A stretch of 64,000 nt of DNA from Mycetocola zhadangensis (GTDB taxonomy: Bacteria > Actinomycetota > Actinomycetes > Actinomycetales > Microbacteriaceae). Every line of letters starts with the position of its first letter. Within the stretch, counting starts at the first letter, position 1. The translations under genes were made by a program, and so were the position numbers. The notes beneath the pieces were generated by a model. It did no database searches, was not told where the DNA came from, and worked only from the letters and a program-made list of their open reading frames with translations. The stretch lies in the NCBI RefSeq assembly GCF_003668565.1, contig NZ_RCWJ01000002.1:806001-870000 (forward strand), in the 5' to 3' direction. Shown piece by piece: positions 1 to 64,000 of the stretch.

Positions 1-642
1 GGTGCGCTCGGCGAGATCCTGTTCATCGACTCCGTGCGCATCAACCTCGGACTCATCCAGCCCGATGTGGACGTGTTCTGGGACCTCGCCCCGCACGACC
101 TCTCTATTCTCGACTTCGTTCTGCCCGGCGGCCTGCGGCCGACAGCGGTCGCAGCGCAGGGTGCTGACCCGCTCGGTGCTGGGCGTTCGTGCATCGGCTA
201 TCTCACGCTGCCGCTGGAAAGCGGGGCTATCGCCCATGTGCACGTCAACTGGCTGAGCCCCACCAAGATTCGGCAGATGGTCATCGGCGGGAGCAAGCGA
301 ACCCTGGTGTGGGACGACCTCAACCCGCAACAACGACTGAGCGTGTATGACAGGGGAGTCGACCTCGGCAAACAATCGGCCGCTCGCGCTGATCGCAGGG
401 ACGCGAACATTTCCTACCGGCTGGGCGACACCTGGTCGCCTGCGCTGCCTGAACGTGAGGCGCTTTCGACCATGGCCGCGGAGTTCGCCGCCAGCATCCG
501 CTCCGGACAGCCGTCGCGGACCGACGGAGAAGCCGGACTCCGGGTCCTCTCCGTTCTCGAAGCGGCAACCCGAAGCCTGGCGGAGTCGGGCAGCGCCGTC
601 GTCCCAACCCGAAACGACCGACAGATGGAGACAGCACGATGA
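1..642 (+). CDS. Gfo/Idh/MocA-family oxidoreductase, C-terminal part
   Basis: This is the last 213 codons of a gene whose start lies before the window. The residues resemble the C-terminal beta-sheet domain of Gfo/Idh/MocA NAD(P)-dependent sugar dehydrogenases (for example the stretch DLAPHDLSILDF followed by a VNWLSPTKIRQMVIGG-type strand). The nucleotide-binding Rossmann domain is outside the window. The stop overlaps the next start as ATGA, so the gene belongs to the sugar-tailoring operon that follows. Such enzymes commonly oxidise C3 of a nucleotide sugar before an aminotransferase acts (WbpB/WlbA type), and that role is inferred from the neighbours. Confidence 0.8.
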   Translation, partial: GALGEILFIDSVRINLGLIQPDVDVFWDLAPHDLSILDFVLPGGLRPTAVAAQGADPLGAGRSCIGYLTLPLESGAIAHVHVNWLSPTKIRQMVIGGSKRTLVWDDLNPQQRLSVYDRGVDLGKQSAARADRRDANISYRLGDTWSPALPEREALSTMAAEFAASIRSGQPSRTDGEAGLRVLSVLEAATRSLAESGSAVVPTRNDRQMETAR

Positions 643-1658
643 GCGAACTACGCGGGACGCAGGTTCTCGTCACAGGAGGAGCAGGATTCATCGGCAGTCA
701 CCTCGTCGATCGACTTCTCGCAGACGGTGCCGATTCGGTCCTCGTGCTCGACAATCTGGTGAACGGCAAGCGCGACAACCTTGCCCACCTGCAGGATGAC
801 CCCCGCGTGCAACTTCTTGAGGGCGACATCAGGGACGACGATGCTCGACAGCGCGCGCTCGCGGGCACGGACATCGTCTTCCACCTGGCTTGCCTCGGCG
901 TTCGGCACAGCCTCCACGATCCGATGGAAAACCACAGCGTCAACGCCGAGGGCACACTCCAGTTGCTTCAGGCCGCAAAACAGAACGCGGTCGGCAGGTT
1001 CGTCTACGCGAGCACAAGCGAAGTCTTCGGCACCGCGCAGGTGGCGCCAATGGATGAGCGGCACCCAACCTGGCCCGAGACGGTATACGGAGGCAGCAAA
1101 CTCGCCGGTGAGGCGTACACACGAGCTCACTTTCGGACCTACGGAATGGACACCGTCGTCGTCCGGCCGTTCAACACCTACGGCCCTCGAAGCCACTTCG
1201 AGGGTGACAGCGGCGAGGTTCTCCCGCGCACAATAGTGCGCCTGCTCGGTGGCATGCGGCCGGTCATTTACGGTGATGGTGAACAGACCCGTGACTTCAT
1301 GCACGTGTCAGATACGGCTGCGGCTCTGGCTCTCCTGGCGACCGCAGAAGGCGTTGCCGGCCAGACCATCAACCTCGGTTCTGGCACCGAAGTCACGATG
1401 AACACCCTGTGCGCGGCGGTCGCGCGAGCTGTCGGTCGCCCGGATCTGGAACCGATTCACGATGACGCAAGGCCGGGAGACGTTCGACGGCTGCTCGGAG
1501 ATCCGTCTCTGATGCACGCGCTCACCGGATTCGCACCCCGCGTGGCCTTCGAAGACGGCGTAGTCGATCTCGTCCGGTGGTTCCAGAACGGATCCACCGC
1601 AGTCGACGACATGCTGACCCGTGTCGAAGAACGCAACTGGGAGCCGGTGACCGCCTGA
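639..1658 (+). CDS. NAD-dependent epimerase/dehydratase (extended SDR family)
   Basis: This 339-residue protein is a nucleotide-sugar modifying SDR enzyme. The N-terminal TGGAGFIG (residues 12-19) is the NAD-binding glycine motif, and Tyr150/Lys154 in the YGGSK segment form the YxxxK catalytic pair, preceded by a TSEVFG segment that carries the catalytic Ser/Thr. Family members act as UDP/dTDP-sugar 4-epimerases or 4,6-dehydratases, and the exact substrate cannot be read from sequence. It overlaps the genes on both sides (ATGA upstream, TGATG downstream), so translation is probably coupled with the oxidoreductase and the aminotransferase. Confidence 0.88.
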   Translation: MSELRGTQVLVTGGAGFIGSHLVDRLLADGADSVLVLDNLVNGKRDNLAHLQDDPRVQLLEGDIRDDDARQRALAGTDIVFHLACLGVRHSLHDPMENHSVNAEGTLQLLQAAKQNAVGRFVYASTSEVFGTAQVAPMDERHPTWPETVYGGSKLAGEAYTRAHFRTYGMDTVVVRPFNTYGPRSHFEGDSGEVLPRTIVRLLGGMRPVIYGDGEQTRDFMHVSDTAAALALLATAEGVAGQTINLGSGTEVTMNTLCAAVARAVGRPDLEPIHDDARPGDVRRLLGDPSLMHALTGFAPRVAFEDGVVDLVRWFQNGSTAVDDMLTRVEERNWEPVTA

Positions 1659-2833
1659 TGTCCCGCATCAACGTGATGAAACCCTGGATGGGTTCCGAAG
1701 AAATTGCGGCGCTCGAGGCTGTCGTCGAGTCAGGCTGGGTGGCTCAGGGTCCGCAAGTGGCACGGTTCGAATCTTTATTTGCGGATGCCACGGCCTCCTC
1801 GTTCGCTGTGGCCACCTCCAATTGCACAACAGCACTGCACCTCGCCCTCGTCGTCGCAGGTATTCAGGCAGGTGACGACGTCGTCGTGCCGTCGTTCTCC
1901 TTCATCGCAACGGCAAACGCACCGACCTACGTAGTTGCACGCCCCGTGTTCGCCGACGTCGACCGCGAAACGGGCAACGTGACCGCCGCGACGATCGAGG
2001 CGGCGCTGACCGATCGAACCACCGCGGTCATCGTTGTCGACCAGGGCGGGATGCCGGCAGATCTCGGACCCATTCGAGCGCTGTGCGATCCCCGAGGTAT
2101 CCGGGTGATTGAGGACTCCGCGTGCGGTGCCGGGTCGACATACCGGGGCCGGCCGGTCGGTGCCGGTGCCGACGTCACGGCATGGTCGTTTCACCCGCGG
2201 AAGATCCTGACGACCGGTGAAGGCGGGATGCTGACCACCAACAACCAGGAATGGGCTGACAGGGCCAGGCGGCTCAGGGAGCACGCGATGAGCGTCTCGG
2301 CCACCGACCGTCACGCCAGCGTGCTCGCAGCTCCGGAGGAATATGGCGAGATCGGGTTCAACTACCGGATGACCGATCTGCAGGCCGCTGTGGGCATCGT
2401 CCAGCTGGGACGACTCGCCGACATCGTAAACAGGCGGAGAGAAGTCGCCGCTTCGTACACCGAGTCCCTCGGCGATGTTGCGGGCATTCGCGTCGTGCGT
2501 GACCCGGTATGGGGCACCACGAACTTTCAATCCCTGTGGATCGAGCTGTCGCCTGAATTTGCCCTCAGCCGCGATCAGCTGCTCGAGCACCTCGCCGCCA
2601 ACGAAATCTCCGCACGCAGGGGAATCATGGCATCCCACCGGCAGCCGGCGTACCGGGGCCGGAACACCGGCACGGCGGATCTCTCTGTCACCGAGCTCCT
2701 CACGGATCGCACCCTGATCCTGCCGGTATTTCATCAGATCACTTCTGGCGAACTCGAAAGGGTCGTTGCCTGTATTCGGGAGGCGGCTACCGCTCGCCGG
2801 GTCGACCTCTCTTTCGCAGCAGCCGGGAGCTGA
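1658..2833 (+). CDS. DegT/DnrJ/EryC1/StrS-family sugar aminotransferase
   Basis: This 391-residue PLP-dependent aminotransferase would put an amino group on a keto-nucleotide sugar. Lys182 in FHPRKILTTGEGG is the expected Schiff-base lysine and Asp153 in IEDSACG the pyridine-nitrogen partner. The start at 1658 overlaps the upstream stop by one base (TGATG). An earlier in-frame ATG lies inside the upstream gene and is rejected. Together with the following PglD-like acetyltransferase it resembles PglE/PglD- or PseC-type pairs that make N-acetylated amino sugars. The product sugar is unknown. Confidence 0.88.
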   Translation: MSRINVMKPWMGSEEIAALEAVVESGWVAQGPQVARFESLFADATASSFAVATSNCTTALHLALVVAGIQAGDDVVVPSFSFIATANAPTYVVARPVFADVDRETGNVTAATIEAALTDRTTAVIVVDQGGMPADLGPIRALCDPRGIRVIEDSACGAGSTYRGRPVGAGADVTAWSFHPRKILTTGEGGMLTTNNQEWADRARRLREHAMSVSATDRHASVLAAPEEYGEIGFNYRMTDLQAAVGIVQLGRLADIVNRRREVAASYTESLGDVAGIRVVRDPVWGTTNFQSLWIELSPEFALSRDQLLEHLAANEISARRGIMASHRQPAYRGRNTGTADLSVTELLTDRTLILPVFHQITSGELERVVACIREAATARRVDLSFAAAGS

Positions 2834-2837
2834 CCGG

Positions 2838-3503
2838 ATGGAGAAGACGCTACTTGTCGGAGCCAGCGGGCTCGCGCGCGAAGTGCTCGCGGTGATACGG
2901 GAAGGGCAGACCCACGTTGTCTTCGGCATCCTGGACGACGGGTGGGCTGACATGTCCGACGAGTTCGATGGTGTTCCCGTTCTCGGCCCAACCGAACGTG
3001 CGCTCGATTACGTGGACACCAAACTGCTGGTCTGCGTGGGATCGGGCGTCGCCAGGGAACGGATCGTCGCCAGGCTGACCGAGCTTGGGGTCGGGCCGGC
3101 CGGCTACACCACCGTTGTCGACCCGACCGTGCGGAATCCTTCTCGCAGCTCGATCGGCCACGGTTCGATCGTTTTGGCAAACGTTGCTGTCACCGCATCG
3201 GTCGCCATCGGGAATCACGTCGTGATCATGCCGAACGTGACATTGACCCACGACGATGTCCTTGAGGATTTCGTGACCGTTGCCGCCGGCGCGGTCTTCG
3301 GCGGCGGCGTTCATATCGGCCGCGGCGCCTATATCGGCATGAACGCTTCAGTCCGGCAACACGTCGTCGTCGGAGAGTCGGCCACGCTCGGAATGTCTGC
3401 AGCGCTCCTGACCAATCTCCCATCAGGAGAAACCTGGATCGGAGTTCCCGCGCGACAGAAAAACAACGCGCCCATCGTCGGTTCAGCAGAGATCCAGGGG
3501 TGA
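2838..3503 (+). CDS. PglD/NeuD-like sugar O/N-acetyltransferase
   Basis: The protein has 221 residues. It begins with the small Rossmann-like nucleotide-sugar binding lobe typical of PglD/NeuD (LLVGASGLAREV, residues 5-16) and continues as a left-handed beta-helix of hexapeptide repeats from about residue 105. His138 in the LTHDDVL segment sits where PglD has its catalytic His. Acetyl-CoA is the presumed donor and the amino sugar from the preceding aminotransferase the likely acceptor. The gene starts 4 bp after the aminotransferase stop. Confidence 0.85.
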   Translation: MEKTLLVGASGLAREVLAVIREGQTHVVFGILDDGWADMSDEFDGVPVLGPTERALDYVDTKLLVCVGSGVARERIVARLTELGVGPAGYTTVVDPTVRNPSRSSIGHGSIVLANVAVTASVAIGNHVVIMPNVTLTHDDVLEDFVTVAAGAVFGGGVHIGRGAYIGMNASVRQHVVVGESATLGMSAALLTNLPSGETWIGVPARQKNNAPIVGSAEIQG

Positions 3504-3508
3504 ATCCG

Positions 3509-4708
3509 ATGCACATCCTCGTTTGCCCACACGAGCTCACCGTCGGTGGAAGTCAGATCAATGCTCTCGAGCTTGCGAGGGAAGTCCGGGACGCTGGCCA
3601 CCGAGTGACGATATACGCCGCGCCGGATGTACTCGTGTCAACGATCGAAGAATTCGGGCTCGACTACATTCCCGCTCCACCACGTAAGCACCCTCTCGAC
3701 GTTCGGGCCATCAACGCCCTCACGCAGACAGCTCGCCGGCTCGGAGTCGACGTCGTGCACACCTACGAGTGGCCGCCCAGTCTTGAGGCGGCCTACGGGC
3801 CAACGAGGTCGCTTGGTATCCCGACGGTCATGACTGTGTTGTCGATGGATGTTCCGGACTTCCTCCCGCATCACTTGCCCATCATCGTCGGTACCGAAGG
3901 ACTGGCTGCCGAAGCGCGCGGCCGCGGTCGCGACACCCATGTGATCGAGCCGCCCATCGACGTCACGTCCAATCATCCGGACGCATGTGAGAACGCTCGG
4001 ACTGATCTGAACCTGAACGCGGATGCGTTTGTGACCAGCGTGGTCGGTCGGCTGTCCGTCGAACACGAAAAGTATTTCGGCGTGCTCGAAGCGATTGCCG
4101 TCGTTGACGAGCTTGCGCGCACGAGCAGGGTGACTTTGGTGATTGCCGGTGACGGAGAGGGCATGGTCAAGGTGCGCTCCCGAGCGGAAGACGTGAATGC
4201 GCGCCATGGAGCTGACGTCATCCGCGTGATGGGAAACCTTCTCGACCCTCGCCCGGCATATGCCGCCGCAGACGTCGTCCTGGGGATGGGGGGATCAGCG
4301 CTGAGAGGAATGGCGTTCGCCAAGCCTCTTGTCGTTCAAGGCGCCGGTGGTTTCTGGCGGCTGCTGACTCCCGAAAGTCAGCGACAGTTCCTCACCGACG
4401 GGTTCTTCGGTCACGGTGGCGGGGGAGTGACGGATCTCAACCCGATACTGCAAGCACTTCTCACGGATCCTCGTCGTCGCTCAGAACTCGGCGCTTTCGG
4501 ACGCGATCTTGTCGAATCACGCTTCGACGTCAAGCTGGCCGGACGGCGACTTGCGCAGATTTACGCGACGGCGTCCAACACAGGCGGGCAACGATCACGG
4601 GCGGCTCGCTCCCTTGCCACGACAACCTACGAATTCGCGAAGTTTCGCACGGCCATGCGCCTGCAATCACTGCGCGGCGACCTGGAGAAGGAGTCCGCTC
4701 GTGGCTGA
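3509..4708 (+). CDS. Family 4-type glycosyltransferase (GT-B fold)
   Basis: The protein has 399 residues. It opens with a donor/acceptor Rossmann start (ILVCPHELTVGGSQ), followed by a HTYEW segment and a C-terminal lobe with VVGRLSVEHEKYFG and VIAGDGEG, as in GT4 retaining glycosyltransferases. ATG 3509 is preferred because AGGGGTG lies 8-9 nt upstream. A GTG at 3500 overlapping the previous stop is possible and would add three residues. The usual C-lobe EGFG-type catalytic Glu is not obvious, the corresponding stretch reading GGSALRGMAFAKP. It presumably adds one sugar of the polysaccharide repeat on the cytoplasmic side. Confidence 0.78.
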   Translation: MHILVCPHELTVGGSQINALELAREVRDAGHRVTIYAAPDVLVSTIEEFGLDYIPAPPRKHPLDVRAINALTQTARRLGVDVVHTYEWPPSLEAAYGPTRSLGIPTVMTVLSMDVPDFLPHHLPIIVGTEGLAAEARGRGRDTHVIEPPIDVTSNHPDACENARTDLNLNADAFVTSVVGRLSVEHEKYFGVLEAIAVVDELARTSRVTLVIAGDGEGMVKVRSRAEDVNARHGADVIRVMGNLLDPRPAYAAADVVLGMGGSALRGMAFAKPLVVQGAGGFWRLLTPESQRQFLTDGFFGHGGGGVTDLNPILQALLTDPRRRSELGAFGRDLVESRFDVKLAGRRLAQIYATASNTGGQRSRAARSLATTTYEFAKFRTAMRLQSLRGDLEKESARG

Positions 4709-6203
4709 CAACTCCTCACTGAACGGACAGATCGCTCGCGGCCTCGCATGGAGCAGCGTGAACAGCCTCCTCCTCCGAATGGGCAGCTTTGCTGTTGGAA
4801 TCGTGCTGGCCCGGCTCCTCGCGCCGGAGCAGTTTGGTGTTTTCGCGGTTGCCCTCACGGTGCAGACGGTACTGATGACTCTCGCGGACCTCGGCATGAG
4901 TACAGACCTCATCAGGTCTGAGTCGCCCAGGGAGAAGGCGCCAACCGTCGCAACCCTGGCTCTTGTGGCTGGGGCGTTCCTTGCGCTCGGGATGGCTTTG
5001 TCTGCGCAGAGTCTCGCCGATCTGCTCGGGAGCCCAGAGGCGGGCCCTGTCATCGCCGTGATGTCGGCATCCCTCTTTCTGGCTGGCGCCGGCGTCGTGC
5101 CATACGCCGCACTCCAGCGAGCTTTTGCCCAGAAGAAACTGTTCGGAATCGCAATAGCGGATTTTGTTGTCGGAACATCGATCACAATCGTCCTCATCCT
5201 GCTCGGGTGGGGAGTCATGGCATTGGCCATCGGACGGCTGGCTGCCCAGTGCGTTGTTCTCCTCCTGCAGTACGCGTTATCCGGCGAGAAGGTGCGGCTG
5301 GGATTCGATCGACGGCTCGCCCCCGGGATCCTCGCATTTGGTGTTCCCGTGGCCGGAGCGAACATGCTGTCCTGGGCCTTGCTAAACGTGGACAGCGTTG
5401 TGATTTCACGATTTGCCGGAGCGTTATCCCTCGGGTTTTACTACCTCGCGTTCAACGTTTCCAACTGGCCGATGAGCGCAATCGGGCAGGTTGTTCGGTC
5501 GGTTTCCATCCCCGCCTTTGCGAGGCTGAAGTCCCGTGGAACAGACAGGTCATTCTCGATCGCGCTCGGTCCGGTGTGGGCGGTGGCACTCCTTGCCGGG
5601 CTGATGATCGCCGTTCTGGCAGCGCCGCTGATCGACGTTCTCTATGGCTCCAAGTGGGCAGTAGCCGCGACAGTGCTCGTCTGGCTCGGTATGTTCGGGG
5701 CACTGCGGACCGTCTTCGACCTCGCCGCGTCGTTCCTTCTCGCCCGTGGGGCGTCGCGAGTCACGTTCATCGTGCAGGTGGTGTGGATAGTCGCGCTCAT
5801 TCCGGCGACGCTGGTCGGGGTGAACGTCGCGGGCATAGTCGGTGTTGGGATCGCGCACCTCGCCGTTGCGCTCCTGGTCGTGTGTCCTGCCTATGGCGTC
5901 GCGCTTGTCCGCAACGGCGCTGACCTTCGTGCCGCGCTTGGCGCTCTCTGGCCCCCGATCCTCGCAGCGGCTCCCGCGGGACTCACTGCCGCCCTGTTGC
6001 TTGCCGCGATCCCCGATCCGGTGACCGGGTTCGTTGTGGCCGGTTTCGTCGGAACCCTCCTCTACGGCCTTGTCATGTGGCGATGGCTCCGACGGCGCGT
6101 TGCGGTTCTCCGGGAGTGGACTTCCGCACCCGCCGTGCCACTTCTTCCCACCACCGAAAGTTTTTCACCCCTTGTTGTTGAACCAGGAAAAGGAACGTCA
6201 TGA
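4701..6203 (+). CDS. Wzx-type polysaccharide flippase (MOP/PST superfamily)
   Basis: This 500-residue integral membrane protein has about 12-14 hydrophobic segments. The start region contains the LARLLAPEQFGVFAVALT motif typical of polysaccharide exporters of the Wzx/RfbX type. It would flip undecaprenyl-linked repeat units across the membrane. The GTG start at 4701 has a strong GGAGAAGGAG ribosome binding site at 4683-4692 and overlaps the previous gene by 8 nt. The long in-frame N-terminal extension before it reads through the upstream gene and lacks membrane character. A Wzy-like protein is encoded on the opposite strand at 9872-11191. Confidence 0.88.
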   Translation: MADNSSLNGQIARGLAWSSVNSLLLRMGSFAVGIVLARLLAPEQFGVFAVALTVQTVLMTLADLGMSTDLIRSESPREKAPTVATLALVAGAFLALGMALSAQSLADLLGSPEAGPVIAVMSASLFLAGAGVVPYAALQRAFAQKKLFGIAIADFVVGTSITIVLILLGWGVMALAIGRLAAQCVVLLLQYALSGEKVRLGFDRRLAPGILAFGVPVAGANMLSWALLNVDSVVISRFAGALSLGFYYLAFNVSNWPMSAIGQVVRSVSIPAFARLKSRGTDRSFSIALGPVWAVALLAGLMIAVLAAPLIDVLYGSKWAVAATVLVWLGMFGALRTVFDLAASFLLARGASRVTFIVQVVWIVALIPATLVGVNVAGIVGVGIAHLAVALLVVCPAYGVALVRNGADLRAALGALWPPILAAAPAGLTAALLLAAIPDPVTGFVVAGFVGTLLYGLVMWRWLRRRVAVLREWTSAPAVPLLPTTESFSPLVVEPGKGTS

Positions 6204-7306
6204 TGCAGGTGCCATTGGTTGATCTCAGCCGTCAGCAGTCTCAAATCGCCGATCAGATCAGGGAGGGATTCAACCGGGTGATCGCCGAGAGCAGTTTCAT
6301 TCTGGGGCCGCAGGTCGAAGAATTCGAAGAGCTGTGGGCAAACTACTGCGGAGTTACGCAGGCGGTCGGAGTTGGGAACGGTACCGATGCGATTGAATTG
6401 GCGCTCCGAGCGGCAGGCATCGGGCCCGGCGATGATGTCCTGATCCCCGCGAACACGTTTGTCGCCACGGCAGGAGCGGTCATGCGCACCGGAGCGTCGC
6501 TGGTGCTCGCTGATTGCGACGACAACTACCTCATCTCCGTCGACGACGTTCAACGACAGATAACCCCAAACACCAGGGCGGTGATTGGTGTTCATCTCTA
6601 CGGGCAGGCGGCACCAATAGAACTGCTTCGCGCGGGCATCGGAACAGACATTGTTCTCGTGGAGGATGCTGCACAATCCCAGGGAGCCCGACGCTACGGA
6701 AAACGTGCGGGTTCGCTAGGGACGGTCGGTGCAACAAGCTTCTACCCGGGTAAGAACCTCGGCGCATACGGCGACGCCGGCGCTGTGATGACCGATTCCG
6801 AAGAGATCGGGAACGCGGTCAGGCGGCTCCGTAACCATGGCGGGACTGCGAAATACGAGCACCCCGAGGTTGGATTCAACTCAAGAATGGACAGCCTCCA
6901 GGCCGTCGTGCTCTCAGCGAAGCTGGCGCTGCTCGACGAATGGAACGCTCAACGGGCGCGGGCAGCTGAGCGGTACACCGAGTTGCTCTCAGATGTAGAA
7001 GAAATTGTTCTTCCGCAGGTGGCAGAGGGCAATGAGCACGTTTATCACCTTTACGTCGTTCGGGTTCCCCGGCGGGATGACGTTGTGGCTCAACTTAACG
7101 CCTCGGGGATCGGAGCCGGAATTCACTATCCACGTCCCGTCCACATCCACCGGGCATACGCGGGGCTCGGCTATTCCAACGGCGACTTCCCTCGAGCGGA
7201 GCAGTTCGCGCGAGAGATCATCTCATTGCCGCTATACCCGGGAATCTCAATGGATGAGGTGCAGTACGTGGCCGACACATTACGTCGGGCGGTGAGTTCG
7301 CGATGA
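6200..7306 (+). CDS. DegT/DnrJ/EryC1/StrS-family sugar aminotransferase, second copy
   Basis: This 368-residue PLP enzyme carries Lys185 in the signature SFYPGKNLGAYGDAGA and Asp156 in VEDAAQSQGA. This signature is typical of dTDP-3-keto-6-deoxyhexose aminotransferases (FdtB/QdtB-like), so a 3-amino-3,6-dideoxyhexose is a reasonable guess. It is clearly divergent from the aminotransferase at 1658-2833, which suggests two different amino sugars. Two ATGs (6200 and 6203) are possible starts, with AGGAAAAGGA just upstream. The start overlaps the flippase stop. Confidence 0.88.
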   Translation: MMQVPLVDLSRQQSQIADQIREGFNRVIAESSFILGPQVEEFEELWANYCGVTQAVGVGNGTDAIELALRAAGIGPGDDVLIPANTFVATAGAVMRTGASLVLADCDDNYLISVDDVQRQITPNTRAVIGVHLYGQAAPIELLRAGIGTDIVLVEDAAQSQGARRYGKRAGSLGTVGATSFYPGKNLGAYGDAGAVMTDSEEIGNAVRRLRNHGGTAKYEHPEVGFNSRMDSLQAVVLSAKLALLDEWNAQRARAAERYTELLSDVEEIVLPQVAEGNEHVYHLYVVRVPRRDDVVAQLNASGIGAGIHYPRPVHIHRAYAGLGYSNGDFPRAEQFAREIISLPLYPGISMDEVQYVADTLRRAVSSR

Positions 7307-8409
7307 CCCTGGTAGGCAAAACTGAAGGCCTGGACGCCAGGATCAAAGTTCGCCCACGTAATGCCGGCGGACCTCCCGCCACGGTGTCAGTTGTCATCAC
7401 CTGCTTCAATTACGGACGGTTTCTGTCACAGGCAGTGCGAAGCGCCGTGGCGCAGGAAGGCGTGATCGTCGACGTCGTCATTGTCGATGACGCGTCGACC
7501 GACGACAGCCTGGCGACTGCGCGGTTCCTCGAACGAGAGGACCAGCGCGTCAAGGTCCTGGCGCATGACAAAAACGAGGGCGTCGTTCAGGCGTTCAACA
7601 ACGGTGCTGCTCTCGCCACAGGCGAGTTTGTGGTGAGGCTCGATGCCGATGACGTACTTGTCCCAGGCTCGCTGTATCGGGCAACCCAGGTGGGGCGCGT
7701 ATACCCATCGGTGGGCCTGATCTACGGTCACCCCTTGCACTTTGAGGGCACCACATTGCCGACGCCGAGGTTGAACCCGACCGGGTGGACCGTGTGGCCG
7801 GGACGCGAGTGGCTGGCCGATCGGTGTCGGTCGGGTTCCAACGTCATCACCTCGCCAGAGGTGGTCATGCGTAGGTCCGTCTTGACGGAGATCGGAGTCC
7901 AGGCGCCCCTCAGCCACACACACGATATGGAGTACTGGCTTCGGTTCGCCGCCTTTTCAGACGTCGCGTACGTGCGGGGAGCGGACCAGGCGTGGCATCG
8001 CGAGCATTCAGCGAGCCTCTCCGCGACGCAGGTGGATCCCCTGAAAGATATGCGTGGGCGGATTGACGCGTTCGAGACGCTCTTCGCCGGGGCCGCTGGT
8101 TCGATCCCTGCGGTGCGCAGCCTTGCGCCGGTGGCAGCAGCAACGCTCGCGAGGCAAGCTGTGTCGGTTGCGCAACACGAGCTCGATCAGGGGTTGCCGG
8201 ATCCGGCGATTTTCGAAGCGTACCTCGCCATGGCGAGGACTCTCGACGGGACAGTTACTTCATCACCGGAATGGGCCCGCATTCTTCGGACTCAGGCCCG
8301 CCGAGCTTCATCAACACGTCCGACTCTTGGCTCTTTTGCACGCCGGTTGCGCGGACGGGTTCAAACAGACATCAGGTGGCACAGGTGGCACAAGGAAGGA
8401 GTGTATTGA
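7303..8409 (+). CDS. Family 2 glycosyltransferase (GT-A fold)
   Basis: The 368-residue protein has the GT2 N-terminal nucleotide-binding start VSVVITCFNYGRFL (about residues 28-41), VDDASTDDS and the metal-binding DADD motif near residue 114. It is an inverting transferase, soluble or peripheral, that probably assembles the polysaccharide repeat unit. The ATG overlaps the stop of the aminotransferase (ATGA). The C-terminal third is basic and unassigned. Confidence 0.88.
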   Translation: MTLVGKTEGLDARIKVRPRNAGGPPATVSVVITCFNYGRFLSQAVRSAVAQEGVIVDVVIVDDASTDDSLATARFLEREDQRVKVLAHDKNEGVVQAFNNGAALATGEFVVRLDADDVLVPGSLYRATQVGRVYPSVGLIYGHPLHFEGTTLPTPRLNPTGWTVWPGREWLADRCRSGSNVITSPEVVMRRSVLTEIGVQAPLSHTHDMEYWLRFAAFSDVAYVRGADQAWHREHSASLSATQVDPLKDMRGRIDAFETLFAGAAGSIPAVRSLAPVAAATLARQAVSVAQHELDQGLPDPAIFEAYLAMARTLDGTVTSSPEWARILRTQARRASSTRPTLGSFARRLRGRVQTDIRWHRWHKEGVY

Positions 8410-8410
8410 C

Positions 8411-9748
8411 ATGGTGAGCGAGCAAATACGCGTTACCGAGATCGTTCGGCGGCTTCAGTCAGCCGGGCTGAAGGGGATTGCGCAAAGAAGCGTTCGCGCA
8501 CTCTATCGGCGACTCGACGTTCCTTCGATCGACTTCACGATTCGGCCAGAAGACCTCGCCGATTCAACCCGGCTTCCCGAACGGAATCGGGTGGCAGCGT
8601 CGCCAACCGACGGGCCGAAGAGAATTGGCATCGTGTGTACTGCCCCTGGGCCAGGCTCTGGTGGGCACACGACTCTCTTTCGAATGGTGCAAGGTCTCGA
8701 GGAGCGCGGATATGCCTGCACCTTGTTTCTTTATGACCCACACCGTGGTGAAATGACCCGGAGGGAAGCGGTCATTCGAAATGGCTGGCCCTGGCTTTCA
8801 GCGAAGGTGGCAAATGTCGACGACGGGCTCGACGGCATAGATGCCGTTATCGCCAGTTCATGGGAATCGGCCCATGTGATCGCGTCCAGGTCTGACCTGC
8901 CGCCAGCGCGACTCTATTTCGTGCAGGATTACGAGCCGTATTTCTATCCGCGAGGATCCCTGTACACCTACGCCGAAGACAGCTACCGCTTTGGTCTTCG
9001 AACGATCGCCCTCGGAAATATGGTTGCAGCGCTCGTCCAGAACGAAGGGGTGACCGTCGACGTCGCGCCGTTCGGATGCGACACCGAAACGTACTCGCTT
9101 CACAACGTCGCGGGTCGCTCCGGAGTTGTGTTTTACGCGAAGCCCGGCAACGATCGCCGCGGCTACGAACTGGGGAAGGCGACACTGCAACTGTTCCACC
9201 AAAAACATCCCGAAGTGGACATCCACATTTACGGGGATCCGGTTGCGGATTGGGAGATTCCTGTGATCAGGCACGGCCGCCTAACGCCGGATGAGCTGAA
9301 CGATCTCTACAACGAGACGATCGGCGGACTTGCCCTTTCCTTCACGAATATCTCACTCGTCGCCGAGGAGATGCTTGCAGCGGGGGCCAGACCGGTTATC
9401 AACGATTCCTCGCTCGCGCGAGCGGACCTGGAGAACACGCAAGCCGTGTGGGCGGTACCGACGCCCGGCGGGCTGGCGGAGGGTCTTGCACAGATTGTCC
9501 GCCAGTCGGTCGACGCGGCTCGCCCAGCCGACGCTGCGCGTCACGTTCGTCGAGGGTGGGGGAAGGCGCAGCAGGTGGTCGCTGATGTGGTTCGGGATGA
9601 ACTGAGCCGGGCAGAGCATCTAAGCGGGGACGAATACCACAGCGGGCGCGCGGCTACAGCGGGTACGAACCCGATGGCTGGGAACAGCGCCGCGCACCAT
9701 CCAAACCTCGACCTTCGCGGAGGGCGGGAACCCAGCCGAACCGCGTAA
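8411..9748 (+). CDS. WsaF-like GT-B glycosyltransferase
   Basis: The 445-residue protein contains GPGSGGHTTLFRMVQGLEERG and FVQDYEPYFYPRGS, which resemble WsaF-type rhamnosyltransferases of S-layer glycan loci. The ATG at 8411 follows GGAAGGAG (8393-8400) with 10 nt spacing and lies 1 bp after the previous stop. It is the last gene of the + strand operon and is followed by a strong terminator. Rhamnose transfer is inferred, and no dTDP-rhamnose biosynthesis genes lie in the window. Confidence 0.8.
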   Translation: MVSEQIRVTEIVRRLQSAGLKGIAQRSVRALYRRLDVPSIDFTIRPEDLADSTRLPERNRVAASPTDGPKRIGIVCTAPGPGSGGHTTLFRMVQGLEERGYACTLFLYDPHRGEMTRREAVIRNGWPWLSAKVANVDDGLDGIDAVIASSWESAHVIASRSDLPPARLYFVQDYEPYFYPRGSLYTYAEDSYRFGLRTIALGNMVAALVQNEGVTVDVAPFGCDTETYSLHNVAGRSGVVFYAKPGNDRRGYELGKATLQLFHQKHPEVDIHIYGDPVADWEIPVIRHGRLTPDELNDLYNETIGGLALSFTNISLVAEEMLAAGARPVINDSSLARADLENTQAVWAVPTPGGLAEGLAQIVRQSVDAARPADAARHVRRGWGKAQQVVADVVRDELSRAEHLSGDEYHSGRAATAGTNPMAGNSAAHHPNLDLRGGREPSRTA

Positions 9749-9754
9749 CCGTTC

Positions 9755-9795
9755 CGCATCGACGGCCGTGCTGGTCACGGTCGTCGATGCGTTTT
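9755..9795 (+). terminator. Rho-independent terminator of the + strand glycan operon
   Basis: CGCATCGAC (9755-9763) pairs with GTCGATGCG (9783-9791). Inside it GGCCGTG pairs with CACGGTC, leaving a 5-nt loop, and TTTT follows at 9792-9795. It begins 7 bp after the glycosyltransferase stop. The opposite strand lacks a T-run. Confidence 0.85.
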
Positions 9796-9871
9796 CATGT
9801 GGCAGAGTCAACCATCGTGTTCACGGGAACTCTCCACGCGATCGCTCCCGCATGCGTGAATCGAGGGAAGG

Positions 9872-11191
9872 TCACCTCAGGGCGCGGGATTCGTTGGTTG
9901 CGATCCACGAGGCAGAGCCAGCGACGCCGAGCATCGTGAAGAAAATGGCTGCAGCCATGGGGAAACTCAGGCCGTCGAAGAAAAGAAAGGTGACAGTTCC
10001 CGCCGCGATTGACGCTGCGATGGCGAATCGCTTCTGCGCAGCCGCGAAGTCTGTCATCGCGCGGCCGGAACGCCAGGACACGACCATCGCTGTTCCGACC
10101 ATTACTGCGCCGGCAACGAGGCCAAAGATACCGAGCTCGATAATCAAGAGCAAAATCTGGTTGTCGAGTATGAGGTACTGCGGAAGGAAAGTGCCGAATC
10201 CGCGACCAAACAGTGGGTTTCGTGAGGCGATTTCCAGCGCCTGGTCGTAGGCATTGGTGCGGGAAACGGTGCTCGAGTCGCTGCCGACGCCGAGAAACAG
10301 GCCCCTGATCGTACCGGCCATGCCCGGTACAAGCACGTAGACGGCTCCCATCAAAGCGATCACCGCTCCGAGGGCTGCGAGCCGGATTTTCCGTGGCCAC
10401 CCGGGCACGAGAATGAGAACCCCAACAGCTACGCCGATCAGCGCGGACCGAGAGACGGAAAGCATGGACGCGAACGCCATGACCGCGACCGGAAGCCAGC
10501 GAAGCCAGGGTGACCTCCGGCTTTCTGTCAGTGCTATCGCTATCCCCAGCGGAAGTGCCATGCACAAGACGACTCCGTATTCCAACGGGTGTGACGCAGT
10601 TCCGGCGGATCGTACGAACCCTGCCCGGCTTTGCACGTTGTCAAAGTTGCCGTCCCGAATGAAACCCGGCAGCGATATCCAGTCGACAAGCGACACGCCC
10701 GTCCAGAACTGCGCAAGCCCGAGCGTTGCCATCAACCCGCCGATGACGACGATTCGCCGCAGGAGCGCATCGAGTCGTTCGTGGGTTTGTATTCCGTCGT
10801 TAGCGATGAGCGCAACACCCACCCATCCGACCATGCGGAGCACCCCGCTGTCAGCGGGGCTCGACTCAGACGAGGGAATCCCCAAAAAGCTTGCAAGCGC
10901 GTAACTCACGAGGACGACACCGGTGAAAATGAGCAACGTGATGCGGACCGGTGCTGAACCTGACGTCACGGGAACCGGCGTGCTGACTCGGTGAAGGGCC
11001 CACCACAAGAGCCCTGCCAAGGCAAACAGGGTGGACGGCCGCCCCAAAGAGCCCAGGGCGGGGATGACCAGGTAAGAAGGGATTGCACAGGTCAGGACAA
11101 GATAGAGCGTCAGAAATGAGACGGCGTCGAATGGACGTTTGCCGCCCCGCCGATCCAGAGTCGACTGTAAGGGGCTACTCCGCAGGGACAT
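9872..11191 (-). CDS. Wzy/WaaL-type O-antigen polymerase/ligase family membrane protein
   Basis: This 439-residue polytopic protein has a long periplasmic-type loop and then the RNPLFGRGFGTF segment, characteristic of the Wzy_C/O-antigen ligase superfamily. It would polymerise flipped repeat units outside the membrane or ligate the glycan. The ATG at 11191 is chosen because GGGGAGG sits just upstream and the start overlaps the preceding Wzz-like gene by 17 nt. Longer in-frame starts would overlap that gene further. It is the distal gene of the minus-strand operon. Confidence 0.82.
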   Translation of the reverse strand: MSLRSSPLQSTLDRRGGKRPFDAVSFLTLYLVLTCAIPSYLVIPALGSLGRPSTLFALAGLLWWALHRVSTPVPVTSGSAPVRITLLIFTGVVLVSYALASFLGIPSSESSPADSGVLRMVGWVGVALIANDGIQTHERLDALLRRIVVIGGLMATLGLAQFWTGVSLVDWISLPGFIRDGNFDNVQSRAGFVRSAGTASHPLEYGVVLCMALPLGIAIALTESRRSPWLRWLPVAVMAFASMLSVSRSALIGVAVGVLILVPGWPRKIRLAALGAVIALMGAVYVLVPGMAGTIRGLFLGVGSDSSTVSRTNAYDQALEIASRNPLFGRGFGTFLPQYLILDNQILLLIIELGIFGLVAGAVMVGTAMVVSWRSGRAMTDFAAAQKRFAIAASIAAGTVTFLFFDGLSFPMAAAIFFTMLGVAGSASWIATNESRALR

Positions 11192-11852
11192 GAGACCTCC
11201 CCTGTCGGTTACGACGGTTGGCGACTCTGCGGTCAAGGTAGACCGCTGTCCCGATGGTGAGCCCGCCTCCGACAATCGTGAGGGCGATGAGCCCTTTGGC
11301 TGTGCTCATGCGTGTTGCACCGAATGAGGTGATCTCAATGCTCTCGGGTGCGGTTTCAATCGTGATGTACTTGCTCGCGTCCGTACCGCTCTCGGCCTGG
11401 ACGTTTTCCGCGGTTCGTGAAATATCCTGAACGATCCCTTTCATCACGCTTTCGACGTTCTCTGGAGACGAGTCCACTACCTGGACGGAAATCACGGGTC
11501 GGTTGAAAGAGCGCTGCCACTGGCCGCCGGCGTCGACGAGGGAGATGGAAGCCCCTTCTCGCACACCAGTTCCGAACAGGGGGGCCGAAGGCGACGACAA
11601 TTTCAAGGAGGTGCGTCCTTCGTTGACTTTCTCTCCCACCAGACCGGTGAAGTTGATCAGTGTTTCAGCGAATCCGTCATTCAATCCTCGAATACCGACG
11701 TTCCCGGGGAGGACGAATAACACGTCGGTTTGGGCCGAATACACGCGGGGGCTGTCGTCGAGGGCGAGAAATGCCGCTGTGGTGCACGCAAGTCCAATGA
11801 GGACCACGTACCATCTGGCGAGCAACACTCTCCAGAGTGCGAGGACGGTCAT
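11175..11852 (-). CDS. Wzz-like chain-length/membrane protein (short)
   Basis: The 225-residue protein has one transmembrane segment near residues 13-30 and a second near 185-205, flanking an extracytoplasmic domain. This is the topology of polysaccharide co-polymerase (Wzz/Wza-associated) proteins. The sequence between the helices is poorly conserved to the eye. It starts 4 nt inside the end of the longer Wzz-like gene (ATGA) and runs into the polymerase gene. A role in setting chain length or guiding Wzy is inferred from topology and position. Confidence 0.65.
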   Translation of the reverse strand: MTVLALWRVLLARWYVVLIGLACTTAAFLALDDSPRVYSAQTDVLFVLPGNVGIRGLNDGFAETLINFTGLVGEKVNEGRTSLKLSSPSAPLFGTGVREGASISLVDAGGQWQRSFNRPVISVQVVDSSPENVESVMKGIVQDISRTAENVQAESGTDASKYITIETAPESIEITSFGATRMSTAKGLIALTIVGGGLTIGTAVYLDRRVANRRNRQGRSHVPAE

Positions 11853-12742
11853 GAGCGTGACGCACCAACGCTCTCCGGTGAGGTCGACGGATCCTCTTGT
11901 TCGCTCGGTACTTGTTGGACGCGAACCTTACGTTTCTTGCGGGGGATCTGGCTGGTTGGCAGCGCTCCGACGGGGCTGGTGTCCCGCTGGTCAGCGTGCG
12001 GCACGCTGACGGGCGACCGGACCTCTTCTGTGACACCTGCCAGCTCTGTCAACGTTGGATTCCTCGGAGGGCCGAAGCCGTCGACGGGCTCGGTGTGTTC
12101 AGTCTTCGACTGGGGCTCTGCGTCGTCCGGATGCAATTTACGTCGTCGCTTGCTGAGTAGGATTCCGTCAATCAGGCCTGCGAGGAGAAGAGTTCCCACG
12201 ATTCCGCCGGCGGCGACGAAGATCAGTAGCTGAACGCGCTGCTTCTGTTCGATGGTTGGTTCGGTGTCAACCACGACCGTCATGAGCCCGATACGCAGGT
12301 AGTCCTCGATCGAGAGCTCATCCTGCATCGCGTCGAGCGAGATTGGGATGGTATCCAGTGCCGCGGCCAGAACGTCCATGGTTTCGTCTGCAGCTGGCCC
12401 CGTTGCCACTACCTGGATGATGGACCCGCTCGTGTCTCGATCCGGTTCGATTGTGTAGCTGGTGCCAGGGTGGGCGTCTAGAACGGGGTCGACGATTTCT
12501 GCGGCGTTGACGTGCCGTGTGAGGACGTCGAGAGCCTGTCCCATGCCGCCAAGGAAAAGGTACGGGTTTCCCTCGTCGCCTACGGTCGCCGACGGGGGCA
12601 TGAGGACGACGCTTCCTTTGGCCTCATAGGTGGCTGGCACTTGCGCATAGATGTAATAGCAGCCGGTGGCGGTGAGGAGCAGGCCGGCGACGACCAGATA
12701 CCAGCGTCGTTTGAGTACTGAGAACGTTTCCGCAAGTCGCAT
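11849..12742 (-). CDS. Wzz-family chain-length determinant-like protein
   Basis: This 297-residue protein has a membrane helix at about residues 15-32, preceded by the LKRRWYLVVAG segment typical of Wzz/BY-kinase activator domains. A second helix lies at about 170-192. The C-terminal cytoplasmic tail is about 100 residues long, rich in Ser, Pro, Lys and Arg, and has no tyrosine cluster or Walker motifs. It is therefore not itself a BY-kinase, and no partner kinase is seen in the window. It probably regulates chain length together with the gene at 11175-11852 and the polymerase. Confidence 0.72.
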   Translation of the reverse strand: MRLAETFSVLKRRWYLVVAGLLLTATGCYYIYAQVPATYEAKGSVVLMPPSATVGDEGNPYLFLGGMGQALDVLTRHVNAAEIVDPVLDAHPGTSYTIEPDRDTSGSIIQVVATGPAADETMDVLAAALDTIPISLDAMQDELSIEDYLRIGLMTVVVDTEPTIEQKQRVQLLIFVAAGGIVGTLLLAGLIDGILLSKRRRKLHPDDAEPQSKTEHTEPVDGFGPPRNPTLTELAGVTEEVRSPVSVPHADQRDTSPVGALPTSQIPRKKRKVRVQQVPSEQEDPSTSPESVGASRS

Positions 12743-13085
12743 TAGTTGTGTCCCATTTCCATCGCTCTTGGCAATCCTCTGGCCGTCTGGCGTCCTGGTG
12801 CTTCGTCATTTCGAGGAAGCGGAATTGTGCCTGCTTCCCACGACGTGTTCTGATCCCACGCGACAGAGAGTCGCGATGTCCAACGCCTCGTGCAGGCAGC
12901 GGTCGCTGGCCCGCCGCCGCAGGGAGAATTTCGGGTCATGTCGATCGTGTTCCCCTCCGGCGTATCCAAAAGTCGAGCTTTCCTCACAACTCTGACAGAG
13001 ATGCTCTGTGACCAAGCGTCCCAATAAGGGGGGAGCGCTCGGGTGTGTGCGCCGGACGGCGCGTTCGCCAACCTTGCGACGCGAG
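12743..13085. other. 343-bp intergenic region, probable promoter for the Wzz-Wzy genes
   Basis: No convincing gene is visible. A 109-codon reading frame on the minus strand has a composition unlike its neighbours and no recognisable feature. A small hairpin, ACAGAG-ATG-CTCTGT, lies near 12990-13005. The gap separates the DUF4082 gene from the chain-length genes, so it most likely holds a second promoter for 12742-9872. No clear -35/-10 pair could be chosen. Confidence 0.4.
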
Positions 13086-14921
13086 CTATTGGGCCACGCG
13101 GTAGATGTGATAGCTGTATTCATCGGCGAAGGTGTCCGTGAACCGTCCGGAGGAATCCACCTCGATCGTCCTGTCCTCGAACAGCACATCGAGAGTTGTA
13201 CCCGTGACGCCAGGCGGCACGGTGAAGGTCCGTTCGCCCGGCTGGGTTTTGCCGTCAATCATCGCGAAGATGTATGCGTCACCATCGTGCGTCTTGAGCA
13301 TGGTGTCCGTCCCAGCTCCGAAGGAGTAGTCATACGATTGGGAGTTCAATACGGGAGCGAGTTCGGCGATTCGGGTGTTGATGGTTTTCGCTGCCTCGAT
13401 CTGCTCGGCGCCGCAGAAGTTCTCCACCACCTGCGATTGACGGAAGACGTTGCCGCTCTGACAGGGACCATTCAAGCTTTGGTTGAAGTAGGCGATCCCT
13501 CGAGCTTCATGTATCAGTGAATTCATCACTGCCCCCTGAAGCTGCCCCCCGGTGATGTGCGCCGTGAATTCTCCACCGCCGGGGCCACCGTTGAGGTTCT
13601 CGATCCACTGCCACATCGGTTGAAGTTTGCCGTCAGCAGCATCGCGAGTCCGAAGCGACTCCATCGTCTTCCCGTAACTCGACGCGGTCCGACAATTGCT
13701 CTGCTTGACCGGCGTGATGTAGACGTCCCGATAAGGGAGCAGGCTGCAGTAAGGGATTGTGTACCAGTACATGTCAATGGACACGACATCGGTGTAGTCG
13801 TTGATGAATGCTTCCGCGTCCGAGGTGGGAAGGTCCGTGCCCATCACCATTTGAGTGAAGTTCGCGTAGTTGAACCGCCCGTTGCCAGCGTTCTCGTCCA
13901 CACTTTTCTGAAGACGATCGCGGCCTTGTTCTGGGGTGAATCGACCGTCGACTTCATCGTCAAGGAAATTTCCCACCCAGTTCTTGCTGGACTCGGAGAA
14001 TGTGTCGTTCAAGGGTCCGCCGATCCAAAAGACCCCGTTGTTTTCGAACAGGCTGTATGGCGTGCCCTCCCACATGCCGCTGTACGTGTTGATACCGAGG
14101 GTCTTGTCGTATTGCACCTCTTCATCGTTCGAGAAGCTGTTGAACCACGCGAGGATGGGAAAGAAATCCGGTTCGTCCCAGCCAGCGGCGTCTGCTGCAG
14201 GGAACTGCTTCCAATAGGAAGGGCCGCCCTCCCACGGAATCCGAGGGAGCGGGAGCGTCTTGTCGCTGTTCGCCCGAGGAGTCGTTGTCGCTTGTCTCGG
14301 AGCTGGAGACGACGGAACTTCGCCCTCGGTGAAATGGATGTCGACGAAGTAGTTCGCGTTCAGATGATTGTCCTCGGGAAAACCGCCTCCGTACGTGTAG
14401 ACCCCCGCGCCCGCGGGCATCGACAGATTCCCGCGGGCGAGCGCCGAGTCGAACCCTTGCGCGTCTGCTGAGTATTGCCCAGCGGGGGAGTAGTAGGACA
14501 CGACGTAGCTTTTCCCGGCGCGAATTGGAACGGGAGTGCGAAATTGCGCCGTCTGCCAGCCGGACGGGGACTCATCCGTGAAGGTGGTTCGAGCAAGTAG
14601 AGAACCCGACTCATCCCAGAGCGAACCGGTATGGGTTCCCGTGTTCTCGGGTCCCTTATAGAACCGCATGCTGTCGACCGTCCCATCCCTGGCGCTGCTG
14701 AATCTCATTCCCAGCTCGACCGGCTCTGGATCGGAAACGGTGACGATTTTCGGTGTCGCGCGAGGGCTCAACGCGGTCTCGCCACCATCGACCTGAGGCC
14801 GGTCCCCACGCACGATGGCGACCACGGCAAGGCTGAGCACCAGGGCTATCGTTATCGAGACAACCGTGGCTGCTCGGCCAAAACGGCGGCGGTTTGTCGG
14901 TTGGGATGTCGGAACGCTCAT
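13086..14921 (-). CDS. Secreted or membrane-anchored DUF4082 protein with a glycosidase-like C-terminal domain
   Basis: The protein has 611 residues. After a basic start, one hydrophobic segment (about 18-38) anchors or exports it. Residues about 62-205 match the DUF4082 jelly-roll pattern (ELGMRFSSARDGTVDSMRFYKG, LLARTTFTDESPSGWQ, SYVVSYYSPAGQYS). A Pro/Thr linker follows. Residues about 235-520 look like a TIM-barrel hydrolase, with acidic motifs NFLDDEVDG, VSIDMYWY and MWQWIENLNGG and many aromatics, and a beta-sandwich tail closes the protein. The polysaccharide locus suggests it cuts, trims or releases the glycan, but no catalytic family is recognised. It starts 13 nt after the rhamnosyltransferase stop. 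Confidence 0.72.
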   Translation of the reverse strand: MSVPTSQPTNRRRFGRAATVVSITIALVLSLAVVAIVRGDRPQVDGGETALSPRATPKIVTVSDPEPVELGMRFSSARDGTVDSMRFYKGPENTGTHTGSLWDESGSLLARTTFTDESPSGWQTAQFRTPVPIRAGKSYVVSYYSPAGQYSADAQGFDSALARGNLSMPAGAGVYTYGGGFPEDNHLNANYFVDIHFTEGEVPSSPAPRQATTTPRANSDKTLPLPRIPWEGGPSYWKQFPAADAAGWDEPDFFPILAWFNSFSNDEEVQYDKTLGINTYSGMWEGTPYSLFENNGVFWIGGPLNDTFSESSKNWVGNFLDDEVDGRFTPEQGRDRLQKSVDENAGNGRFNYANFTQMVMGTDLPTSDAEAFINDYTDVVSIDMYWYTIPYCSLLPYRDVYITPVKQSNCRTASSYGKTMESLRTRDAADGKLQPMWQWIENLNGGPGGGEFTAHITGGQLQGAVMNSLIHEARGIAYFNQSLNGPCQSGNVFRQSQVVENFCGAEQIEAAKTINTRIAELAPVLNSQSYDYSFGAGTDTMLKTHDGDAYIFAMIDGKTQPGERTFTVPPGVTGTTLDVLFEDRTIEVDSSGRFTDTFADEYSYHIYRVAQ

Positions 14922-14934
14922 GCTTTTGTCCGTT

Positions 14935-15825
14935 TCAGTTGGCTTCTGTTCGAACGTTCTTCCACGCAGCGAGAGTGTTCTTGAGCCGATTCAACCCGTT
15001 CCGTCCGAAGAGCCGAACAACGACTTTCCGAGTCGTCGTCCGGATCAGGTTGACTGCCGAGCGCGCGGGGGCGGCGACCACGTTCTCACGGAGGAGCGTC
15101 ATTGCGGTCGGGGAGGGCAGGGAATCCAGCATTCCAGGGAACAGGTGCATGAACCGCTCAGGAGACACCATTCGCCCCAGGACGCGGTTGCTGACGTTTC
15201 TGCCATGAACGACTTGCAACCAGGCCGGATCACCCTCAATCGAAGTGGTGGGCATGAGTTGTCCGAGCATATTGTGAGCCTCGGCCCAGCACGTGATTGG
15301 GTCCTGCCACGATTCGATGACGGAACAGAAGGCGTTGTCCCTGTCCACTCGACGGTAGGCGCGATCGCGCGCCATGATGAGCCCGTCGGATAGATACAGT
15401 GCGGTCCTTCGCGGGTGCGCGGCGGCGTGTTGTAATCGCGCGGCAAAATCCGTTGCGAGCCCATCATCGTTGTCGAGGTTCGTGGTGAGGAGCCGTTGCG
15501 ACCTGTTGCGGCCTACTGTGCTTCGTAAATCAGCGATCAGCTCTTCCCGGCTCACGGAGCTGCGGTAGATCGGTATGAAGTCGCCGGTGGCCGACCACTG
15601 GTGCACCCTCTCCTTGAACCACTCGGGGCTCTCCGGGTCGAAATAGATGATCCAGTGCAGGTTCTTGACTGTCTGATGTTGAACCGATGGAAGGCAATAC
15701 TGCTCAAAGAGGAGTGATCGTTGTTCGAGCCAGCCAGGTTTGGTCCGGATGAACCGTTCGGAACCCGGCGACGGAACGTTGAACCTCGTAAGAAGAACAT
15801 GGTCGATGTCGGGTATTGCTGTCAC
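14935..15825 (-). CDS. Putative rhamnosyltransferase-family glycosyltransferase
   Basis: This 296-residue protein carries HVLLTRFNV near the start, WIIYFDPESPEW and the acidic TTNLDNDDGL motif. These are features of the 'putative rhamnosyl transferase' family found in surface-glycan loci. The GTG start at 15825 overlaps the upstream gene by 4 nt. Its donor is not determined by sequence. It would be a cytoplasmic or peripheral transferase acting on the lipid-linked repeat unit. Confidence 0.78.
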   Translation of the reverse strand: MTAIPDIDHVLLTRFNVPSPGSERFIRTKPGWLEQRSLLFEQYCLPSVQHQTVKNLHWIIYFDPESPEWFKERVHQWSATGDFIPIYRSSVSREELIADLRSTVGRNRSQRLLTTNLDNDDGLATDFAARLQHAAAHPRRTALYLSDGLIMARDRAYRRVDRDNAFCSVIESWQDPITCWAEAHNMLGQLMPTTSIEGDPAWLQVVHGRNVSNRVLGRMVSPERFMHLFPGMLDSLPSPTAMTLLRENVVAAPARSAVNLIRTTTRKVVVRLFGRNGLNRLKNTLAAWKNVRTEAN

Positions 15826-16676
15826 TGTGTGTTCCTTGTCATCACGATTCGTGTACCCGCGTTTCGGCCCGTTTCAGCAGATGTTCCCGGGTGTCGTCCC
15901 GGTAGTGCGGCCCTGGAGGCCACAGCCAGGACGGTGTAAGCGAGAGCGTCCAGCGCGCTGGTGAGGCCGCGAACGCTCAGCACGATCTCGCTGGCAGACA
16001 CTGATGTCGAGGCGTGAGGCATCTCGGCCAGAGCTCGATGGTTGCGACGCAGGATGGTGAGGAGCGCCCCGGTCGTCAGGGGTGTGCGCACGCGCACGGG
16101 CACTGTCGTCACTATGTGTTTCTCGTTCGCGGAGAACAGATGGTCAACGAAGAGATCGTCTGCCGTCACAGTGGGGAACGAATCGAACCGCTCGTGGCCC
16201 ACTTTGCTGATCGCATAGACGCCGGCGCCCCAGAGGGCGAAACGAGTGGACGGCATGCGGCGGCGGGCGCGGTAGTAGGCGCGAACGAGCGCGGATGCCC
16301 CGCTCGTGTCGTAACGGTAGAGCGGGCGCGCAGCAGGGATTGAACCCTGGAGCGTTTGGAAAACGCGCGCGATGGCATCCGGGTCGATTTCGATATCTGC
16401 GTCGAGATAGAGTCGCGGCCACAGCGTTGCCCAAACGTCACCGGAGTTGAGGGCAGTGGTTTTCGACGCGGTCTCAAGTTCGATGACGTGGACTCCGGCG
16501 TACTTGCGTGCGCGCTCGGCGGTGTCATCGGTGCAGCCGTGGCAGATGACGCAGATCTCTGCGGTGCCGAGTTCGGCGATGGGGGCGAGGCGGCGCAATG
16601 CGCGGTCGATCACCGGCGCAGCATTGTGAGCCGGGATAAGTATTGCCCCTGGCGGGAAACAGGTGAGCAGCTTCAC
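15822..16676 (-). CDS. Family 2 glycosyltransferase
   Basis: The 284-residue protein opens with the GT2 segment GAILIPAHNAAPVIDRALR and has a YLDADIEIDPD motif corresponding to the DXD metal site, near residue 95. A hydrophobic stretch near residues 230-245 may help membrane association. The GTG start at 16676 overlaps the next gene upstream (GTGA), as do most junctions in this operon. The sugar specificity is unknown. Confidence 0.82.
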   Translation of the reverse strand: MKLLTCFPPGAILIPAHNAAPVIDRALRRLAPIAELGTAEICVICHGCTDDTAERARKYAGVHVIELETASKTTALNSGDVWATLWPRLYLDADIEIDPDAIARVFQTLQGSIPAARPLYRYDTSGASALVRAYYRARRRMPSTRFALWGAGVYAISKVGHERFDSFPTVTADDLFVDHLFSANEKHIVTTVPVRVRTPLTTGALLTILRRNHRALAEMPHASTSVSASEIVLSVRGLTSALDALAYTVLAVASRAALPGRHPGTSAETGRNAGTRIVMTRNTQ

Positions 16677-17650
16677 TCGACCGCTCCTGTCGCTCGGGGC
16701 AGGAACCGCCAGGTCTTCCTGTTCGCGACGAAGCCGAGTGACGTTCGATGCGCCGGCTGATATGAACGCAGCAGCTCATGCAGGACGACGGCGGCCCGGT
16801 ATGCGGCTGTGTAGACGGCACCGTGCCCTTTCTCGATGTACCGGATACGGTTCACGGTCATGAGGGCCATGAGGGCGGTCGACGTTCCTGACCCGCCTTG
16901 GCTGTGGCGGACGACGGCCTCCGGGTCAAACCACACCACTTCTCCGGCGTCACGGACCCGCCGGAAATAGTCGACCTCCTCTGAGTAGAGAAAGAAGCGC
17001 TCGTCCCAGCCCCCGACGAGGTCTGCCACGTCGCGTCGAATGAGCAAAGCGGCACCCGTCGCCCACTCCACGACATGAGCGGTTCCGTAGCTGGCGCCTT
17101 CGTCGTAGACCATTTCGGAAAGCCACCCGGGCCGGGAGGTAAACCTGCTGCCGAAAAGTGCGTCGCCGATGGCTCGGGTCAACGTTGGTTCGCGGCGCAG
17201 CGACTCATACGTTGCGCCGGAATCTTCGAGAATGCGCGGGACGACGACGCCCGCTGCTGAGTATTCGACGCGGTCGAGCAGGGCACGGACCGCTCCGGGT
17301 TCCACCACGAGGTCCGGGTTAAGGATGAGGACGGACTCGGCATCACCAAGGTGTTGACGGGCCGCGTTGATTCCAGCGGCGTAGCCGATGTTGCCCGATG
17401 TAGAGAAGCCGATGACATCCGAGTGCAACCCGACGATCTCCAGCGTGCCATCGGCCGAGTGATTATCGGCAACGATCACGCGAAGCCGGGTCTGTTTCGC
17501 CTCCCGTCTGAGGCTCGTAATCAGGCTGTCGATGTCGGCGGCGCTGTTGTAGGTCACGATGATGACGGCAACCTCAGCTGCGGTGTCCGGGCCAACGAAT
17601 GCGGCTCCGGCTGTGAAACCGTGCTGAGCTGCACCCTCGATGAGAGTCAC
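16673..17650 (-). CDS. Family 2 glycosyltransferase, rhamnosyltransferase-like
   Basis: This 325-residue protein has VAVIIVTYNSAADID, VADNHSADGT, the LNPDLVVEPG segment and the FFLYSEEVDYFRRVRDAG motif near residue 220. It therefore resembles the WbbL-type rhamnosyltransferase branch of GT2. The C-terminal half contains a hydrophobic stretch. The GTG at 17650 overlaps the WecG-like gene by 4 nt. Substrate assignment rests on family resemblance only. Confidence 0.83.
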   Translation of the reverse strand: MTLIEGAAQHGFTAGAAFVGPDTAAEVAVIIVTYNSAADIDSLITSLRREAKQTRLRVIVADNHSADGTLEIVGLHSDVIGFSTSGNIGYAAGINAARQHLGDAESVLILNPDLVVEPGAVRALLDRVEYSAAGVVVPRILEDSGATYESLRREPTLTRAIGDALFGSRFTSRPGWLSEMVYDEGASYGTAHVVEWATGAALLIRRDVADLVGGWDERFFLYSEEVDYFRRVRDAGEVVWFDPEAVVRHSQGGSGTSTALMALMTVNRIRYIEKGHGAVYTAAYRAAVVLHELLRSYQPAHRTSLGFVANRKTWRFLPRATGAVE

Positions 17651-18498
17651 GTATCGCCTCCGACCGCCGGCAACGCGGCATCCGTTGTCAAAGGAAGACC
17701 CGGTTCGACCCGCGACGCCATGATGCGAAGCAGGGCACTCGGCCCTTCAACGAGGTATCGACGGGCAAGGCGGCGCGGTTCGAGAACGAGCCGCCATGCC
17801 CACTCCAGCCCGGCCTCGGAAATCCAGTGCGGTGCGCGGCGAACCCGCCCGGCCAGGAAATCGACGACGGCTCCGAAGGCAAGGAGGACCTGGGCGTGAG
17901 TGGCAGGTCCGTACTCGGCGATCCACAGTTCTTGTCTCGGTTTGCCCAGTCCGACGATGAGGATGTCAGTTTTCGCGGCGCTGATGTCCTCGCTCATCCG
18001 GCCACAGGCATCCGGATCCGACAATTCCTCTCGCGAGGGGGACCAGAATCCGGCAATGCGCAGCGCAGGGCGGGCGAGCCGAAGGTAGTCGCGCAGCAGA
18101 GCCTGCGTCTCGAGTGAGCCGCCGAGGAATCCGACGGAGGCACCGGTTTGCTCGGCACGATCGAGAAGGGGCGTGATGAGGTCGCTTCCCGCGAGCCGGG
18201 GGCAGTCCTCGCCGACGATCTGGCGAGCGCGCACCGCGATTGGTGCGCCATCGATCAGGTTCAGCCACTCCACCGTCGGATGCGCGGTGGGCTGGGGGGA
18301 CTGGGCCGAGAGGTGTTGGCCCCACTTCGATCCGGTGCCGAAGTGGTGGATGTGGTCGAGGTTGATCGACGCGACGGCAAGCGGTGTCGACTCGTGGGCG
18401 AGCGGGCGTGACGCGATGAGGTCGACAGCCTCGTCGAATCCCCTTACATCAACGGGGACCCCGCCGAGGGTGATCCGGCGTTCGGGCACGAGAGTCAT
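17647..18498 (-). CDS. WecG/TagA/CpsF-family glycosyltransferase
   Basis: The 283-residue protein has the GT26 signatures: NLIDGAPI with the catalytic Asp, SVGFLGGS, and ILIVGLGKPRQELWI. Members transfer ManNAc, ManNAcA or glucose to a lipid-linked primer early in glycan assembly. It would act on the product of the initiating sugar transferase encoded at 22207-23730. The ATG at 18498 overlaps the preceding stop (ATGA). A longer in-frame N-terminus lies within the upstream gene and is basic and unlike the family. Confidence 0.87.
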   Translation of the reverse strand: MTLVPERRITLGGVPVDVRGFDEAVDLIASRPLAHESTPLAVASINLDHIHHFGTGSKWGQHLSAQSPQPTAHPTVEWLNLIDGAPIAVRARQIVGEDCPRLAGSDLITPLLDRAEQTGASVGFLGGSLETQALLRDYLRLARPALRIAGFWSPSREELSDPDACGRMSEDISAAKTDILIVGLGKPRQELWIAEYGPATHAQVLLAFGAVVDFLAGRVRRAPHWISEAGLEWAWRLVLEPRRLARRYLVEGPSALLRIMASRVEPGLPLTTDAALPAVGGDT

Positions 18499-19511
18499 TT
18501 GGTCACCACCGATGGCGACCAGGCGTGCTCGATGAACAGGGATGGCTCCGTGGCGCCGTCGCTGGCGATCGACCACACGTCGCTGTCGCCGACCGCACCT
18601 TCGCGAGCCAGGCCGTACAGCAACGTTGAGTCGTCCAGCCATTCCACCTGGTCGTCCACATTCTTGACTTCTGGAAGCACGACTTCCTCCTCGGTTGTCA
18701 GGTTCAGTACTGCGATTCCCCAGTGGGGGTTATCCGGTGTTCCGGAGTTTTTCTTGTAGGCGACCCGCGATCCGTCTGGCGAGAGCGAGGGGCATTCGGC
18801 GTTGTTCGTGATCGCCGTCAGCGTGCGTTCGGCGAGGTTGCCGTTCACGAGCCAGGTCCGTCCGCCCGATGCCGCTGTCGCGTAGAACGTGTTGTCGTCT
18901 GCGGCGAAGGTGACGCCCCAGATATTGCGGTCGGCGGCGGTGAGGTGCTCGCCGTCAATCCACAGGGCGAAGTCCTCGAGGTTGCCGAAGCTCTCGCCAC
19001 CGATCTGGGACACCACGGTTTCGGTAGAGAACCCGGTCGTCGCGTATGAGTGTCCTGTCACGAACGACGTGGTTGCGACGAGCGAACCGTCCTGCGACAT
19101 TCGCGTTCGGCTCGGGATGCCAGGAAGCGGCCACGATTCCACCTCGGCTCCAGCCCTGTCGAAAACGCTGGCCCGAAATGTGGTCGGGACGCCTCGCTGA
19201 ATGCGCAGGCACGAAAGCACCTCGCCGGTGGCATAGACGCGGTCACAGGCCTGGTCCGTAAGGGCCCGCGCAGCCGAAGGGGCCTCGACGGGGACGGTTG
19301 CCACCTTGCCGTAGCCCTGACCCTGAGCGGTGTTTCGGAACACAATGTGCGGCTCCGAGGTGGTCGTGAGCGCGTTCGTCGTGCGCACGTCGCTCGGTGC
19401 TGCGGAACGAGCCTGGTACCGCGCGTACGCCGTCGCGCCGTATGCCACTGCTCCGCCGAGCAGGAGTACTGACACGATGGCGAGGGCGAGCCATTGTCGT
19501 CGCGACGTCAT
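18495..19511 (-). CDS. Membrane-anchored beta-propeller-like (PD40/TolB-type) protein
   Basis: This 338-residue protein has an N-terminal transmembrane helix at about residues 8-30 and an extracytoplasmic domain. Repeated segments such as RMSQDGSLVATTS and SLSPDGSRVAYKK are the PD40-type blades seen in TolB-like propellers. Its function is not recognised. It sits between the MFS gene and the WecG-like gene, with ATGA overlaps on both sides, so it is firmly part of the glycan operon. It could bind the exported glycan or a partner protein. Confidence 0.68.
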   Translation of the reverse strand: MTSRRQWLALAIVSVLLLGGAVAYGATAYARYQARSAAPSDVRTTNALTTTSEPHIVFRNTAQGQGYGKVATVPVEAPSAARALTDQACDRVYATGEVLSCLRIQRGVPTTFRASVFDRAGAEVESWPLPGIPSRTRMSQDGSLVATTSFVTGHSYATTGFSTETVVSQIGGESFGNLEDFALWIDGEHLTAADRNIWGVTFAADDNTFYATAASGGRTWLVNGNLAERTLTAITNNAECPSLSPDGSRVAYKKNSGTPDNPHWGIAVLNLTTEEEVVLPEVKNVDDQVEWLDDSTLLYGLAREGAVGDSDVWSIASDGATEPSLFIEHAWSPSVVTK

Positions 19512-20785
19512 GCGTGCCTCGCCGACCTGAGGAAGTCGCGCATGATGAATGCTGTCACCGGGATCAACACGGCAAGGCCGCAGGCCACGACGATCATCGC
19601 GGCGTCTCGCCCGAGCGAGAACCACAACAGGCCGAAGCCGACGGACGCGATCAGCCGGGACACGGCGACGGCCGTTTGCGCGGCCGCGATGCCGCTTGCC
19701 AGTGTCTCGACGGGAGTGGCCTGCGAAGCCAGCGCCGCGAGGATGCCGTCTGTCGCCGCGTAGAACGCCCCGAGCAGAAGCAGGCAGACGAGCGTCAGCT
19801 GCCAGCCGGTCGCTGGAACCGCCGCGCAGACATAGGCAGCAAGCAGGGCGACGTGGCCGAGGATGAAGACGCGCGCTCGACCGAAGCGGTCGGCGAACCT
19901 GCCGAGGGGAATGGCGAGCGCGAGAAAGGCAACGTTTGTCCCGACGTAAAGCAGGGGGAAGTACTCGGCCGCGAATCCGCTCTTGCTCTGCAGCACGAGG
20001 TAGATGAACCCGTCGCCGACGGTGACAAGCCCGAGCAGGCCGGCAGTGAGCAGGAGCCGACGCAGCCGACGATCGTTGAGGTCACGCCAGCGAAAGCGCG
20101 CTTTCGGTTCAGCTGTGGCTGTGGCGCGCTCGGCACGCGGGTGCTTGTTCGGCACGACGATGCCGAGAATGATCACGCCGAGGATGGCGAAGGCTAGCGA
20201 GACCACAAAGATTGTGCTGTAGCCGTCCGGAATGAAGAACAGGATGGCGAACGCGAGCAGAGGGCCGATCGCGGCTCCGACGGTGTCGAGCATCCGGTGA
20301 ACGCCGAATGAGCGCGCCAGGTTGTCCGGCTCGGATGAAGCCGTGATGAGCGCGTCGCGTGGAGCTGTGCGCACCCCCTTGCCCAGCCGGTCCACAGCGA
20401 CGACGGCACTGAGTGCGGCGAACCCACTCGCGAACAGTAATCCGATACGGGCAACCGCCGAGACACCGTAGCCGAAGAACGCCACCCATTTGGGCTGGTC
20501 TCCCCGGTCGGCCGCGTATCCGCCTGCGATTCGCACGACGGCGCTGATGCCCTGGTAGAGACCGTCGATCACCCCGTATGCCACGGTCGAGAGACCGATC
20601 ACGCCGGTGATGTACAACGGCAGGATCGCAGACACCGATTCGGTCGAGATGTCCGTGAACATGCTGACGATGCCGAGGGCGATCACGACAGACGACACTC
20701 GTGTTGTCGCCGACTGCGTCGGTCGCTTTCCTGGTGTTTCAGGCGTGTTTTGCGCCGACTTCGCGTCGGAAAGTGAGATGTACAT
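19508..20785 (-). CDS. Major facilitator superfamily transporter
   Basis: The 425-residue protein has about 12 transmembrane helices. The segments VAVDRLGKGVRTAPRDALI (about residue 130) and IPLGRFADRFGRARVF (about residue 290) match the two MFS loop 2-3/8-9 motifs. AAGGGG precedes the ATG at 20785, 16 bp from the previous gene. An MFS protein inside a Wzx/Wzy-type locus is unusual. It could export a precursor or other metabolite, and the substrate cannot be inferred. Confidence 0.82.
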   Translation of the reverse strand: MYISLSDAKSAQNTPETPGKRPTQSATTRVSSVVIALGIVSMFTDISTESVSAILPLYITGVIGLSTVAYGVIDGLYQGISAVVRIAGGYAADRGDQPKWVAFFGYGVSAVARIGLLFASGFAALSAVVAVDRLGKGVRTAPRDALITASSEPDNLARSFGVHRMLDTVGAAIGPLLAFAILFFIPDGYSTIFVVSLAFAILGVIILGIVVPNKHPRAERATATAEPKARFRWRDLNDRRLRRLLLTAGLLGLVTVGDGFIYLVLQSKSGFAAEYFPLLYVGTNVAFLALAIPLGRFADRFGRARVFILGHVALLAAYVCAAVPATGWQLTLVCLLLLGAFYAATDGILAALASQATPVETLASGIAAAQTAVAVSRLIASVGFGLLWFSLGRDAAMIVVACGLAVLIPVTAFIMRDFLRSARHA

Positions 20786-20801
20786 AGCCCCTTGCTTCGC
20801 T

Positions 20802-21503
20802 CTACTTCGTTGCGGTGAATGCGCCGAAGACGCTGTAGGTTGTTCCGCCTGACCCGTCGGGTGTCACGGTGAGAAGAACGGTGTCTGGGCCGCCCCGAGT
20901 GAAGAGAAGAGCCGTCGATCCCGACGCCGCAGGAGCGACGCTGTCAACGAGGTGAAGGGCGGCGAAGCTGACCCGGTAGAACTCCAGGACGGCGTCTGTG
21001 GCTGATGGTGTCGACGCGGCGAGTGTGACCTGAAGTCGATTTTCAGCGGATGCCACGGAGCTGGACTGAACAGCCGTGTTCGGGTTCAACGGAATAACGG
21101 CGGCCGGAAAACCTTCGACGAGGCCACCGGCTGCGCTCGCCGTTGGAGGCAGCGGCGTTGACACGAGGTTGGGCAGCGGCGGCGAAGGAGGAAGCCCGAT
21201 TGGGGATTTTCCGTCCGGCGCAGGCATGACTTCAGACGACTCCCGTTCGCTCGGTGCACCGGTTCCCGACTCCTCGGTTGCCGAGTTCTCTTCGGTGGAT
21301 TCGGACGGTGACTCAGCCTCGCCATCGTCAGGCGTGGCATCCGCTGTGCTCTCGCTCGAAACAGAGGAGTTCGACGGCGACTTCGCGGTCGATCCTGACC
21401 CCGGAAGAGTGTCGAGCACTGTGGAGATCACCAGGATGGCGACAGCGAGGGCGAGTGTCGTGACGATCGCAACGAGTGCGAGTCGTGAGGCCCGGCCCGT
21501 CAT
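20802..21503 (-). CDS. Membrane-anchored Ser/Glu/Pro-rich protein of unknown function
   Basis: I do not recognise this 233-residue protein. It has one transmembrane helix at about residues 8-31. A low-complexity region (about 35-105) dominated by Ser, Glu, Pro and Thr probably spans the wall. A compact C-terminal domain of about 110 residues ends in a predicted beta-rich TVTPDGSGGTTYSVFGAF stretch. The ATG at 21503 overlaps the acetyltransferase stop (ATGA), and the MFS gene follows 16 bp later. Confidence 0.65.
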   Translation of the reverse strand: MTGRASRLALVAIVTTLALAVAILVISTVLDTLPGSGSTAKSPSNSSVSSESTADATPDDGEAESPSESTEENSATEESGTGAPSERESSEVMPAPDGKSPIGLPPSPPLPNLVSTPLPPTASAAGGLVEGFPAAVIPLNPNTAVQSSSVASAENRLQVTLAASTPSATDAVLEFYRVSFAALHLVDSVAPAASGSTALLFTRGGPDTVLLTVTPDGSGGTTYSVFGAFTATK

Positions 21504-22204
21504 TCGTCTGCCCTCGAGGGGGGCAGGGCATGAGCCGACCGGAGATGACCCGTTCTTACCGCCTGCGAGGGGATTGCCGTAAGCACTCCGTTGTGCTCGC
21601 GGTATTCTTCCCCCGTCGACGGGCAGCGGAACAGGTCATCCCCGATGGGTTCGAGTGGCACCCCGGCGCGGCCGACCCAACCGATGCGGCGTGCGGGAAC
21701 CCCGACCATCAGTGCGTGGTCTGGCACGTCCTGGGTGACGACGGCACCGGCGGCAACGAGCGCCCATGCACCGATCGTGACCGGAGCGATGCAGACGGCG
21801 CGCGCTCCGATGGAGGCGCCTGTGCGCACGGTCACGCCGACGGCGTCCCAGTCGTCAGCGTTCTTGCGCTTGCCGTCGACGGTGATGGCTCGCGGGAATA
21901 CGTCGTTGGTGAAGACGGCGGCTGGCCCGACGAAAACTCCGTTCTCGAGAACGGCGGGTTCGTAGATCTGTGCGAAGTTCTGCACCTTGCAGTTGTCGCC
22001 GAGAACGACGCCAGGGCCGATGTACGAGCCGCGGCCGAGAATGCAGCCTGCACCGATCTGCGCGTGCTCGCGGACCTGCGCCAGGTGCCAGACCTGGGTG
22101 CCGTCGCCGATGCGGGCGAGGCCATCGATGTCGGCGGAGTCAGCGATGTGCGGTGGGCGACCCGGGCGATCGGATGCTTCGTGCACAGGAAAAGGAATGG
22201 TCAT
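21500..22204 (-). CDS. Left-handed beta-helix acyltransferase (WbpD/WlbB-like)
   Basis: The 234-residue protein is built of hexapeptide repeats (IGDGTQVWHLAQVREHAQIG, IGPGVVLGDNCKVQN, ASIGARAVCIAPVTIG). It contains FTNDVFPRA, a segment shared with WbpD/WlbB N-acetyltransferases that acetylate 3-amino nucleotide sugars. The C-terminal about 50 residues (FRCPSTGEEY onward) extend beyond the usual core. It starts 2 bp after the sugar transferase stop. A link to the oxidoreductase and aminotransferases on the other arm is plausible but inferred. Confidence 0.82.
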   Translation of the reverse strand: MTIPFPVHEASDRPGRPPHIADSADIDGLARIGDGTQVWHLAQVREHAQIGAGCILGRGSYIGPGVVLGDNCKVQNFAQIYEPAVLENGVFVGPAAVFTNDVFPRAITVDGKRKNADDWDAVGVTVRTGASIGARAVCIAPVTIGAWALVAAGAVVTQDVPDHALMVGVPARRIGWVGRAGVPLEPIGDDLFRCPSTGEEYREHNGVLTAIPSQAVRTGHLRSAHALPPSRADE

Positions 22205-22206
22205 GT

Positions 22207-23730
22207 TCAGTACGCCCCAACCGGTTTGAGGAGCACCTTGACGGTGCGCCAGACGATCATCAGGTCACCGGTGAGTGACCAGTTCTCCACGTAATAGAGG
22301 TCGAGCCGGACGCTTTCGTCCCAGCTGAGGTCGCTCCGGCCGTTGACCTGCCACATGCCGGTGAGCCCTGGCTTGATGTACAGGCGGCGGTGCACGTGGT
22401 CCTCATATGCCTCTACCTCGCGGGGGAGCGGCGGGCGCGGGCCGACAAGGCTCATGTCGCCGAGCAGCACGTTCCAGAGCTGCGGCAGCTCGTCGATCGA
22501 GAACTTGCGGAGGACCCGCCCGACGGGGGTGACGCGTGGGTCAGCCTTGAGCTTGAACAGCACACCGTTGCCGTCGTTCTTGTCGGCTAGCTTCGCCAGG
22601 TCGCTCTCGGCGGTGGTCACCATTGAGCGGAACTTCACCATCCGGAAGGTGCGCTGGCCGCGGCCGACACGTTCCTGAGTGAAGAAGACCGGTCCGCCGT
22701 CGTCGAGCTTGATGAACAGGGCCACGAGGAGGAAGACGGGGGTGAGGACGAGGATTCCCGCCGCGGACGATGCGATGTCGAAAGCGCGCTTGAGAACGTG
22801 CTTGCCACCCTCGAACTGCGGGATTTCCACGTGAATGAGCGGGAGGCCCTCAACCGGGCGGAAGTGAATTCGCGGCCCAGCGACATCCGTCAACTGGGAA
22901 GCAAGCACAAGATCCGTCGCCGTTCCTTCGAGTTGCCAGCCGAGATTGCGGATGAATCTGGCGCCGCCCTTGGGTTGGCCAGCGATGATCACCGTGTCGG
23001 CGCCGACGTTGCGTGCCACCTGGGCAACGTCGGTCATGCCGAGAACTGGGACGGGCTTCGTGCCTGTGCTGACCGTGTGAGCGTCTGTGTTGGAGACGAC
23101 GGCGCCGACGACGTTGTATCCCGCCCCGGATTTCTGCTGGATCTGGCGGATGACGTAACCGACGTCGTCGAGCTCCCCGACGACAAGAGCGCGGCAGAGG
23201 TAGTGGTCAAAGCTGCGCTGGGAGATGAGCCAGCGGCGCCAGAGCCAGTGCGCTCCGAGAAGGCTGACGGTGCCGAGCGGGAGGGCGAGCATGAAGTAGC
23301 CCCTGGCGATGTCGACCTTGAGCACGAGGAAGACGATGGCCAGGAGGCCGAATGCTGTCGCGCTTGCGTTGATGATGCGTTTGTATTCGCTGGCGCCAAC
23401 ACCGATCACTCGGGAGTCGTGAACGCCGAACACGATGAGCGCGATCAACCACGAGATCACGATCGTCGCCGAGATAAGCAGGTACTGGGCGTCCTCGATG
23501 CGTGCGCTTGTGGGGATCGCCTCGATGCCGAAGCGGAGCGAGAACGCCACCGTCACTGCGAGCACAATGGTGGCGATGTCGGTCAGGCGAAGTTTGCGGC
23601 GATAGTTGCGGGCCCAGACCCGTTCGGACGCCTGGCGGAGTGTGTGATCCCTCGCCTCGGAGTCGATGCGAGTGCGGACGCGGGGGCGGGAGAGTCCGGG
23701 AATGGCTATGCGTGTTTTGACTTCAGTCAT
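22207..23730 (-). CDS. Polyprenyl-phosphate sugar-1-phosphate transferase (initiating enzyme)
   Basis: This 507-residue protein has four to five N-terminal transmembrane helices, a Rossmann-like CoA_binding_3 region (about 150-290) and a C-terminal bacterial sugar transferase domain from about residue 305. The domain shows [56 protein letters not shown] and [16 protein letters not shown]. It would transfer the first sugar phosphate to undecaprenyl phosphate, priming repeat-unit synthesis. It is the first gene of the minus-strand operon, so its promoter lies in the region to the right. Confidence 0.93.
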
Positions 23731-24095
23731 GACCTGCCGCGCTCGTTAGTGTCGATGTGTGGGGGAGTGGGCACCGGCTCGCGCGTGATGCTCGATGTCA
23801 TGGCGTCCTCCCCGGTCCGTTTGGGCGCACCGGAAGCCGCTGGGGCGGGGCGCCGAAGCGCGCCGGGATTCCCAGCAAGAAGATTTCGCATTCAAGATGC
23901 GAGGTTGGCTCATGTTTGGTGCACTATTGACAGTAGCGGTGCAGGCCAGCCGCGCCTCCCCCCAGATAGAGGGGTGAGGAATCCTCATGTTCAGGTATGG
24001 AGGGTGGCGAGACGGGGCGCAGCGACGGTGCGGGGCGCACAGGGTGTGCCCACGTTGCTTCGCTACGCTGTACTCAGGTTGGCTACCCGCCGGCC
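23731..24095. other. Intergenic region between glycan operon and gdx riboswitch
   Basis: No protein-coding gene is supported. The region must hold the promoter of the leftward glycan operon and that of the rightward gdx unit. A perfect 13-nt palindrome, TGAGGA-A-TCCTCA, lies at 23975-23987, beside a CCCC...GGGG pairing. For gdx, TACGCT at 24064-24069 is a fair -10 hexamer about 27 bp before the riboswitch. No convincing -35 is seen for either direction. Confidence 0.4.
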
Positions 24096-24138
24096 CCGGA
24101 CGAGGGATCAGTACCCGGACTGCGACAAGACTGGCCAG
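24096..24138 (+). promoter_or_regulatory. Guanidine-III (ykkC-III) riboswitch
   Basis: Three blocks match the guanidine-III aptamer in order: CCGGACGAGG (24096-24105), GTACCCGG (24111-24118) and GACAAGAC (24124-24131). The two CCGG blocks pair with each other as P1. CAGT (24109-24112) pairs with ACTG (24130-24133), extended by a wobble and a G-C pair, to form the pseudoknot helix. The aptamer ends 12 bp before the start of an SMR guanidine exporter, which is the known target of this riboswitch class. Ligand binding would act on the adjacent ribosome-binding region. Confidence 0.92.
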
Positions 24139-24150
24139 AAGCAGGCAATC

Positions 24151-24474
24151 ATGTCATGGGTCATTCTTATTGCGTCCGGCGTCCTCGAAGCCGTTTGGGC
24201 AACCGCGCTTGGCAAATCCGAGGGATTCACCAAGCTGTGGCCGTCGGTGATCTTCGGCGGCGCACTCGTCCTCAGCATGGGCGGCCTCGCCTGGGCGATG
24301 AAGGACATTCCCATCGGGACTGCCTATGCCGTCTGGGTCGGGATCGGAGCATCATTGACTGTCGCGTGGTCGATGTTCACCGGCGACACCAGCGTTTCGT
24401 GGGTCAAAGTCCTCTTGCTGCTCGGATTGATCGGCTGCATCGTCGGGCTCAAACTCGTCGACGACAGCCACTAG
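24151..24474 (+). CDS. gdx: Guanidinium exporter Gdx (SugE-type SMR protein)
   Basis: This 107-residue protein has four transmembrane helices and belongs to the small multidrug resistance family. It carries the residues that mark guanidinium exporters rather than drug exporters: Glu13, Trp16, Ser42, Tyr59 and Trp62, within the segments VLEAVW, LSMGGLAWAMK and IPIGTAYAVW. It works as an antiparallel dimer exchanging guanidinium for protons. The ATG at 24151 follows the riboswitch by 12 bp. It appears to be a single-gene unit. Confidence 0.93.
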   Translation: MSWVILIASGVLEAVWATALGKSEGFTKLWPSVIFGGALVLSMGGLAWAMKDIPIGTAYAVWVGIGASLTVAWSMFTGDTSVSWVKVLLLLGLIGCIVGLKLVDDSH

Positions 24475-24500
24475 CGAGTGCTCGATCGCGGTCGGCTGCG

Positions 24501-24662
24501 TCAAATGCGGTGAGCGCTGTTGCGACGGAACGGGATGACTCCAGTACCGGCCAGGAGCAGAAAGAACCCCATCACAACGGCGCCAAGACGATCACCGTCA
24601 TTGGCAGTTTCCGCGAGGTCTACTGACGGCGCTGGCAGCGGTTCGACGACGCAGCGATCGTC
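24501..24662 (-). pseudogene. Possible remnant of a sortase-type C-terminal wall-anchoring tail
   Basis: In the reading frame of the upstream GH20 gene, but after its stop, the minus strand encodes LAETA (24617-24603). A short polar spacer, a hydrophobic stretch (GAVVMGFFLLLAGTGVI), a basic FRRN end and a stop follow. This is the layout of a LAxTG sorting signal with Gly replaced by Ala. It has no start codon of its own and lies beyond the terminator hairpin, so it is probably not expressed. It may be a relic of an anchored form of the hexosaminidase. Chance cannot be excluded. Confidence 0.35.
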
Positions 24663-24727
24663 GCGTTCAAATAAACTCCGCCTCTGCTCTTGTCGACAGG
24701 GAGCCCGTGATACGTCCGTGCACGCAC

Positions 24728-24756
24728 GGAGGGCCCCGCATGTAGCGGGGCCCTCC
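24728..24756 (-). terminator. Intrinsic terminator-like hairpin after the hexosaminidase gene
   Basis: GGAGGGCCCCGC (24728-24739) and GCGGGGCCCTCC (24745-24756) form a perfect 12-bp stem with an ATGTA loop. It lies 42 bp past the GH20 stop. It lacks a U-tract on either strand, as is common for actinobacterial terminators. Confidence 0.75.
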
Positions 24757-24797
24757 CTGTTCACAGGGTGAACGTGTGATTTTGTGTGCGAGTGCCG

Positions 24798-27278
24798 TCA
24801 GCCCGCGGTGGGACGAGCTGCAGCAAGCTCACCGACCGATGCCCACGGGTTACCGCGAACCTCCGTCTTGGCGACGAGCTTGAGATAACGCGCGTTCTGC
24901 GTCGGGAACGCGGCGAGCTGCTCCGTTGCGTTGTTCTGGAAGGTCCCACTCGCGATGGGTCCGCCCCACGCTCCGGCGACCGTTGATACCGTCGTCGACG
25001 CGTATACGTCATAGTTCGCGATGCGACCGTTGGTGCCTCCGTCACCGCTGCTGGTGCGCCCGGTGTACAGCAGGCCACACGTCGACGTCACTGACCCGAG
25101 GTCGATGACGATGGAGTGCGGGAAAGTCGCTGCGGCCGGTGCCCAGCGGGTGTGCCAGTATGTCGCCGGGTTGCCGTCGATCGCGGCGGCGGCCGGCCCG
25201 TTCGGCGCAGGTTCGCCGGTGAGCTGTTCACTGGATACGCCGCTGATTGCGGTCGGGCGGATGTCGTTGGTCGAGCATGCGCCACCGGCGGTGGATGTGG
25301 CCCGCCACACTGTCTTTCCCCAGTCGGCAGGTGTCTGGACGACGCGACCGTTCGGTACCGACTTGAATCCCTCGCCGGCGACAGGAACGTTGACCAGCCC
25401 CGCCGAGACCGAGAGGAACTGCTGGCTCGCCGCGTTGGCGACGGTGTATCCACCGGCGACTTGGCGTACCTGCCACTTTTGCAGTGTCGTGGTGGCGCAC
25501 GCGCTGAGCGTGACGTTGGCACCGATCTCCACCGGAACGTCGAGGCGCATGGTGCCGTCTCGAGCGAGGTCGAGGCATCGCCCGTTCGACGAACGGATCG
25601 TGTAGTAGCCGTCATTGGTTCGGGTGAAGTTCAGGCGCTCGCCGACTCCAGCCGCGACCGAAAGCGAATTCCCGGCGGCGGCCGTGAGTGCGCCCTCGCC
25701 GCCCGCACCGGTCAGCGTGAACGTGCCATTGGCAAGCGGCTGACGGACGACGTCATCCCACAGCGGGGAATGTCCGATCGTGTCCATGGCCGTGCGGAAC
25801 TGGGCGAAGGTGCTCCAGGGGTGAGAGCCGGACCAGGTCGCCTGGGCGACGAAGCGAAGCGGTTCGAACATCCGCTGCTCTGTCGTATTCTCCGCCTCGT
25901 TCGGTGTGCCGCCGTCGGGCCAGATGCTCATCCGTGCGCCCCGAATCTGGTCACCACGGCTCGTGATGGTCTGGTCGTAGAAGACCTCGGGAGTCCAGCG
26001 CTGTTCGTACAGCCGCTGGCTGTTCACGCCGTAGCTTCCGCGCACCATGTAGAGCGAGTTCGAGATGTTCGACATCTGGTGGCCCCAGTTGAGGAACTGC
26101 TGTGGTTTCACGGCCGACCCCGATGGGTTCCAGTGTTCGACGATGATGTCGGTGTCAAAGGTGACGAAACGGTTCGTGGTCATGACGCCGTCGTTCCAAA
26201 TGCGCAACTTCTTGTTCTGCGACTTCACGTAGTCGTTGACCTTGTTGACGTACCAGGCGACGACATCGTTCTCGGTCGCTCCCGCACCGAACTGTGCTTC
26301 GGCGAAGCGCTTGATCTGCGGGTAGTTAGCGTATCCGCTGCCGAGCATGTACTCATCGACGCCCATGTGCCAGTAGTCGGAGGTGAACACCTCGGAATAC
26401 TCGTCGATGAGGTCCGTGTAGAAGTTGAAGGCGGCATCCTGGGTAATGTCCATCCGGACTTCGTCCTTCACCCCGGTGTTCTGGTTGGTGAGCTGGAGTT
26501 CCGGCAGGTTCTCCAGCCAAATCTCCATGTGACCAGGGGAGTTGATCTCCGGGATAACGTCGATCCCGTGCGCGTTCGCCTTCTCGACGAGGGTCTCGAT
26601 GTCGTCTTTCGTGTAGTACGACCAGGTATTCGTCTCGGGGTAGGCGTCAACCTTCACCTTGAGTTCGACGAGCATCGTATTGAGCTTCAGGAACGCCATC
26701 TCCTCGATCAGGCGATCGATGAACTCGGGCGAGATGTTGATGACACAGGCGCACACGGTGACGCCGCGTTCGACGTACTCGGGCACGTCGACGAGCGAAC
26801 CCTGGGGAAGGGAGTCCTGCTGCGTCAGCATCTGGAGGATGGTCCGTGTGCCATAAAACGCGCCAGCGGGCTTTGCCGCAGTGATGACGATTTTGCTTCC
26901 AATTTTGAGGTCATAGCCCTCGTCGCCGAGGTCGGCACGGGAGGCGTCGAGCCGGAGTTCGATACCGCCAGCGGGTGCGACCCCCGAGCCGACGGACGCG
27001 GCGGGATAGTCGACGGCGAGTTCGTCGCGGAGAATGCCCGCGATGGAGGTCAACCGCTCGTTCGCGGTGGCGACGGAGATTCGGACATTGTCAGCCGCGG
27101 TGAACGTTCCCGTCGTTGCGGCCCAGCCGTCAATCGAGGGGATGACGGCGGGCATCGTCACGGCTGCGGTCGCCGGGGTGGCGGCTGTGAGGCCTCCAAA
27201 GGCGAACGCGGCAGCGGTGAGGCCGGCAATGATCCGCTTTCGGACCCGTCCTGTGCGGCTCGGAATGGAGGACTTCAC
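24798..27278 (-). CDS. Secreted GH20 beta-N-acetylhexosaminidase-type protein with lectin and F5/8C domains
   Basis: This 826-residue exported protein has a signal peptide ending near ATPATA (about residue 39). A GH20 N-terminal domain (about 55-160) is followed by the GH20 barrel (about 165-480), with catalytic Asp308-Glu309 in HMGVDEYML. A ricin-type beta-trefoil (about 525-660) comes next, and a C-terminal F5/8 type C (discoidin/CBM32) domain (about 680-820). It should release terminal GlcNAc/GalNAc or a related unit from glycans outside the cell. The GTG start at 27278 has AGAGAAGG upstream. The divergent LacI-type gene probably controls it. Confidence 0.88.
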   Translation of the reverse strand: MKSSIPSRTGRVRKRIIAGLTAAAFAFGGLTAATPATAAVTMPAVIPSIDGWAATTGTFTAADNVRISVATANERLTSIAGILRDELAVDYPAASVGSGVAPAGGIELRLDASRADLGDEGYDLKIGSKIVITAAKPAGAFYGTRTILQMLTQQDSLPQGSLVDVPEYVERGVTVCACVINISPEFIDRLIEEMAFLKLNTMLVELKVKVDAYPETNTWSYYTKDDIETLVEKANAHGIDVIPEINSPGHMEIWLENLPELQLTNQNTGVKDEVRMDITQDAAFNFYTDLIDEYSEVFTSDYWHMGVDEYMLGSGYANYPQIKRFAEAQFGAGATENDVVAWYVNKVNDYVKSQNKKLRIWNDGVMTTNRFVTFDTDIIVEHWNPSGSAVKPQQFLNWGHQMSNISNSLYMVRGSYGVNSQRLYEQRWTPEVFYDQTITSRGDQIRGARMSIWPDGGTPNEAENTTEQRMFEPLRFVAQATWSGSHPWSTFAQFRTAMDTIGHSPLWDDVVRQPLANGTFTLTGAGGEGALTAAAGNSLSVAAGVGERLNFTRTNDGYYTIRSSNGRCLDLARDGTMRLDVPVEIGANVTLSACATTTLQKWQVRQVAGGYTVANAASQQFLSVSAGLVNVPVAGEGFKSVPNGRVVQTPADWGKTVWRATSTAGGACSTNDIRPTAISGVSSEQLTGEPAPNGPAAAAIDGNPATYWHTRWAPAAATFPHSIVIDLGSVTSTCGLLYTGRTSSGDGGTNGRIANYDVYASTTVSTVAGAWGGPIASGTFQNNATEQLAAFPTQNARYLKLVAKTEVRGNPWASVGELAAARPTAG

Positions 27279-27326
27279 GTGGACCTTCTCTCTCAGACTG
27301 ACGTTGTCCGATAGCGGGCTCTACGT

Positions 27327-27348
27327 CGTATGGCATCGATAACATACG
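27327..27348. promoter_or_regulatory. LacI-type operator palindrome upstream of the GH20 gene
   Basis: A 22-bp palindrome with 18 of 22 positions symmetric has outer arms CGTATG (27327-27332) and CATACG (27343-27348) around a central ATCGAT (27335-27340). A central CG in an even palindrome is characteristic of LacI-family operators. It lies 49 bp upstream of the hexosaminidase start, where binding would block transcription. Confidence 0.65.
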
Positions 27349-27353
27349 GCAGC

Positions 27354-27377
27354 CATAACCTAGGGGCGGTCGTTATG
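27354..27377. promoter_or_regulatory. Inverted repeat overlapping the lacI-type gene promoter
   Basis: CATAAC (27354-27359) and GTTATG (27372-27377) form a perfect 6-bp inverted repeat with a 12-bp spacer. The right arm overlaps the TATGCT -10 element (27374-27379) of the regulator gene, which suggests autorepression or a second operator. The spacer is longer than in a standard LacI site. Confidence 0.45.
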
Positions 27378-27385
27378 CTGTGTCA

Positions 27386-28450
27386 ATGGTGGGGGCCAAG
27401 GCGGAGGAGCAACACAGGGTGTCGGAGGTCCCGCACAACAACCGCGTTTCGCGGCCGCCCGCGATGACGGATGTGGCTCGCGTCGCCGGGGTGTCCACCC
27501 AGACCGTTTCCCGGGTTCTGCGAAACCACCCCTACGTCACCGACGACAAGCGACGCCGCGTTCTCGACGCGGTCGAGCAGCTCGGCTATCGCATGAACAC
27601 GGCGGCCCAGGCGCTTTCGTCCGGGCGCACCCGCACGATCGGTGTCGTTTCGATGGCCACGGAATCGTACGCCGGCGCGATGACGCAGTCGAGTATCGAG
27701 CGGGCCGCTGATGAGGCCGACTACAGCGTTGTGGGGGCGCAGATCTCCACTCTCGACGTTGACGCAATCCTCTCGGCGCTGCGTCGCCTCGAGAAACTGG
27801 GATCAGAGGCGATCATTCTGGCGGTGCCGCTGCGCGCCCAGGACAGGCGCATCGAGGAGATCACCAAACGGGTGCCGACCGTGACAATCGGTGGTTCACC
27901 CGTGCGCACCGCTCGTTCGCTCGCTGTCGACCAGCGCGAGGTGGCGCGCCTGGCCACCGAGCACCTGCTGTCGCTTGGGCATTGCACCGTCTGGCACATC
28001 GCCGGGCCAAACGACTGGGTTGACGCCGTCGAGCGAACCGCGGGCTGGCGCGATGTGCTGACGGACGCGGGGCTAACGGTGCCGCCGATGATCCACGGTG
28101 ACTGGGACCCTGAGTCCGGCTATCAGGCCGGACGGTGGCTCGCTGACCGCTCAGACGTCACGGCGGTGTTCGTCGCCAGCGATGAAATGGCTTTTGGGCT
28201 GATTCGGGCCCTGCACGAATCCGGACGCCGCGTTCCCGAAGATGTCTCGGTGGTCGGCGTCGATGATGTTCGGCTGGCCGCGTACTGCACGCCGGCGCTG
28301 ACCACGATCGCGCAGCCTTTCGCCGAACTGGGGCGAGCGGCGGTGGCATCGGTGATGTCGCGCCTGGACGAGCGGGAAGACCCCACTCTGAATCTTGTCG
28401 TTCGGCCGAAACTGATTGTCCGCTCGTCGACGGCCCGGAAAAGGGCATAA
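27386..28450 (+). CDS. LacI-family transcriptional regulator
   Basis: This 354-residue regulator has the LacI HTH at about residues 28-52 (TDVARVAGVSTQTVSRVLRN), the hinge LSSGRTRTIGVVS, and a periplasmic-binding-protein-like sensor domain (SDVTAVFVASDEMAFGLIRAL and ISVVGVDD-type segments). The ATG at 27386 is chosen because TATGCT ends exactly 6 bp upstream, fitting a leaderless transcript. A GTG at 27380 would add two residues. It is divergent from the GH20 gene, so an amino-sugar oligosaccharide is a likely inducer. Confidence 0.87.
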   Translation: MVGAKAEEQHRVSEVPHNNRVSRPPAMTDVARVAGVSTQTVSRVLRNHPYVTDDKRRRVLDAVEQLGYRMNTAAQALSSGRTRTIGVVSMATESYAGAMTQSSIERAADEADYSVVGAQISTLDVDAILSALRRLEKLGSEAIILAVPLRAQDRRIEEITKRVPTVTIGGSPVRTARSLAVDQREVARLATEHLLSLGHCTVWHIAGPNDWVDAVERTAGWRDVLTDAGLTVPPMIHGDWDPESGYQAGRWLADRSDVTAVFVASDEMAFGLIRALHESGRRVPEDVSVVGVDDVRLAAYCTPALTTIAQPFAELGRAAVASVMSRLDEREDPTLNLVVRPKLIVRSSTARKRA

Positions 28451-28451
28451 A

Positions 28452-28486
28452 GAAATCCCCGCAAGTAGAAGCCTTACGAGGATTTC
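28452..28486. terminator. Bidirectional terminator between the lacI-type gene and tRNA-Phe
   Basis: A 14-bp stem with wobble pairs joins 28452-28465 to 28473-28486, ending in GAAATCC and GGATTTC, with a 7-nt loop. It starts 1 bp after the regulator stop and 2 bp beyond the 3' end of the minus-strand tRNA-Phe. On the minus strand it is followed by TTTA. Confidence 0.75.
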
Positions 28487-28488
28487 AG

Positions 28489-28561
28489 TGGCTCCGACGG
28501 GCGTCGATCCCGTGACCTCACGATTTTCAGTCGTGCGCTCTACCAACTGAGCTACAGAGCC
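28489..28561 (-). tRNA. tRNA-Phe (GAA)
   Basis: The 73-nt cloverleaf has acceptor GGCTCTG paired with CGGAGCC and D arm GCTC...GAGC. The anticodon loop CTGAAAA has anticodon GAA (28528-28526), the T arm is ACGGG/CCCGT and the discriminator is A. CCA is not encoded. It is the last of three minus-strand tRNAs. Confidence 0.97.
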
Positions 28562-28588
28562 GAACGGCGAGAATGCCGCTGGAAGGTG

Positions 28589-28611
28589 AAAAACCCTTCC
28601 TTTCGGAAGGG
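28589..28611 (-). terminator. Terminator between tRNA-Asp and tRNA-Phe
   Basis: On the minus strand CCCTTCC-GAAA-GGAAGGG forms a 7-bp GNRA-capped stem (28611-28594) followed directly by TTTTT (28593-28589). It would stop transcripts coming from tRNA-Glu/tRNA-Asp before tRNA-Phe. Confidence 0.85.
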
Positions 28612-28624
28612 CTCTTCACTTCAG

Positions 28625-28698
28625 CGACCCTGACGGGACTTGAACCCGCGACCTCCGCCGTGACAGGGCGGCACGCTAACCAACTGCGCTACAGGGCC
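28625..28698 (-). tRNA. tRNA-Asp (GTC)
   Basis: The 74-nt cloverleaf has acceptor GGCCCTG/CAGGGTC, anticodon stem CCGCC/GGCGG with loop CTGTCAC (anticodon GTC), T arm GCGGG/CCCGT and discriminator G. CCA is not encoded. Confidence 0.97.
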
Positions 28699-28733
28699 TT
28701 ACTTATTCAGTTTTATTCAGTGTAGTAGTTATG

Positions 28734-28806
28734 TGACCCCAACGGGATTCGAACCCGTGCTACCGCCGTGAAAGGGCGGCGTCCTAGGCCACTAAACGAT
28801 GGGGCC
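28734..28806 (-). tRNA. tRNA-Glu (TTC)
   Basis: The 73-nt cloverleaf has acceptor GGCCCCA/TGGGGTC, anticodon stem CCGCC/GGCGG with loop CTTTCAC (anticodon TTC), T arm ACGGG/CCCGT and discriminator A. It is the promoter-proximal tRNA of the cluster. Confidence 0.97.
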
Positions 28807-28926
28807 GGCGAGCCTTTGAGGGGCTCTCTAACTACCGAGAAGTAAGCATACGGTGCTCGGATAGGTTTTTGCAAAACGAGAGCGTGCCCGCGTCAAAAAC
28901 CGCGGAATTCCGGGGCCGAAGTGACG

Positions 28927-28961
28927 AAACCCCGCGTCCAAAGATTTGGACGCGGGGTTTT
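28927..28961 (-). terminator. Terminator downstream of ppa
   Basis: AAACCCCGCGTCC and its complement around AAAGATT form a stem of at least 13 bp, with T-runs on both sides. It lies 20 bp past the ppa stop and upstream of the tRNA cluster, so it insulates both units. Confidence 0.85.
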
Positions 28962-28980
28962 CAATCAGAAAAACGGATGC

Positions 28981-29475
28981 CTAGTGGCCGCCTTCTTCGC
29001 GGAGCTTCACGATTCCAGCCTCGACGATCGCTTCCGCTTCCTTCGCGTCGCCCCAGCCCTCGATCTTGACCCACTTGTTGGGTTCGAGGTCCTTGTAACG
29101 GGCGAAGAAGTGCTCGAGCTCGTTGCGGGTCTGCTCAGGAACATCGGTGATGTCCTGGATGTGAGCCCAGCGCGGGTCCTTGTACTGAACGCAGACAACC
29201 TTCGCGTCCGAACCGGCCTCGTCGCTCATGTTGAGCACGCCAACGGGGCGCACCTTGATGCCGACACCGGGGAAGACCGGGTACTCGAGCAACACGAGAG
29301 CGTCGACGGGGTCGCCGTCGAGGCCGAGGGTGTTCTCGAAGTAGCCGTAGTCGACCGGGTAGGTGAAAGCGGTGAACAGAACGCGGTCAAGGTAGACGCG
29401 ACCGGTTTCGTGGTCGACCTCGTACTTGTTGCGGCTGCCCTTGGGGATTTCTACGACGACGTCATATTCGGCCAT
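28981..29475 (-). CDS. ppa: Inorganic pyrophosphatase
   Basis: This 164-residue soluble family I enzyme hydrolyses PPi to two phosphates. It has the typical start DVVVEIPKGSRNKYEVD and the metal-binding motif DGDPVD (Asp53, Asp55, Asp58). Length is standard for actinobacterial Ppa. The ATG at 29475 has a strong GGAGGAGAA ribosome site and a leader of about 28 nt from the shared divergent promoter. A longer in-frame extension would overlap tilS and is rejected. Confidence 0.96.
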   Translation of the reverse strand: MAEYDVVVEIPKGSRNKYEVDHETGRVYLDRVLFTAFTYPVDYGYFENTLGLDGDPVDALVLLEYPVFPGVGIKVRPVGVLNMSDEAGSDAKVVCVQYKDPRWAHIQDITDVPEQTRNELEHFFARYKDLEPNKWVKIEGWGDAKEAEAIVEAGIVKLREEGGH

Positions 29476-29507
29476 AAGTGTGTTCTCCTCCATGTGAAAG
29501 TCTGGAA

Positions 29508-29515
29508 TAACGTTA
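29508..29515. promoter_or_regulatory. Palindromic -10 element shared by ppa and tilS
   Basis: TAACGTTA reads TAACGT on both strands, a good -10 hexamer each way. On the + strand it ends 6 bp before the tilS ATG, giving a leaderless message. On the - strand it places the ppa start point near 29503, about 28 nt before its ATG. Confidence 0.5.
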
Positions 29516-29519
29516 CTTG

Positions 29520-30536
29520 ATGCCCACAAACAGTAACCTCCGACGCCCCCCGCTCGACAAAGCGGTCGCCGAGGTGCGCCTCGCGGTGCGCCAGTCGCTC
29601 TCCGGCAACGTGAACGAGGGCGAAACTGTGCTCGTCGCGCTGAGCGGTGGCCCGGACTCGCTCGCCCTCGCGGCGGCCACCGCATTCGAGGCAGTCAAGC
29701 AGGGGATTTCCGCCGGTGCTGTGATCGTCGACCACGGTCTTCAGGAACGATCAGCGGATGTCGCGTCTCACGCGGCGAACCAGGCGCGAGCTCTCGGCTT
29801 GAACCCGGTGATCGAAACGCGGGTGCAGGTCGCCGACGCTGGCGGGCCAGAGGCGGCCGCCCGAACCGCGCGATACGAAGCGTTCGAATCCGCGCTTGCC
29901 GGCACCGGAGCATCCGCTCTTCTTCTCGGCCACACTCTCGACGACCAGGCCGAAACGGTTCTGCTCGGGCTCGCGCGTGGGTCAGGATCGGGAAGTCTCA
30001 TGGGTATGGCGCCGGTGAGCGGGCGGTACCTGCGCCCGCTTCTCGGGGTGCGCAGGGAAAGTACCCACGCCGCATGCGCGGCAGAGGGGCTCGAGCCGTG
30101 GATCGACCCGCACAACACTGACCAGGCATTCACCCGGGTGAGGGTGCGCGAGAAGGTGCTGCCCGTCCTCGAACGCGAGCTTGGTCCAGGCATTGCCGAA
30201 GCGCTCGCTCGCACCGCGGAACAGCTTCGCGAGGACACCGAAGCGTTCGACTCCATGATCGACGAGTTCATCGAGGAAATTTGCGAGCCGGCCGAAGCGG
30301 GAATCGCCGTCTCGATTTCTGCCCTCGCAGCGAACCCTGCCGCGCTCCGGAACCGGATCATCCGGATGGTCGCCCTCAGCGAATTCGGCCAGTCACTGTC
30401 CAGGATGCACACGATCGCGATCGCCGCGCTGGTGACCGACTGGCGCGGGCAGGGTCCGATCGATGTTCCCGGCATCTCGGTCCGCAGGAACGGCGGGCTG
30501 CTCGAATTTTCGGCCCGGGCGCCGGAGGTAGGATAA
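29520..30536 (+). CDS. tilS: tRNA(Ile)-lysidine synthetase
   Basis: This 338-residue protein is the N-type PP-loop ATPase that converts the C34 of tRNA-Ile(CAU) to lysidine. It carries the P-loop SGGPDS (residues 42-47), the VDHGLQ segment and LLLGHTLDDQAET. The length matches the shorter actinobacterial TilS. The ATG at 29520 is preferred to TTG 29517 because it sits exactly 6 bp after TAACGT. It heads the tilS-hpt-ftsH-fol order typical of these bacteria. Confidence 0.94.
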   Translation: MPTNSNLRRPPLDKAVAEVRLAVRQSLSGNVNEGETVLVALSGGPDSLALAAATAFEAVKQGISAGAVIVDHGLQERSADVASHAANQARALGLNPVIETRVQVADAGGPEAAARTARYEAFESALAGTGASALLLGHTLDDQAETVLLGLARGSGSGSLMGMAPVSGRYLRPLLGVRRESTHAACAAEGLEPWIDPHNTDQAFTRVRVREKVLPVLERELGPGIAEALARTAEQLREDTEAFDSMIDEFIEEICEPAEAGIAVSISALAANPAALRNRIIRMVALSEFGQSLSRMHTIAIAALVTDWRGQGPIDVPGISVRRNGGLLEFSARAPEVG

Positions 30537-30540
30537 ATCC

Positions 30541-31092
30541 ATGGAATCGAGCGATATTGCAGGCGACCTCACGGACATTCTCGTCACCGAGAAGCAGATT
30601 CACGACAAGCTCGACGAGCTCGCCGCTCAGATCGACTCCGATTATGAAGGCAAGGATCTTCTCCTCGTCGGTGTGCTCAAGGGCGCGGTCATGGTGATGG
30701 CCGACCTGTCCCGTGCGATGAAGAAGCACGTCTCCATCGACTGGATGGCTGTCTCGTCCTATGGTGCTGGTACGAAGTCGAGCGGTGTGGTGCAGATTCG
30801 CAAGGACCTCGACTCCGACCTCACCGGTCGCCACGTTCTCATCGTCGAAGACATCATTGACTCCGGTCTGACGCTGTCGTGGCTGCTCGAGAACTTCGCC
30901 TCCCGCGGAGCGGCATCCATCGAGGTTTGTGCGCTCCTTCGCAAGCCGGAGGCCGCCAAGGTTCAGATCGACTGCAAGTACGTTGGCTTCGACATCCCCA
31001 CCGACTTCGTGGTCGGCTACGGACTCGACTTCGACGAGCGTTACCGCAACCTCCGCGACGTCGCAGTTCTCGCACCGCACGTTTACTCGTAA
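30541..31092 (+). CDS. hpt: Hypoxanthine phosphoribosyltransferase
   Basis: The 183-residue purine salvage enzyme makes IMP/GMP from PRPP. The PRPP loop VLIVEDIIDSGLTL spans residues 99-112 and the flexible-loop SSYGAGTKSSG about 72-82. TAGGAT (30529-30534) lies 6 bp upstream of the ATG, overlapping the end of tilS, so a leaderless internal promoter is likely. GGAGG at 30524-30528 could also serve as a distant ribosome site for read-through transcripts. Confidence 0.95.
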   Translation: MESSDIAGDLTDILVTEKQIHDKLDELAAQIDSDYEGKDLLLVGVLKGAVMVMADLSRAMKKHVSIDWMAVSSYGAGTKSSGVVQIRKDLDSDLTGRHVLIVEDIIDSGLTLSWLLENFASRGAASIEVCALLRKPEAAKVQIDCKYVGFDIPTDFVVGYGLDFDERYRNLRDVAVLAPHVYS

Positions 31093-31233
31093 CCTCCCGC
31101 AAACGCCGACGTTTCTCCTTGCGGCGAACATAGAGGCGCCGCCCAGCTTTCTGGCGATAACCTTGAGGCCACGAGTCGCGAGGCGTCTCGGACGAACCTT
31201 CAGAAAGGTGTTGGGCATTCGCTCATCCGCACT

Positions 31234-33234
31234 ATGAATTTCAAGCGCATCTTCAAAGGCCCTCTGCCGTACATCCTCATCGCGGTCATCGTCTTTTTCG
31301 TCGGCTCCAGCCTGCTCAACATCAACGGTTACAAAGAGGTGACCACGGAGCACGGGCTTGAACTTCTGCAGGACGGCAAGGTCGCTGAAGCTACGCTCAC
31401 CGAAGGTGACAACCGTGCCGACCTGACGCTTGAGAAGGCCGATGGCGAGAACGGCACGATGGTGCAGTTCTACTACATCACCGCTCGTGCAGATGATGTC
31501 GTTGCCGCTGTCGATGAGGCAACTCCCTCTGACGGATTCAACGACAAGGTTCCGCAGCCCAGCTGGTGGCTCTCGGCACTCGGCCTGCTCCTCCCACTGC
31601 TTCTGATCGGTGTGTTCTTCTGGATCATGCTGTCGAGCATGCAGGGCGGCGGCTCGAAGGTCATGCAGTTCGGCAAATCGAAGGCCAAGCTGGTCTCCAA
31701 GGAATCGCCGAAGGTCACCTTTGAAGACGTCGCTGGCAGCGACGAAGCCATCGAAGAGCTCGAAGAGATCAAGGACTTCCTCAAGGAGCCAGCGCGCTTC
31801 CAGGCGGTCGGTGCTCGCATTCCGAAGGGTGTGCTGCTGTACGGCCCTCCCGGAACGGGTAAGACCCTGCTCGCCCGCGCTGTCGCCGGTGAAGCCGGCG
31901 TGCCGTTCTACTCGATCTCCGGATCCGACTTCGTCGAAATGTTCGTGGGTGTCGGTGCGAGCCGCGTCCGCGACCTGTTCCAGCAGGCCAAGGAGAACGC
32001 TCCGGCCATCATCTTCGTCGACGAGATCGACGCTGTCGGCCGCCACCGCGGTGCAGGCATGGGTGGAGGACACGACGAGCGTGAGCAGACGCTCAACCAG
32101 TTGCTCGTCGAAATGGACGGCTTCGACCCCAAGGCGAACGTCATCATGATCGCCGCGACGAACCGCCCGGACATCCTGGACCCCGCTCTTCTCCGTCCGG
32201 GTCGTTTCGACCGCCAGATCGGTGTGGACGCACCCGACCTCAAGGGCCGCAACAAGATCCTCGAGGTGCACTCCAAGGGCAAGCCCATGTCGGAGAACGT
32301 CGACCTTGAGGTCCTCGCTCGCAAGACTCCTGGGTTCACCGGTGCCGACCTGGCCAACGTCCTCAACGAGGCAGCACTGCTCACCGCTCGCTCGAACGCG
32401 CAGATCATCGACAACCGCGCTCTCGACGAAGCCGTCGACCGTGTCATGGCTGGCCCACAGCGCCGCAGCCGGGTGATGCGCGACCAGGAGAAGCTCATCA
32501 CCGCGTACCACGAGGGTGGACACGCTCTCGCCGCAGCGGCGATGCGCAACACAGACCCCGTGACCAAGGTGACGATTCTTCCGCGCGGCCGCGCCCTCGG
32601 TTACACGATGGTCCTTCCGCTGGAGGACAAGTACTCGGTCACCCGCAACGAGCTGCTCGACCAGCTGACCTACGCCATGGGCGGTCGCGTAGCCGAAGAG
32701 ATGGTGTTCCACGACCCGACAACCGGTGCGTCGAACGACATCGAGAAGGCGACAGGGATCGCCCGCAAGATGGTCACCGAATACGGGATGAGCTCGAACG
32801 TCGGAGCCATCAAGCTTGGCCAGTCAAGCGGCGAGGTGTTCCTCGGCCGCGACATGGGTCACCAGCGTGACTACTCGGAGCAGATCGCCGAAACCGTCGA
32901 CGCCGAGGTGCGCGTGCTCATCGAGCAGGCGCACGACGAAGCGTGGCAGGTTCTCAATGACAACCGGGACATCCTCGACCGGCTCGCCTCCGAACTCCTG
33001 GAGAAGGAAACGCTCGACCACAACCAGTTGGCCGAGATCTTCAAGGACATTCAGAAGCTTCCCCCGCGCCCGCAGTGGCTGTCGTCGACCAACCGTCCGA
33101 TCTCCGAGCGCCCGCCGATCGCAGTTCCGATCGCCAAGGCTCCCATCAATCCCGGTGTGACCGACGGTGGCGTTCAGAGCGAGACCAGCATGCCTCCTCT
33201 GCCTCAGTCCGAACCGCGCCCGGCAACGGCGTAG
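31234..33234 (+). CDS. ftsH: ATP-dependent membrane zinc metalloprotease FtsH
   Basis: The 666-residue protein has two N-terminal membrane helices (about 8-25 and 110-130), with the small extracytoplasmic domain between them. The AAA module carries Walker A GPPGTGKT (about 203-210), Walker [12 protein letters not shown] and an SRH ending in PGRFDRQI. The zinc site is HEGGH at residues 426-430. It degrades misfolded and regulatory membrane proteins as a hexamer. The C-terminal about 55 residues are Pro-rich. AGAAAGGTG lies about 20 nt upstream, and a 141-bp gap separates it from hpt. Confidence 0.97.
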
Positions 33235-33239
33235 CGACG

Positions 33240-33833
33240 ATGGCGGGGGTCGACAAGCCTCGCATCGAGGCTGCCGTCGTCGAGCTGCTCGCGGCGATCG
33301 GCGAGGATTCGTCTCGTGAAGGGCTCGCACGAACCCCGGCGCGGGTCGCCGAGGCATACGCCGAGTTCTTCGCCGGACTCGACGAGAACCCGCTCGAACA
33401 CCTGCGTGAATCGGTGCCGGTCGGTGATGCCGGAAACGGTGAAGTCGTGCTGTTGCGCGACATCGCCTTCCGGTCGATCTGCGAACACCACCTGCTGCCG
33501 TTCCTCGGCACCGCCCATGTGGCCTATCTGCCGAGCGACCGCGTCGTCGGACTCGGCAGGCTCCCGCTCGTCGTGAACACGCTCGCGTCCAGACCACAGC
33601 TGCAGGAGCGCCTGACCGAACAAATCGCTGATGCTCTCGAGCAGGGGCTCAGGGCTCGCGGTGTTCTGGTCGTGCTCGACGCGGTGCACGGGTGCGTCAC
33701 CGCACGTGGCCCCCGCCAGGCCGCCTCTTCGACCGTGACTGTCGCCAGTCGCGGAGAACTGACCGAACCGGCACGTCGCGCAGAGATCTTCGCGATGATC
33801 GGATCGAGCACCACGGACGACTCGCGTGCCTGA
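33240..33833 (+). CDS. folE: GTP cyclohydrolase I
   Basis: The 197-residue first enzyme of folate synthesis converts GTP to dihydroneopterin triphosphate. Zinc ligands Cys81, His84 and Cys152 are in SICEHHLLPF and HGCVTARG, and QLQERLTEQIADAL is conserved. The usual GLSKLPR stretch reads GLGRLPL here, a mild divergence. The ATG at 33240 lies 5 bp after the ftsH stop. It overlaps folP by 8 nt. Confidence 0.95.
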   Translation: MAGVDKPRIEAAVVELLAAIGEDSSREGLARTPARVAEAYAEFFAGLDENPLEHLRESVPVGDAGNGEVVLLRDIAFRSICEHHLLPFLGTAHVAYLPSDRVVGLGRLPLVVNTLASRPQLQERLTEQIADALEQGLRARGVLVVLDAVHGCVTARGPRQAASSTVTVASRGELTEPARRAEIFAMIGSSTTDDSRA

Positions 33834-34635
33834 AGCCGCTGGCGACCCCATGCTGGTGATGGGCATCCTCAACGTCACTCCGGACTCGTTCAGTGACGGT
33901 GGCCATTTTCTCGACCACAACTCAGCCATCTTCCACGGTCGGCGACTCGTCGCGGACGGAGCTGACATCGTCGACGTTGGTGGGGAGTCGACCCGCCCGG
34001 GAGCCGAACGGATCGGAGCGGCAGAGGAGTTGCGTCGCATCCTTCCGGTGGTCCGCGCTCTCTCAGCCGATGGCATCCGCGTCTCTGTTGACACCATGAA
34101 CGCTGAGACGGCTCGGGCAACCGTCGACGCCGGTGCCGAATTCATCAACGATGTGTCTGGTGGGCTCGCTGACCCCGGGATGATCGCGGTCGCGGCGGCG
34201 ACGGGTGCTCCGTACATCCTCAGCCACTGGCGTGGGCACAGCATCGACATGAACTCGCGAGCACACTACGACGACGTCGTGACCGACGTGCGCGCCGAGC
34301 TGGTCGACCGGCTCGCGGCGCTCGAGGCCGGGGGAGTGAATCGGGAAAACATCATTCTCGACCCGGGTCTCGGCTTCGCCAAGACGGCCGAGCAGAACTG
34401 GGAGATCCTCGCCCGGATCTCGGAACTGCAGTCGATCGGCCTCCCCGTGCTCGTCGGCGCCTCACGCAAGCGTTTCATCGGCGCGCTGCTTCCCGACGGT
34501 GCTCCGATGACGGACCGGGACCTGCCGACAGCCGTCGTCAGTGCGCTGCTTGCGGACTCGGGGCTGTGGGGAGTGCGCGTGCACAATGTGCCGGCCACAA
34601 CCATCGCTCTCGCCGCTCGACGTCGTTTGGTCTGA
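33826..34635 (+). CDS. folP: Dihydropteroate synthase
   Basis: The 269-residue TIM-barrel enzyme joins p-aminobenzoate to the pterin pyrophosphate and is the sulfonamide target. It shows ILNVTPDSFSDGG (about residues 14-26), ILDPGLGFAKT and GASRKRFIG. The GTG start at 33826 overlaps folE. In related genomes folB follows directly, but here a five-gene biotin cluster lies between them. Confidence 0.96.
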   Translation: MPEAAGDPMLVMGILNVTPDSFSDGGHFLDHNSAIFHGRRLVADGADIVDVGGESTRPGAERIGAAEELRRILPVVRALSADGIRVSVDTMNAETARATVDAGAEFINDVSGGLADPGMIAVAAATGAPYILSHWRGHSIDMNSRAHYDDVVTDVRAELVDRLAALEAGGVNRENIILDPGLGFAKTAEQNWEILARISELQSIGLPVLVGASRKRFIGALLPDGAPMTDRDLPTAVVSALLADSGLWGVRVHNVPATTIALAARRRLV

Positions 34636-34734
34636 CCGCCTTGCCGGACTTTTTGGATGAGGTCCACAAAGTCGGCCCCGACACATTGGACGGTCAGCAG
34701 CGCGCGCGTCGCCACTTGATGGCACTCTGGGAAT

Positions 34735-35337
34735 GTGACTCCCGAGAACAACACGTCCCTTCGTGATCTGACGCGTATCGCGACCTTCACGGCCATCATC
34801 GCTGTACTCGGGCTTCCCGGCGCGATTCCGCTGTTCGGCAACGCCGTTCCCATCACCCTGCAAACACTCGGGGTGATGCTCGCCGGCGCGATCCTCGGCT
34901 GGTGGCGAGGTGCCGCCTCGGTGCTCGCGCTCCTGTTGCTTGTTGCTGCTGGCCTGCCGCTTCTGTCGGGCGGACGCGGCGGTATCGGCGTGTTCTTCGG
35001 CGCCTCGGTCGGATACCTCATCGGTTTCGCCTTCGGCGCAGCGGTGACCGGGCTGATCGTGCACGCCGGCGCAACGAAGCCGACGTGGTTACGCGTCGCT
35101 GTCGGGTCGTTCGTCGGGGGAGTGCTCACCGTCTACCTCTTCGGCATCCCGCTTCAGGCCCTCGTGACCGGAATTCCGCTCTCGGTCACCGCGATCGCCA
35201 GCACGGCGTTCCTGCCGGGGGACCTGGTCAAGGTCGCCCTCTCGACAGGTTTGGTGATGGCGGTGTGGCGCGCGTACCCCCGGGCGTTCAGTTTCTCGAG
35301 GAAACCCCGAGCAGCAGAGTTCGCACCGTTGCCGTGA
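34735..35337 (+). CDS. bioY: Biotin ECF transporter S component BioY
   Basis: The 200-residue protein has six hydrophobic segments and the BioY motif GRGGIGVFFGASVGYLIGF (about 82-100). It captures biotin and works with the ATPase and T component encoded at 37722-39010. The GTG start at 34735 is preceded by CACTCT with a 6-bp gap, possibly a weak leaderless promoter. The 99-bp gap before it has a small hairpin (GACTTT...AAAGTC). No TGAAC-N3-GTTAC BioQ-type operator was found. Confidence 0.92.
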   Translation: MTPENNTSLRDLTRIATFTAIIAVLGLPGAIPLFGNAVPITLQTLGVMLAGAILGWWRGAASVLALLLLVAAGLPLLSGGRGGIGVFFGASVGYLIGFAFGAAVTGLIVHAGATKPTWLRVAVGSFVGGVLTVYLFGIPLQALVTGIPLSVTAIASTAFLPGDLVKVALSTGLVMAVWRAYPRAFSFSRKPRAAEFAPLP

Positions 35338-36581
35338 ACTCCGACGCGGTCGCGCTCGTCGTCGGGAATGCCCGGCTGACCTACGGCGACCTTCGCGAAC
35401 GAGTTGCATCCTGGCCGGGCAACATCGTCGACGGCCAGCTCGTCCCGCTGCGGTCGGTTGATCCGATCGAACTCGTGGTCGCAGCGCTTGCCGTTCGAGA
35501 GCGGGGCGGAGTGCCTGCCATTGGCGACATCCGCTGGAGCGAGGGGCACTGGGCCGAGCTGGCCCGGTCGGTCAACGACGCCGAGCTCCCCCCAGGCGCC
35601 GCGTGGGCGACGTTCAGTTCGGGCAGCACAGGGTCACCGCGCGTCATTGTGCGCGACGCTCGCTCGTGGTCGACATCGTTCCCAGCACTCACCCGCCTGA
35701 TGGCCCTCACCCCAAACGACGTCGTGCTCCTGCCGTCTCCCCTCGTGTCGTCCCTGTCGATGTTCTCGATCGCACACGTGCTCGACGCTGGTGCGACGGT
35801 GATGCTTCCCGCCAACTCAGCGGTGTCCGCCGCCGAGTGCGAACCAGCCACCGCCCTGCACGGAACCCCGGGCGCACTGGGAAGCATCCTCGACCGCATC
35901 GACGCCGGCGCGCGCACGCACCTCCGACTGGCGCTGATCGGCGGAGCGCACCTCGACGCGACCCTGCGCTCGAGGGCAGAGAAGGCTGGCATTCGCGTGG
36001 TCAGCTACTACGGCGCAGCCGAGTTGTCGTTTGTGGCCGTCGACGAAGCCGGTCACGGTCTGCGCGCATTCGACGGAGTCGAGCTGCGGGTTGTCGATGG
36101 TGAACTCTGGAGTCGGTCGCCATACGCGGCGCTTGGCTATCTCCCTGGCGAAACCGGGTCGTTCCGCACCGACGCGAACGGGTGGTCCTCGGTCGGTGAC
36201 TCAGCGACCCTCAGCGTCGACGGCATCCTCACCCTCCAGGGCCGACGCGACGGAGCGATCCTGACAGCAGCGGCCACCGTTGTTCCCGAAGACGTCGAGG
36301 CCGTGTTGCGTACACTCGATGGAGTGAAGAATTCCGTCGTCTTCGGCGCACCCCACCCCCGGCTCGGTTCGCTGGTCTGTGCCGTGATTGAGCCGGAAGA
36401 TGCCAGCACCCCGCCGACGTCGGCCGCACTGCGCGCTGCCTGCCGCGACCGCCTGGGTGTCGCCCAGATCCCTCGGCGCTGGTACCTCGCACCCAAACTT
36501 CCGCTGACGTCGAGCGGCAAACCTGCACGCGCGGTTATCGCGCGCGACGCACTCGCCGAGCGGATGCTCCGACTTGCGTAA
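35334..36581 (+). CDS. AMP-forming acyl-CoA synthetase-like enzyme (YhfT-like by context)
   Basis: This 415-residue ANL-superfamily enzyme has the phosphate loop FSSGSTGSPRV (about 94-104), a YYGAAELS motif and the C-terminal catalytic lysine segment TSSGKPAR near residue 396. It activates a carboxylic acid as an acyl-adenylate/CoA ester, substrate unknown. It is shorter than typical fatty-acyl-CoA ligases. Its position between bioY and a thiolase recalls the biotin-regulated yhfU-yhfT-yhfS set of Bacillus subtilis. The GTG overlaps the bioY stop by 4 nt. Confidence 0.8.
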   Translation: MNSDAVALVVGNARLTYGDLRERVASWPGNIVDGQLVPLRSVDPIELVVAALAVRERGGVPAIGDIRWSEGHWAELARSVNDAELPPGAAWATFSSGSTGSPRVIVRDARSWSTSFPALTRLMALTPNDVVLLPSPLVSSLSMFSIAHVLDAGATVMLPANSAVSAAECEPATALHGTPGALGSILDRIDAGARTHLRLALIGGAHLDATLRSRAEKAGIRVVSYYGAAELSFVAVDEAGHGLRAFDGVELRVVDGELWSRSPYAALGYLPGETGSFRTDANGWSSVGDSATLSVDGILTLQGRRDGAILTAAATVVPEDVEAVLRTLDGVKNSVVFGAPHPRLGSLVCAVIEPEDASTPPTSAALRAACRDRLGVAQIPRRWYLAPKLPLTSSGKPARAVIARDALAERMLRLA

Positions 36582-37725
36582 CAGCGTCGCCACCGTCATC
36601 GCCGCGCGGCGAACACCGATAGCGACGGTCGGCCAGCGTCTGGCGGCGTTCTCCGTCGACTCCCTGGCGGCGTCGAGCCTCTGCGCGACGCTGACCGACG
36701 CGCAGCTGGCGCTCGGCAACCAGCCAGCAATCGGCGACGTGGTCCTGGGCAACTGCATGGGCCCCGGCGGCAACACCGCCAGGGTTGCATCCCTCGCCGC
36801 AGGGATAGACGTGACGGTTCCCGGAATGACGGTGGACCGCCAGTGCGGCTCGGGCCTGGCAGCAGTGCTGGTTGCGGCCGAGCAGATTGCGGCTGGCAGT
36901 CGATCAATGCGGCTCGCCGGAGGTGCTGAGAGCGCGTCGACCGCGCCGACCCGTATTGCGAAGAACACGGCATACGCTCGTGCCGCGTTCGCGCCAGAGG
37001 GGTTCCCCGACCCGGATATGGGGCCTGCGGCCGAAGCCCTCGCGGGCACGCGGAGGATCTCACGTGACCAGCAGGATGCCTACGCCCTCCGCAGTCACGA
37101 TCGGGCGGTCGACGCTCGGAACTCCGGCCGGTTCATCAACGAACTCGTGACGATCGGCGATGTCACCACCGATGACGGCCCACGCCCGATGAGCAGGGCG
37201 ATGCTCGCGCGGTTTGCGCCGGTCTTTGCGACAGACACCAGCGGAACGGTCACCGCAGGCAACTCGTGCCGCGTCAGCGACGGTGCGGCAACCGTCGCAC
37301 TCGTTCCGGATGCCGACCGCGGAAGCGCGCCGGGGCTCGCGCTGATCGGCAGTGCCACCGTCGGCTGTGACCCGGCGACACCTGGGCTCGGTCCCGCGTT
37401 CGCCATTGAGTCCCTGCTCGAACAAACCGGAGTCCGCCTCGACGATATCGAGGCTGTCGAGATCGTTGAGGCCTTCGCCGCGCAGGCACTCGCTGTGCTC
37501 TGGGAGATCGGCCTAGCGTCGGCGAACACCGTGGATGACCGGGTGTGCGCGGACGGCGGAGCACTCGCCCTCGGGCACCCCTGGGGTGCAAGCGGCGCGG
37601 TCAGCGTGGTGCGGCTCTTCTCGCGCCTGGTGCGTTCAGGTCGTCCCGCAGGCACCCTCGGGCTGGCGACAGCAGCGATCGGCGGCGGCATGGGCGTCGC
37701 AGCACTCTTTCGGGTGGTGCGGTGA
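36574..37725 (+). CDS. Thiolase-like protein lacking the second catalytic Cys (YhfS-like by context)
   Basis: The 383-residue thiolase-fold protein keeps the acylated Cys91 in DRQCGSG and the GHPWGASG histidine motif. The usual NEAFA reads VEAFA, and the C-terminal CxGGGxG reads AIGGGMG, so the general-base Cys is Ala. A normal reversible thiolase reaction is therefore doubtful. A TTG start at 36574 overlapping the previous gene by 8 nt is the best available start. It lies between the acyl-CoA synthetase and bioM, which suggests a role in biotin-linked acyl metabolism. Confidence 0.8.
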   Translation: MRNSVATVIAARRTPIATVGQRLAAFSVDSLAASSLCATLTDAQLALGNQPAIGDVVLGNCMGPGGNTARVASLAAGIDVTVPGMTVDRQCGSGLAAVLVAAEQIAAGSRSMRLAGGAESASTAPTRIAKNTAYARAAFAPEGFPDPDMGPAAEALAGTRRISRDQQDAYALRSHDRAVDARNSGRFINELVTIGDVTTDDGPRPMSRAMLARFAPVFATDTSGTVTAGNSCRVSDGAATVALVPDADRGSAPGLALIGSATVGCDPATPGLGPAFAIESLLEQTGVRLDDIEAVEIVEAFAAQALAVLWEIGLASANTVDDRVCADGGALALGHPWGASGAVSVVRLFSRLVRSGRPAGTLGLATAAIGGGMGVAALFRVVR

Positions 37726-38408
37726 GTACCCGCGAAATCGTGCTGAACGGGGTGTCGGTCGACTACGGCAACCGACTCGCGCTTGAGAACGTCAGCACGC
37801 GGCTCGACGCCCACCGCATCGCCGTGATCGGGGCAAACGGGTCGGGCAAATCCACCTTCGCCCGGCTGCTCAACGGGCTCGAAGCACCGACGTCAGGCAG
37901 CCTCAGTGTGCACGGCCTCGACCCCGTTCGGCAGGGCAAGCAACTCCGTCGCCACGTCGGTTTCGTCTTCACCAACCCGGACGCGCAGATCGTCATGCCG
38001 ACGGTCGCTGAGGACGTGGCCTTCTCGCTGAGGGGGCGTGGACTGTCCAAGTCCGAAATCGCGGGCCGCGTGGCATCCGTTCTCGCCCAAAACGGGTTGG
38101 GCGACCACGCCGATGCGCCTGCCCACACCCTCTCCGGCGGGCAAAAACAACTTCTGGCCCTCTGCTCGGTGCTTGTGGGCGAACCTGACCTTCTCGTCGC
38201 CGACGAGCCGACGACACTGCTCGACGCGGCAAACACCCGCCGGATCGCCGACCTGTTCTCGGCCCTCGAGCAACAGATTGTTCTCGTCACCCACAACCTC
38301 CGGCTCGCCGAGCGATGCGATATCGCTCTGCGGTTCGACGGCGGAAGGCTCGTTGAGCAGGGCGACCCGGTTGATGTGGTCGGTCGATACGAACGCGAGT
38401 TCGCCTGA
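37722..38408 (+). CDS. bioM: ECF transporter ATPase (BioM-type)
   Basis: The 228-residue ABC ATPase has Walker A GANGSGKST (37-45), the signature LSGGQKQLLALCSVL, Walker B LLVADEPTTLLD and a switch His in VTHN. It drives ATP-dependent biotin import with BioN and BioY. The GTG overlaps the thiolase stop, and its own stop overlaps the bioN ATG (TGATG). Assignment as BioM rather than a general EcfA rests on linkage with bioY and bioN. Confidence 0.9.
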   Translation: MSTREIVLNGVSVDYGNRLALENVSTRLDAHRIAVIGANGSGKSTFARLLNGLEAPTSGSLSVHGLDPVRQGKQLRRHVGFVFTNPDAQIVMPTVAEDVAFSLRGRGLSKSEIAGRVASVLAQNGLGDHADAPAHTLSGGQKQLLALCSVLVGEPDLLVADEPTTLLDAANTRRIADLFSALEQQIVLVTHNLRLAERCDIALRFDGGRLVEQGDPVDVVGRYEREFA

Positions 38409-39010
38409 TGCAGCCTCTCGGTCTCTACCGGCCGGGGTCGAGCGTTCTGCACCGGGCGGGCGCAGGCGTCAAACTGATCAGCCTGTTTGTGCTGGCGCTT
38501 GCGGCATCGGTGCCGCCGCCATCGATCTGGCTGCTCGGTGGGCTGTCGGTTCTCGTTGTCACGCTGTACCTGCTGGCCGGGCTTGGCTTTCGCGAACTCG
38601 CGCGGCAAATCCTGATGATTCGGTGGCTGATACTCCTGGTCACGGTCACCGGGCTGCTCTTCCTGCCGCTCGATGTCGCCCTGGCCAACGTCACCCGGAT
38701 GACGCTGGTGATCGTGCTCGCCGGGCTGGTCACGCTCACCACACGCACGTCTGCTCTTCTCGATGCTTTCGAGGTCGCGCTGTCACCGTTGCGGTTCGCC
38801 GGAATCAACCCGCAACGGATCAGCCTCGTTCTTGCCCTGTCCATCCGCACCGTTCCGGTGATCGCCGGGTTCGCACAGCAGTTGCGCGACGCCCAGCGGT
38901 CCCGGGGCGGGCGGGTCAGTATCCGGGCGTTCGTGGTTCCGCTGCTCGTTCTCTCGCTGCGGCACTCCGACGACCTGGCCGACGCCCTCATCGCCAGGGG
39001 CGCCGACTGA
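38408..39010 (+). CDS. bioN: ECF transporter T component (BioN/CbiQ family)
   Basis: The 200-residue protein has about five membrane helices and two Ala-Arg-Gly type coupling motifs (AQRSRGGR near residue 160 and LIARGAD at the C-terminus) that contact the ATPase. It completes the biotin transporter with BioY and BioM. Translation is coupled to bioM by a 1-nt TGATG overlap. Confidence 0.9.
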   Translation: MQPLGLYRPGSSVLHRAGAGVKLISLFVLALAASVPPPSIWLLGGLSVLVVTLYLLAGLGFRELARQILMIRWLILLVTVTGLLFLPLDVALANVTRMTLVIVLAGLVTLTTRTSALLDAFEVALSPLRFAGINPQRISLVLALSIRTVPVIAGFAQQLRDAQRSRGGRVSIRAFVVPLLVLSLRHSDDLADALIARGAD

Positions 39011-39050
39011 ACTAACGCGCCGGCGTTGGAACCGCCGTTAGAGTTGGAGC

Positions 39051-39449
39051 GTGACCCTCGGCGACTCTCTCACCCTCACCGGCCTGCGCGTGCGCGCTCA
39101 CCACGGTGTTTACGACTTCGAACGCGAGAACGGCCAGGACTTCGTGATCGACCTGACGGTCGGCATCGACCTCCGCAGAGCCGCCGAAAGCGATGACGTG
39201 ACGACGACCATCCACTACGGCGAACTGGCCGAACGTGTCGCCGCTGCCGTTGCGTCCGACCCGGTCGACCTGATTGAGACCGTCGCCGAACGCATCGCCG
39301 CCCTGGTGCTGTCGTACCCGGCCGCTCAGGACGTGCGGGTGACCGTGCACAAACCAGACGCGCCCATCCCTGTCCCGTTCGGCGATGTTGCCGTCACCAT
39401 CGTGAGGACAGCCGCCGACCGGAAGGCCCGGAGCGAGGCCGCATCATGA
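39051..39449 (+). CDS. folB: Dihydroneopterin aldolase
   Basis: This 132-residue enzyme cleaves dihydroneopterin to hydroxymethyl-dihydropterin. It has VRAHHGVYDFERENGQ with the conserved Glu, a YGELAERV helix and the terminal VHKPDAPIP motif. TAGAGT (39039-39044) sits 6 bp before the GTG start, so folB appears to have its own leaderless promoter after the biotin cluster. The stop overlaps folK by 4 nt. Confidence 0.94.
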   Translation: MTLGDSLTLTGLRVRAHHGVYDFERENGQDFVIDLTVGIDLRRAAESDDVTTTIHYGELAERVAAAVASDPVDLIETVAERIAALVLSYPAAQDVRVTVHKPDAPIPVPFGDVAVTIVRTAADRKARSEAAS

Positions 39450-39994
39450 CGCCGATCCCCAAGCCGTCGATCCACCCGCCGGTGCGCCGGGCCTCGCAGT
39501 TGCCCGGTCATGACACAGCTGTTGTGCTCGCTCTCGGCAGCAACCTCGGCGACCGCGAAGCGACGCTGGCCGCCGGGCTCGAAGCCCTTACCGCTGCCGG
39601 GGTGCGAATCACCGCGGTGTCGGCATTCGCGGCATCGGTTGCCGTGAAACCGGGCGGGCCCGACCCGTCGGCGCCCGGCTATCTCAACGCCGTCGCGCTT
39701 GTGCGAACCGACCTGAGCCCGCGAGCCCTGCTCGACGTCATCCACACCGTCGAGGCCGACCTCGGCCGGGTTCGACTCGAGCACTGGGGCGACCGCACGC
39801 TCGACATCGACATCGTGACGTTCGGCACCCGCATCGTCGCCGAACCCGACCTCGACATTCCGCACCCTCGCGCGGCCGAACGGGACTTCGTGCTCGCGCC
39901 GTGGCTCGAGGTCGACCCGGATGCCGAGCTCCCAGGGCACGGCAGGGTCGACGCCCTGCTCGCGTCCCTTCGCGCCGCGGGAGCCTCGGCATGA
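39446..39994 (+). CDS. folK: Hydroxymethyl-dihydropteridine pyrophosphokinase
   Basis: The 182-residue HPPK carries ALGSNLGDRE (about 31-40), the EHWGDRTLDIDIV Mg-binding motif and PHPRAAERDFVLAPW. An N-terminal extension of about 25 residues before the fold is rich in Pro and basic residues. It pyrophosphorylates the FolB product for FolP. The ATG overlaps the folB stop. Confidence 0.94.
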   Translation: MTPIPKPSIHPPVRRASQLPGHDTAVVLALGSNLGDREATLAAGLEALTAAGVRITAVSAFAASVAVKPGGPDPSAPGYLNAVALVRTDLSPRALLDVIHTVEADLGRVRLEHWGDRTLDIDIVTFGTRIVAEPDLDIPHPRAAERDFVLAPWLEVDPDAELPGHGRVDALLASLRAAGASA

Positions 39995-40464
39995 CCCGCA
40001 CCCGCGCGACGCCGCTCATCGGCCTCGGCGTGCTCGGCCTCGTGCTCGGCTTCCTCATTGAGTTCGGGTCAGAGGCGATGGGCAACGCGCTCGTTGTTCC
40101 GCCGATCAGCCTTCCGCTCACCCTTGTGGTGGTTGGCGCCATTCTCATCGGTTTCTCCCTGCCAATCCGGCGCGCGGTCACCGGCAAATCACGAACACAG
40201 GTCGACCCGTTCCAGGCCCTGCGTATCGTCGCACTCGCCCGCGCCTCGTCGCGGGTCGGCGCATTGCTCATCGGTGTGACCCTCGGAGCGTTGCTGTATT
40301 TCACGACCCGTCCCGTGCTGCCGGGGGTAGGCTCGATGTGGCTGACGATAGGCTCATGCGTTGGTGCCGCGCTCCTCATGGCGGCCGGTCTTATTGCCGA
40401 ACACCTGTGCACACTGCCGAAGGACGATGACGATGACGCACCCGGAGCACCTCCCACTTCCTGA
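39991..40464 (+). CDS. DUF3180 family membrane protein
   Basis: This 157-residue protein has about four hydrophobic helices and a polar acidic C-terminus (DDDDDAPGAP). It belongs to the actinobacterial family regularly found after folK. Function is unknown. The ATG at 39991 overlaps the folK stop, and the end of the gene overlaps the following PH-domain gene by about 30 nt. Confidence 0.82.
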   Translation: MTRTRATPLIGLGVLGLVLGFLIEFGSEAMGNALVVPPISLPLTLVVVGAILIGFSLPIRRAVTGKSRTQVDPFQALRIVALARASSRVGALLIGVTLGALLYFTTRPVLPGVGSMWLTIGSCVGAALLMAAGLIAEHLCTLPKDDDDDAPGAPPTS

Positions 40465-41098
40465 TCACGCCACCGAGTACGACGCGACCGCGTTCGACCC
40501 TTCGCGACCGGGTGAGGGGCGCAGCGATCCGACGCTCATTCCGCAGTTGCCGGTTGAGCAGCCGACCGCGCGGCCTGAACAGCTCGACGACCGTGGCGGC
40601 CCCGCGAGCTCCGCACCGCGCCACCTCGATCTCACCGACGTCGAATGGCGGCGGGTGTCACCGAAATTCATCATCGTCGACGTGCTCGGCTATCTCATCA
40701 CTGCTGTGGTCATTCTGGTCGCCGCCCTGGTGCTGCACTTCGTCCTCGACCAGCTGTGGGTCTGGTGGGTGGCCGGCCCGCTCCTTCTCATCGACCTGGT
40801 CTCGGCTGCGCTCGCGCCACGTCGCATCCGTTCAATCGGTTATCAACTGCGAAACGACGATCTCCTCTTCCGCCGCGGCATCATGTGGCAGCGCCTCGTC
40901 GCCGTTCCATACGGCAGGATGCAGCTGATCGACATCAACCGCGGCCCCGTCGCCCGCGCGTTCGGCCTCGCCGAACTCAAATTCGTCACCGCGTCGACGT
41001 CGACCGGAATTCTCCTTCCCGGCCTCCCGATCGAGGAGGCGGAAGCGTTGCGCGACCACCTCGTCGCAGTGGCCGAAAGCCGACGGACAGGGCTGTGA
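40433..41098 (+). CDS. Membrane protein with bacterial PH domain (bPH2/YdbS-like)
   Basis: The 221-residue protein has a polar N-terminus of about 65 residues, two membrane helices (about 83-105 and 110-128) and a bPH2 domain. The domain contains RIRSIGYQLRNDDLLFRRGIMWQRLVAVPYGRMQLIDI. ATG 40433 is preferred to 40427 because AAGGA lies 8 nt before it. It pairs with the larger PH-domain gene that follows, as in the YdbS/YdbT pair of Bacillus. The role in the envelope is unknown. Confidence 0.83.
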   Translation: MTHPEHLPLPDHATEYDATAFDPSRPGEGRSDPTLIPQLPVEQPTARPEQLDDRGGPASSAPRHLDLTDVEWRRVSPKFIIVDVLGYLITAVVILVAALVLHFVLDQLWVWWVAGPLLLIDLVSAALAPRRIRSIGYQLRNDDLLFRRGIMWQRLVAVPYGRMQLIDINRGPVARAFGLAELKFVTASTSTGILLPGLPIEEAEALRDHLVAVAESRRTGL

Positions 41099-42765
41099 GC
41101 GACGACCGCTGGCAGGCCGAGCCCCCGCCAAATGTTGCGCAGCCGAACTCGGATTACGTCCAGGTTCCGGATGCCACGAGCGGGCTTGCGCAAATGGCAA
41201 ACGACGAGCGCACCTCGCGAACGCTTACCGATGGTGAATGGCACCGGCTGCACCCGGCGACCCCGCTGCTTCGCGGGGGTATCGCGATGCTCGCCATCAT
41301 CGGATTTCTCATCGCCAACCTGCGCGAGCGGCTCGTCGAGATCTTCCTGCCAGGGGCGAGCGAATTCGACTCGGGAGAGTACGACCCGCTGACCTACGTC
41401 TGGGAACACGGTTACGTCGGGCCGCTGCTGCTCGGCCTGCTGATCGTTCTCATCGTCGTGCTCGGAACCTTCTTCCTGTCCTGGCGGATGCATACCTTCC
41501 GCGTCACAGACGAAGCCGTCGAAGTGCGAAGCGGAATCCTGTTCCGCACTCACCGCAAGGCGAAGCTCGACCGGATTCAGGGCGTCGGCATCAACAGGCA
41601 GCTTCTGCCACGCATCTTCGGCGCCGCCAAAATGGAGGTGAGCGTCGCGGGCCAGGACGCCAGCGTCAAGCTGGAGTACCTGTACTCGAGGGACGCAGAC
41701 GACCTTCGCCGCGACGTGTTGACCCTTGCCTCCGGAGTGAAACTGGCCGAGGCCGGCATCGCGGCGCGACCGACCGTCGGACCGGATGGCATCGAGTCAC
41801 CGAACGACCCCGCGCTCAACCGGCTCGTCACCGATCGGGTTCACGAGTTCCTCGCCCCGGAGCTCGACCCCAACGCGGCGCCGCCTGAGTCGGTCGTGCG
41901 CATCTCGATCGGCCGGCTCATCGGGTCGACGGTGCTCAGCTCGGGGACCGTCTTTTTGATCGTGCTTGCCGTTGTGATGATCGTGTCCGTTGTGAACGGT
42001 CAGGTCTGGTCGCTGCTCTGGTTTGTGCCGAGCGTCATCGGTTTTGTGAGCTACTACTCGTCTACGGTGATGAAGTCCCTGCGCTACAGCATCGCCAAGA
42101 CACCAGCCGGCGTTCGGGTCGGGTTCGGTCTGCTCTCGACGAGCAACGACACCCTCCCGCCGGGCCGGATCCACGCTGTCGAGATTTACCAGTCGGTGAT
42201 CTGGCGACCGTTCGACTGGTGGCAGGTCAAGATCAACAAGGCCGGGCTGAGCGCCGAGGCCGCGATGAGCGGCAAAGGCAACACAACGATCCTGCCTGTT
42301 GGTAACCTCACCGACGTTGCGAAGGTGCTCGAGCTGATGCTCGACAACGTGTCTGCCGACGCGGCACTGGTCGAACTGACCAGTGCGTTCCGCGAGCCGG
42401 AGCGGTCCGGGTTCACCCTCGCGCCACGTCGCGCCCGCTGGATCAACCCATTCGCCTGGCGCCGCACGGGCTACGCCGTTCACGACGGACTTCTGCTGTT
42501 TCGGCGCGGTGTCATCTGGCGCAAACTCGACCTGCTGCCGCTCGCACGGATGCAAAGCATCGCCGTGTCGCAGGGGCCCCTTGAACGGGGCTTCCGCCTC
42601 GCGACGGCCCGCGCGCACACCGTCGCCGGTCCGATCAGCGCAAACCTGCCCGCGATCGGATCGGATGAGGCGATCGGCCTGTTCGAGCGCGTATCTCTGG
42701 CGGCCGTCGAGGCGTCAGCGGCCGATCGAACCCACCGCTGGGCAGAGAAGCAGGTCGACGCGTGA
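41095..42765 (+). CDS. Membrane protein with multiple bacterial PH domains (YdbT-like)
   Basis: The 556-residue protein has two hydrophobic helix pairs (about 63-85/108-130 and 280-325). A bPH2 domain follows each pair (HTFRVTDEAVEVRSGILFRTHRKAKLDRIQGV and the YSIAKTPAGVRVGFGLLSTSNDTLPPGRIHAVE region), and a third lies at the C-terminus (GYAVHDGLLLFRRGVIWRKLDLLPLARMQSI). The GTG overlaps the preceding gene (GTGA). It is part of the conserved block between folK and panC, with no established function. Confidence 0.84.
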   Translation: MSDDRWQAEPPPNVAQPNSDYVQVPDATSGLAQMANDERTSRTLTDGEWHRLHPATPLLRGGIAMLAIIGFLIANLRERLVEIFLPGASEFDSGEYDPLTYVWEHGYVGPLLLGLLIVLIVVLGTFFLSWRMHTFRVTDEAVEVRSGILFRTHRKAKLDRIQGVGINRQLLPRIFGAAKMEVSVAGQDASVKLEYLYSRDADDLRRDVLTLASGVKLAEAGIAARPTVGPDGIESPNDPALNRLVTDRVHEFLAPELDPNAAPPESVVRISIGRLIGSTVLSSGTVFLIVLAVVMIVSVVNGQVWSLLWFVPSVIGFVSYYSSTVMKSLRYSIAKTPAGVRVGFGLLSTSNDTLPPGRIHAVEIYQSVIWRPFDWWQVKINKAGLSAEAAMSGKGNTTILPVGNLTDVAKVLELMLDNVSADAALVELTSAFREPERSGFTLAPRRARWINPFAWRRTGYAVHDGLLLFRRGVIWRKLDLLPLARMQSIAVSQGPLERGFRLATARAHTVAGPISANLPAIGSDEAIGLFERVSLAAVEASAADRTHRWAEKQVDA

Positions 42766-43490
42766 GCGCGCGAGCCGGTCGACTCGGCATCGGAATCATC
42801 GGAGCCGGCCACGTCGGTCCGATTCTCGGTGCAGCCCTCGCCGGGGCCGGCCACGCGATTATCGGCATCAGCGCTGTCTCCGAGGAGAGCCGCGACCGGG
42901 CAGAAGCGATCCTTCCCTCGGTGCCGATCCTCGAGATCCCAGCGATCATCGAGCGCAGCGAACTGGTGATCCTCGCCGTTCCAGACGCCGAACTTTCGGC
43001 TCTCGTCGACGGACTCGCCGCGACCTCGACCTGGCGGCCCGGCCAGCTTGTGATGCACACCGCTGCCGGATTCGGCACAGCGGTTCTCGCTCCGGCCCAG
43101 GCGCTCGGAGCCATTCCCCTGGCCATCCACCCGGCCATGGACTTCACTGGAACCAGCATCGACATCGGTCGGCTTCACGAAACCTGGTTTGCGGTCACCG
43201 CACCGGCACCCGTTCAGCCCATCGGCCAGGCGCTCGTTGTCGAAATGGGTGGAGAGCCGGTCATCATCGCCGATGAGGACAGGGCAGCGTACGCCGAGGC
43301 AATCGAAATCGCCACAGCGTTCTCACGATCCATCGTTTCGCAGGCGACAGGCATCCTCTCGGATATCGGCGTGGAGCACCCGGGCGGGTTCCTCTCTTCC
43401 CTGGTGCGTTCGTCAGTCGACAATGCGCTGCGCGAGACATCGAGACCAGAGGCCATCGAGCCTCTCGACTTCGACGCCGACGATCGATAA
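42762..43490 (+). CDS. Rossmann/DUF2520 dehydrogenase-like protein, candidate PanG-type ketopantoate reductase
   Basis: The 242-residue protein starts with an NAD(P)-binding IGIIGAGHVGPILGAAL loop, has a LVILAVPDAE segment and a C-terminal DUF2520-type helical domain (HPAMDFTG, GILSDIGVEHPGGFLSSLVRSSVDNAL). The DUF2520 family includes, as far as I know, PanG ketopantoate reductases. Its place just before panC fits a step in pantothenate synthesis. Overlap with the PH gene is 4 nt. Confidence 0.78.
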   Translation: MSARAGRLGIGIIGAGHVGPILGAALAGAGHAIIGISAVSEESRDRAEAILPSVPILEIPAIIERSELVILAVPDAELSALVDGLAATSTWRPGQLVMHTAAGFGTAVLAPAQALGAIPLAIHPAMDFTGTSIDIGRLHETWFAVTAPAPVQPIGQALVVEMGGEPVIIADEDRAAYAEAIEIATAFSRSIVSQATGILSDIGVEHPGGFLSSLVRSSVDNALRETSRPEAIEPLDFDADDR

Positions 43491-43515
43491 TCGCACCACC
43501 GGGTAGCATCGGGGA

Positions 43516-44376
43516 GTGACCGACAGCATTACGAATATCCGCGCACGAATCGCCGACGCCCGCCGTGAGGCCGAGGCTCGCGGGATCTCGTCGCCGCGGG
43601 TCGTGCTCGTCCCGACCATGGGTGCCCTGCACGACGGGCACCTTCGTCTCGTCGACGAAGCAAAGAAGCTCGGTGAAATCGTCGTGGTCTCGATCTTCGT
43701 GAACCCGCTGCAGTTCGGCCCCCACGAGGATCTGTCCGCTTACCCGCGCACGCTCGATGCGGACGTCGCTCGGCTCGCCGAGCACGACGTGCACCTCGTT
43801 TTCGCACCAACACCCGCCGAGATGTACCCGGACGGCGACGCGAGTACACGGGTGACCGCCGGTGAGGTGGGGTTCACGTTTGAAGGGCGCACCCGTCCTG
43901 GTCACTTCGACGGCATGCTGACCGTCGTCTCGAAGCTCTTTCACATAGTCTCGCCGGATGTCGCGGTATTCGGTGAGAAGGATCGTCAGCAGTTGTTCCT
44001 GGTGAAGCGAATGGTGAAGGATCTCAACGTTCCGGTCGAGGTGCATGGAGTCGCTATCGTGCGTGCAGACGATGGACTGGCGCTCTCGAGCCGGAACGCG
44101 TTCCTCTCCGAAGGTGAGCGACGTTCGGCGCTTGTTCTGTCAGCGGCGCTCGACGCTGCGGAGTTCTCGCAGAGCTCGGGCGTCGATGCAGCTTTGGCCG
44201 CTGCGCACTCGGTTCTCGATGGCGAAACCTCGATCGACCTCGACTATCTGGCGGCCGTCGACCCGGAAACGTTTTCTCCTGTCGACGACACACACGTTGG
44301 CCAGGCCGTGCTGCTGATCGCCGCTCGGGTTGGAACGACGCGACTGATTGACAACCGCACTCTCGCCGTTTCCTGA
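43516..44376 (+). CDS. panC: Pantothenate synthetase
   Basis: The 286-residue enzyme condenses pantoate with beta-alanine using ATP. It carries VPTMGALHDGHLRLV (about 34-48), SIFVNPLQFGP, VFGEKDRQQLFLVKRM and LALSSRNAFL. TAGCAT (43504-43509) lies 6 bp before the GTG, so transcription is probably leaderless. It follows the DUF2520 gene by 25 bp. Confidence 0.96.
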   Translation: MTDSITNIRARIADARREAEARGISSPRVVLVPTMGALHDGHLRLVDEAKKLGEIVVVSIFVNPLQFGPHEDLSAYPRTLDADVARLAEHDVHLVFAPTPAEMYPDGDASTRVTAGEVGFTFEGRTRPGHFDGMLTVVSKLFHIVSPDVAVFGEKDRQQLFLVKRMVKDLNVPVEVHGVAIVRADDGLALSSRNAFLSEGERRSALVLSAALDAAEFSQSSGVDAALAAAHSVLDGETSIDLDYLAAVDPETFSPVDDTHVGQAVLLIAARVGTTRLIDNRTLAVS

Positions 44377-44440
44377 ACCACACCGGGGATGCCGCCACGC
44401 CCGAGTAAACTGAACTGACCCCAAAAGGAGACGTCCCGTA

Positions 44441-45960
<1,520 letters not shown>

Positions 45961-45961
<1 letters not shown>

Positions 45962-46101
45962 TGAATGACTTTCTCCCGAAAGACGTGATCGATCCGAAGG
46001 ATCCCAAAAAGCCGTCCGGAAACCGCATAGCGATCTGGGTCATCGTCGGAGGGGTTGGCGTTTACCTGCTTGCCAGCGGAATCTGGGGCATTCTTACCTA
46101 G
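45961..46101 (+). CDS. 46-residue single-span membrane protein
   Basis: An ATG overlapping the lysS stop begins MNDFLPKDVIDPKDPKKPSG. A hydrophobic helix follows (AIWVIVGGVGVYLLASGIWGIL), ending in Thr-stop. The 1-nt TAATG overlap and the clean N-out/helix layout support translation coupled to lysS. The function is unknown. It is too short to be certain, but the composition matches small membrane proteins. Confidence 0.65.
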
Positions 46102-46150
46102 CCAGCCCACAGCATCCGCTCGGGAAAATGGGGGTACTCTTGACGATGTC

Positions 46151-46354
46151 ATGGACAACTTCTGGATAAACGCGCTCTGGTCGCTCGCCCCGACCGTTCT
46201 TGTCGGAGTGGCTTTCTGGGTCATCATGCGCTCGATCATCCGCTCGGATCGGAACGAACGTGCGGCATACGCGAAGATCGAGGCCTCCGAGCGCGCACGC
46301 CTCGGCCTGCCGCCCGCAGCCGGCGCAGCGAATGGCCCGTCGTTCGACGCTTAG
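46151..46354 (+). CDS. Small membrane protein of unknown function
   Basis: This 67-residue protein has one transmembrane helix (about residues 8-28, SLAPTVLVGVAFWVIM). A charged, helical cytoplasmic tail (RSDRNERAAYAKIEASERARLG) follows, probably a short coiled coil. The ATG at 46151 is favoured because residues before it show no conserved character. It resembles small proteins often seen next to lysS in Microbacteriaceae. I cannot assign a function. Confidence 0.65.
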   Translation: MDNFWINALWSLAPTVLVGVAFWVIMRSIIRSDRNERAAYAKIEASERARLGLPPAAGAANGPSFDA

Positions 46355-46427
46355 GCATCGGAGCGTGACCGGCCGCGTCGCCTTCGGCGGATAGGCTGGG
46401 TGCGGCACCCGATGACAGGAGCGGTTC

Positions 46428-47930
46428 GTGGACGTTGCGTCATTGTGGTCAGACGCCTGGACGCGACTCTGGGAGTGGCTCTGGAATGACTGGACCATCG
46501 TCCTCTTCTTCCTGGTCGACTTCGTCATTCGGGTTATCGCGGTCATCGTCGTTCCGCGCAATCGGCGGCCCACAGCCGGGATGGCCTGGCTTCTCGCCAT
46601 CTTCCTGATCCCATACGTGGGAGTGCTCGCCTTTCTCCTGATCGGCAACCCCAAGCTGCCAAGGTACAGGCGCAAGGTGCAGGCGGACATCAACGAGTTC
46701 ATTCGAATAGCCTCCGAGAACCTTCCCAAACAGGAGTTGCGGCCGAACCCGCAAGCCTGGTTCTCGTCCCTGGTGCAGCTCAACCGCAACCTCGGTGCGC
46801 TTCCGTTGCTCGGCGGCAACAAGGCAGCGCTGCTCGGCGACTACAACGGGTCGCTCGCCGCGATGACCGAGGCGATCGACAGCGCGAAGCACCACGTCAA
46901 CATTGAGTTCTACATCTTTAGCTGCGATTCGACCACAGCGCCGTTCTTCGACGCGATGGAGCGCGCCGTCGCTCGAGGCGTCGAGGTGCGCGTGCTGCTC
47001 GACCACGTGGCCAACATGCGCACGAAGGGGTACGGCAAGACCAAGCGGCGTCTCGACCAGATCGGCGCCGACTGGCATCTCATGCTGCCGCTGCAACCCT
47101 GGCGCGGCAAGTTCCAGCGACCGGACCTGCGCAACCACCGCAAGCTCCTCGTGATCGACGGGCGCGTCGCATTCATGGGATCGCAGAACGTGATCGACCG
47201 TTCGTACAACAAGCGCGCCAACATTCGGAGGGGCCTGCAGTGGCAGGAACTCATCACCCGGGTCGAGGGTCCGGTTGTCGGGGCGATCCAGGCCATCTTC
47301 TTCAGCGACTGGTACAGCGAAACCGGCGACATGCTCTCGAACGAGATCGACCTCGTTGACCCGGATGTGCACGACGGCGACCTCGACTGCCAGATCGTGC
47401 CGAGCGGCCCGGGCTTCGATGGCGAGAACAACCTGCGCCTCTTCCTCGGGCTACTCTATGCGGCGCAGAAACGCATAGTCATCACGAGCCCGTACTTTGT
47501 GCCTGACGAGTCCATGCTCTACGCCGTCACCACGGCCGTGCAGCGGGGAATCCCGGTCGACCTCTTCGTGTCGGAGATCGGCGACCAGGCACTGGTCTAT
47601 CACGCACAGCGTTCGTACTACGAGGCGCTGCTTCGCGCCGGCGTGCGGATCTACCTGTACCCGGCGCCGTACATCCTGCACGCCAAGCACTTCACGATCG
47701 ACGACGAGGTTGCAGTGATCGGCTCGAGCAACATGGACATGCGCTCGTTCGGGCTCAACCTGGAGGTGTCGCTCATGGTGCGCGGGGGATCGTTCGTGAA
47801 CGACATGCGCGCTGTCGAAGACGAGTATCGGCTCAAGAGCCGCGAACTCACGCTCGACGAGTGGATGAAGCAGCCGCTGCGCTCGACGGTGCTCGACAAC
47901 CTCGCCCGCCTCAGCTCAGCCCTTCAGTAG
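46428..47930 (+). CDS. cls: Cardiolipin synthase (phospholipase D type)
   Basis: The 500-residue protein has two N-terminal membrane helices and two HKD motifs, HRKLLVIDG (about residue 236) and HAKHFTIDD (about 423). They are the paired active-site halves that join two phosphatidylglycerol molecules into cardiolipin. A GTG start at 46428 follows AGGAGCGG. It is convergent with the XRE/DUF2975 pair and ends 11 bp from it. Confidence 0.92.
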   Translation: MDVASLWSDAWTRLWEWLWNDWTIVLFFLVDFVIRVIAVIVVPRNRRPTAGMAWLLAIFLIPYVGVLAFLLIGNPKLPRYRRKVQADINEFIRIASENLPKQELRPNPQAWFSSLVQLNRNLGALPLLGGNKAALLGDYNGSLAAMTEAIDSAKHHVNIEFYIFSCDSTTAPFFDAMERAVARGVEVRVLLDHVANMRTKGYGKTKRRLDQIGADWHLMLPLQPWRGKFQRPDLRNHRKLLVIDGRVAFMGSQNVIDRSYNKRANIRRGLQWQELITRVEGPVVGAIQAIFFSDWYSETGDMLSNEIDLVDPDVHDGDLDCQIVPSGPGFDGENNLRLFLGLLYAAQKRIVITSPYFVPDESMLYAVTTAVQRGIPVDLFVSEIGDQALVYHAQRSYYEALLRAGVRIYLYPAPYILHAKHFTIDDEVAVIGSSNMDMRSFGLNLEVSLMVRGGSFVNDMRAVEDEYRLKSRELTLDEWMKQPLRSTVLDNLARLSSALQ

Positions 47931-47941
47931 CGCTCACGCTT

Positions 47942-48166
47942 TCACGCACGAACGAGAACGTCGCCGACCTCACACTCGAGCACGTCACAGATGGCGACGA
48001 GCGTCGAGAAACGAATGGCCCGCGCCCGATCGTTCTTCAGAACCGAAAGGTTCACAATGCTGATCCCGACCCGCTCACTCAGCTCGGTCAGTGTCATCGA
48101 GCGTTCCGCAAGCAGCTCGTCAAGTCGACAACGGATGCCTGTGGGCTCGTCATCCGCGCCACCCAC
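47942..48166 (-). CDS. YozG-like Cro/CI-family HTH regulator
   Basis: The 74-residue protein is almost entirely an XRE-type HTH (LDELLAERSMTLTELSERVGISIVNLSVLKN) followed by RFSTLVAICDVLECEVGDVL. This is the YozG family layout. The GTG start overlaps the stop of the DUF2975 gene by 1 nt. Such small regulators are usually paired with DUF2975 membrane proteins and probably repress their own operon. Confidence 0.85.
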   Translation of the reverse strand: MGGADDEPTGIRCRLDELLAERSMTLTELSERVGISIVNLSVLKNDRARAIRFSTLVAICDVLECEVGDVLVRA

Positions 48167-48780
48167 TAGACGAGACCTTCGGTTTCGCGCTGCAGCCGTT
48201 CGCCCGCCTTGAAGGCAAGGGCTACCGCTGCGAGTGCCGCGGCCACGATGTATGGCAGCAGATTTCCGCTCGCGACGACATTGTCGTAGCTTCGCTCGCT
48301 GAGGGTCGCGAAGGCGCCGTTCACTCCCATAATCGTGAAGAGTCCGCTCAGCGCCGTGCCGACCACGAGCACCACAGAGGTGGTGACCACGAGCCTCGTG
48401 TTGGTGCGAGAGAACGCACGACCGAGCATGAGGTTCCGGCAGAGAATAGCTCCGCAGGCCACGATCGCCAATGTCATGAGCAACTGGGCGATTACAGCCG
48501 CGATGAGCGAAACGATCACGATGCCGGGCAGCCCCGACACCGTCAGCACCGCTGAATCCACCTCGACCCCGATCATGGACCCGTTCGGGCCGATGGGAAG
48601 CTCAGTCGTTGTGTCGACAAACGGTGCCAGGACCTCGATGTCGGAGTTCGGCACGATCGCCGCAATTCGGGAGACCGCGTGCGCGATTGCGATGACGGCG
48701 ACGATGATGCCGAGAACGACGACGGTCCACAGGTCGGCTCGGTCGGATCGGGTCAGGCGGACGGATGCCTCGGTGCTCAC
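48166..48780 (-). CDS. DUF2975-type membrane protein
   Basis: The 204-residue protein has four predicted membrane helices (about 16-38, 88-112, 132-155 and 175-195), as in DUF2975 proteins linked with YozG regulators. Function is unknown. The GTG start at 48780 has AGGAAG 5-6 nt upstream. Repeated TCGATA boxes cover the promoter region. Confidence 0.78.
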   Translation of the reverse strand: MSTEASVRLTRSDRADLWTVVVLGIIVAVIAIAHAVSRIAAIVPNSDIEVLAPFVDTTTELPIGPNGSMIGVEVDSAVLTVSGLPGIVIVSLIAAVIAQLLMTLAIVACGAILCRNLMLGRAFSRTNTRLVVTTSVVLVVGTALSGLFTIMGVNGAFATLSERSYDNVVASGNLLPYIVAAALAAVALAFKAGERLQRETEGLV

Positions 48781-48789
48781 AGTGCTTCC

Positions 48790-48821
48790 TATCGATAGTC
48801 GATAACAACGATTATCGATAA
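48790..48821. promoter_or_regulatory. Repeated TCGATA operator boxes before the DUF2975-XRE operon
   Basis: TATCGATA (48790-48797) and TTATCGATAA (48812-48821) are perfect palindromes 23 bp apart, with a further TCGATAA at 48799-48805 between them. They overlap the region just upstream of the DUF2975 ribosome site and are good candidates for binding of the operon's own HTH protein. Confidence 0.5.
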
Positions 48822-48902
48822 CCTACTGGGGTCTGTGGTGGTTCGTCAACTGCGCTGTGTTTCGGGCGGCACGAGACGCCCGTGGCGGCATAGTGTGGCG
48901 AC

Positions 48903-49631
48903 ATGGAAGCATGGCTGGCCGCCGGAGCCGGCGCACTCGCCGGGGGAGCGCTGCTCGTTGGGGCGCTCATCGCCTGGTTCGTGCGCGTGCCCAAGCCGAT
49001 CGTCGCCGCAATCATGGCCTTTGGTTCCGGGGTGCTCATCTCGGCGCTGGCCTTCGACCTGGTCGAGGAGGCGGCGGAGCAGGGCGGCTTCTGGCCCGCC
49101 ATGGCGGGATTCCTTTCGGGGGCTGTCGTATACGTCGCCGCGAACGTCATCCTCGATCGGGTGAACGCACGGAATCGCCGAGGCGGGAGAGAGTCCCCCG
49201 GGACCGGCACCGGAATTGCTATCGGCGCCCTCCTCGACGGAATTCCTGAGACCGCGGTACTTGGTCTCAGCATGGTCGCGGGAGGTCAGCTCAGCATTCC
49301 TGTCCTGTTGGCGATCATCATCTCGAACATTCCGGAGGGTCTCGCCTCGACCGCGGAGCTGAAGTCCGACAAACGGAGCGCGAAGTACGTTTTCACGCTG
49401 TGGATCGGCATCGCCCTTGCCTGTGCGCTCTCTTCGCTCGCCGGTTTCGTACTGTTGCAGCCCGTGCCACCCGCTGGAACGGCTTTTGTGACCGCGATCG
49501 CGGCTGGCGCCATCCTTGCCATGATCTGCGACACCATGATCCCCGAGGCGTTCCGTGACGCGAAGGCGATCACCGGACTCATCGCCACCATCGGCTTCTT
49601 CGTCAGTTTTGGCATCCACCAGCTGGGCTAA
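48903..49631 (+). CDS. ZIP-family metal transporter
   Basis: This 242-residue protein has about eight membrane helices and resembles ZupT/ZIP divalent metal importers. The metal site reads LLDGIPET and ISNIPEGLAST. The first His-Asn of the usual HNxPEG motif is Asp-Gly here, typical of a divergent subgroup. TAGTGT (48891-48896) is exactly 6 bp before the ATG, pointing to a leaderless message. It is convergent with the DUF559 gene across a long inverted repeat. Confidence 0.83.
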   Translation: MEAWLAAGAGALAGGALLVGALIAWFVRVPKPIVAAIMAFGSGVLISALAFDLVEEAAEQGGFWPAMAGFLSGAVVYVAANVILDRVNARNRRGGRESPGTGTGIAIGALLDGIPETAVLGLSMVAGGQLSIPVLLAIIISNIPEGLASTAELKSDKRSAKYVFTLWIGIALACALSSLAGFVLLQPVPPAGTAFVTAIAAGAILAMICDTMIPEAFRDAKAITGLIATIGFFVSFGIHQLG

Positions 49632-49635
49632 GCGA

Positions 49636-49695
49636 CTTCCGGTCGCGCGATTAAGTCGAATGGAGGCGCTTTTGACGTAATCGCGCGACCGGAAG
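49636..49695. repeat. 60-bp inverted repeat between convergent genes
   Basis: An 18-bp perfect inverted repeat has arms CTTCCGGTCGCGCGATTA (49636-49653) and its complement (49678-49695) around a 24-nt centre. A further GTC/GAC pairing extends it. It fills the space between the ZIP stop and the DUF559 stop, 4 bp from each. It can act as a bidirectional terminator, but the arm length and large loop are unusual, so a mobile palindromic repeat is also possible. Confidence 0.8.
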
Positions 49696-49699
49696 GCCG

Positions 49700-50665
49700 T
49701 CAGGGTCTCCAGCCGCGAGACACGAGCGCTGCTCGGACGCGAGCAACCAGTTCTTCAGGTCGGCTCAACAGTGCCGCCGTCACCTGAATGACAATCCACC
49801 CTGCAGCGCGCAAGCCTTCAATACGTTCGATGTCTTTCGCGTATCGGGTGCCGTGTACCTGCCCCTGGTATTCAATGGCGATGCGATATCGCGGGTAGAC
49901 CATGTCAACACAGGCCAGAAAGCCGAGCGGCCCATCAACGTCCATGTTCAGCAGCGGCTCCGGCAAGCCCGCCCTAACGAGAACGACACGGCACAGCGAC
50001 TCCCGGGGTGACCACGAGTCCTCGCGGATCAGTTCGAGCGCCTCCCGGAGGCGGGCGGCGCCGACACGGCGGCTTGCAGCGAGCGCAGCAGCAAGTCTTT
50101 CGCGTGTGGTCAGCGGAGGAGCACCGGCTTTCGGACGGAGGAAGCCGTGGCGCCACCGTCGGCAGAAATAGTCTCCGACGACGACCAGGTCGTCAACCGG
50201 CAGGGTGCCGAGCGACGCCCACACCGACGCCGGGCTGGCGAGGCGCATCCCGGCTCTCGTCGTCGTCATCGCTGTGGTTCGGTGGTCTGCGCGGTGTCCA
50301 CGTACCCCGCGGCTGCGTGGAATCGCGTTTCCGCGGAAGACACAGACATCGATGGCGATCGGGGTGGGAATCGCGATGGGGGCGCCCCAAAGTGTGGCGG
50401 CGGTGTGATGGCTGAAGAACTCGACTGGGCGCATGCGCAATGCGTAAGCACGTGCCAAGGTGCGCACGTCCCGAACGCGGGCCTCGAAGTCGTCGAGGCG
50501 GATGGCATCCGTCGTGGAAGAGTCGTCGAATCTTGCCCGAACGCCGGTGAATGGCGCCGTTAGATCTTCGCCCTCAAGGCGACCGCGCTTCACCCCTAGC
50601 GCTCGTGCATCGGCAAGGCTGAAGACGGGCCCGAGGCTCGGCGGGAGCGGGTCGGGCGTTCTCAT
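49700..50665 (-). CDS. AbiEi-like/DUF559 endonuclease-fold protein
   Basis: The 321-residue protein has an N-terminal AbiEi-like region (FSLADARALGVKRGRLEGEDL). The C-terminal DUF559 domain has the Vsr-like PD-(D/E)XK pattern: ACVDMVYPRYRIAIEYQG (Asp and Glu-x-Gln) and IQVTAALL. Such proteins are common in Actinobacteria and their role is unclear, with DNA cleavage inferred from the fold. The ATG at 50665 is preferred because a CAGTAT element lies 6 bp upstream. An ATG at 50686 would add seven residues. Confidence 0.75.
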   Translation of the reverse strand: MRTPDPLPPSLGPVFSLADARALGVKRGRLEGEDLTAPFTGVRARFDDSSTTDAIRLDDFEARVRDVRTLARAYALRMRPVEFFSHHTAATLWGAPIAIPTPIAIDVCVFRGNAIPRSRGVRGHRADHRTTAMTTTRAGMRLASPASVWASLGTLPVDDLVVVGDYFCRRWRHGFLRPKAGAPPLTTRERLAAALAASRRVGAARLREALELIREDSWSPRESLCRVVLVRAGLPEPLLNMDVDGPLGFLACVDMVYPRYRIAIEYQGQVHGTRYAKDIERIEGLRAAGWIVIQVTAALLSRPEELVARVRAALVSRGWRP

Positions 50666-50768
50666 GTCGGAATACTGACACGACATGAGAGTTGACCGCC
50701 GGTGTTATCCACAGGCCGGGCAACCGCTCGAGAAGACCCGCTTGTCGCGAGAGGCCTGTGAGCGGGTG

Positions 50769-50782
50769 CGCGCACAGCGAAC
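50769..50782. promoter_or_regulatory. Candidate ClgR operator upstream of clpC
   Basis: CGC-GCACA-GCG-AAC at 50769-50782 matches the ClgR-type core CGC-N5-GCG with a conserved A and flanking AA. A -10 element TACGCT (50810-50815) with no good -35 lies about 36 bp downstream, a layout expected for activator-dependent clp promoters. An inverted repeat TTACAAAG/CTTTGTAA (50792-50799, 50816-50823) brackets the core promoter. Confidence 0.45.
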
Positions 50783-50862
50783 AAGGGAGTATTACAAAGC
50801 TCGTGTGGTTACGCTCTTTGTAACGGTGTCCCCATCCCTGCCCGGTCACCCAAGGAGCGAAA

Positions 50863-53391
50863 ATGTTTGAGAGATTTACCGACCGCGCTCGTCGCGTCGT
50901 TGTCTTGGCCCAGGAAGAGGCCAAGATGCTCAACCACAACTACATCGGAACCGAGCACATTCTGCTCGGTCTCATCCACGAGGGTGAAGGTGTCGCCGCA
51001 AAGGCTCTTGAGTCGCTCGGCATCTCGCTTGACGCGGTTCGCGAGCAGGTCCAGGACATCATCGGTCAGGGCCAGCAGCAGCCAACAGGCCACATCCCGT
51101 TCACCCCGCGTGCCAAGAAGGTGCTTGAGCTGTCGCTCCGCGAAGCCCTTCAGCTCGGCCACAACTACATCGGAACCGAGCACATCCTGCTCGGTCTCAT
51201 CCGTGAGGGCGAAGGCGTCGCCGCACAGGTGCTCGTCAAGCTCGGAGCCGACCTCAACCGCGTACGCCAGCAGGTCATCCAGCTGCTCTCGGGCTACCAG
51301 GGCAAAGAGGCTGCACCGGTCGGCGGCAACACGACCGAGACGACAGCGCAGGGTGGCTCGCAGATCCTCGACCAGTTCGGCCGCAACCTGACGCAGGCTG
51401 CGCGCGACAACAAGCTCGACCCGGTCATCGGCCGTGAGAAGGAAATCGAGCGGGTCATGCAGATCCTCTCGCGTCGCTCGAAGAACAACCCGGTTCTCAT
51501 TGGTGAGCCGGGCGTCGGCAAGACCGCCGTCGTCGAGGGACTCGCGCAGGCGATCGTCAAGGGCGATGTGCCCGAGACGCTGAAAGACAAGCAGCTGTAC
51601 TCGCTCGACCTCGGCTCACTCATCGCCGGAAGCCGCTACCGCGGTGACTTCGAAGAGCGCCTGAAGAAGGTCACCAAGGAGATCCGCAGCCGCGGTGACA
51701 TCATCATCTTCATCGATGAGATCCACACCCTCGTTGGTGCTGGGGCCGCTGAAGGCGCGATCGACGCCGCCAGCATCCTCAAGCCGCTCCTGGCCCGTGG
51801 CGAACTGCAGACCGTCGGTGCAACAACGCTCGACGAGTACCGCAAGCACTTCGAGAAGGACGCAGCGCTCGAGCGCCGGTTCCAGCCAATCCAGGTCAAC
51901 GAGCCGTCTCTCCCGCACACCATCAATATCCTCAAGGGACTGCGCGACCGGTACGAGGCTCACCACAAGGTGTCCATCACCGACGGTGCTCTCGTCGCGG
52001 CCGCCAATCTGGCCGACCGCTACGTCGCCGACCGGTTCCTGCCGGACAAGGCCATCGACCTGATCGACGAGGCCGGCGCACGCCTGCGTCTCTCGATCCT
52101 CTCGAGCCCGCCCGAACTGCGCGAATTCGACGAGAAGATTTCGGTCGTTCGCGGAGCCAAGGAGACGGCGATCGAGGACCAGGACTTCGAGAAGGCAGCA
52201 TCACTGCGCGACGAGGAGAAGAACCTCCTCGGCGAGCGACTGCGTCTCGAGAAGCAGTGGCGTTCGGGTGACGTGAAGACGACCGCAACGGTCGACGAGG
52301 GACTGATCGCTGAAGTTCTGGCTCAGGCCACGGGCATCCCTGTCTTCAAGCTCACCGAAGAAGAGTCGAGCCGACTGGTCTTCATGGAGAAGGCGCTGCA
52401 CCAGCGCGTCATCGGCCAGGAAGAAGCCATCTCGGCACTGTCGAAGACGATCCGTCGCACCCGCGCCGGACTCAAGGACCCGAAGCGCCCCTCAGGCTCG
52501 TTCATCTTCGCCGGCCCGACCGGTGTCGGAAAGACCGAGCTCGCCAAGGCACTCGCAGAGTTCCTGTTCGACGACGAAGACGCCATCATCTCGCTCGACA
52601 TGAGTGAGTACGGCGAGAAGCACACGGTCTCCCGACTGTTCGGTGCTCCTCCCGGATTCGTCGGATTCGAAGAGGGCGGTCAGCTCACCGAGCGCGTTCG
52701 CCGCAAGCCGTTCAGCGTTGTGCTGTTCGACGAGATCGAGAAGGCGCACCCCGACATCTTCAACTCCCTCCTCCAGATCCTCGAAGAGGGTCGGATGACG
52801 GATGGCCAGGGCCGGGTTGTCGACTTCAAGAACACCGTCATCATCATGACCACGAACCTCGGTTCGAAGGGCATCGCTGGCGGACCCGTCGGTTTCCAGA
52901 TCGAGGGCGACACCGTCGCGACCTACCAGATCATGAAGGCCAAGGTCACCGAGGAGCTCAAGAAGCACTTCAAGCCCGAGTTCCTCAACCGTGTTGACGA
53001 CACCATCGTGTTCCCGCAGCTGTCGAAGCCTGAGCTCCTGCAGATCGTTGACCTCTTCGCGAAGCGACTGAGTGAACGACTGCTCGACCGCGACATGACG
53101 ATCGACCTGACCCTCGCGGCCAAGGAACGTCTCATCGAGGTCGGCTTCGACCCGGCTCTCGGAGCGCGTCCGCTGCGTCGCGCCATGCAGAACGAGGTCG
53201 AGGACCGTCTGAGCGAGCGTATTCTCAACGGACTGCTCAACGCCGGAGACCACGTACACGTGGACTTCGCCGGTGGAGAGTTCGTGTTCGACACCAAGCC
53301 CCGCGGTGAGACCGTCGGAGCTGGAGTGAACGCGACCCGTTCGCTCGGCACTGGTCCGGCGACACCTGACCTCGCGGCAGGTAACGTCTAG
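50863..53391 (+). CDS. clpC: ATP-dependent Clp protease ATP-binding subunit ClpC
   Basis: The 842-residue Hsp100 unfoldase has two N-terminal Clp repeats (about 1-145, each with [13 protein letters not shown]) and a first AAA module with GEPGVGKT (about 213). A UVR-type coiled coil lies at about 420-455, and the second AAA module has GPTGVGKT (about 550) with a C-terminal D2-small domain. It feeds substrates to ClpP. AAGGAG precedes the ATG. The gene is monocistronic, bounded by a strong terminator. Confidence 0.97.
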
Positions 53392-53405
53392 TCCACCAGC
53401 ATCAG

Positions 53406-53441
53406 CGAAGGGCCCGAGGGAGAAATCCCTCGGGCCCTTCG
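53406..53441. terminator. Terminator after clpC
   Basis: A 15-bp perfect stem joins 53406-53420 (GAAGGGCCCGAGGG core) to 53427-53441 with loop AGAAAT. It sits between clpC and the convergent ppx-type gene and can serve both. Confidence 0.9.
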
Positions 53442-53463
53442 TCGTGGTCCGGCCGTCGTGGCG

Positions 53464-54387
53464 TCAGGCCAGGTGGTCGAGGTACCGGAGCAGGACACCC
53501 TCGCGCGTTGCCCACGGCGAAACGTCGAGCTCGCGAACGTTGAAGCCGGCCATCGCTTCACTGAGCACGATTCCGCCTGCGACGATCTGGAATGTGCGGT
53601 CCATGGTGATGCCGGGGAGCGCCGGGCGCGATGTCGCCGGAATCTGCGCGAGCCGCGGCACCCAGTCGTCGAGCTGGCTGCGCCGCAACCTCATGCGGTC
53701 ATCGCCGATGCCATCGACGACCGACCCGGCGAGCCGGGCCAGCGACCGAATGGTCTTCGACGAACCCACGATGTGTGTCGGTTTCTGCAACCCGTCGAAT
53801 GCGGTCCGTGCGTCGGCGATCACCCCGCGGGCGTGCGAGCGAAGGGCCTCCTGCTGCGCCTCGGTCGGAGGGTCGTCGTGAAGGAAACCGACCGTGGAAC
53901 GTCCGGCTCCAAGCGGAAGCGACAAAGCGACATCCGCTTCTTCATCTTCACCAAGCGCGATCTCAAGTGAACCGCCACCGATGTCGAAGAGGAGAATGTT
54001 GCCTGCCGACCAGCCGTACCAGCGCCGAACGGCCAGGAAGGTTAGCTTCGCTTCGTCCTCACCGCTCAGCACCTGAAGGCTCAGGCCGGTCTCACGTTCG
54101 ATCAGCGCGATAACCTCTGCGCCGTTGGTCGCCTCACGAATGGCGGATGTGGCCATGGGGAGGAGATCGTCGAGGTTGCTGCGCGCGGCGATGCGGGCGG
54201 CGTCGCCGATCGCGGTGACCAGGGCTTTCACGCCCTCGTCGGTGATCGAGCCGTCTGTGTCGAGGTAACGCATGAGGCGCACGACCGATTTGTGCGACGC
54301 CTCAGCGACCGGCCGAGCGCCGGGGTGGGCGTCGACAATGAGCAGGTGGACGGTGTTTGAACCGATGTCGAGTACTCCGAGGCGCAT
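53464..54387 (-). CDS. Ppx/GppA-family exopolyphosphatase
   Basis: The 307-residue protein has the ASKHA phosphate-binding loop GVLDIGSNTVHLLIVD at its N-terminus, TSAIREATN, and FDIGGGSLEIALG. It belongs to the short actinobacterial Ppx/GppA group acting on polyphosphate or (p)ppGpp-type substrates. TATCGT lies 6 bp before the ATG at 54387, so the message is probably leaderless. It is divergent from the acetyltransferase gene, with only 33 bp between starts. Confidence 0.9.
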   Translation of the reverse strand: MRLGVLDIGSNTVHLLIVDAHPGARPVAEASHKSVVRLMRYLDTDGSITDEGVKALVTAIGDAARIAARSNLDDLLPMATSAIREATNGAEVIALIERETGLSLQVLSGEDEAKLTFLAVRRWYGWSAGNILLFDIGGGSLEIALGEDEEADVALSLPLGAGRSTVGFLHDDPPTEAQQEALRSHARGVIADARTAFDGLQKPTHIVGSSKTIRSLARLAGSVVDGIGDDRMRLRRSQLDDWVPRLAQIPATSRPALPGITMDRTFQIVAGGIVLSEAMAGFNVRELDVSPWATREGVLLRYLDHLA

Positions 54388-54420
54388 ATCGAAACGATAC
54401 AGGTCACTAAACTTTGAAAC
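54388..54420. promoter_or_regulatory. 33-bp divergent promoter region with two leaderless starts
   Basis: On the minus strand TATCGT (54399-54394) lies 6 bp before the ppx-type ATG. On the plus strand TAAACT (54408-54413) lies 7 bp before the acetyltransferase ATG. Both fit TANNNT -10 elements, and the -35 region of each promoter would extend into the other gene. Confidence 0.5.
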
Positions 54421-54939
54421 ATGACGAAGCAGGGGGAGCCCGAGTTCCTGGTTCGTCGCGCTCGCACCTCGGACGTTCCTGACATTCAGAAACTCATCGA
54501 GCCGCTCGTCGCACAGCGCATCCTCCTCGGCAAGGAGCGCGTGGTCTTCTACGAAGCCGTGCAGGAGTTTCGCGTCGTCACCTCGTCCGACGGAACGCTC
54601 ATCGGCTGCGGCGCGCTTCACGTCATGTGGGAAGACCTCGGTGAGGTGCGCACCCTCGCGGTCGCTGAGGACTGGCTGGGTCACGGGGTTGGCAGGGCGA
54701 TTTTGAACACCCTTGAAGCGGATGCTCGCGAGCTCGGTTTGCGTCGCCTCTTTTGTCTCACTTTCGAAGTGCCGTTCTTCACTCGTAACGGATTCCGCGA
54801 AATCGGTGACGAGATCATCGATCCCATCGTGTATTCGGAGATGGTGCGTTCGACCGATGAGGGTGTTGCAGAGTTCCTCGATCTCGCCCGGGTCAAACCG
54901 AACACCCTCGGCAACAGCCGGATGCTCAAACTGCTCTGA
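54421..54939 (+). CDS. ArgA-like amino-acid N-acetyltransferase (GNAT)
   Basis: The 172-residue GNAT protein resembles the short stand-alone glutamate N-acetyltransferase of Actinobacteria: LVRRARTSDVPDIQKLIEPLV, VRTLAVAEDWLGHGVGRAIL (acetyl-CoA loop, about 77-96) and FEVPFFTRNGFREI. It would make N-acetylglutamate for arginine synthesis. No arg genes are nearby, so the substrate is family-based inference. A leaderless start is indicated by TAAACT. Confidence 0.82.
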   Translation: MTKQGEPEFLVRRARTSDVPDIQKLIEPLVAQRILLGKERVVFYEAVQEFRVVTSSDGTLIGCGALHVMWEDLGEVRTLAVAEDWLGHGVGRAILNTLEADARELGLRRLFCLTFEVPFFTRNGFREIGDEIIDPIVYSEMVRSTDEGVAEFLDLARVKPNTLGNSRMLKLL

Positions 54940-55153
54940 CCTGAGTACCTTGAGCAGTGCTCATATGTTGTGCCTCTTGTGGGGGGTTCTCGGCAGCGGT
55001 TAGCTTTTACTCACTGTTCACATTTCCGGTGATCACGCGTTAACACAGCATCTCTAACGTAAGAAAGAGTTGCTCGAATTTGACCCCCATTTGCGGCGCA
55101 ACGAGGCGCTGCAAGGTGCGCCGACTCATCGGGACAATCTTTCAGGGAGATCA

Positions 55154-58100
55154 ATGTTGCTGTCCAAGCGCGGCTGGCGTGTCACCGCAATCGCTTCACT
55201 GTTCGGACTCGCCGCTGCGCCGCTGACTGCGCTGCCGGCAACGGCCGCCCCCGATGGTTCAGGGGTGGTGATCAACGAGGCGTACCTCTCTGGAGGAAGT
55301 GCCGGAGCGGCGTACACGACGAAGTTCGTCGAACTGTACAACCCGACCGCCGCGCCGATCGATGTGACCGGTTGGTCGCTGCAGTATCGGTCGGCAACCG
55401 GCTCGGCCGCACCGTCCGGTGTGCTGCCCCTCACCGGGAGCATCGCCGCTGGCGGGTACTACCTCGTTGCCGGTGGAAGCAACGGCAGCAACGGTGCAGC
55501 CCTGCCGACCCCCGACGCCTCAAGCGGCAGTATCAACACGGCGGGCGGAGGAGGCACGATCATCCTCGCAAAGACCGCGTCCGCTGTGACTCTGCCGACG
55601 GGCAACGTCGCAGGCAGCGCGGCGGTCGTCGATGTTCTCGGCTACGGCACCTCGAACACCTTCGAGGCGGCACCTGCAGCGGCCCCGGCCGGGAACACCG
55701 ACGTCAAATCGCTCGGACGCGCCGCGTTCGCCGACACCGACAGCAACGCGCAGGACTTCACCCTCTCGGCCACGATCACGCCGCAGAGCTCAACGAGCGT
55801 CACGGATCCGACAGACCCGACGGATCCCACAGACCCGACAGAGCCGACGGAGCCCGAGGAGCTCAGCATCGGCGAGATCCAGGGACCCACAGACGTGAGT
55901 CCGAAGGTCGGCGTGACGGTCACCACCACTGGAGTCGTGACGGCGGCGTACGCCACAGGAAAGTTCGACGGGTACTACATTCAGACCCCAGGAACCGGTG
56001 CAGACCTGACCGGCCACGTGGCATCCGCTGGAATTTTCATCCACTCACCGGAGACCGTGACCGACGTTGCGCCCGGACAATACGTCGAGGTCACCGGCGT
56101 CGTCGCCGAGTACGAGGGCCTCACCGAGATCAAGGTCGGTGCGAACGGCCTGAAGCAGCTGGATCCGGCCACCGTGTCGGCACCTGTGCCCGCTGCAGTC
56201 GCGTATCCGACCACTCCGGCTGGACGGGAGCTGCTCGAGGGCATGGTTCTCGCTCCGGCGGGCGACTACACCGTCACGGATGTGTTCGACACCAACGGTT
56301 TCGGCTCCATCGGGCTCGCGGCCTCGACCACTCCGCTGGTGAACCCGACGGTCCTTGGCCTGCCAGGCAGCCCCGAGCACGCCGCCGCCCAAGCGCGATT
56401 CGACGCGGAACTCGTCGTGCTCGATGATGGTGCGTCGACCAATTTCCTGTCGTCCGCTGACGGCGGTGCGAACAAGAACATCCCGCTGCCGTACCTGTCG
56501 AACGAGGCACCGGTGCGCGTTGGAGCGGCGACCACATTCACCTCGCCTGTGATTCTCGACTACCGATTCGGCAACTGGTCATTCCAGCCGCTGACCCAGC
56601 TCACGGCTGAGAACGCGGCAACCGTGCAACCGGTGACCTTCGAGAACACCCGCACAGCCAAGCCAGAGGATGTCGGCGGCGACATCAAGCTTGGCACCTT
56701 CAACGTGCTCAACTACTTCGCAACAACCGGAGCGGACCGCACCGGCTGCACGTACTTCGCGGACCGTGCCGGAAACCCGATTACAGTCAACAATTCGGAT
56801 GCCGCCGGTTGCGGCGTGCGCGGAGCAGCGAACCCCGAGAACCTCGAGCGGCAACAGGCGAAGATCGTTTCTGCGATTAACGCGCTCGACGCCGACGTGG
56901 TCTCCCTCGAGGAGATCGAGAACTCCGCGTCCATCGGCAAGGACCGTGACTATGCTCTGAGCGTTCTCGTCGACGCACTCAACGAGGCCGCGGGCAGCGA
57001 CGTCTGGGAGTTCGTACCGTCCCCGACCGAGGTTCCGGCAGATGAGGACGTCATTCGGACCGCGTTCATCTACCAGAAGGCTGCGGTCGAGACGGTTGGG
57101 GAAACCCGCATCCTCCTCGATTCGCCGGCGTTCTCCAACGCGAGGCAGCCGGACGCGCAGGCGTTCAAGCCAGTAGGCGCCAGCGATTCCCAAACCTTCC
57201 TGGTCATCTCGAACCACTTCAAGTCGAAGAGCGCATCCGGGGCGACCGGAGACAACGTTGACGCTGGCCAGGGTGCGTACAACGGTGATCGCACCCGGCA
57301 GGCGACAGCTCTCGTCGACTTCGCCGAAGAGCTGAAGACCGAACTCGACACCACGAAGGTGTTCCTCGTCGGCGACTTCAACTCGTACGCGAAGGAAGAC
57401 CCGATCGCCGTGCTTGAAGCGGCGAATTACATCAACCAGGGCGCGAAGACGGGAGAGCAGACCTACACCTTCGGCAAGGCCATTGGCTCCCTCGACTACG
57501 TGTTCGCATCACCCGACGCAAACACGCTGGTCACAGGCGCGGATGTCTGGAACATCAACTCCGTCGAGTCCATCGCGCTGGAGTACTCGCGGTACAACTA
57601 CAACGCCACCAACTTCTACGAGGCGAACCCCTACCGGTCGAGCGACCATGACCCGATGCTCGTCGGCATCGACTTCAGCCCGGCGAGCGTGGTGAATCTG
57701 CTGAACATCAACGACTTCCACGGTCGGATCGACGGCAACACGGTGGAGTTCGCCGGAACTGTCGAATCGCTCAAGGCCCAGTTCGGGCCCGAGTCCTCGT
57801 TGTTTATCTCCGCTGGCGACAACATCGGCGCGTCACTCTTCGCATCGAGCTCGCTTCAGGACCAGCCGACGACCGACGTTCTCAACGCACTCGGACTTGC
57901 CGCAGCCGCAGTGGGGAACCACGAGTTCGACCAGGGCTATGACGACCTGGTGAACCGAGTGATGAACGGCGGGCAGAACGCGAAGTTCCCGTACCTCGGC
58001 GCCAACGTTTACAACGAGGGAACGTCGACGCCGGCGCTTCAGGAGTACGCGCTCTTTGAGGTCGACGGCGTGACCGTCGGCGTGATCGGAGCGGTGACCG

Positions 58101-59617
58101 AAGAGACGCCGAGCCTCGTTTCGCCTACCGGGATCGCGACTCTCGAATTCGGGGATCCTGTGGAAGCGGTCAACCGGGTCGCCGCCCAACTCTCCGACGG
58201 AGACGAGGCGAACGGTGAAGCCGACGTGCTTGTTGCTGAGTACCACGAAGGCGCAGGTGCTGGTGCTCCGGAGAACGCGACCCTCGAGCAGGAGTTGGCC
58301 GAAGGCGGCGCATTCGCCGACATCGTGAACGAGACGGCTGCCGAAGTTGATGCCATCTTCACGGGGCACACGCACAAGAGGTACGCGTGGGACGCTCCGA
58401 TTCCCGGCGGCGAGGGCACACGCCCGGTCCTGCAAACGGGAAGCTACGGCGAGTTCGTCGGCCAAATCACACTGCAGGTCAACTCGCTCACCGGTGAGGT
58501 CACCTCCTATACCGCGCAGAATGTCGCTCGCGTGACAACCGCCGAGGCCGACCTTATCGCTCAGTACCCGGCTGTGGCCGAGGTCAACAGGATCGTCAAG
58601 GCGGCCATCGCCGAGTCCGATATTCTCGGCAAGCAGGTCGTGGGAAACGCAACAGCGCCGATCACGACGGCGTACATTGGCGAAGCCCGCGACGACCGCT
58701 CGTCGGAATCGACCCTCGGTAACTTCGTTGCCGACGCGCTTGTCGATACGCTCGCTTCACCAGAGAACGGCGGTGCAGAAATCGGCGTCGTCAATCCGGG
58801 AGGGCTGCGGGCTGAACTCCCCGCCGGCGACATTACGTACGCTCAGGCCAACGCCGTGCTGCCGTTCGCGAACAGCCTGTGGACTACCTCGCTGACCGGC
58901 GAACAGTTCAAGGTGATGCTCGAGCAGCAGTGGCAGCGTGCAGCGGATGGGTCGGTACCGAGCCGGGCGTATCTCCAGCTCGGATTGTCGGACAACGTGA
59001 CGTACACGTTTGACCCGGCGCGAGCCGAGGGCGACCGCATCACCAGCATCACCGTCAACGGCGCTCCGATCGACCCGAGTCGAAGCTACCGAATCGGTTC
59101 CTTCAGCTTCTTGCTGGGCGGCGGCGACAATTTTCACGTCTTCACGAGTGGAACCGACACCAGAGACTCCGGACTCGTTGATCGGGACGCCTGGATCTCG
59201 TACCTCACGGCGAACAGTCCCGTCTCGCCGAGCTTCGACCGGCGATCGGTCCAGGTCACCGGGATTCCGACGGCTCCGGTGACGGCTGGCTCCTCGGTAA
59301 CCCTCAACCTGTCGAAGCTCGACCTCACGTCTCAAGGAAGTCCCGTGAACACCCAGGTGACCGCAGCGGTCGATGGAGTGACTGTCGGGACAGCCCCGGT
59401 AAGTCAGGGAGCGACAACTGTCACCTTCACCGTTCCGGCGGGAGCTGGCGCGAAGACGTTGACAATCACGGCGGCGGAATCCGGCACCACGGTCACCATC
59501 CCGATAACGGTGGCGGCAGATGAGCCAACGCCGCAACCGCAGCCGTCACCCATCGAGACGATCGTCAAGGTGATCAAGAAGATCATCGGCTGGCTGACCA
59601 GGCTGTTCGGCTGGTAG
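55154..59617 (+). CDS. Large secreted ExeM/NucH-type nuclease fused to 5'-nucleotidase
   Basis: The protein has 1487 residues. A signal peptide (about 1-32, ending PATA) is followed by a lamin-tail domain (about 36-175), an Asp-Pro-Thr repeat linker near 218 and an OB-like segment. The endonuclease/exonuclease/phosphatase domain (about 510-840) shows LGTFNVLNYF, VGDFNSYAKEDP and SSDHDPMLVGI. A calcineurin-like 5'-nucleotidase follows (about 848-1150; NINDFHG, GDNIG, GNHEFDQG, GHTHKRY) with its C-terminal domain (about 1170-1330), and then an Ig-like domain. It could degrade extracellular DNA to nucleosides for phosphate supply. The tail IVKVIKKIIGWLTRLFGW is amphipathic. The start is chosen by AGGGAGA at 55144-55150. 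Confidence 0.9.
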   Translation: MLLSKRGWRVTAIASLFGLAAAPLTALPATAAPDGSGVVINEAYLSGGSAGAAYTTKFVELYNPTAAPIDVTGWSLQYRSATGSAAPSGVLPLTGSIAAGGYYLVAGGSNGSNGAALPTPDASSGSINTAGGGGTIILAKTASAVTLPTGNVAGSAAVVDVLGYGTSNTFEAAPAAAPAGNTDVKSLGRAAFADTDSNAQDFTLSATITPQSSTSVTDPTDPTDPTDPTEPTEPEELSIGEIQGPTDVSPKVGVTVTTTGVVTAAYATGKFDGYYIQTPGTGADLTGHVASAGIFIHSPETVTDVAPGQYVEVTGVVAEYEGLTEIKVGANGLKQLDPATVSAPVPAAVAYPTTPAGRELLEGMVLAPAGDYTVTDVFDTNGFGSIGLAASTTPLVNPTVLGLPGSPEHAAAQARFDAELVVLDDGASTNFLSSADGGANKNIPLPYLSNEAPVRVGAATTFTSPVILDYRFGNWSFQPLTQLTAENAATVQPVTFENTRTAKPEDVGGDIKLGTFNVLNYFATTGADRTGCTYFADRAGNPITVNNSDAAGCGVRGAANPENLERQQAKIVSAINALDADVVSLEEIENSASIGKDRDYALSVLVDALNEAAGSDVWEFVPSPTEVPADEDVIRTAFIYQKAAVETVGETRILLDSPAFSNARQPDAQAFKPVGASDSQTFLVISNHFKSKSASGATGDNVDAGQGAYNGDRTRQATALVDFAEELKTELDTTKVFLVGDFNSYAKEDPIAVLEAANYINQGAKTGEQTYTFGKAIGSLDYVFASPDANTLVTGADVWNINSVESIALEYSRYNYNATNFYEANPYRSSDHDPMLVGIDFSPASVVNLLNINDFHGRIDGNTVEFAGTVESLKAQFGPESSLFISAGDNIGASLFASSSLQDQPTTDVLNALGLAAAAVGNHEFDQGYDDLVNRVMNGGQNAKFPYLGANVYNEGTSTPALQEYALFEVDGVTVGVIGAVTEETPSLVSPTGIATLEFGDPVEAVNRVAAQLSDGDEANGEADVLVAEYHEGAGAGAPENATLEQELAEGGAFADIVNETAAEVDAIFTGHTHKRYAWDAPIPGGEGTRPVLQTGSYGEFVGQITLQVNSLTGEVTSYTAQNVARVTTAEADLIAQYPAVAEVNRIVKAAIAESDILGKQVVGNATAPITTAYIGEARDDRSSESTLGNFVADALVDTLASPENGGAEIGVVNPGGLRAELPAGDITYAQANAVLPFANSLWTTSLTGEQFKVMLEQQWQRAADGSVPSRAYLQLGLSDNVTYTFDPARAEGDRITSITVNGAPIDPSRSYRIGSFSFLLGGGDNFHVFTSGTDTRDSGLVDRDAWISYLTANSPVSPSFDRRSVQVTGIPTAPVTAGSSVTLNLSKLDLTSQGSPVNTQVTAAVDGVTVGTAPVSQGATTVTFTVPAGAGAKTLTITAAESGTTVTIPITVAADEPTPQPQPSPIETIVKVIKKIIGWLTRLFGW

Positions 59618-59642
59618 ATCGCTAACCGAACCGTCTAAGAGG

Positions 59643-59683
59643 GACTCGCGGGACGTCGCAATTGCGGCCTCCCGCGAGTCTTT
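59643..59683 (+). terminator. Terminator after the nuclease/5'-nucleotidase gene
   Basis: GACTCGCGGGA (59643-59653) pairs perfectly with TCCCGCGAGTC (59670-59680). A 16-nt loop separates the arms and TTT follows. Confidence 0.85.
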
Positions 59684-59719
59684 GCCAGTTGAGCTCGGCC
59701 CGCTCGTTACCATGAATTT

Positions 59720-60355
59720 ATGGCAACGGGTGAGCAGTCCGCCAAGGACAAACGGAGCGTCTACATCCGGCGACGGCTCTGGGTGCTCGCCGGTCTGCTC
59801 GCTGTCATCGCCATCGTTGTCCTCGTGATTTGGAAGCCCGGGTCGACGTCGGGTTTCCCGACCACACCAAAGGCGACATCCTCGGCGGCCGCAACACCGA
59901 AGACCACACCTACGCCCGAAAGCACGGAGGGCGCCACCGGTGAGGTGGCCGAGTGCACCGACAAGTCGGTGACCGTCGAAGCGCTCACCGACAAGGGCAG
60001 TTACGGTGCAAACGAGTTGCCGCAGCTCTCCCTGCAAATCACAAACTCGGGCGAGAAGCCGTGCTCGATCAACGTTGGAACCAGCCAACAGGTTTTCACC
60101 ATCACCAGCGGTACCGACGTCTACTGGACCTCGACCGACTGCCAGGTCGAACCGGCCGATGCTGTCGTTCAGCTCGAACCCGGGCAGACCGTCGCGTCAA
60201 GCACGCCGATCGCCTGGGACAGAACACGGTCGAGTACAACCACCTGTGAGGGAGAGCGCCCAGCCGTTCCCGCCGGCGGTGTTTCGTATCACCTCTCAAC
60301 CTCTGTTGCCGGCATTGAAAGCGCGAAGACAAAGCAGTTTTTGCTCGCTGGCTAA
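59720..60355 (+). CDS. Membrane-anchored hypothetical protein with a DUF4232-like beta-sandwich
   Basis: The 211-residue protein has one membrane helix at about residues 19-41, a Thr/Pro/Ala-rich linker (about 45-75) and an extracytoplasmic beta-rich domain with three cysteines. Segments such as LQITNSGEKPCSINVG and VQLEPGQTVAS resemble intracellular-proteinase-inhibitor or DUF4232-type folds. The function is unknown. TACCAT lies 6 bp before the ATG, indicating leaderless transcription. Confidence 0.68.
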   Translation: MATGEQSAKDKRSVYIRRRLWVLAGLLAVIAIVVLVIWKPGSTSGFPTTPKATSSAAATPKTTPTPESTEGATGEVAECTDKSVTVEALTDKGSYGANELPQLSLQITNSGEKPCSINVGTSQQVFTITSGTDVYWTSTDCQVEPADAVVQLEPGQTVASSTPIAWDRTRSSTTTCEGERPAVPAGGVSYHLSTSVAGIESAKTKQFLLAG

Positions 60356-60378
60356 CAGCGGCCTGCGACAATAGAGGA

Positions 60379-60765
60379 ATGCCAGAAACGCAACCCGAGT
60401 TCCGTTCGCAGGTTCTCGCCGAAGCCCTCGAGCAACAGGACATGGCAGCCGTCGCTTTCGCATTGCGAAACGACCACATGGTTCTTCCGTTGATGCGCCC
60501 GGGCCAGCCGGACGATCCAAACGATGACGGCGAGGTCTGGACGTTCCGTCATCCCGAAACCGGCCGACTCGCATTGCTGGTGTTCAGCGACGCCGCCCAC
60601 AAACCAGAAGCGCTGCCGCCGTTCGTCGGTCTCTATGACGGTCCCTGGCTGCACACGTTCCTGCGGACGTACGGCAAAGACATCGAGACGGTGTACTTCG
60701 ACATTGCGGGCCCGCACGCCATGCAGGCGAGCCCCGACGAACTCCTCCGGGTGCTCGCACTCTAA
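60379..60765 (+). CDS. SseB-like N-terminal-domain protein
   Basis: The 128-residue soluble protein shows the SseB N-terminal-type pattern FALRNDHMVLPLM...GRLALLVFSDAAHKPEALPPF. SseB-fold proteins have poorly known roles in Actinobacteria. GACAAT lies 6 bp and AGAGGA directly before the ATG, so either leaderless or led translation is possible. It is convergent with radA, 8 bp apart. Confidence 0.65.
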   Translation: MPETQPEFRSQVLAEALEQQDMAAVAFALRNDHMVLPLMRPGQPDDPNDDGEVWTFRHPETGRLALLVFSDAAHKPEALPPFVGLYDGPWLHTFLRTYGKDIETVYFDIAGPHAMQASPDELLRVLAL

Positions 60766-60773
60766 CCCGTCGT

Positions 60774-62132
60774 TTAGAAGACCGCGTCGAGTTCTCTGTC
60801 GAACGACGAGCCGGCGGATTTCTTTGCGAGGTCGAGAGCCTCGCGGATGCTGCCGGTCCTGGCATCGACGATCGTCTTGTACCCGAGGCGGGTCGCTTCA
60901 GACATCCGCTGACGTGCGGCACTGACCGGGCGCACCTCGCCGGCGAGTGAGATCTCACCGAACGCGGCGAAATTGTGGGGGACTGCGTATCCCATTGACG
61001 CGGACGCCAGGGCAATCGCGATCGCGAGGTCGGCGCCCGGCTCGTTCAATCGAACGCCGCCGACAGTCGACACATAGATGTCTTTGTCGTGAAGTCGAAT
61101 GCCAGCGCGCTGGTCGAGTACCGCGAGGAGCATGGCCACACGTGACGAATCCACGCCGTTCGTTACTCGTCGGGGGTTCGGCGCGCTGGTTTCGAGGACG
61201 AGAGCCTGAATTTCGACAGGAAGGGCGCGCTTGCCTTCCATCGACACGGTCACACAGGTTCCGGACACCGTGATGCCACGGCTGAGAAATAACGTGCTCG
61301 GGTCCGGGACTTCCGCTATCCCGTCACCGGTCATCTCAAAGCAGCCCACCTCATCCGTCGGCCCGAATCTGTTCTTCAGTGCGCGAATAAACCGGAGTGA
61401 GGTGTGTCGATCGCCCTCGAACTGGCAAACCACATCGACGAGGTGCTCGAGCAGCCGAGGGCCGGCGATGCTACCGTCCTTGGTCACGTGCCCGACGAGA
61501 AGGACCGGAAGGCCGCGTTCCTTCGCGATCCGGATCAGCGTCTGCGCGACTTCGCGGACCTGGCTCGGCTGGCCAGCGATGCCGTCCGACAGCGGACTCG
61601 ATACGGTCTGGACCGAGTCGACGATGAGCAGTTGGGGTTTCACCGCGTCGATCTGGCCGAGAACGATACTCAGATCGGTTTCGGCGGCGAGAAACAGATT
61701 GTCGCTCAGCGCTCCGGTGCGGCGCGCTCGCAATTTCACCTGGTTCACTGACTCCTCAGCGCTGACGTAGAGAACGCGCGACTTGGCCTTCGCGGCTTTG
61801 GCGGCCACCTCCAGCAGGAGAGTCGACTTGCCGACTCCGGGTTCACCGGAGAGGAGAATTGCGGCGCCGGGCACAATGCCTCCGCCGAGCACACGGTCGA
61901 ACTCATCGATCCCGGTCGGCCAATGCGCGACATCTGCGTCTGAGGCTTCAGTGATGGGGCGCGCGGATCGGTCACCGGACAGAGTCGTGGCTGTGACCCG
62001 CTGGACGATACCGATCTCGGCAGCGGCGTCGACCACCGTGCCCCACTGCTGGCACTCGCCGCAGCGGCCAGCCCATTTCGCTGTTTGCCAGCCGCATTCG
62101 GTGCACTTGAAAGTCGACGTCGGTTTAGCCAT
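60774..62132 (-). CDS. radA: DNA repair/recombination protein RadA (Sms)
   Basis: The 452-residue protein has an N-terminal zinc finger (Cys10, Cys13, Cys24, Cys27), a RecA-like core with Walker A GEPGVGKST (about 96-104) and the RadA-specific KNRFG motif. A C-terminal Lon-like domain ends at about residue 440. It is a branch-migration helicase in homologous recombination. TAGGCT (62144-62139) lies 6 bp before the ATG, again a leaderless layout. Confidence 0.96.
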   Translation of the reverse strand: MAKPTSTFKCTECGWQTAKWAGRCGECQQWGTVVDAAAEIGIVQRVTATTLSGDRSARPITEASDADVAHWPTGIDEFDRVLGGGIVPGAAILLSGEPGVGKSTLLLEVAAKAAKAKSRVLYVSAEESVNQVKLRARRTGALSDNLFLAAETDLSIVLGQIDAVKPQLLIVDSVQTVSSPLSDGIAGQPSQVREVAQTLIRIAKERGLPVLLVGHVTKDGSIAGPRLLEHLVDVVCQFEGDRHTSLRFIRALKNRFGPTDEVGCFEMTGDGIAEVPDPSTLFLSRGITVSGTCVTVSMEGKRALPVEIQALVLETSAPNPRRVTNGVDSSRVAMLLAVLDQRAGIRLHDKDIYVSTVGGVRLNEPGADLAIAIALASASMGYAVPHNFAAFGEISLAGEVRPVSAARQRMSEATRLGYKTIVDARTGSIREALDLAKKSAGSSFDRELDAVF

Positions 62133-62264
62133 GTGCCGAGCCTAATCGCGACCGCCGACACGATCGTTTGGCCATGCGAGGGTCGGGGAATGAACGGGCT
62201 CTGCACAGGGCCGCACATCGACGCCGATTCGCGCGGACCCACAGGATCTACTACACTCGACGGC

Positions 62265-62352
62265 GGTGACGTGTCCGAGCGGCCGAAGGTGCAACTCTCG
62301 AAAAGTTGTGTGCGTCTAAAGCGCACCGTGGGTTCAAATCCCACCGTCACCG
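62265..62352 (+). tRNA. tRNA-Ser (CGA)
   Basis: The 88-nt class II tRNA has acceptor GGTGACG/CGTCACC, anticodon stem CAACT/AGTTG with loop CTCGAAA (anticodon CGA, 62299-62301), a long variable arm and discriminator G. Unlike the other tRNAs here, CCA is encoded (62353-62355). Confidence 0.96.
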
Positions 62353-62357
62353 CCACC

Positions 62358-62404
62358 ACGAAGGCCCCGACTCCCAGTGAACACTGGAACGTCGGGGCCT
62401 TCGT
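62358..62404 (+). terminator. Terminator after tRNA-Ser
   Basis: ACGAAGGCCCCGAC (62358-62371) pairs perfectly with GTCGGGGCCTTCGT (62391-62404). The loop contains a nested CCAGTG/CACTGG hairpin. Confidence 0.88.
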
Positions 62405-62446
62405 CATTGCCGTTGAGGTTCGACAGCACCGAGTTCGGCGGACGAC

Positions 62447-63109
62447 TCAGCGTTCGTGAAGCTGGTCTTCGAGGAGTATCGCCACTGAGGTGGCGCAGGC
62501 GTCGCCCCTCCATGCTTCCATTCCTTCGCGAATTGCGAACACCGCGATGACGAGTCCGGCGACCGCGTCAGCCCACCACCAGCCGAACAGGCTGTTCACG
62601 ACCAGGCCGAGGAGCACCGCCGCGGAAAGATACGTGCAGATGAGGGTCTGCTTCGAGTCAGCAACCGCCGAGGCGGAGCCCAGTTCGAGCCCCGCGCGCC
62701 GTTCGGCGAACGAGAGGAAAGGCATAATGACGACGCTGATGGCCGTGATGACAATGCCGACCGTGGAGTGTTCGACGGCGACTTGGGTAACGAGAGCCAG
62801 TAGGGAGGAGATGGTCACGTAGGCGGCGAGGGCGAAGAAGGCGACGGCAATGACGCGCAACGTGCCTCTTTCCCACCGTTCCGGGTCACGCCGGGTGAAC
62901 TGCCATGCAACGGCGGCCGCAGAGAGAACTTCGATGGTGGAGTCAAAGCCAAATCCAACGAGGGCGGCGGACGAAGCAATCGTCCCGGCATTGATCGCGA
63001 TGACAGCTTCGATCAAGTTGTACGCAATTGTCCCGGCGACGATCCAACGAATGCGGCGTCGAAGCGCATGTTCTCGTTCGTCTGTGAGGCGAGGCGCGGC
63101 GATAGTCAT
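62447..63109 (-). CDS. CDF-type cation efflux transporter
   Basis: The 220-residue protein has about six membrane helices and CDF-like metal-site segments GFGFDSTIEVLS (about 52-63) and WWADAVAGLVIAVFAIREG (about 178-196). No cytoplasmic C-terminal domain is present, so it is a short form. It starts with ATG 63109 overlapping the upstream ArsR/CmtR-like gene by 4 nt, which makes heavy-metal efflux (Cd/Pb/Zn) the likely role. Confidence 0.82.
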   Translation of the reverse strand: MTIAAPRLTDEREHALRRRIRWIVAGTIAYNLIEAVIAINAGTIASSAALVGFGFDSTIEVLSAAAVAWQFTRRDPERWERGTLRVIAVAFFALAAYVTISSLLALVTQVAVEHSTVGIVITAISVVIMPFLSFAERRAGLELGSASAVADSKQTLICTYLSAAVLLGLVVNSLFGWWWADAVAGLVIAVFAIREGMEAWRGDACATSVAILLEDQLHER

Positions 63110-63450
63110 GCGCAGGTGCAGCTTTCTCCGGCACAGCACCCCGGCTCGACGTACAACACCACGCGCAGCAGCTCATCGAGAGCGGGAGCCAGGTGGGAAT
63201 CAGCGAGCCGATACCAGGTGCGTCGTCCGTCCGGCACGGCCTCCACGAGGCCACAACCCCGGAGGCAAGCGAGTTGATTTGACATGACCTGACGCGACAC
63301 GCTGAGTGCATCAGCGAGATCCGAAGGGTAGGCCGGCGCCTCACGCAACGCCAGCAGCACGCCAACCCTCGTGGTGTCCGAGAGTGCGTGCCCCAGTCGC
63401 GCGAGAGCAGCCGTGTGGGTCAAGGTCGCGGTAGCGCTAGCCGTCGTCAT
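63106..63450 (-). CDS. CmtR-like ArsR/SmtB-family metal-sensing repressor
   Basis: The 114-residue winged-helix protein contains NQLACLRGCGLV with Cys62 and Cys66, matching the metal-binding cysteines in the recognition helix of CmtR. A Cys-rich tail (Cys105, 106, 111 and 113) supplies the third ligand. CmtR derepresses efflux on Cd or Pb binding. The ATG at 63450 is chosen since TATTGT ends 7 bp upstream (leaderless). An ATG at 63468 would lie before the start of transcription. It forms an operon with the CDF gene. Confidence 0.88.
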   Translation of the reverse strand: MTTASATATLTHTAALARLGHALSDTTRVGVLLALREAPAYPSDLADALSVSRQVMSNQLACLRGCGLVEAVPDGRRTWYRLADSHLAPALDELLRVVLYVEPGCCAGESCTCA

Positions 63451-63601
63451 GACGATCACAATACACATTTCGCTGAATTAACGGAATGCTGTACTGGGCA
63501 AGGTGCTCCCGCATGGCTCACTCACGGGGCGAGTTCACGACAATCATCCTTGGCGGAGAGCGCGCAATCACTAGCGGTTATCAGGGCCGTTGATAGTCGA
63601 G

Positions 63602-63623
63602 TTCCGCTCTATCTAGAGCGGAA
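63602..63623. promoter_or_regulatory. Palindromic operator over the ribosome site of the antitoxin gene
   Basis: TTCCGCTCTA (63602-63611) and TAGAGCGGAA (63614-63623) form a perfect 10-bp inverted repeat with a 2-bp centre. It ends 9 bp before the antitoxin ATG and overlaps the GGAAGGG ribosome site. This is what an autoregulated VapBC-type operon would carry. Confidence 0.6.
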
Positions 63624-63632
63624 GGGTGCGTC

Positions 63633-63857
63633 ATGGCAATCACGTCAATTGACATCAACCAGGACGATCTCCGGCAGGCGAGAGAGCTGACAGGTGCTTC
63701 GTCGAACCGCGAGGCCGTTGACCGCGCCCTCCGCACCCTGATTGCCGTCCGACGGCAGCCCTCAGCGGGCGAGCGCATCGTTAGCCGCCGCTTCAAGCCC
63801 GATCAGGTCGATGCTCCGACCGTCACCCCAGCTGCCGAGCAGCTCGCCGACTCGTGA
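63633..63857 (+). CDS. VapB-type antitoxin
   Basis: The 74-residue protein has an N-terminal ribbon-helix-helix-like region (TSIDINQDDLRQARELTGASSNREAVDRAL) of the VapB/DUF2191 type and a flexible C-terminus that would wrap the toxin. GGAAGGG lies just upstream. The stop overlaps the GTG of the PIN-domain gene (GTGA), the usual antitoxin-toxin arrangement. Confidence 0.85.
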   Translation: MAITSIDINQDDLRQARELTGASSNREAVDRALRTLIAVRRQPSAGERIVSRRFKPDQVDAPTVTPAAEQLADS

Positions 63858-64000
63858 CGACCTATCTTGTTGACAACAGCGTCTGGCTCAAGGCTGGCAT
63901 CAGCCAACCCATCGCGCGACGGCTCAGGGAGATCTACTCTCGGCACCTCATCATCACCTGCCCGCCTCAGGTTCTTGAGTGCTGCCATTCTGCTCGCACA
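63854..64000 (+). CDS. VapC-type PIN-domain toxin, 5' part
   Basis: The first 49 codons are present and the rest lies beyond the window. The start TTYLVDNSVWLKAG contains the first conserved Asp of PIN RNases. LIITCPPQVLECCHSA carries the position of the next conserved Glu. It would be an RNase toxin neutralised by the preceding antitoxin. Confidence 0.82.
   Translation, partial: MTTYLVDNSVWLKAGISQPIARRLREIYSRHLIITCPPQVLECCHSART

Follow-up and report, generated by a model that had tools for sequence, protein, structure and literature searches.

The closest described relatives of the locus analysed here are two sets of BirA targets built from the same three gene families: yhfU(bioY)-yhfT-yhfS in Bacillus and, in Staphylococcus aureus, the yhfS-yhfT operon. 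Control of yhfS-yhfT by BirA has been shown in S. aureus (PMC6391492) and the literature consulted calls the function of yhfT-yhfS 'putative', apart from a reported surfactin role of YhfT (PMC10988940). A precedent for a condensing enzyme that makes one two-carbon extension in biotin metabolism is BioZ, a KAS III-like protein that joins glutaryl-CoA and malonyl-ACP into a C7 keto acid, which then passes to FAS II (PMC8024396). The present set differs from BioZ in its thiolase-type rather than KAS III-type enzyme, in its ligase and biotin importer partners and in its occurrence without bioB. The same ECF biotin importer genes form the bioYMN operon of the biotin auxotroph Corynebacterium glutamicum, described there without a ligase or thiolase (PMC3398298). 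The cassette is described in none of the titles and abstract openings among the literature matches listed, and a search of passages of PMC12642757 for yhf, vra or thiolase came back empty.

The window, that is the whole 64,000-nucleotide stretch of Mycetocola zhadangensis DNA analysed, was subjected to open reading frame and family searches. These searches place five overlapping genes inside a folate operon in the order folE-folP-(bioY-ANL ligase-thiolase-like-bioM-bioN)-folB-folK, bearing out the arrangement claimed in the initial annotation. The genes are as follows.

33826..34635, + strand: folP, upstream flank (TIGR01496, 299 bits)
34735..35337, + strand: bioY, S component of the ECF biotin transporter (PF02632, 113.7 bits)
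35334..36581, + strand: ANL (AMP-forming) acyl ligase, YhfT-like, 415 aa, GTG start (PF00501 and PF13193)
36574..37725, + strand: putative thiolase-like condensing enzyme, YhfS-like, TTG start (PF00108 and PF02803)
37722..38408, + strand: bioM, ECF ATPase (PF00005; best NCBIfam model TIGR04520, 182 bits against a cut-off of 315)
38408..39010, + strand: bioN, ECF T component (PF02361, 57.8 bits)
39051..39449, + strand: folB, downstream flank (TIGR00525, 119 bits)

The GTG start of the ligase at 35334, picked by eye, overlaps the stop codon of bioY. Read from the sequence, bioY and the ligase gene overlap by GTGA, as do the thiolase-like gene and bioM, while bioM and bioN share TGATG, and the ligase and thiolase-like genes overlap by 8 bases. 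The clustered genes for its S, A and T components place the transporter among the Type I ECF biotin transporters (BioYMN), and the single genome-wide match to PF02632 makes the window bioY the sole recognised biotin importer here.

The initial annotation had proposed a survey of this arrangement across the Microbacteriaceae. Among 120 sampled genomes of the family, 16 carry this member of the thiolase family; the ligase gene adjoins it in all 16, and bioY and bioM lie within 1.5 kb of the pair in 14. Such recurrence argues that the gene set is not a product of chance. In a wider collection of 60 contexts, bioY is found on the same strand within 8 kb of the pair in 43, BirA-box-like sites lie upstream in 7 of the 17 contexts without bioY, and an adjacent biotin link is absent from six (L069, L258, L259, L267, L273 and L309). 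The tie to biotin is therefore strong, and the finding that was to count against it, a pair occurring mostly apart from biotin genes, did not materialise. Having adjacent ligase and thiolase-like genes linked to bioY, the window pair falls within the wider YhfS-YhfT pair group. The folate position accompanies the transporter rather than the pair, since a relative from another genus (G017; folP-bioY-bioM-bioN-folB) and a congener (G086; folP-bioY-folB) keep it without the pair. Neither folate neighbours nor the pair within 1.5 kb appeared at 30 high-scoring BioY loci of the family, selected by score. A CHY zinc-finger gene was also observed 3' of bioN in 6 of the 16 family loci, 3' of the thiolase gene in L259, and between EcfT and FabK in L344, L350 and L356; its product was considered as a sixth partner, with no role assignable.

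Of 33 Bacillota carrier loci, 19 have a single BirA-box-like site each, a count that includes two loci from genomes found via a BirA-box search, while a block-shuffled control of 2.88 Mb yielded none. Seventeen of the 19 sites lie 39-167 bases ahead of the first aligned codon of the cassette. Newly fetched loci of the Paenibacillus family have such a site upstream in 15 of 22 cases, seven of these 15 being loci without bioY. A scan of the window allowing up to 4 mismatches returned no BirA-box-like site anywhere, which leaves the window genes outside the group of recognisable BirA-regulated operons. This separates them from the yhf systems, as do the nesting of the pair within bioYMN and of bioYMN within a folate operon, the shorter ligase and the additional replacement of a catalytic asparagine considered below.

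The parallel to Bacillus yhfT-yhfS drawn in the initial annotation holds at the protein level. The best NCBIfam models are those of YhfT for the ligase (NF005797, PRK07638; 140 bits against a cut-off of 518) and of YhfS for the thiolase-like protein (NF005212, PRK06690; 298 bits against 498), both scores being too low for formal membership. The ligase motif (Y/F)YG(A/T)(A/S/T)ELSF is common to the window protein and most copies compared, those of Bacillus included. In an unrooted tree, all 27 pair-associated proteins lacking the thiolase residue Cys378 occupy one side of a branch supported at 98/91, which groups the window protein with Bacillus YhfS apart from canonical thiolases. The thiolase-like proteins of Bacillus, Paenibacillus, Azospirillum, Shinella and actinobacteria are all on this side, within which the attachment of Bacillus YhfS is weak (53/86).

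Cys378 is the proton-transfer cysteine of thiolases and serves as the general base that takes a proton from acetyl-CoA. Alignments and the sequence of the window locate the catalytic positions, numbered as in the Zoogloea thiolase, at the following codons.

36844..36846, + strand: nucleophilic Cys (Cys89), retained
37465..37467, + strand: Val at the position of Asn316
37546..37548, + strand: Cys ten residues before His348, a possible substitute residue in actinobacterial copies
37576..37578, + strand: catalytic His (His348), retained
37675..37677, + strand: Ala in place of the general base (Cys378), which is lost

Cys89 and His348 are retained in all 140 distinct thiolase open reading frames recruited, and Cys378 is replaced by Ala, Ser or Gly in 59 of them, Bacillus copies included. 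For 58 of these 59, an ANL ligase gene is found on the same strand at a distance of no more than 1.5 kb; among the 81 with Cys378, 4 have such a neighbour. The position of Asn316 is Asn in the Bacillota and Azospirillum copies, and in most copies on alphaproteobacterial records; it is Val or Thr in most actinobacterial copies, a replacement that weakens the case for condensation. Sixteen of the 27 non-Bacillota copies, including that of the window, carry the cysteine ten residues before His348, as against 0 of 32 Bacillota copies, so it was ruled out as a group-wide replacement for Cys378; all 81 Cys378-bearing thiolases have Asn there. In the window protein and its actinobacterial counterparts it may nevertheless stand in for the missing base. 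The window protein shares its sequence family, Cys89, His348 and 34-40% identity to 14 paralogues with the canonical acetyl-CoA acyltransferases (thiolase II/FadA/PhaA). In view of the alanine at position 378, however, it falls outside the canonical thiolases (EC 2.3.1.9/16) as defined by Cys89, His348 and Cys378. We are largely confident that it is not a canonical thiolase, and 'thiolase' is probably the wrong activity label.

Fuller versions of the cassette point to an alternative function. Genes for the ligase, the thiolase-like protein, HadA-like and HadB-like proteins, FabG and FabK stand together in 16 of 24 Paenibacillus-family carriers (the NCBIfam matches to FabK, HadA and HadB fall under the curated cut-offs), and 7 of these 16 clusters also hold the ECF module bioY, bioM and bioN; one locus, L356, was annotated with two profile libraries. 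Partial sets include MaoC in Alkalibacillus and FabK in Alicyclobacillus, and weak matches to FabA in G605 and to MaoC in G642 lie under the cut-off. Listeria grayi has a bioY-ligase-thiolase-FabG-FabK-like set that retains Cys378, so such a set does not depend on the loss of this residue. In the window itself, no KR, DH or ER gene lies beside the pair. The full step set of the Paenibacillus-family clusters resembles a FAS II elongation module (HadAB, FabG, FabK), from which it differs in its thiolase-like condensing enzyme and in its association with a biotin ECF transporter and with BirA-box-like sites.

The initial annotation had suggested pimeloyl salvage as one role and had advised looking for missing biotin genes. 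Searches of the window genome returned no match for bioB or bioD and an unconvincing one for bioF (model match, E 8.8e-4), so that it lacks the de novo biotin (pimelate) pathway as judged by these three genes, the bioD search being insensitive, as several bioB-bearing carriers also gave no bioD match. Matches resembling bioF (353-386 bits against a cut-off of 426) were obtained in 6 of the 16 family carriers (G028, G050, G055, G063, G079 and G103). Scores for bioB exceed the cut-off in 11 of 32 carriers, which have no obvious need for salvage; it is absent from 21, the window genome and 20 of the 31 others. Pimelate salvage is therefore unsupported and was dropped for the window genome. The one full-cassette genome covered by the bioB test, G453, has the complete set of enzymes with no bioB or bioD match, and its bioY is located elsewhere in the genome.

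Taken with the gene neighbourhoods, the catalytic residues of the thiolase-like protein lead us to propose, tentatively, that this protein and the ligase open a biotin-linked two-carbon acyl-elongation route by catalysing its first two steps. The ANL ligase would activate an acid to an acyl thioester, on CoA or ACP, and the acyl group would pass to the conserved cysteine of the thiolase-like enzyme, where condensation with a two-carbon unit would take place. Since Cys378, the residue that deprotonates acetyl-CoA in thiolases, is lost, malonyl-CoA or malonyl-ACP would be the most likely extender, used decarboxylatively as in ketoacyl synthases. Reduction of the 3-keto product, dehydration and a second reduction would follow, carried out in the Paenibacillus family by FabG, HadA/B-like proteins and FabK from the same cluster and in the window organism by housekeeping enzymes, the window presumably holding a reduced form of the route with activation and condensation only. 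We infer the condensing rather than thiolytic activity, its extender, its direction, the part of the housekeeping enzymes and, above all, the substrate. Bisnorbiotin, the product of a single beta-oxidation round on the biotin side chain, is the best-fitting candidate in light of import by BioY, occurrence without bioB and the C2 step. It is conceivable, and we advance it with further reserve, that the genes encode a vitamin repair in which bisnorbiotin imported by BioY is activated, regains two carbons through the thiolase-derived condensing enzyme and FAS-type enzymes, and is so rebuilt to biotin. Bisnorbiotin reportedly accounts for 13-23% of the total biotin excreted in human urine over 24 h (PMC9106636).

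The same elongation could instead act on fatty acids, with exogenous acids activated and extended, easing lipid supply when acetyl-CoA carboxylase fails under biotin shortage. The BirA-box-like sites and FAS-type neighbours suit this explanation, and YhfT is listed among the fatty acyl ligases for surfactin, forming acyl-AMP but no CoA thioester according to a review (PMC10988940). Supply of a malonyl extender, however, would depend on the same biotin enzyme whose failure is assumed, acetyl-CoA is an improbable extender without Cys378, and the placement of the genes with BioY in 43 of 60 contexts goes beyond co-regulation; we consider the explanation unlikely.

A thiolase fold and an ANL ligase also represent both ends of the beta-oxidation spiral, and the thiolase might be the last step in breakdown or detoxification of a biotin-like acid, be it an antivitamin or a surplus analogue. 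The possible replacement cysteine of actinobacterial copies would fit, as would an acyl-CoA dehydrogenase-family gene 3.4 kb downstream of the thiolase gene in L272, though its best NCBIfam model is acryloyl-CoA reductase. No other acyl-CoA dehydrogenase was seen near the pair, neighbours having been family-searched in some loci. Given also the loss of Cys378, the reductive nature of FabK and FabG and the oddity of inducing biotin breakdown under biotin shortage, such a role appears improbable. The earlier idea of cleaning up a biotin-like acyl compound survives, with FabG, HadA/B-like or MaoC, and FabK neighbours favouring extension over breakdown.

We give similarly little credence to the thiolase-like protein being an acyltransferase that passes on the ligase-made acyl group, or a thioesterase that sets it free, with no C-C bond formed. 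Of the four catalytic positions, Cys89 and His348 alone are kept in all 59 copies, and 21 of the 59 have lost both Asn316 and Cys378, as such an activity would allow; against it stand the Asn316 of Bacillota and most alphaproteobacterial-record copies and the adjoining FabG, dehydratase and FabK genes, which imply a 3-keto intermediate. Formation of pimelate or a pimeloyl thioester for de novo biotin synthesis, for example from glutarate plus C2, has a parallel in BioZ acting on glutaryl-CoA (PMC8024396) and could suit the 11 carriers with bioB, but is very unlikely given the 21 without bioB over the cut-off and G453. Provided that the bioB searches are correct, it is excluded wherever that gene is missing.

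Under two-carbon elongation, the full cassettes give yhfT and yhfS a concrete role, one elongation round tied to biotin uptake. A protein annotated as 'acetyl-CoA acyltransferase' may not be a thiolase where its gene adjoins one for an acyl-CoA synthetase. If vitamin repair is true, the long-unassigned genes yhfT and yhfS would encode its opening two steps in Bacillus and Staphylococcus. Should the substrate be bisnorbiotin, this would constitute a new route to a vitamin, make biotin catabolites usable by organisms without bioB, and redraw the set of bacteria regarded as dependent on intact biotin.

The thiolase-like protein encoded in the window shares altered catalytic positions with a wider group of homologous enzymes. 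The available account of the Zoogloea thiolase describes Cys378 as the base that takes the substrate proton and Asn316 and His348 as the oxyanion hole (PMC3406046), and Cys378 is likewise named as a catalytic residue elsewhere (PMC4595758). Within family f1, that of the window's genome, alignment demonstrated that all 16 group members keep the equivalents of Cys89 and His348 while carrying alanine or serine at position 378 and valine or threonine at position 316; the 14 paralogues in the same alignment all retain Cys378 and Asn316. Among 140 distinct thiolase ORFs recruited by similarity, Cys89 and His348 are universally present and Cys378 is absent from 59 (37 glycine, 12 serine, 10 alanine), 16 of these being from f1 and 24 from the Paenibacillus family. 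Position 316 in these 59 is asparagine (38), valine (15) or threonine (6), and it is asparagine in all 81 others. Of the 59 ORFs lacking Cys378, 58 have a same-strand ANL ligase no more than 1.5 kb away, versus 4 of the 81 retaining it; in the exception (L222) the ligase is found further along the same cluster, 3' of bioN (locus L264). Given the recruitment by similarity and the large share of these two families, a test value for this association cannot be read as a fair probability. A simple reading of the Cys378 loss is countered by a cysteine ten residues before His348 in 16 of 27 non-Bacillota copies, including that of the window (37546-37548). This position is asparagine in 81/81 thiolases bearing Cys378, and the cysteine occurs in none of the 32 Bacillota copies. 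It is possible that this residue serves as a shifted catalytic cysteine in the window's protein and the 15 other copies. Taken as a group, the proteins lacking Cys378 are probably not canonical thiolases.

The initial annotation likened the pair to Bacillus yhfT-yhfS, and the parallel was borne out by a shared ligase motif and by the position of the Bacillus copies lacking Cys378, which fall on the same side of a tree branch as the window's protein. In this unrooted 60-protein tree, whose deeper grouping is weak and whose Listeria row is long, all 27 pair-associated proteins lacking Cys378 group to the same side of a branch supported at 98/91. Against NF005212 (cut-off 498), the Bacillus halotolerans copy reaches 621 bits and that of Bacillus sp. 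SKDU12 618 bits; both, like those of Alkalibacillus, Paenibacillus woosongensis and Alicyclobacillus, have glycine at 378. From the gene order of Bacillus locus L269, we take NF005212 to be YhfS and NF005797 to be YhfT.

L269: bioY, ligase, thiolase, then a phosphatase-like ORF

Records in which a thiolase lacking Cys378 is accompanied by the ligase, bioY and bioM come from Azospirillum (two species), Shinella, Nonomuraea and Streptantibioticus; a Rhizobium pair is found without bioY. The ligases share a common motif, (Y/F)YG(A/T)(A/S/T)ELSF, with variants in L017, Rhizobium, Shinella, Streptantibioticus, Alicyclobacillus and Listeria, and the ligases compared retain a GK near the C-terminus. 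A YhfT-like ligase also lies 3' of bioN in G414 (L264:3933-5330), whose cluster showed no other ligase, and in G188 (L265:4535-6103), where a further ligase sits between bioY and the thiolase. Listeria grayi (L274:4691-9868) has a bioY-ligase-thiolase-FabG-FabK-like cluster with Cys378 retained and a divergent ligase, and this may be the same scheme in an independent or an earlier form.

Fuller cassettes were detected in the Paenibacillus family (including P. woosongensis, G127), in which 24 of 197 genomes hold a group member at E at most 1e-130. The ligase is present in all 24 contexts (L335-L356, L305, L272).

Gene content of the Paenibacillus-family loci
L305, L337, L340-L348, L350, L352, L353, L355, L356 (16 of 24): ligase, thiolase, two hot-dog dehydratase-like genes, FabG, FabK
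L340, L344, L345, L346, L350, L355, L356 (7 of these 16): also bioY, bioM, bioN
L338: FabK alone missing from the set
L272, L335, L336, L339, L349: bioY, ECF genes, adenine-deaminase-like gene, ligase, thiolase, FabG
L351, L354: bioY, ECF genes, ligase, thiolase; L351 also FabG
L356, in order: bioY, ligase, thiolase-like, HadA-like, HadB-like, FabG, ECF genes, CHY zinc finger, FabK

In L356 the ligase scores 436 bits (NF005797), the thiolase-like protein 425 bits (NF005212) and FabK 285 bits (TIGR03151); the FabK, HadA and HadB assignments are best NCBIfam models under their cut-offs. Less complete combinations were found in Alkalibacillus (MaoC), Alicyclobacillus (FabK) and Listeria grayi (FabG, FabK-like, weak MaoC), with weak matches in G605 and G642. 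The gene for the adenine-deaminase-like amidohydrolase (L272:3874-5595; also L335, L336, L339, L349) has the ECF T gene on one side and the ligase on the other; an amide or ring in the imported compound may be the target of its product. A CHY zinc-finger gene (PF05495; e.g. L252:10343-10672) recurs in clusters of two phyla (L252, L250, L251, L253, L255, L259, L260, L344, L350, L356); it is 3' of bioN in 6 and 3' of the thiolase in 1 of the 16 f1 loci, and three Paenibacillus-family loci have it between EcfT and FabK. Upstream of the cassette, L305 (4949-5662), L337, L340 and L343 carry a putative vitamin transporter, Vut_1 (PF02592, tested in L305), and all four are without a BirA-box-like site.

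Such sites, defined as lying within two mismatches of TTGTTAACC-N12-18-GGTTAACAA, were detected once per locus in 19 of 33 Bacillota carrier loci (577 kb), or 17 of 31 without L271 and L274, whose genomes were recovered by a BirA-box search and are not independent. None occurred in 2.88 Mb of block-shuffled sequence, and a further 73 Bacillota loci (302 kb, including short carrier loci) gave two hits, L283 and L288, both copies of carrier sites. Seventeen sites lie 39-167 bases 5' of the first aligned cassette codon, and those of L271 and L274 share bases with the extended 5' end of bioY. The scan misses sites, since Bacillus loci L269 and L270 gave none at this stringency; no site appears in the window even when up to 4 mismatches are allowed. 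In 43 of 60 contexts a same-strand bioY is found no more than 8 kb away. The other 17 comprise seven with a BirA-box-like site (L338, L341, L342, L347, L348, L352, L353), three with ECF genes (L305, L337, L343), one with a bioM-like gene (L266) and six in which no biotin link was found. BioY is present somewhere in the genome of all 15 carriers tested.

In the window's genome (3.32 Mb, 5 contigs), bioY is the single PF02632 match, and the overlap of five genes from bioY to bioN between folP and folB, previously noted, is evident in the sequence.

Window, + strand: folE, folP, bioY, ANL ligase, thiolase-like, bioM, bioN, folB, folK

G002, of the same genus, also holds pair and transporter in the folP-folB interval. 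Because the folate operons of G086 (same genus; bioY alone in the interval) and G017 (another genus; folP-bioY-bioM-bioN-folB at L359:7601-12060, with the pair elsewhere in the genome) are without the pair, the folate position looks, from these four genomes, to track the transporter, with the pair an optional insert. G017 additionally has a second bioYMN.

Across f1, the pair is much less common than the transporter, as BioY is present in 109 of 120 sampled genomes and the thiolase family member in 16 (membership at E at most 3.8e-61; next match 1.1e-56). The ligase adjoins the thiolase in all 16, and bioY and bioM lie within 1.5 kb in 14; the remaining two genomes belong to a single genus. 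The initial annotation offered pimeloyl salvage as an example of the pair's role; a de novo biotin route is not supported in the window's genome, where bioB and bioD searches gave no match (the bioD model misses genes) and the best bioF E value was 8.8e-4. bioF-like matches below cut-off occur in 6 of the 16 f1 carriers. Only G070 and G078 exceed the bioB cut-off among the 120, and of these G070 alone has the pair. Among 32 carriers, including Listeria grayi with its Cys378-bearing thiolase, bioB is present in 11 (G070 and ten others) and bioD exceeds its cut-off in 4. In six bioB carriers besides G070, bioD is below cut-off or without a match; bioB is the better guide given these omissions.

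Together, the five activities of ligase, condensing-type enzyme, ketoreductase, dehydratase and enoyl reductase would complete one round of two-carbon elongation. By analogy with ketoacyl synthases, the extender would be decarboxylative, since the catalytic base is missing. B. subtilis YhfT is reported, in a review passage, to form an acyl-adenylate without the CoA thioester (PMC10988940), which would fit acyl transfer to ACP. A comparable single C2 step elsewhere in biotin metabolism is ascribed to the condensing enzyme BioZ (PMC8024396). In the window's organism, the final steps are assumed to be performed by housekeeping enzymes. We consider it reasonably likely that the pair belongs to such an elongation route. 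Because the substrate would enter by BioY, be two carbons short and be of value to bacteria without bioB, it would most simply be bisnorbiotin, the product of one round of beta-oxidation on biotin. Bisnorbiotin is given as 13-23% of human urinary biotin in one account (PMC9106636). A biotin catabolite as the substrate is suggested tentatively.
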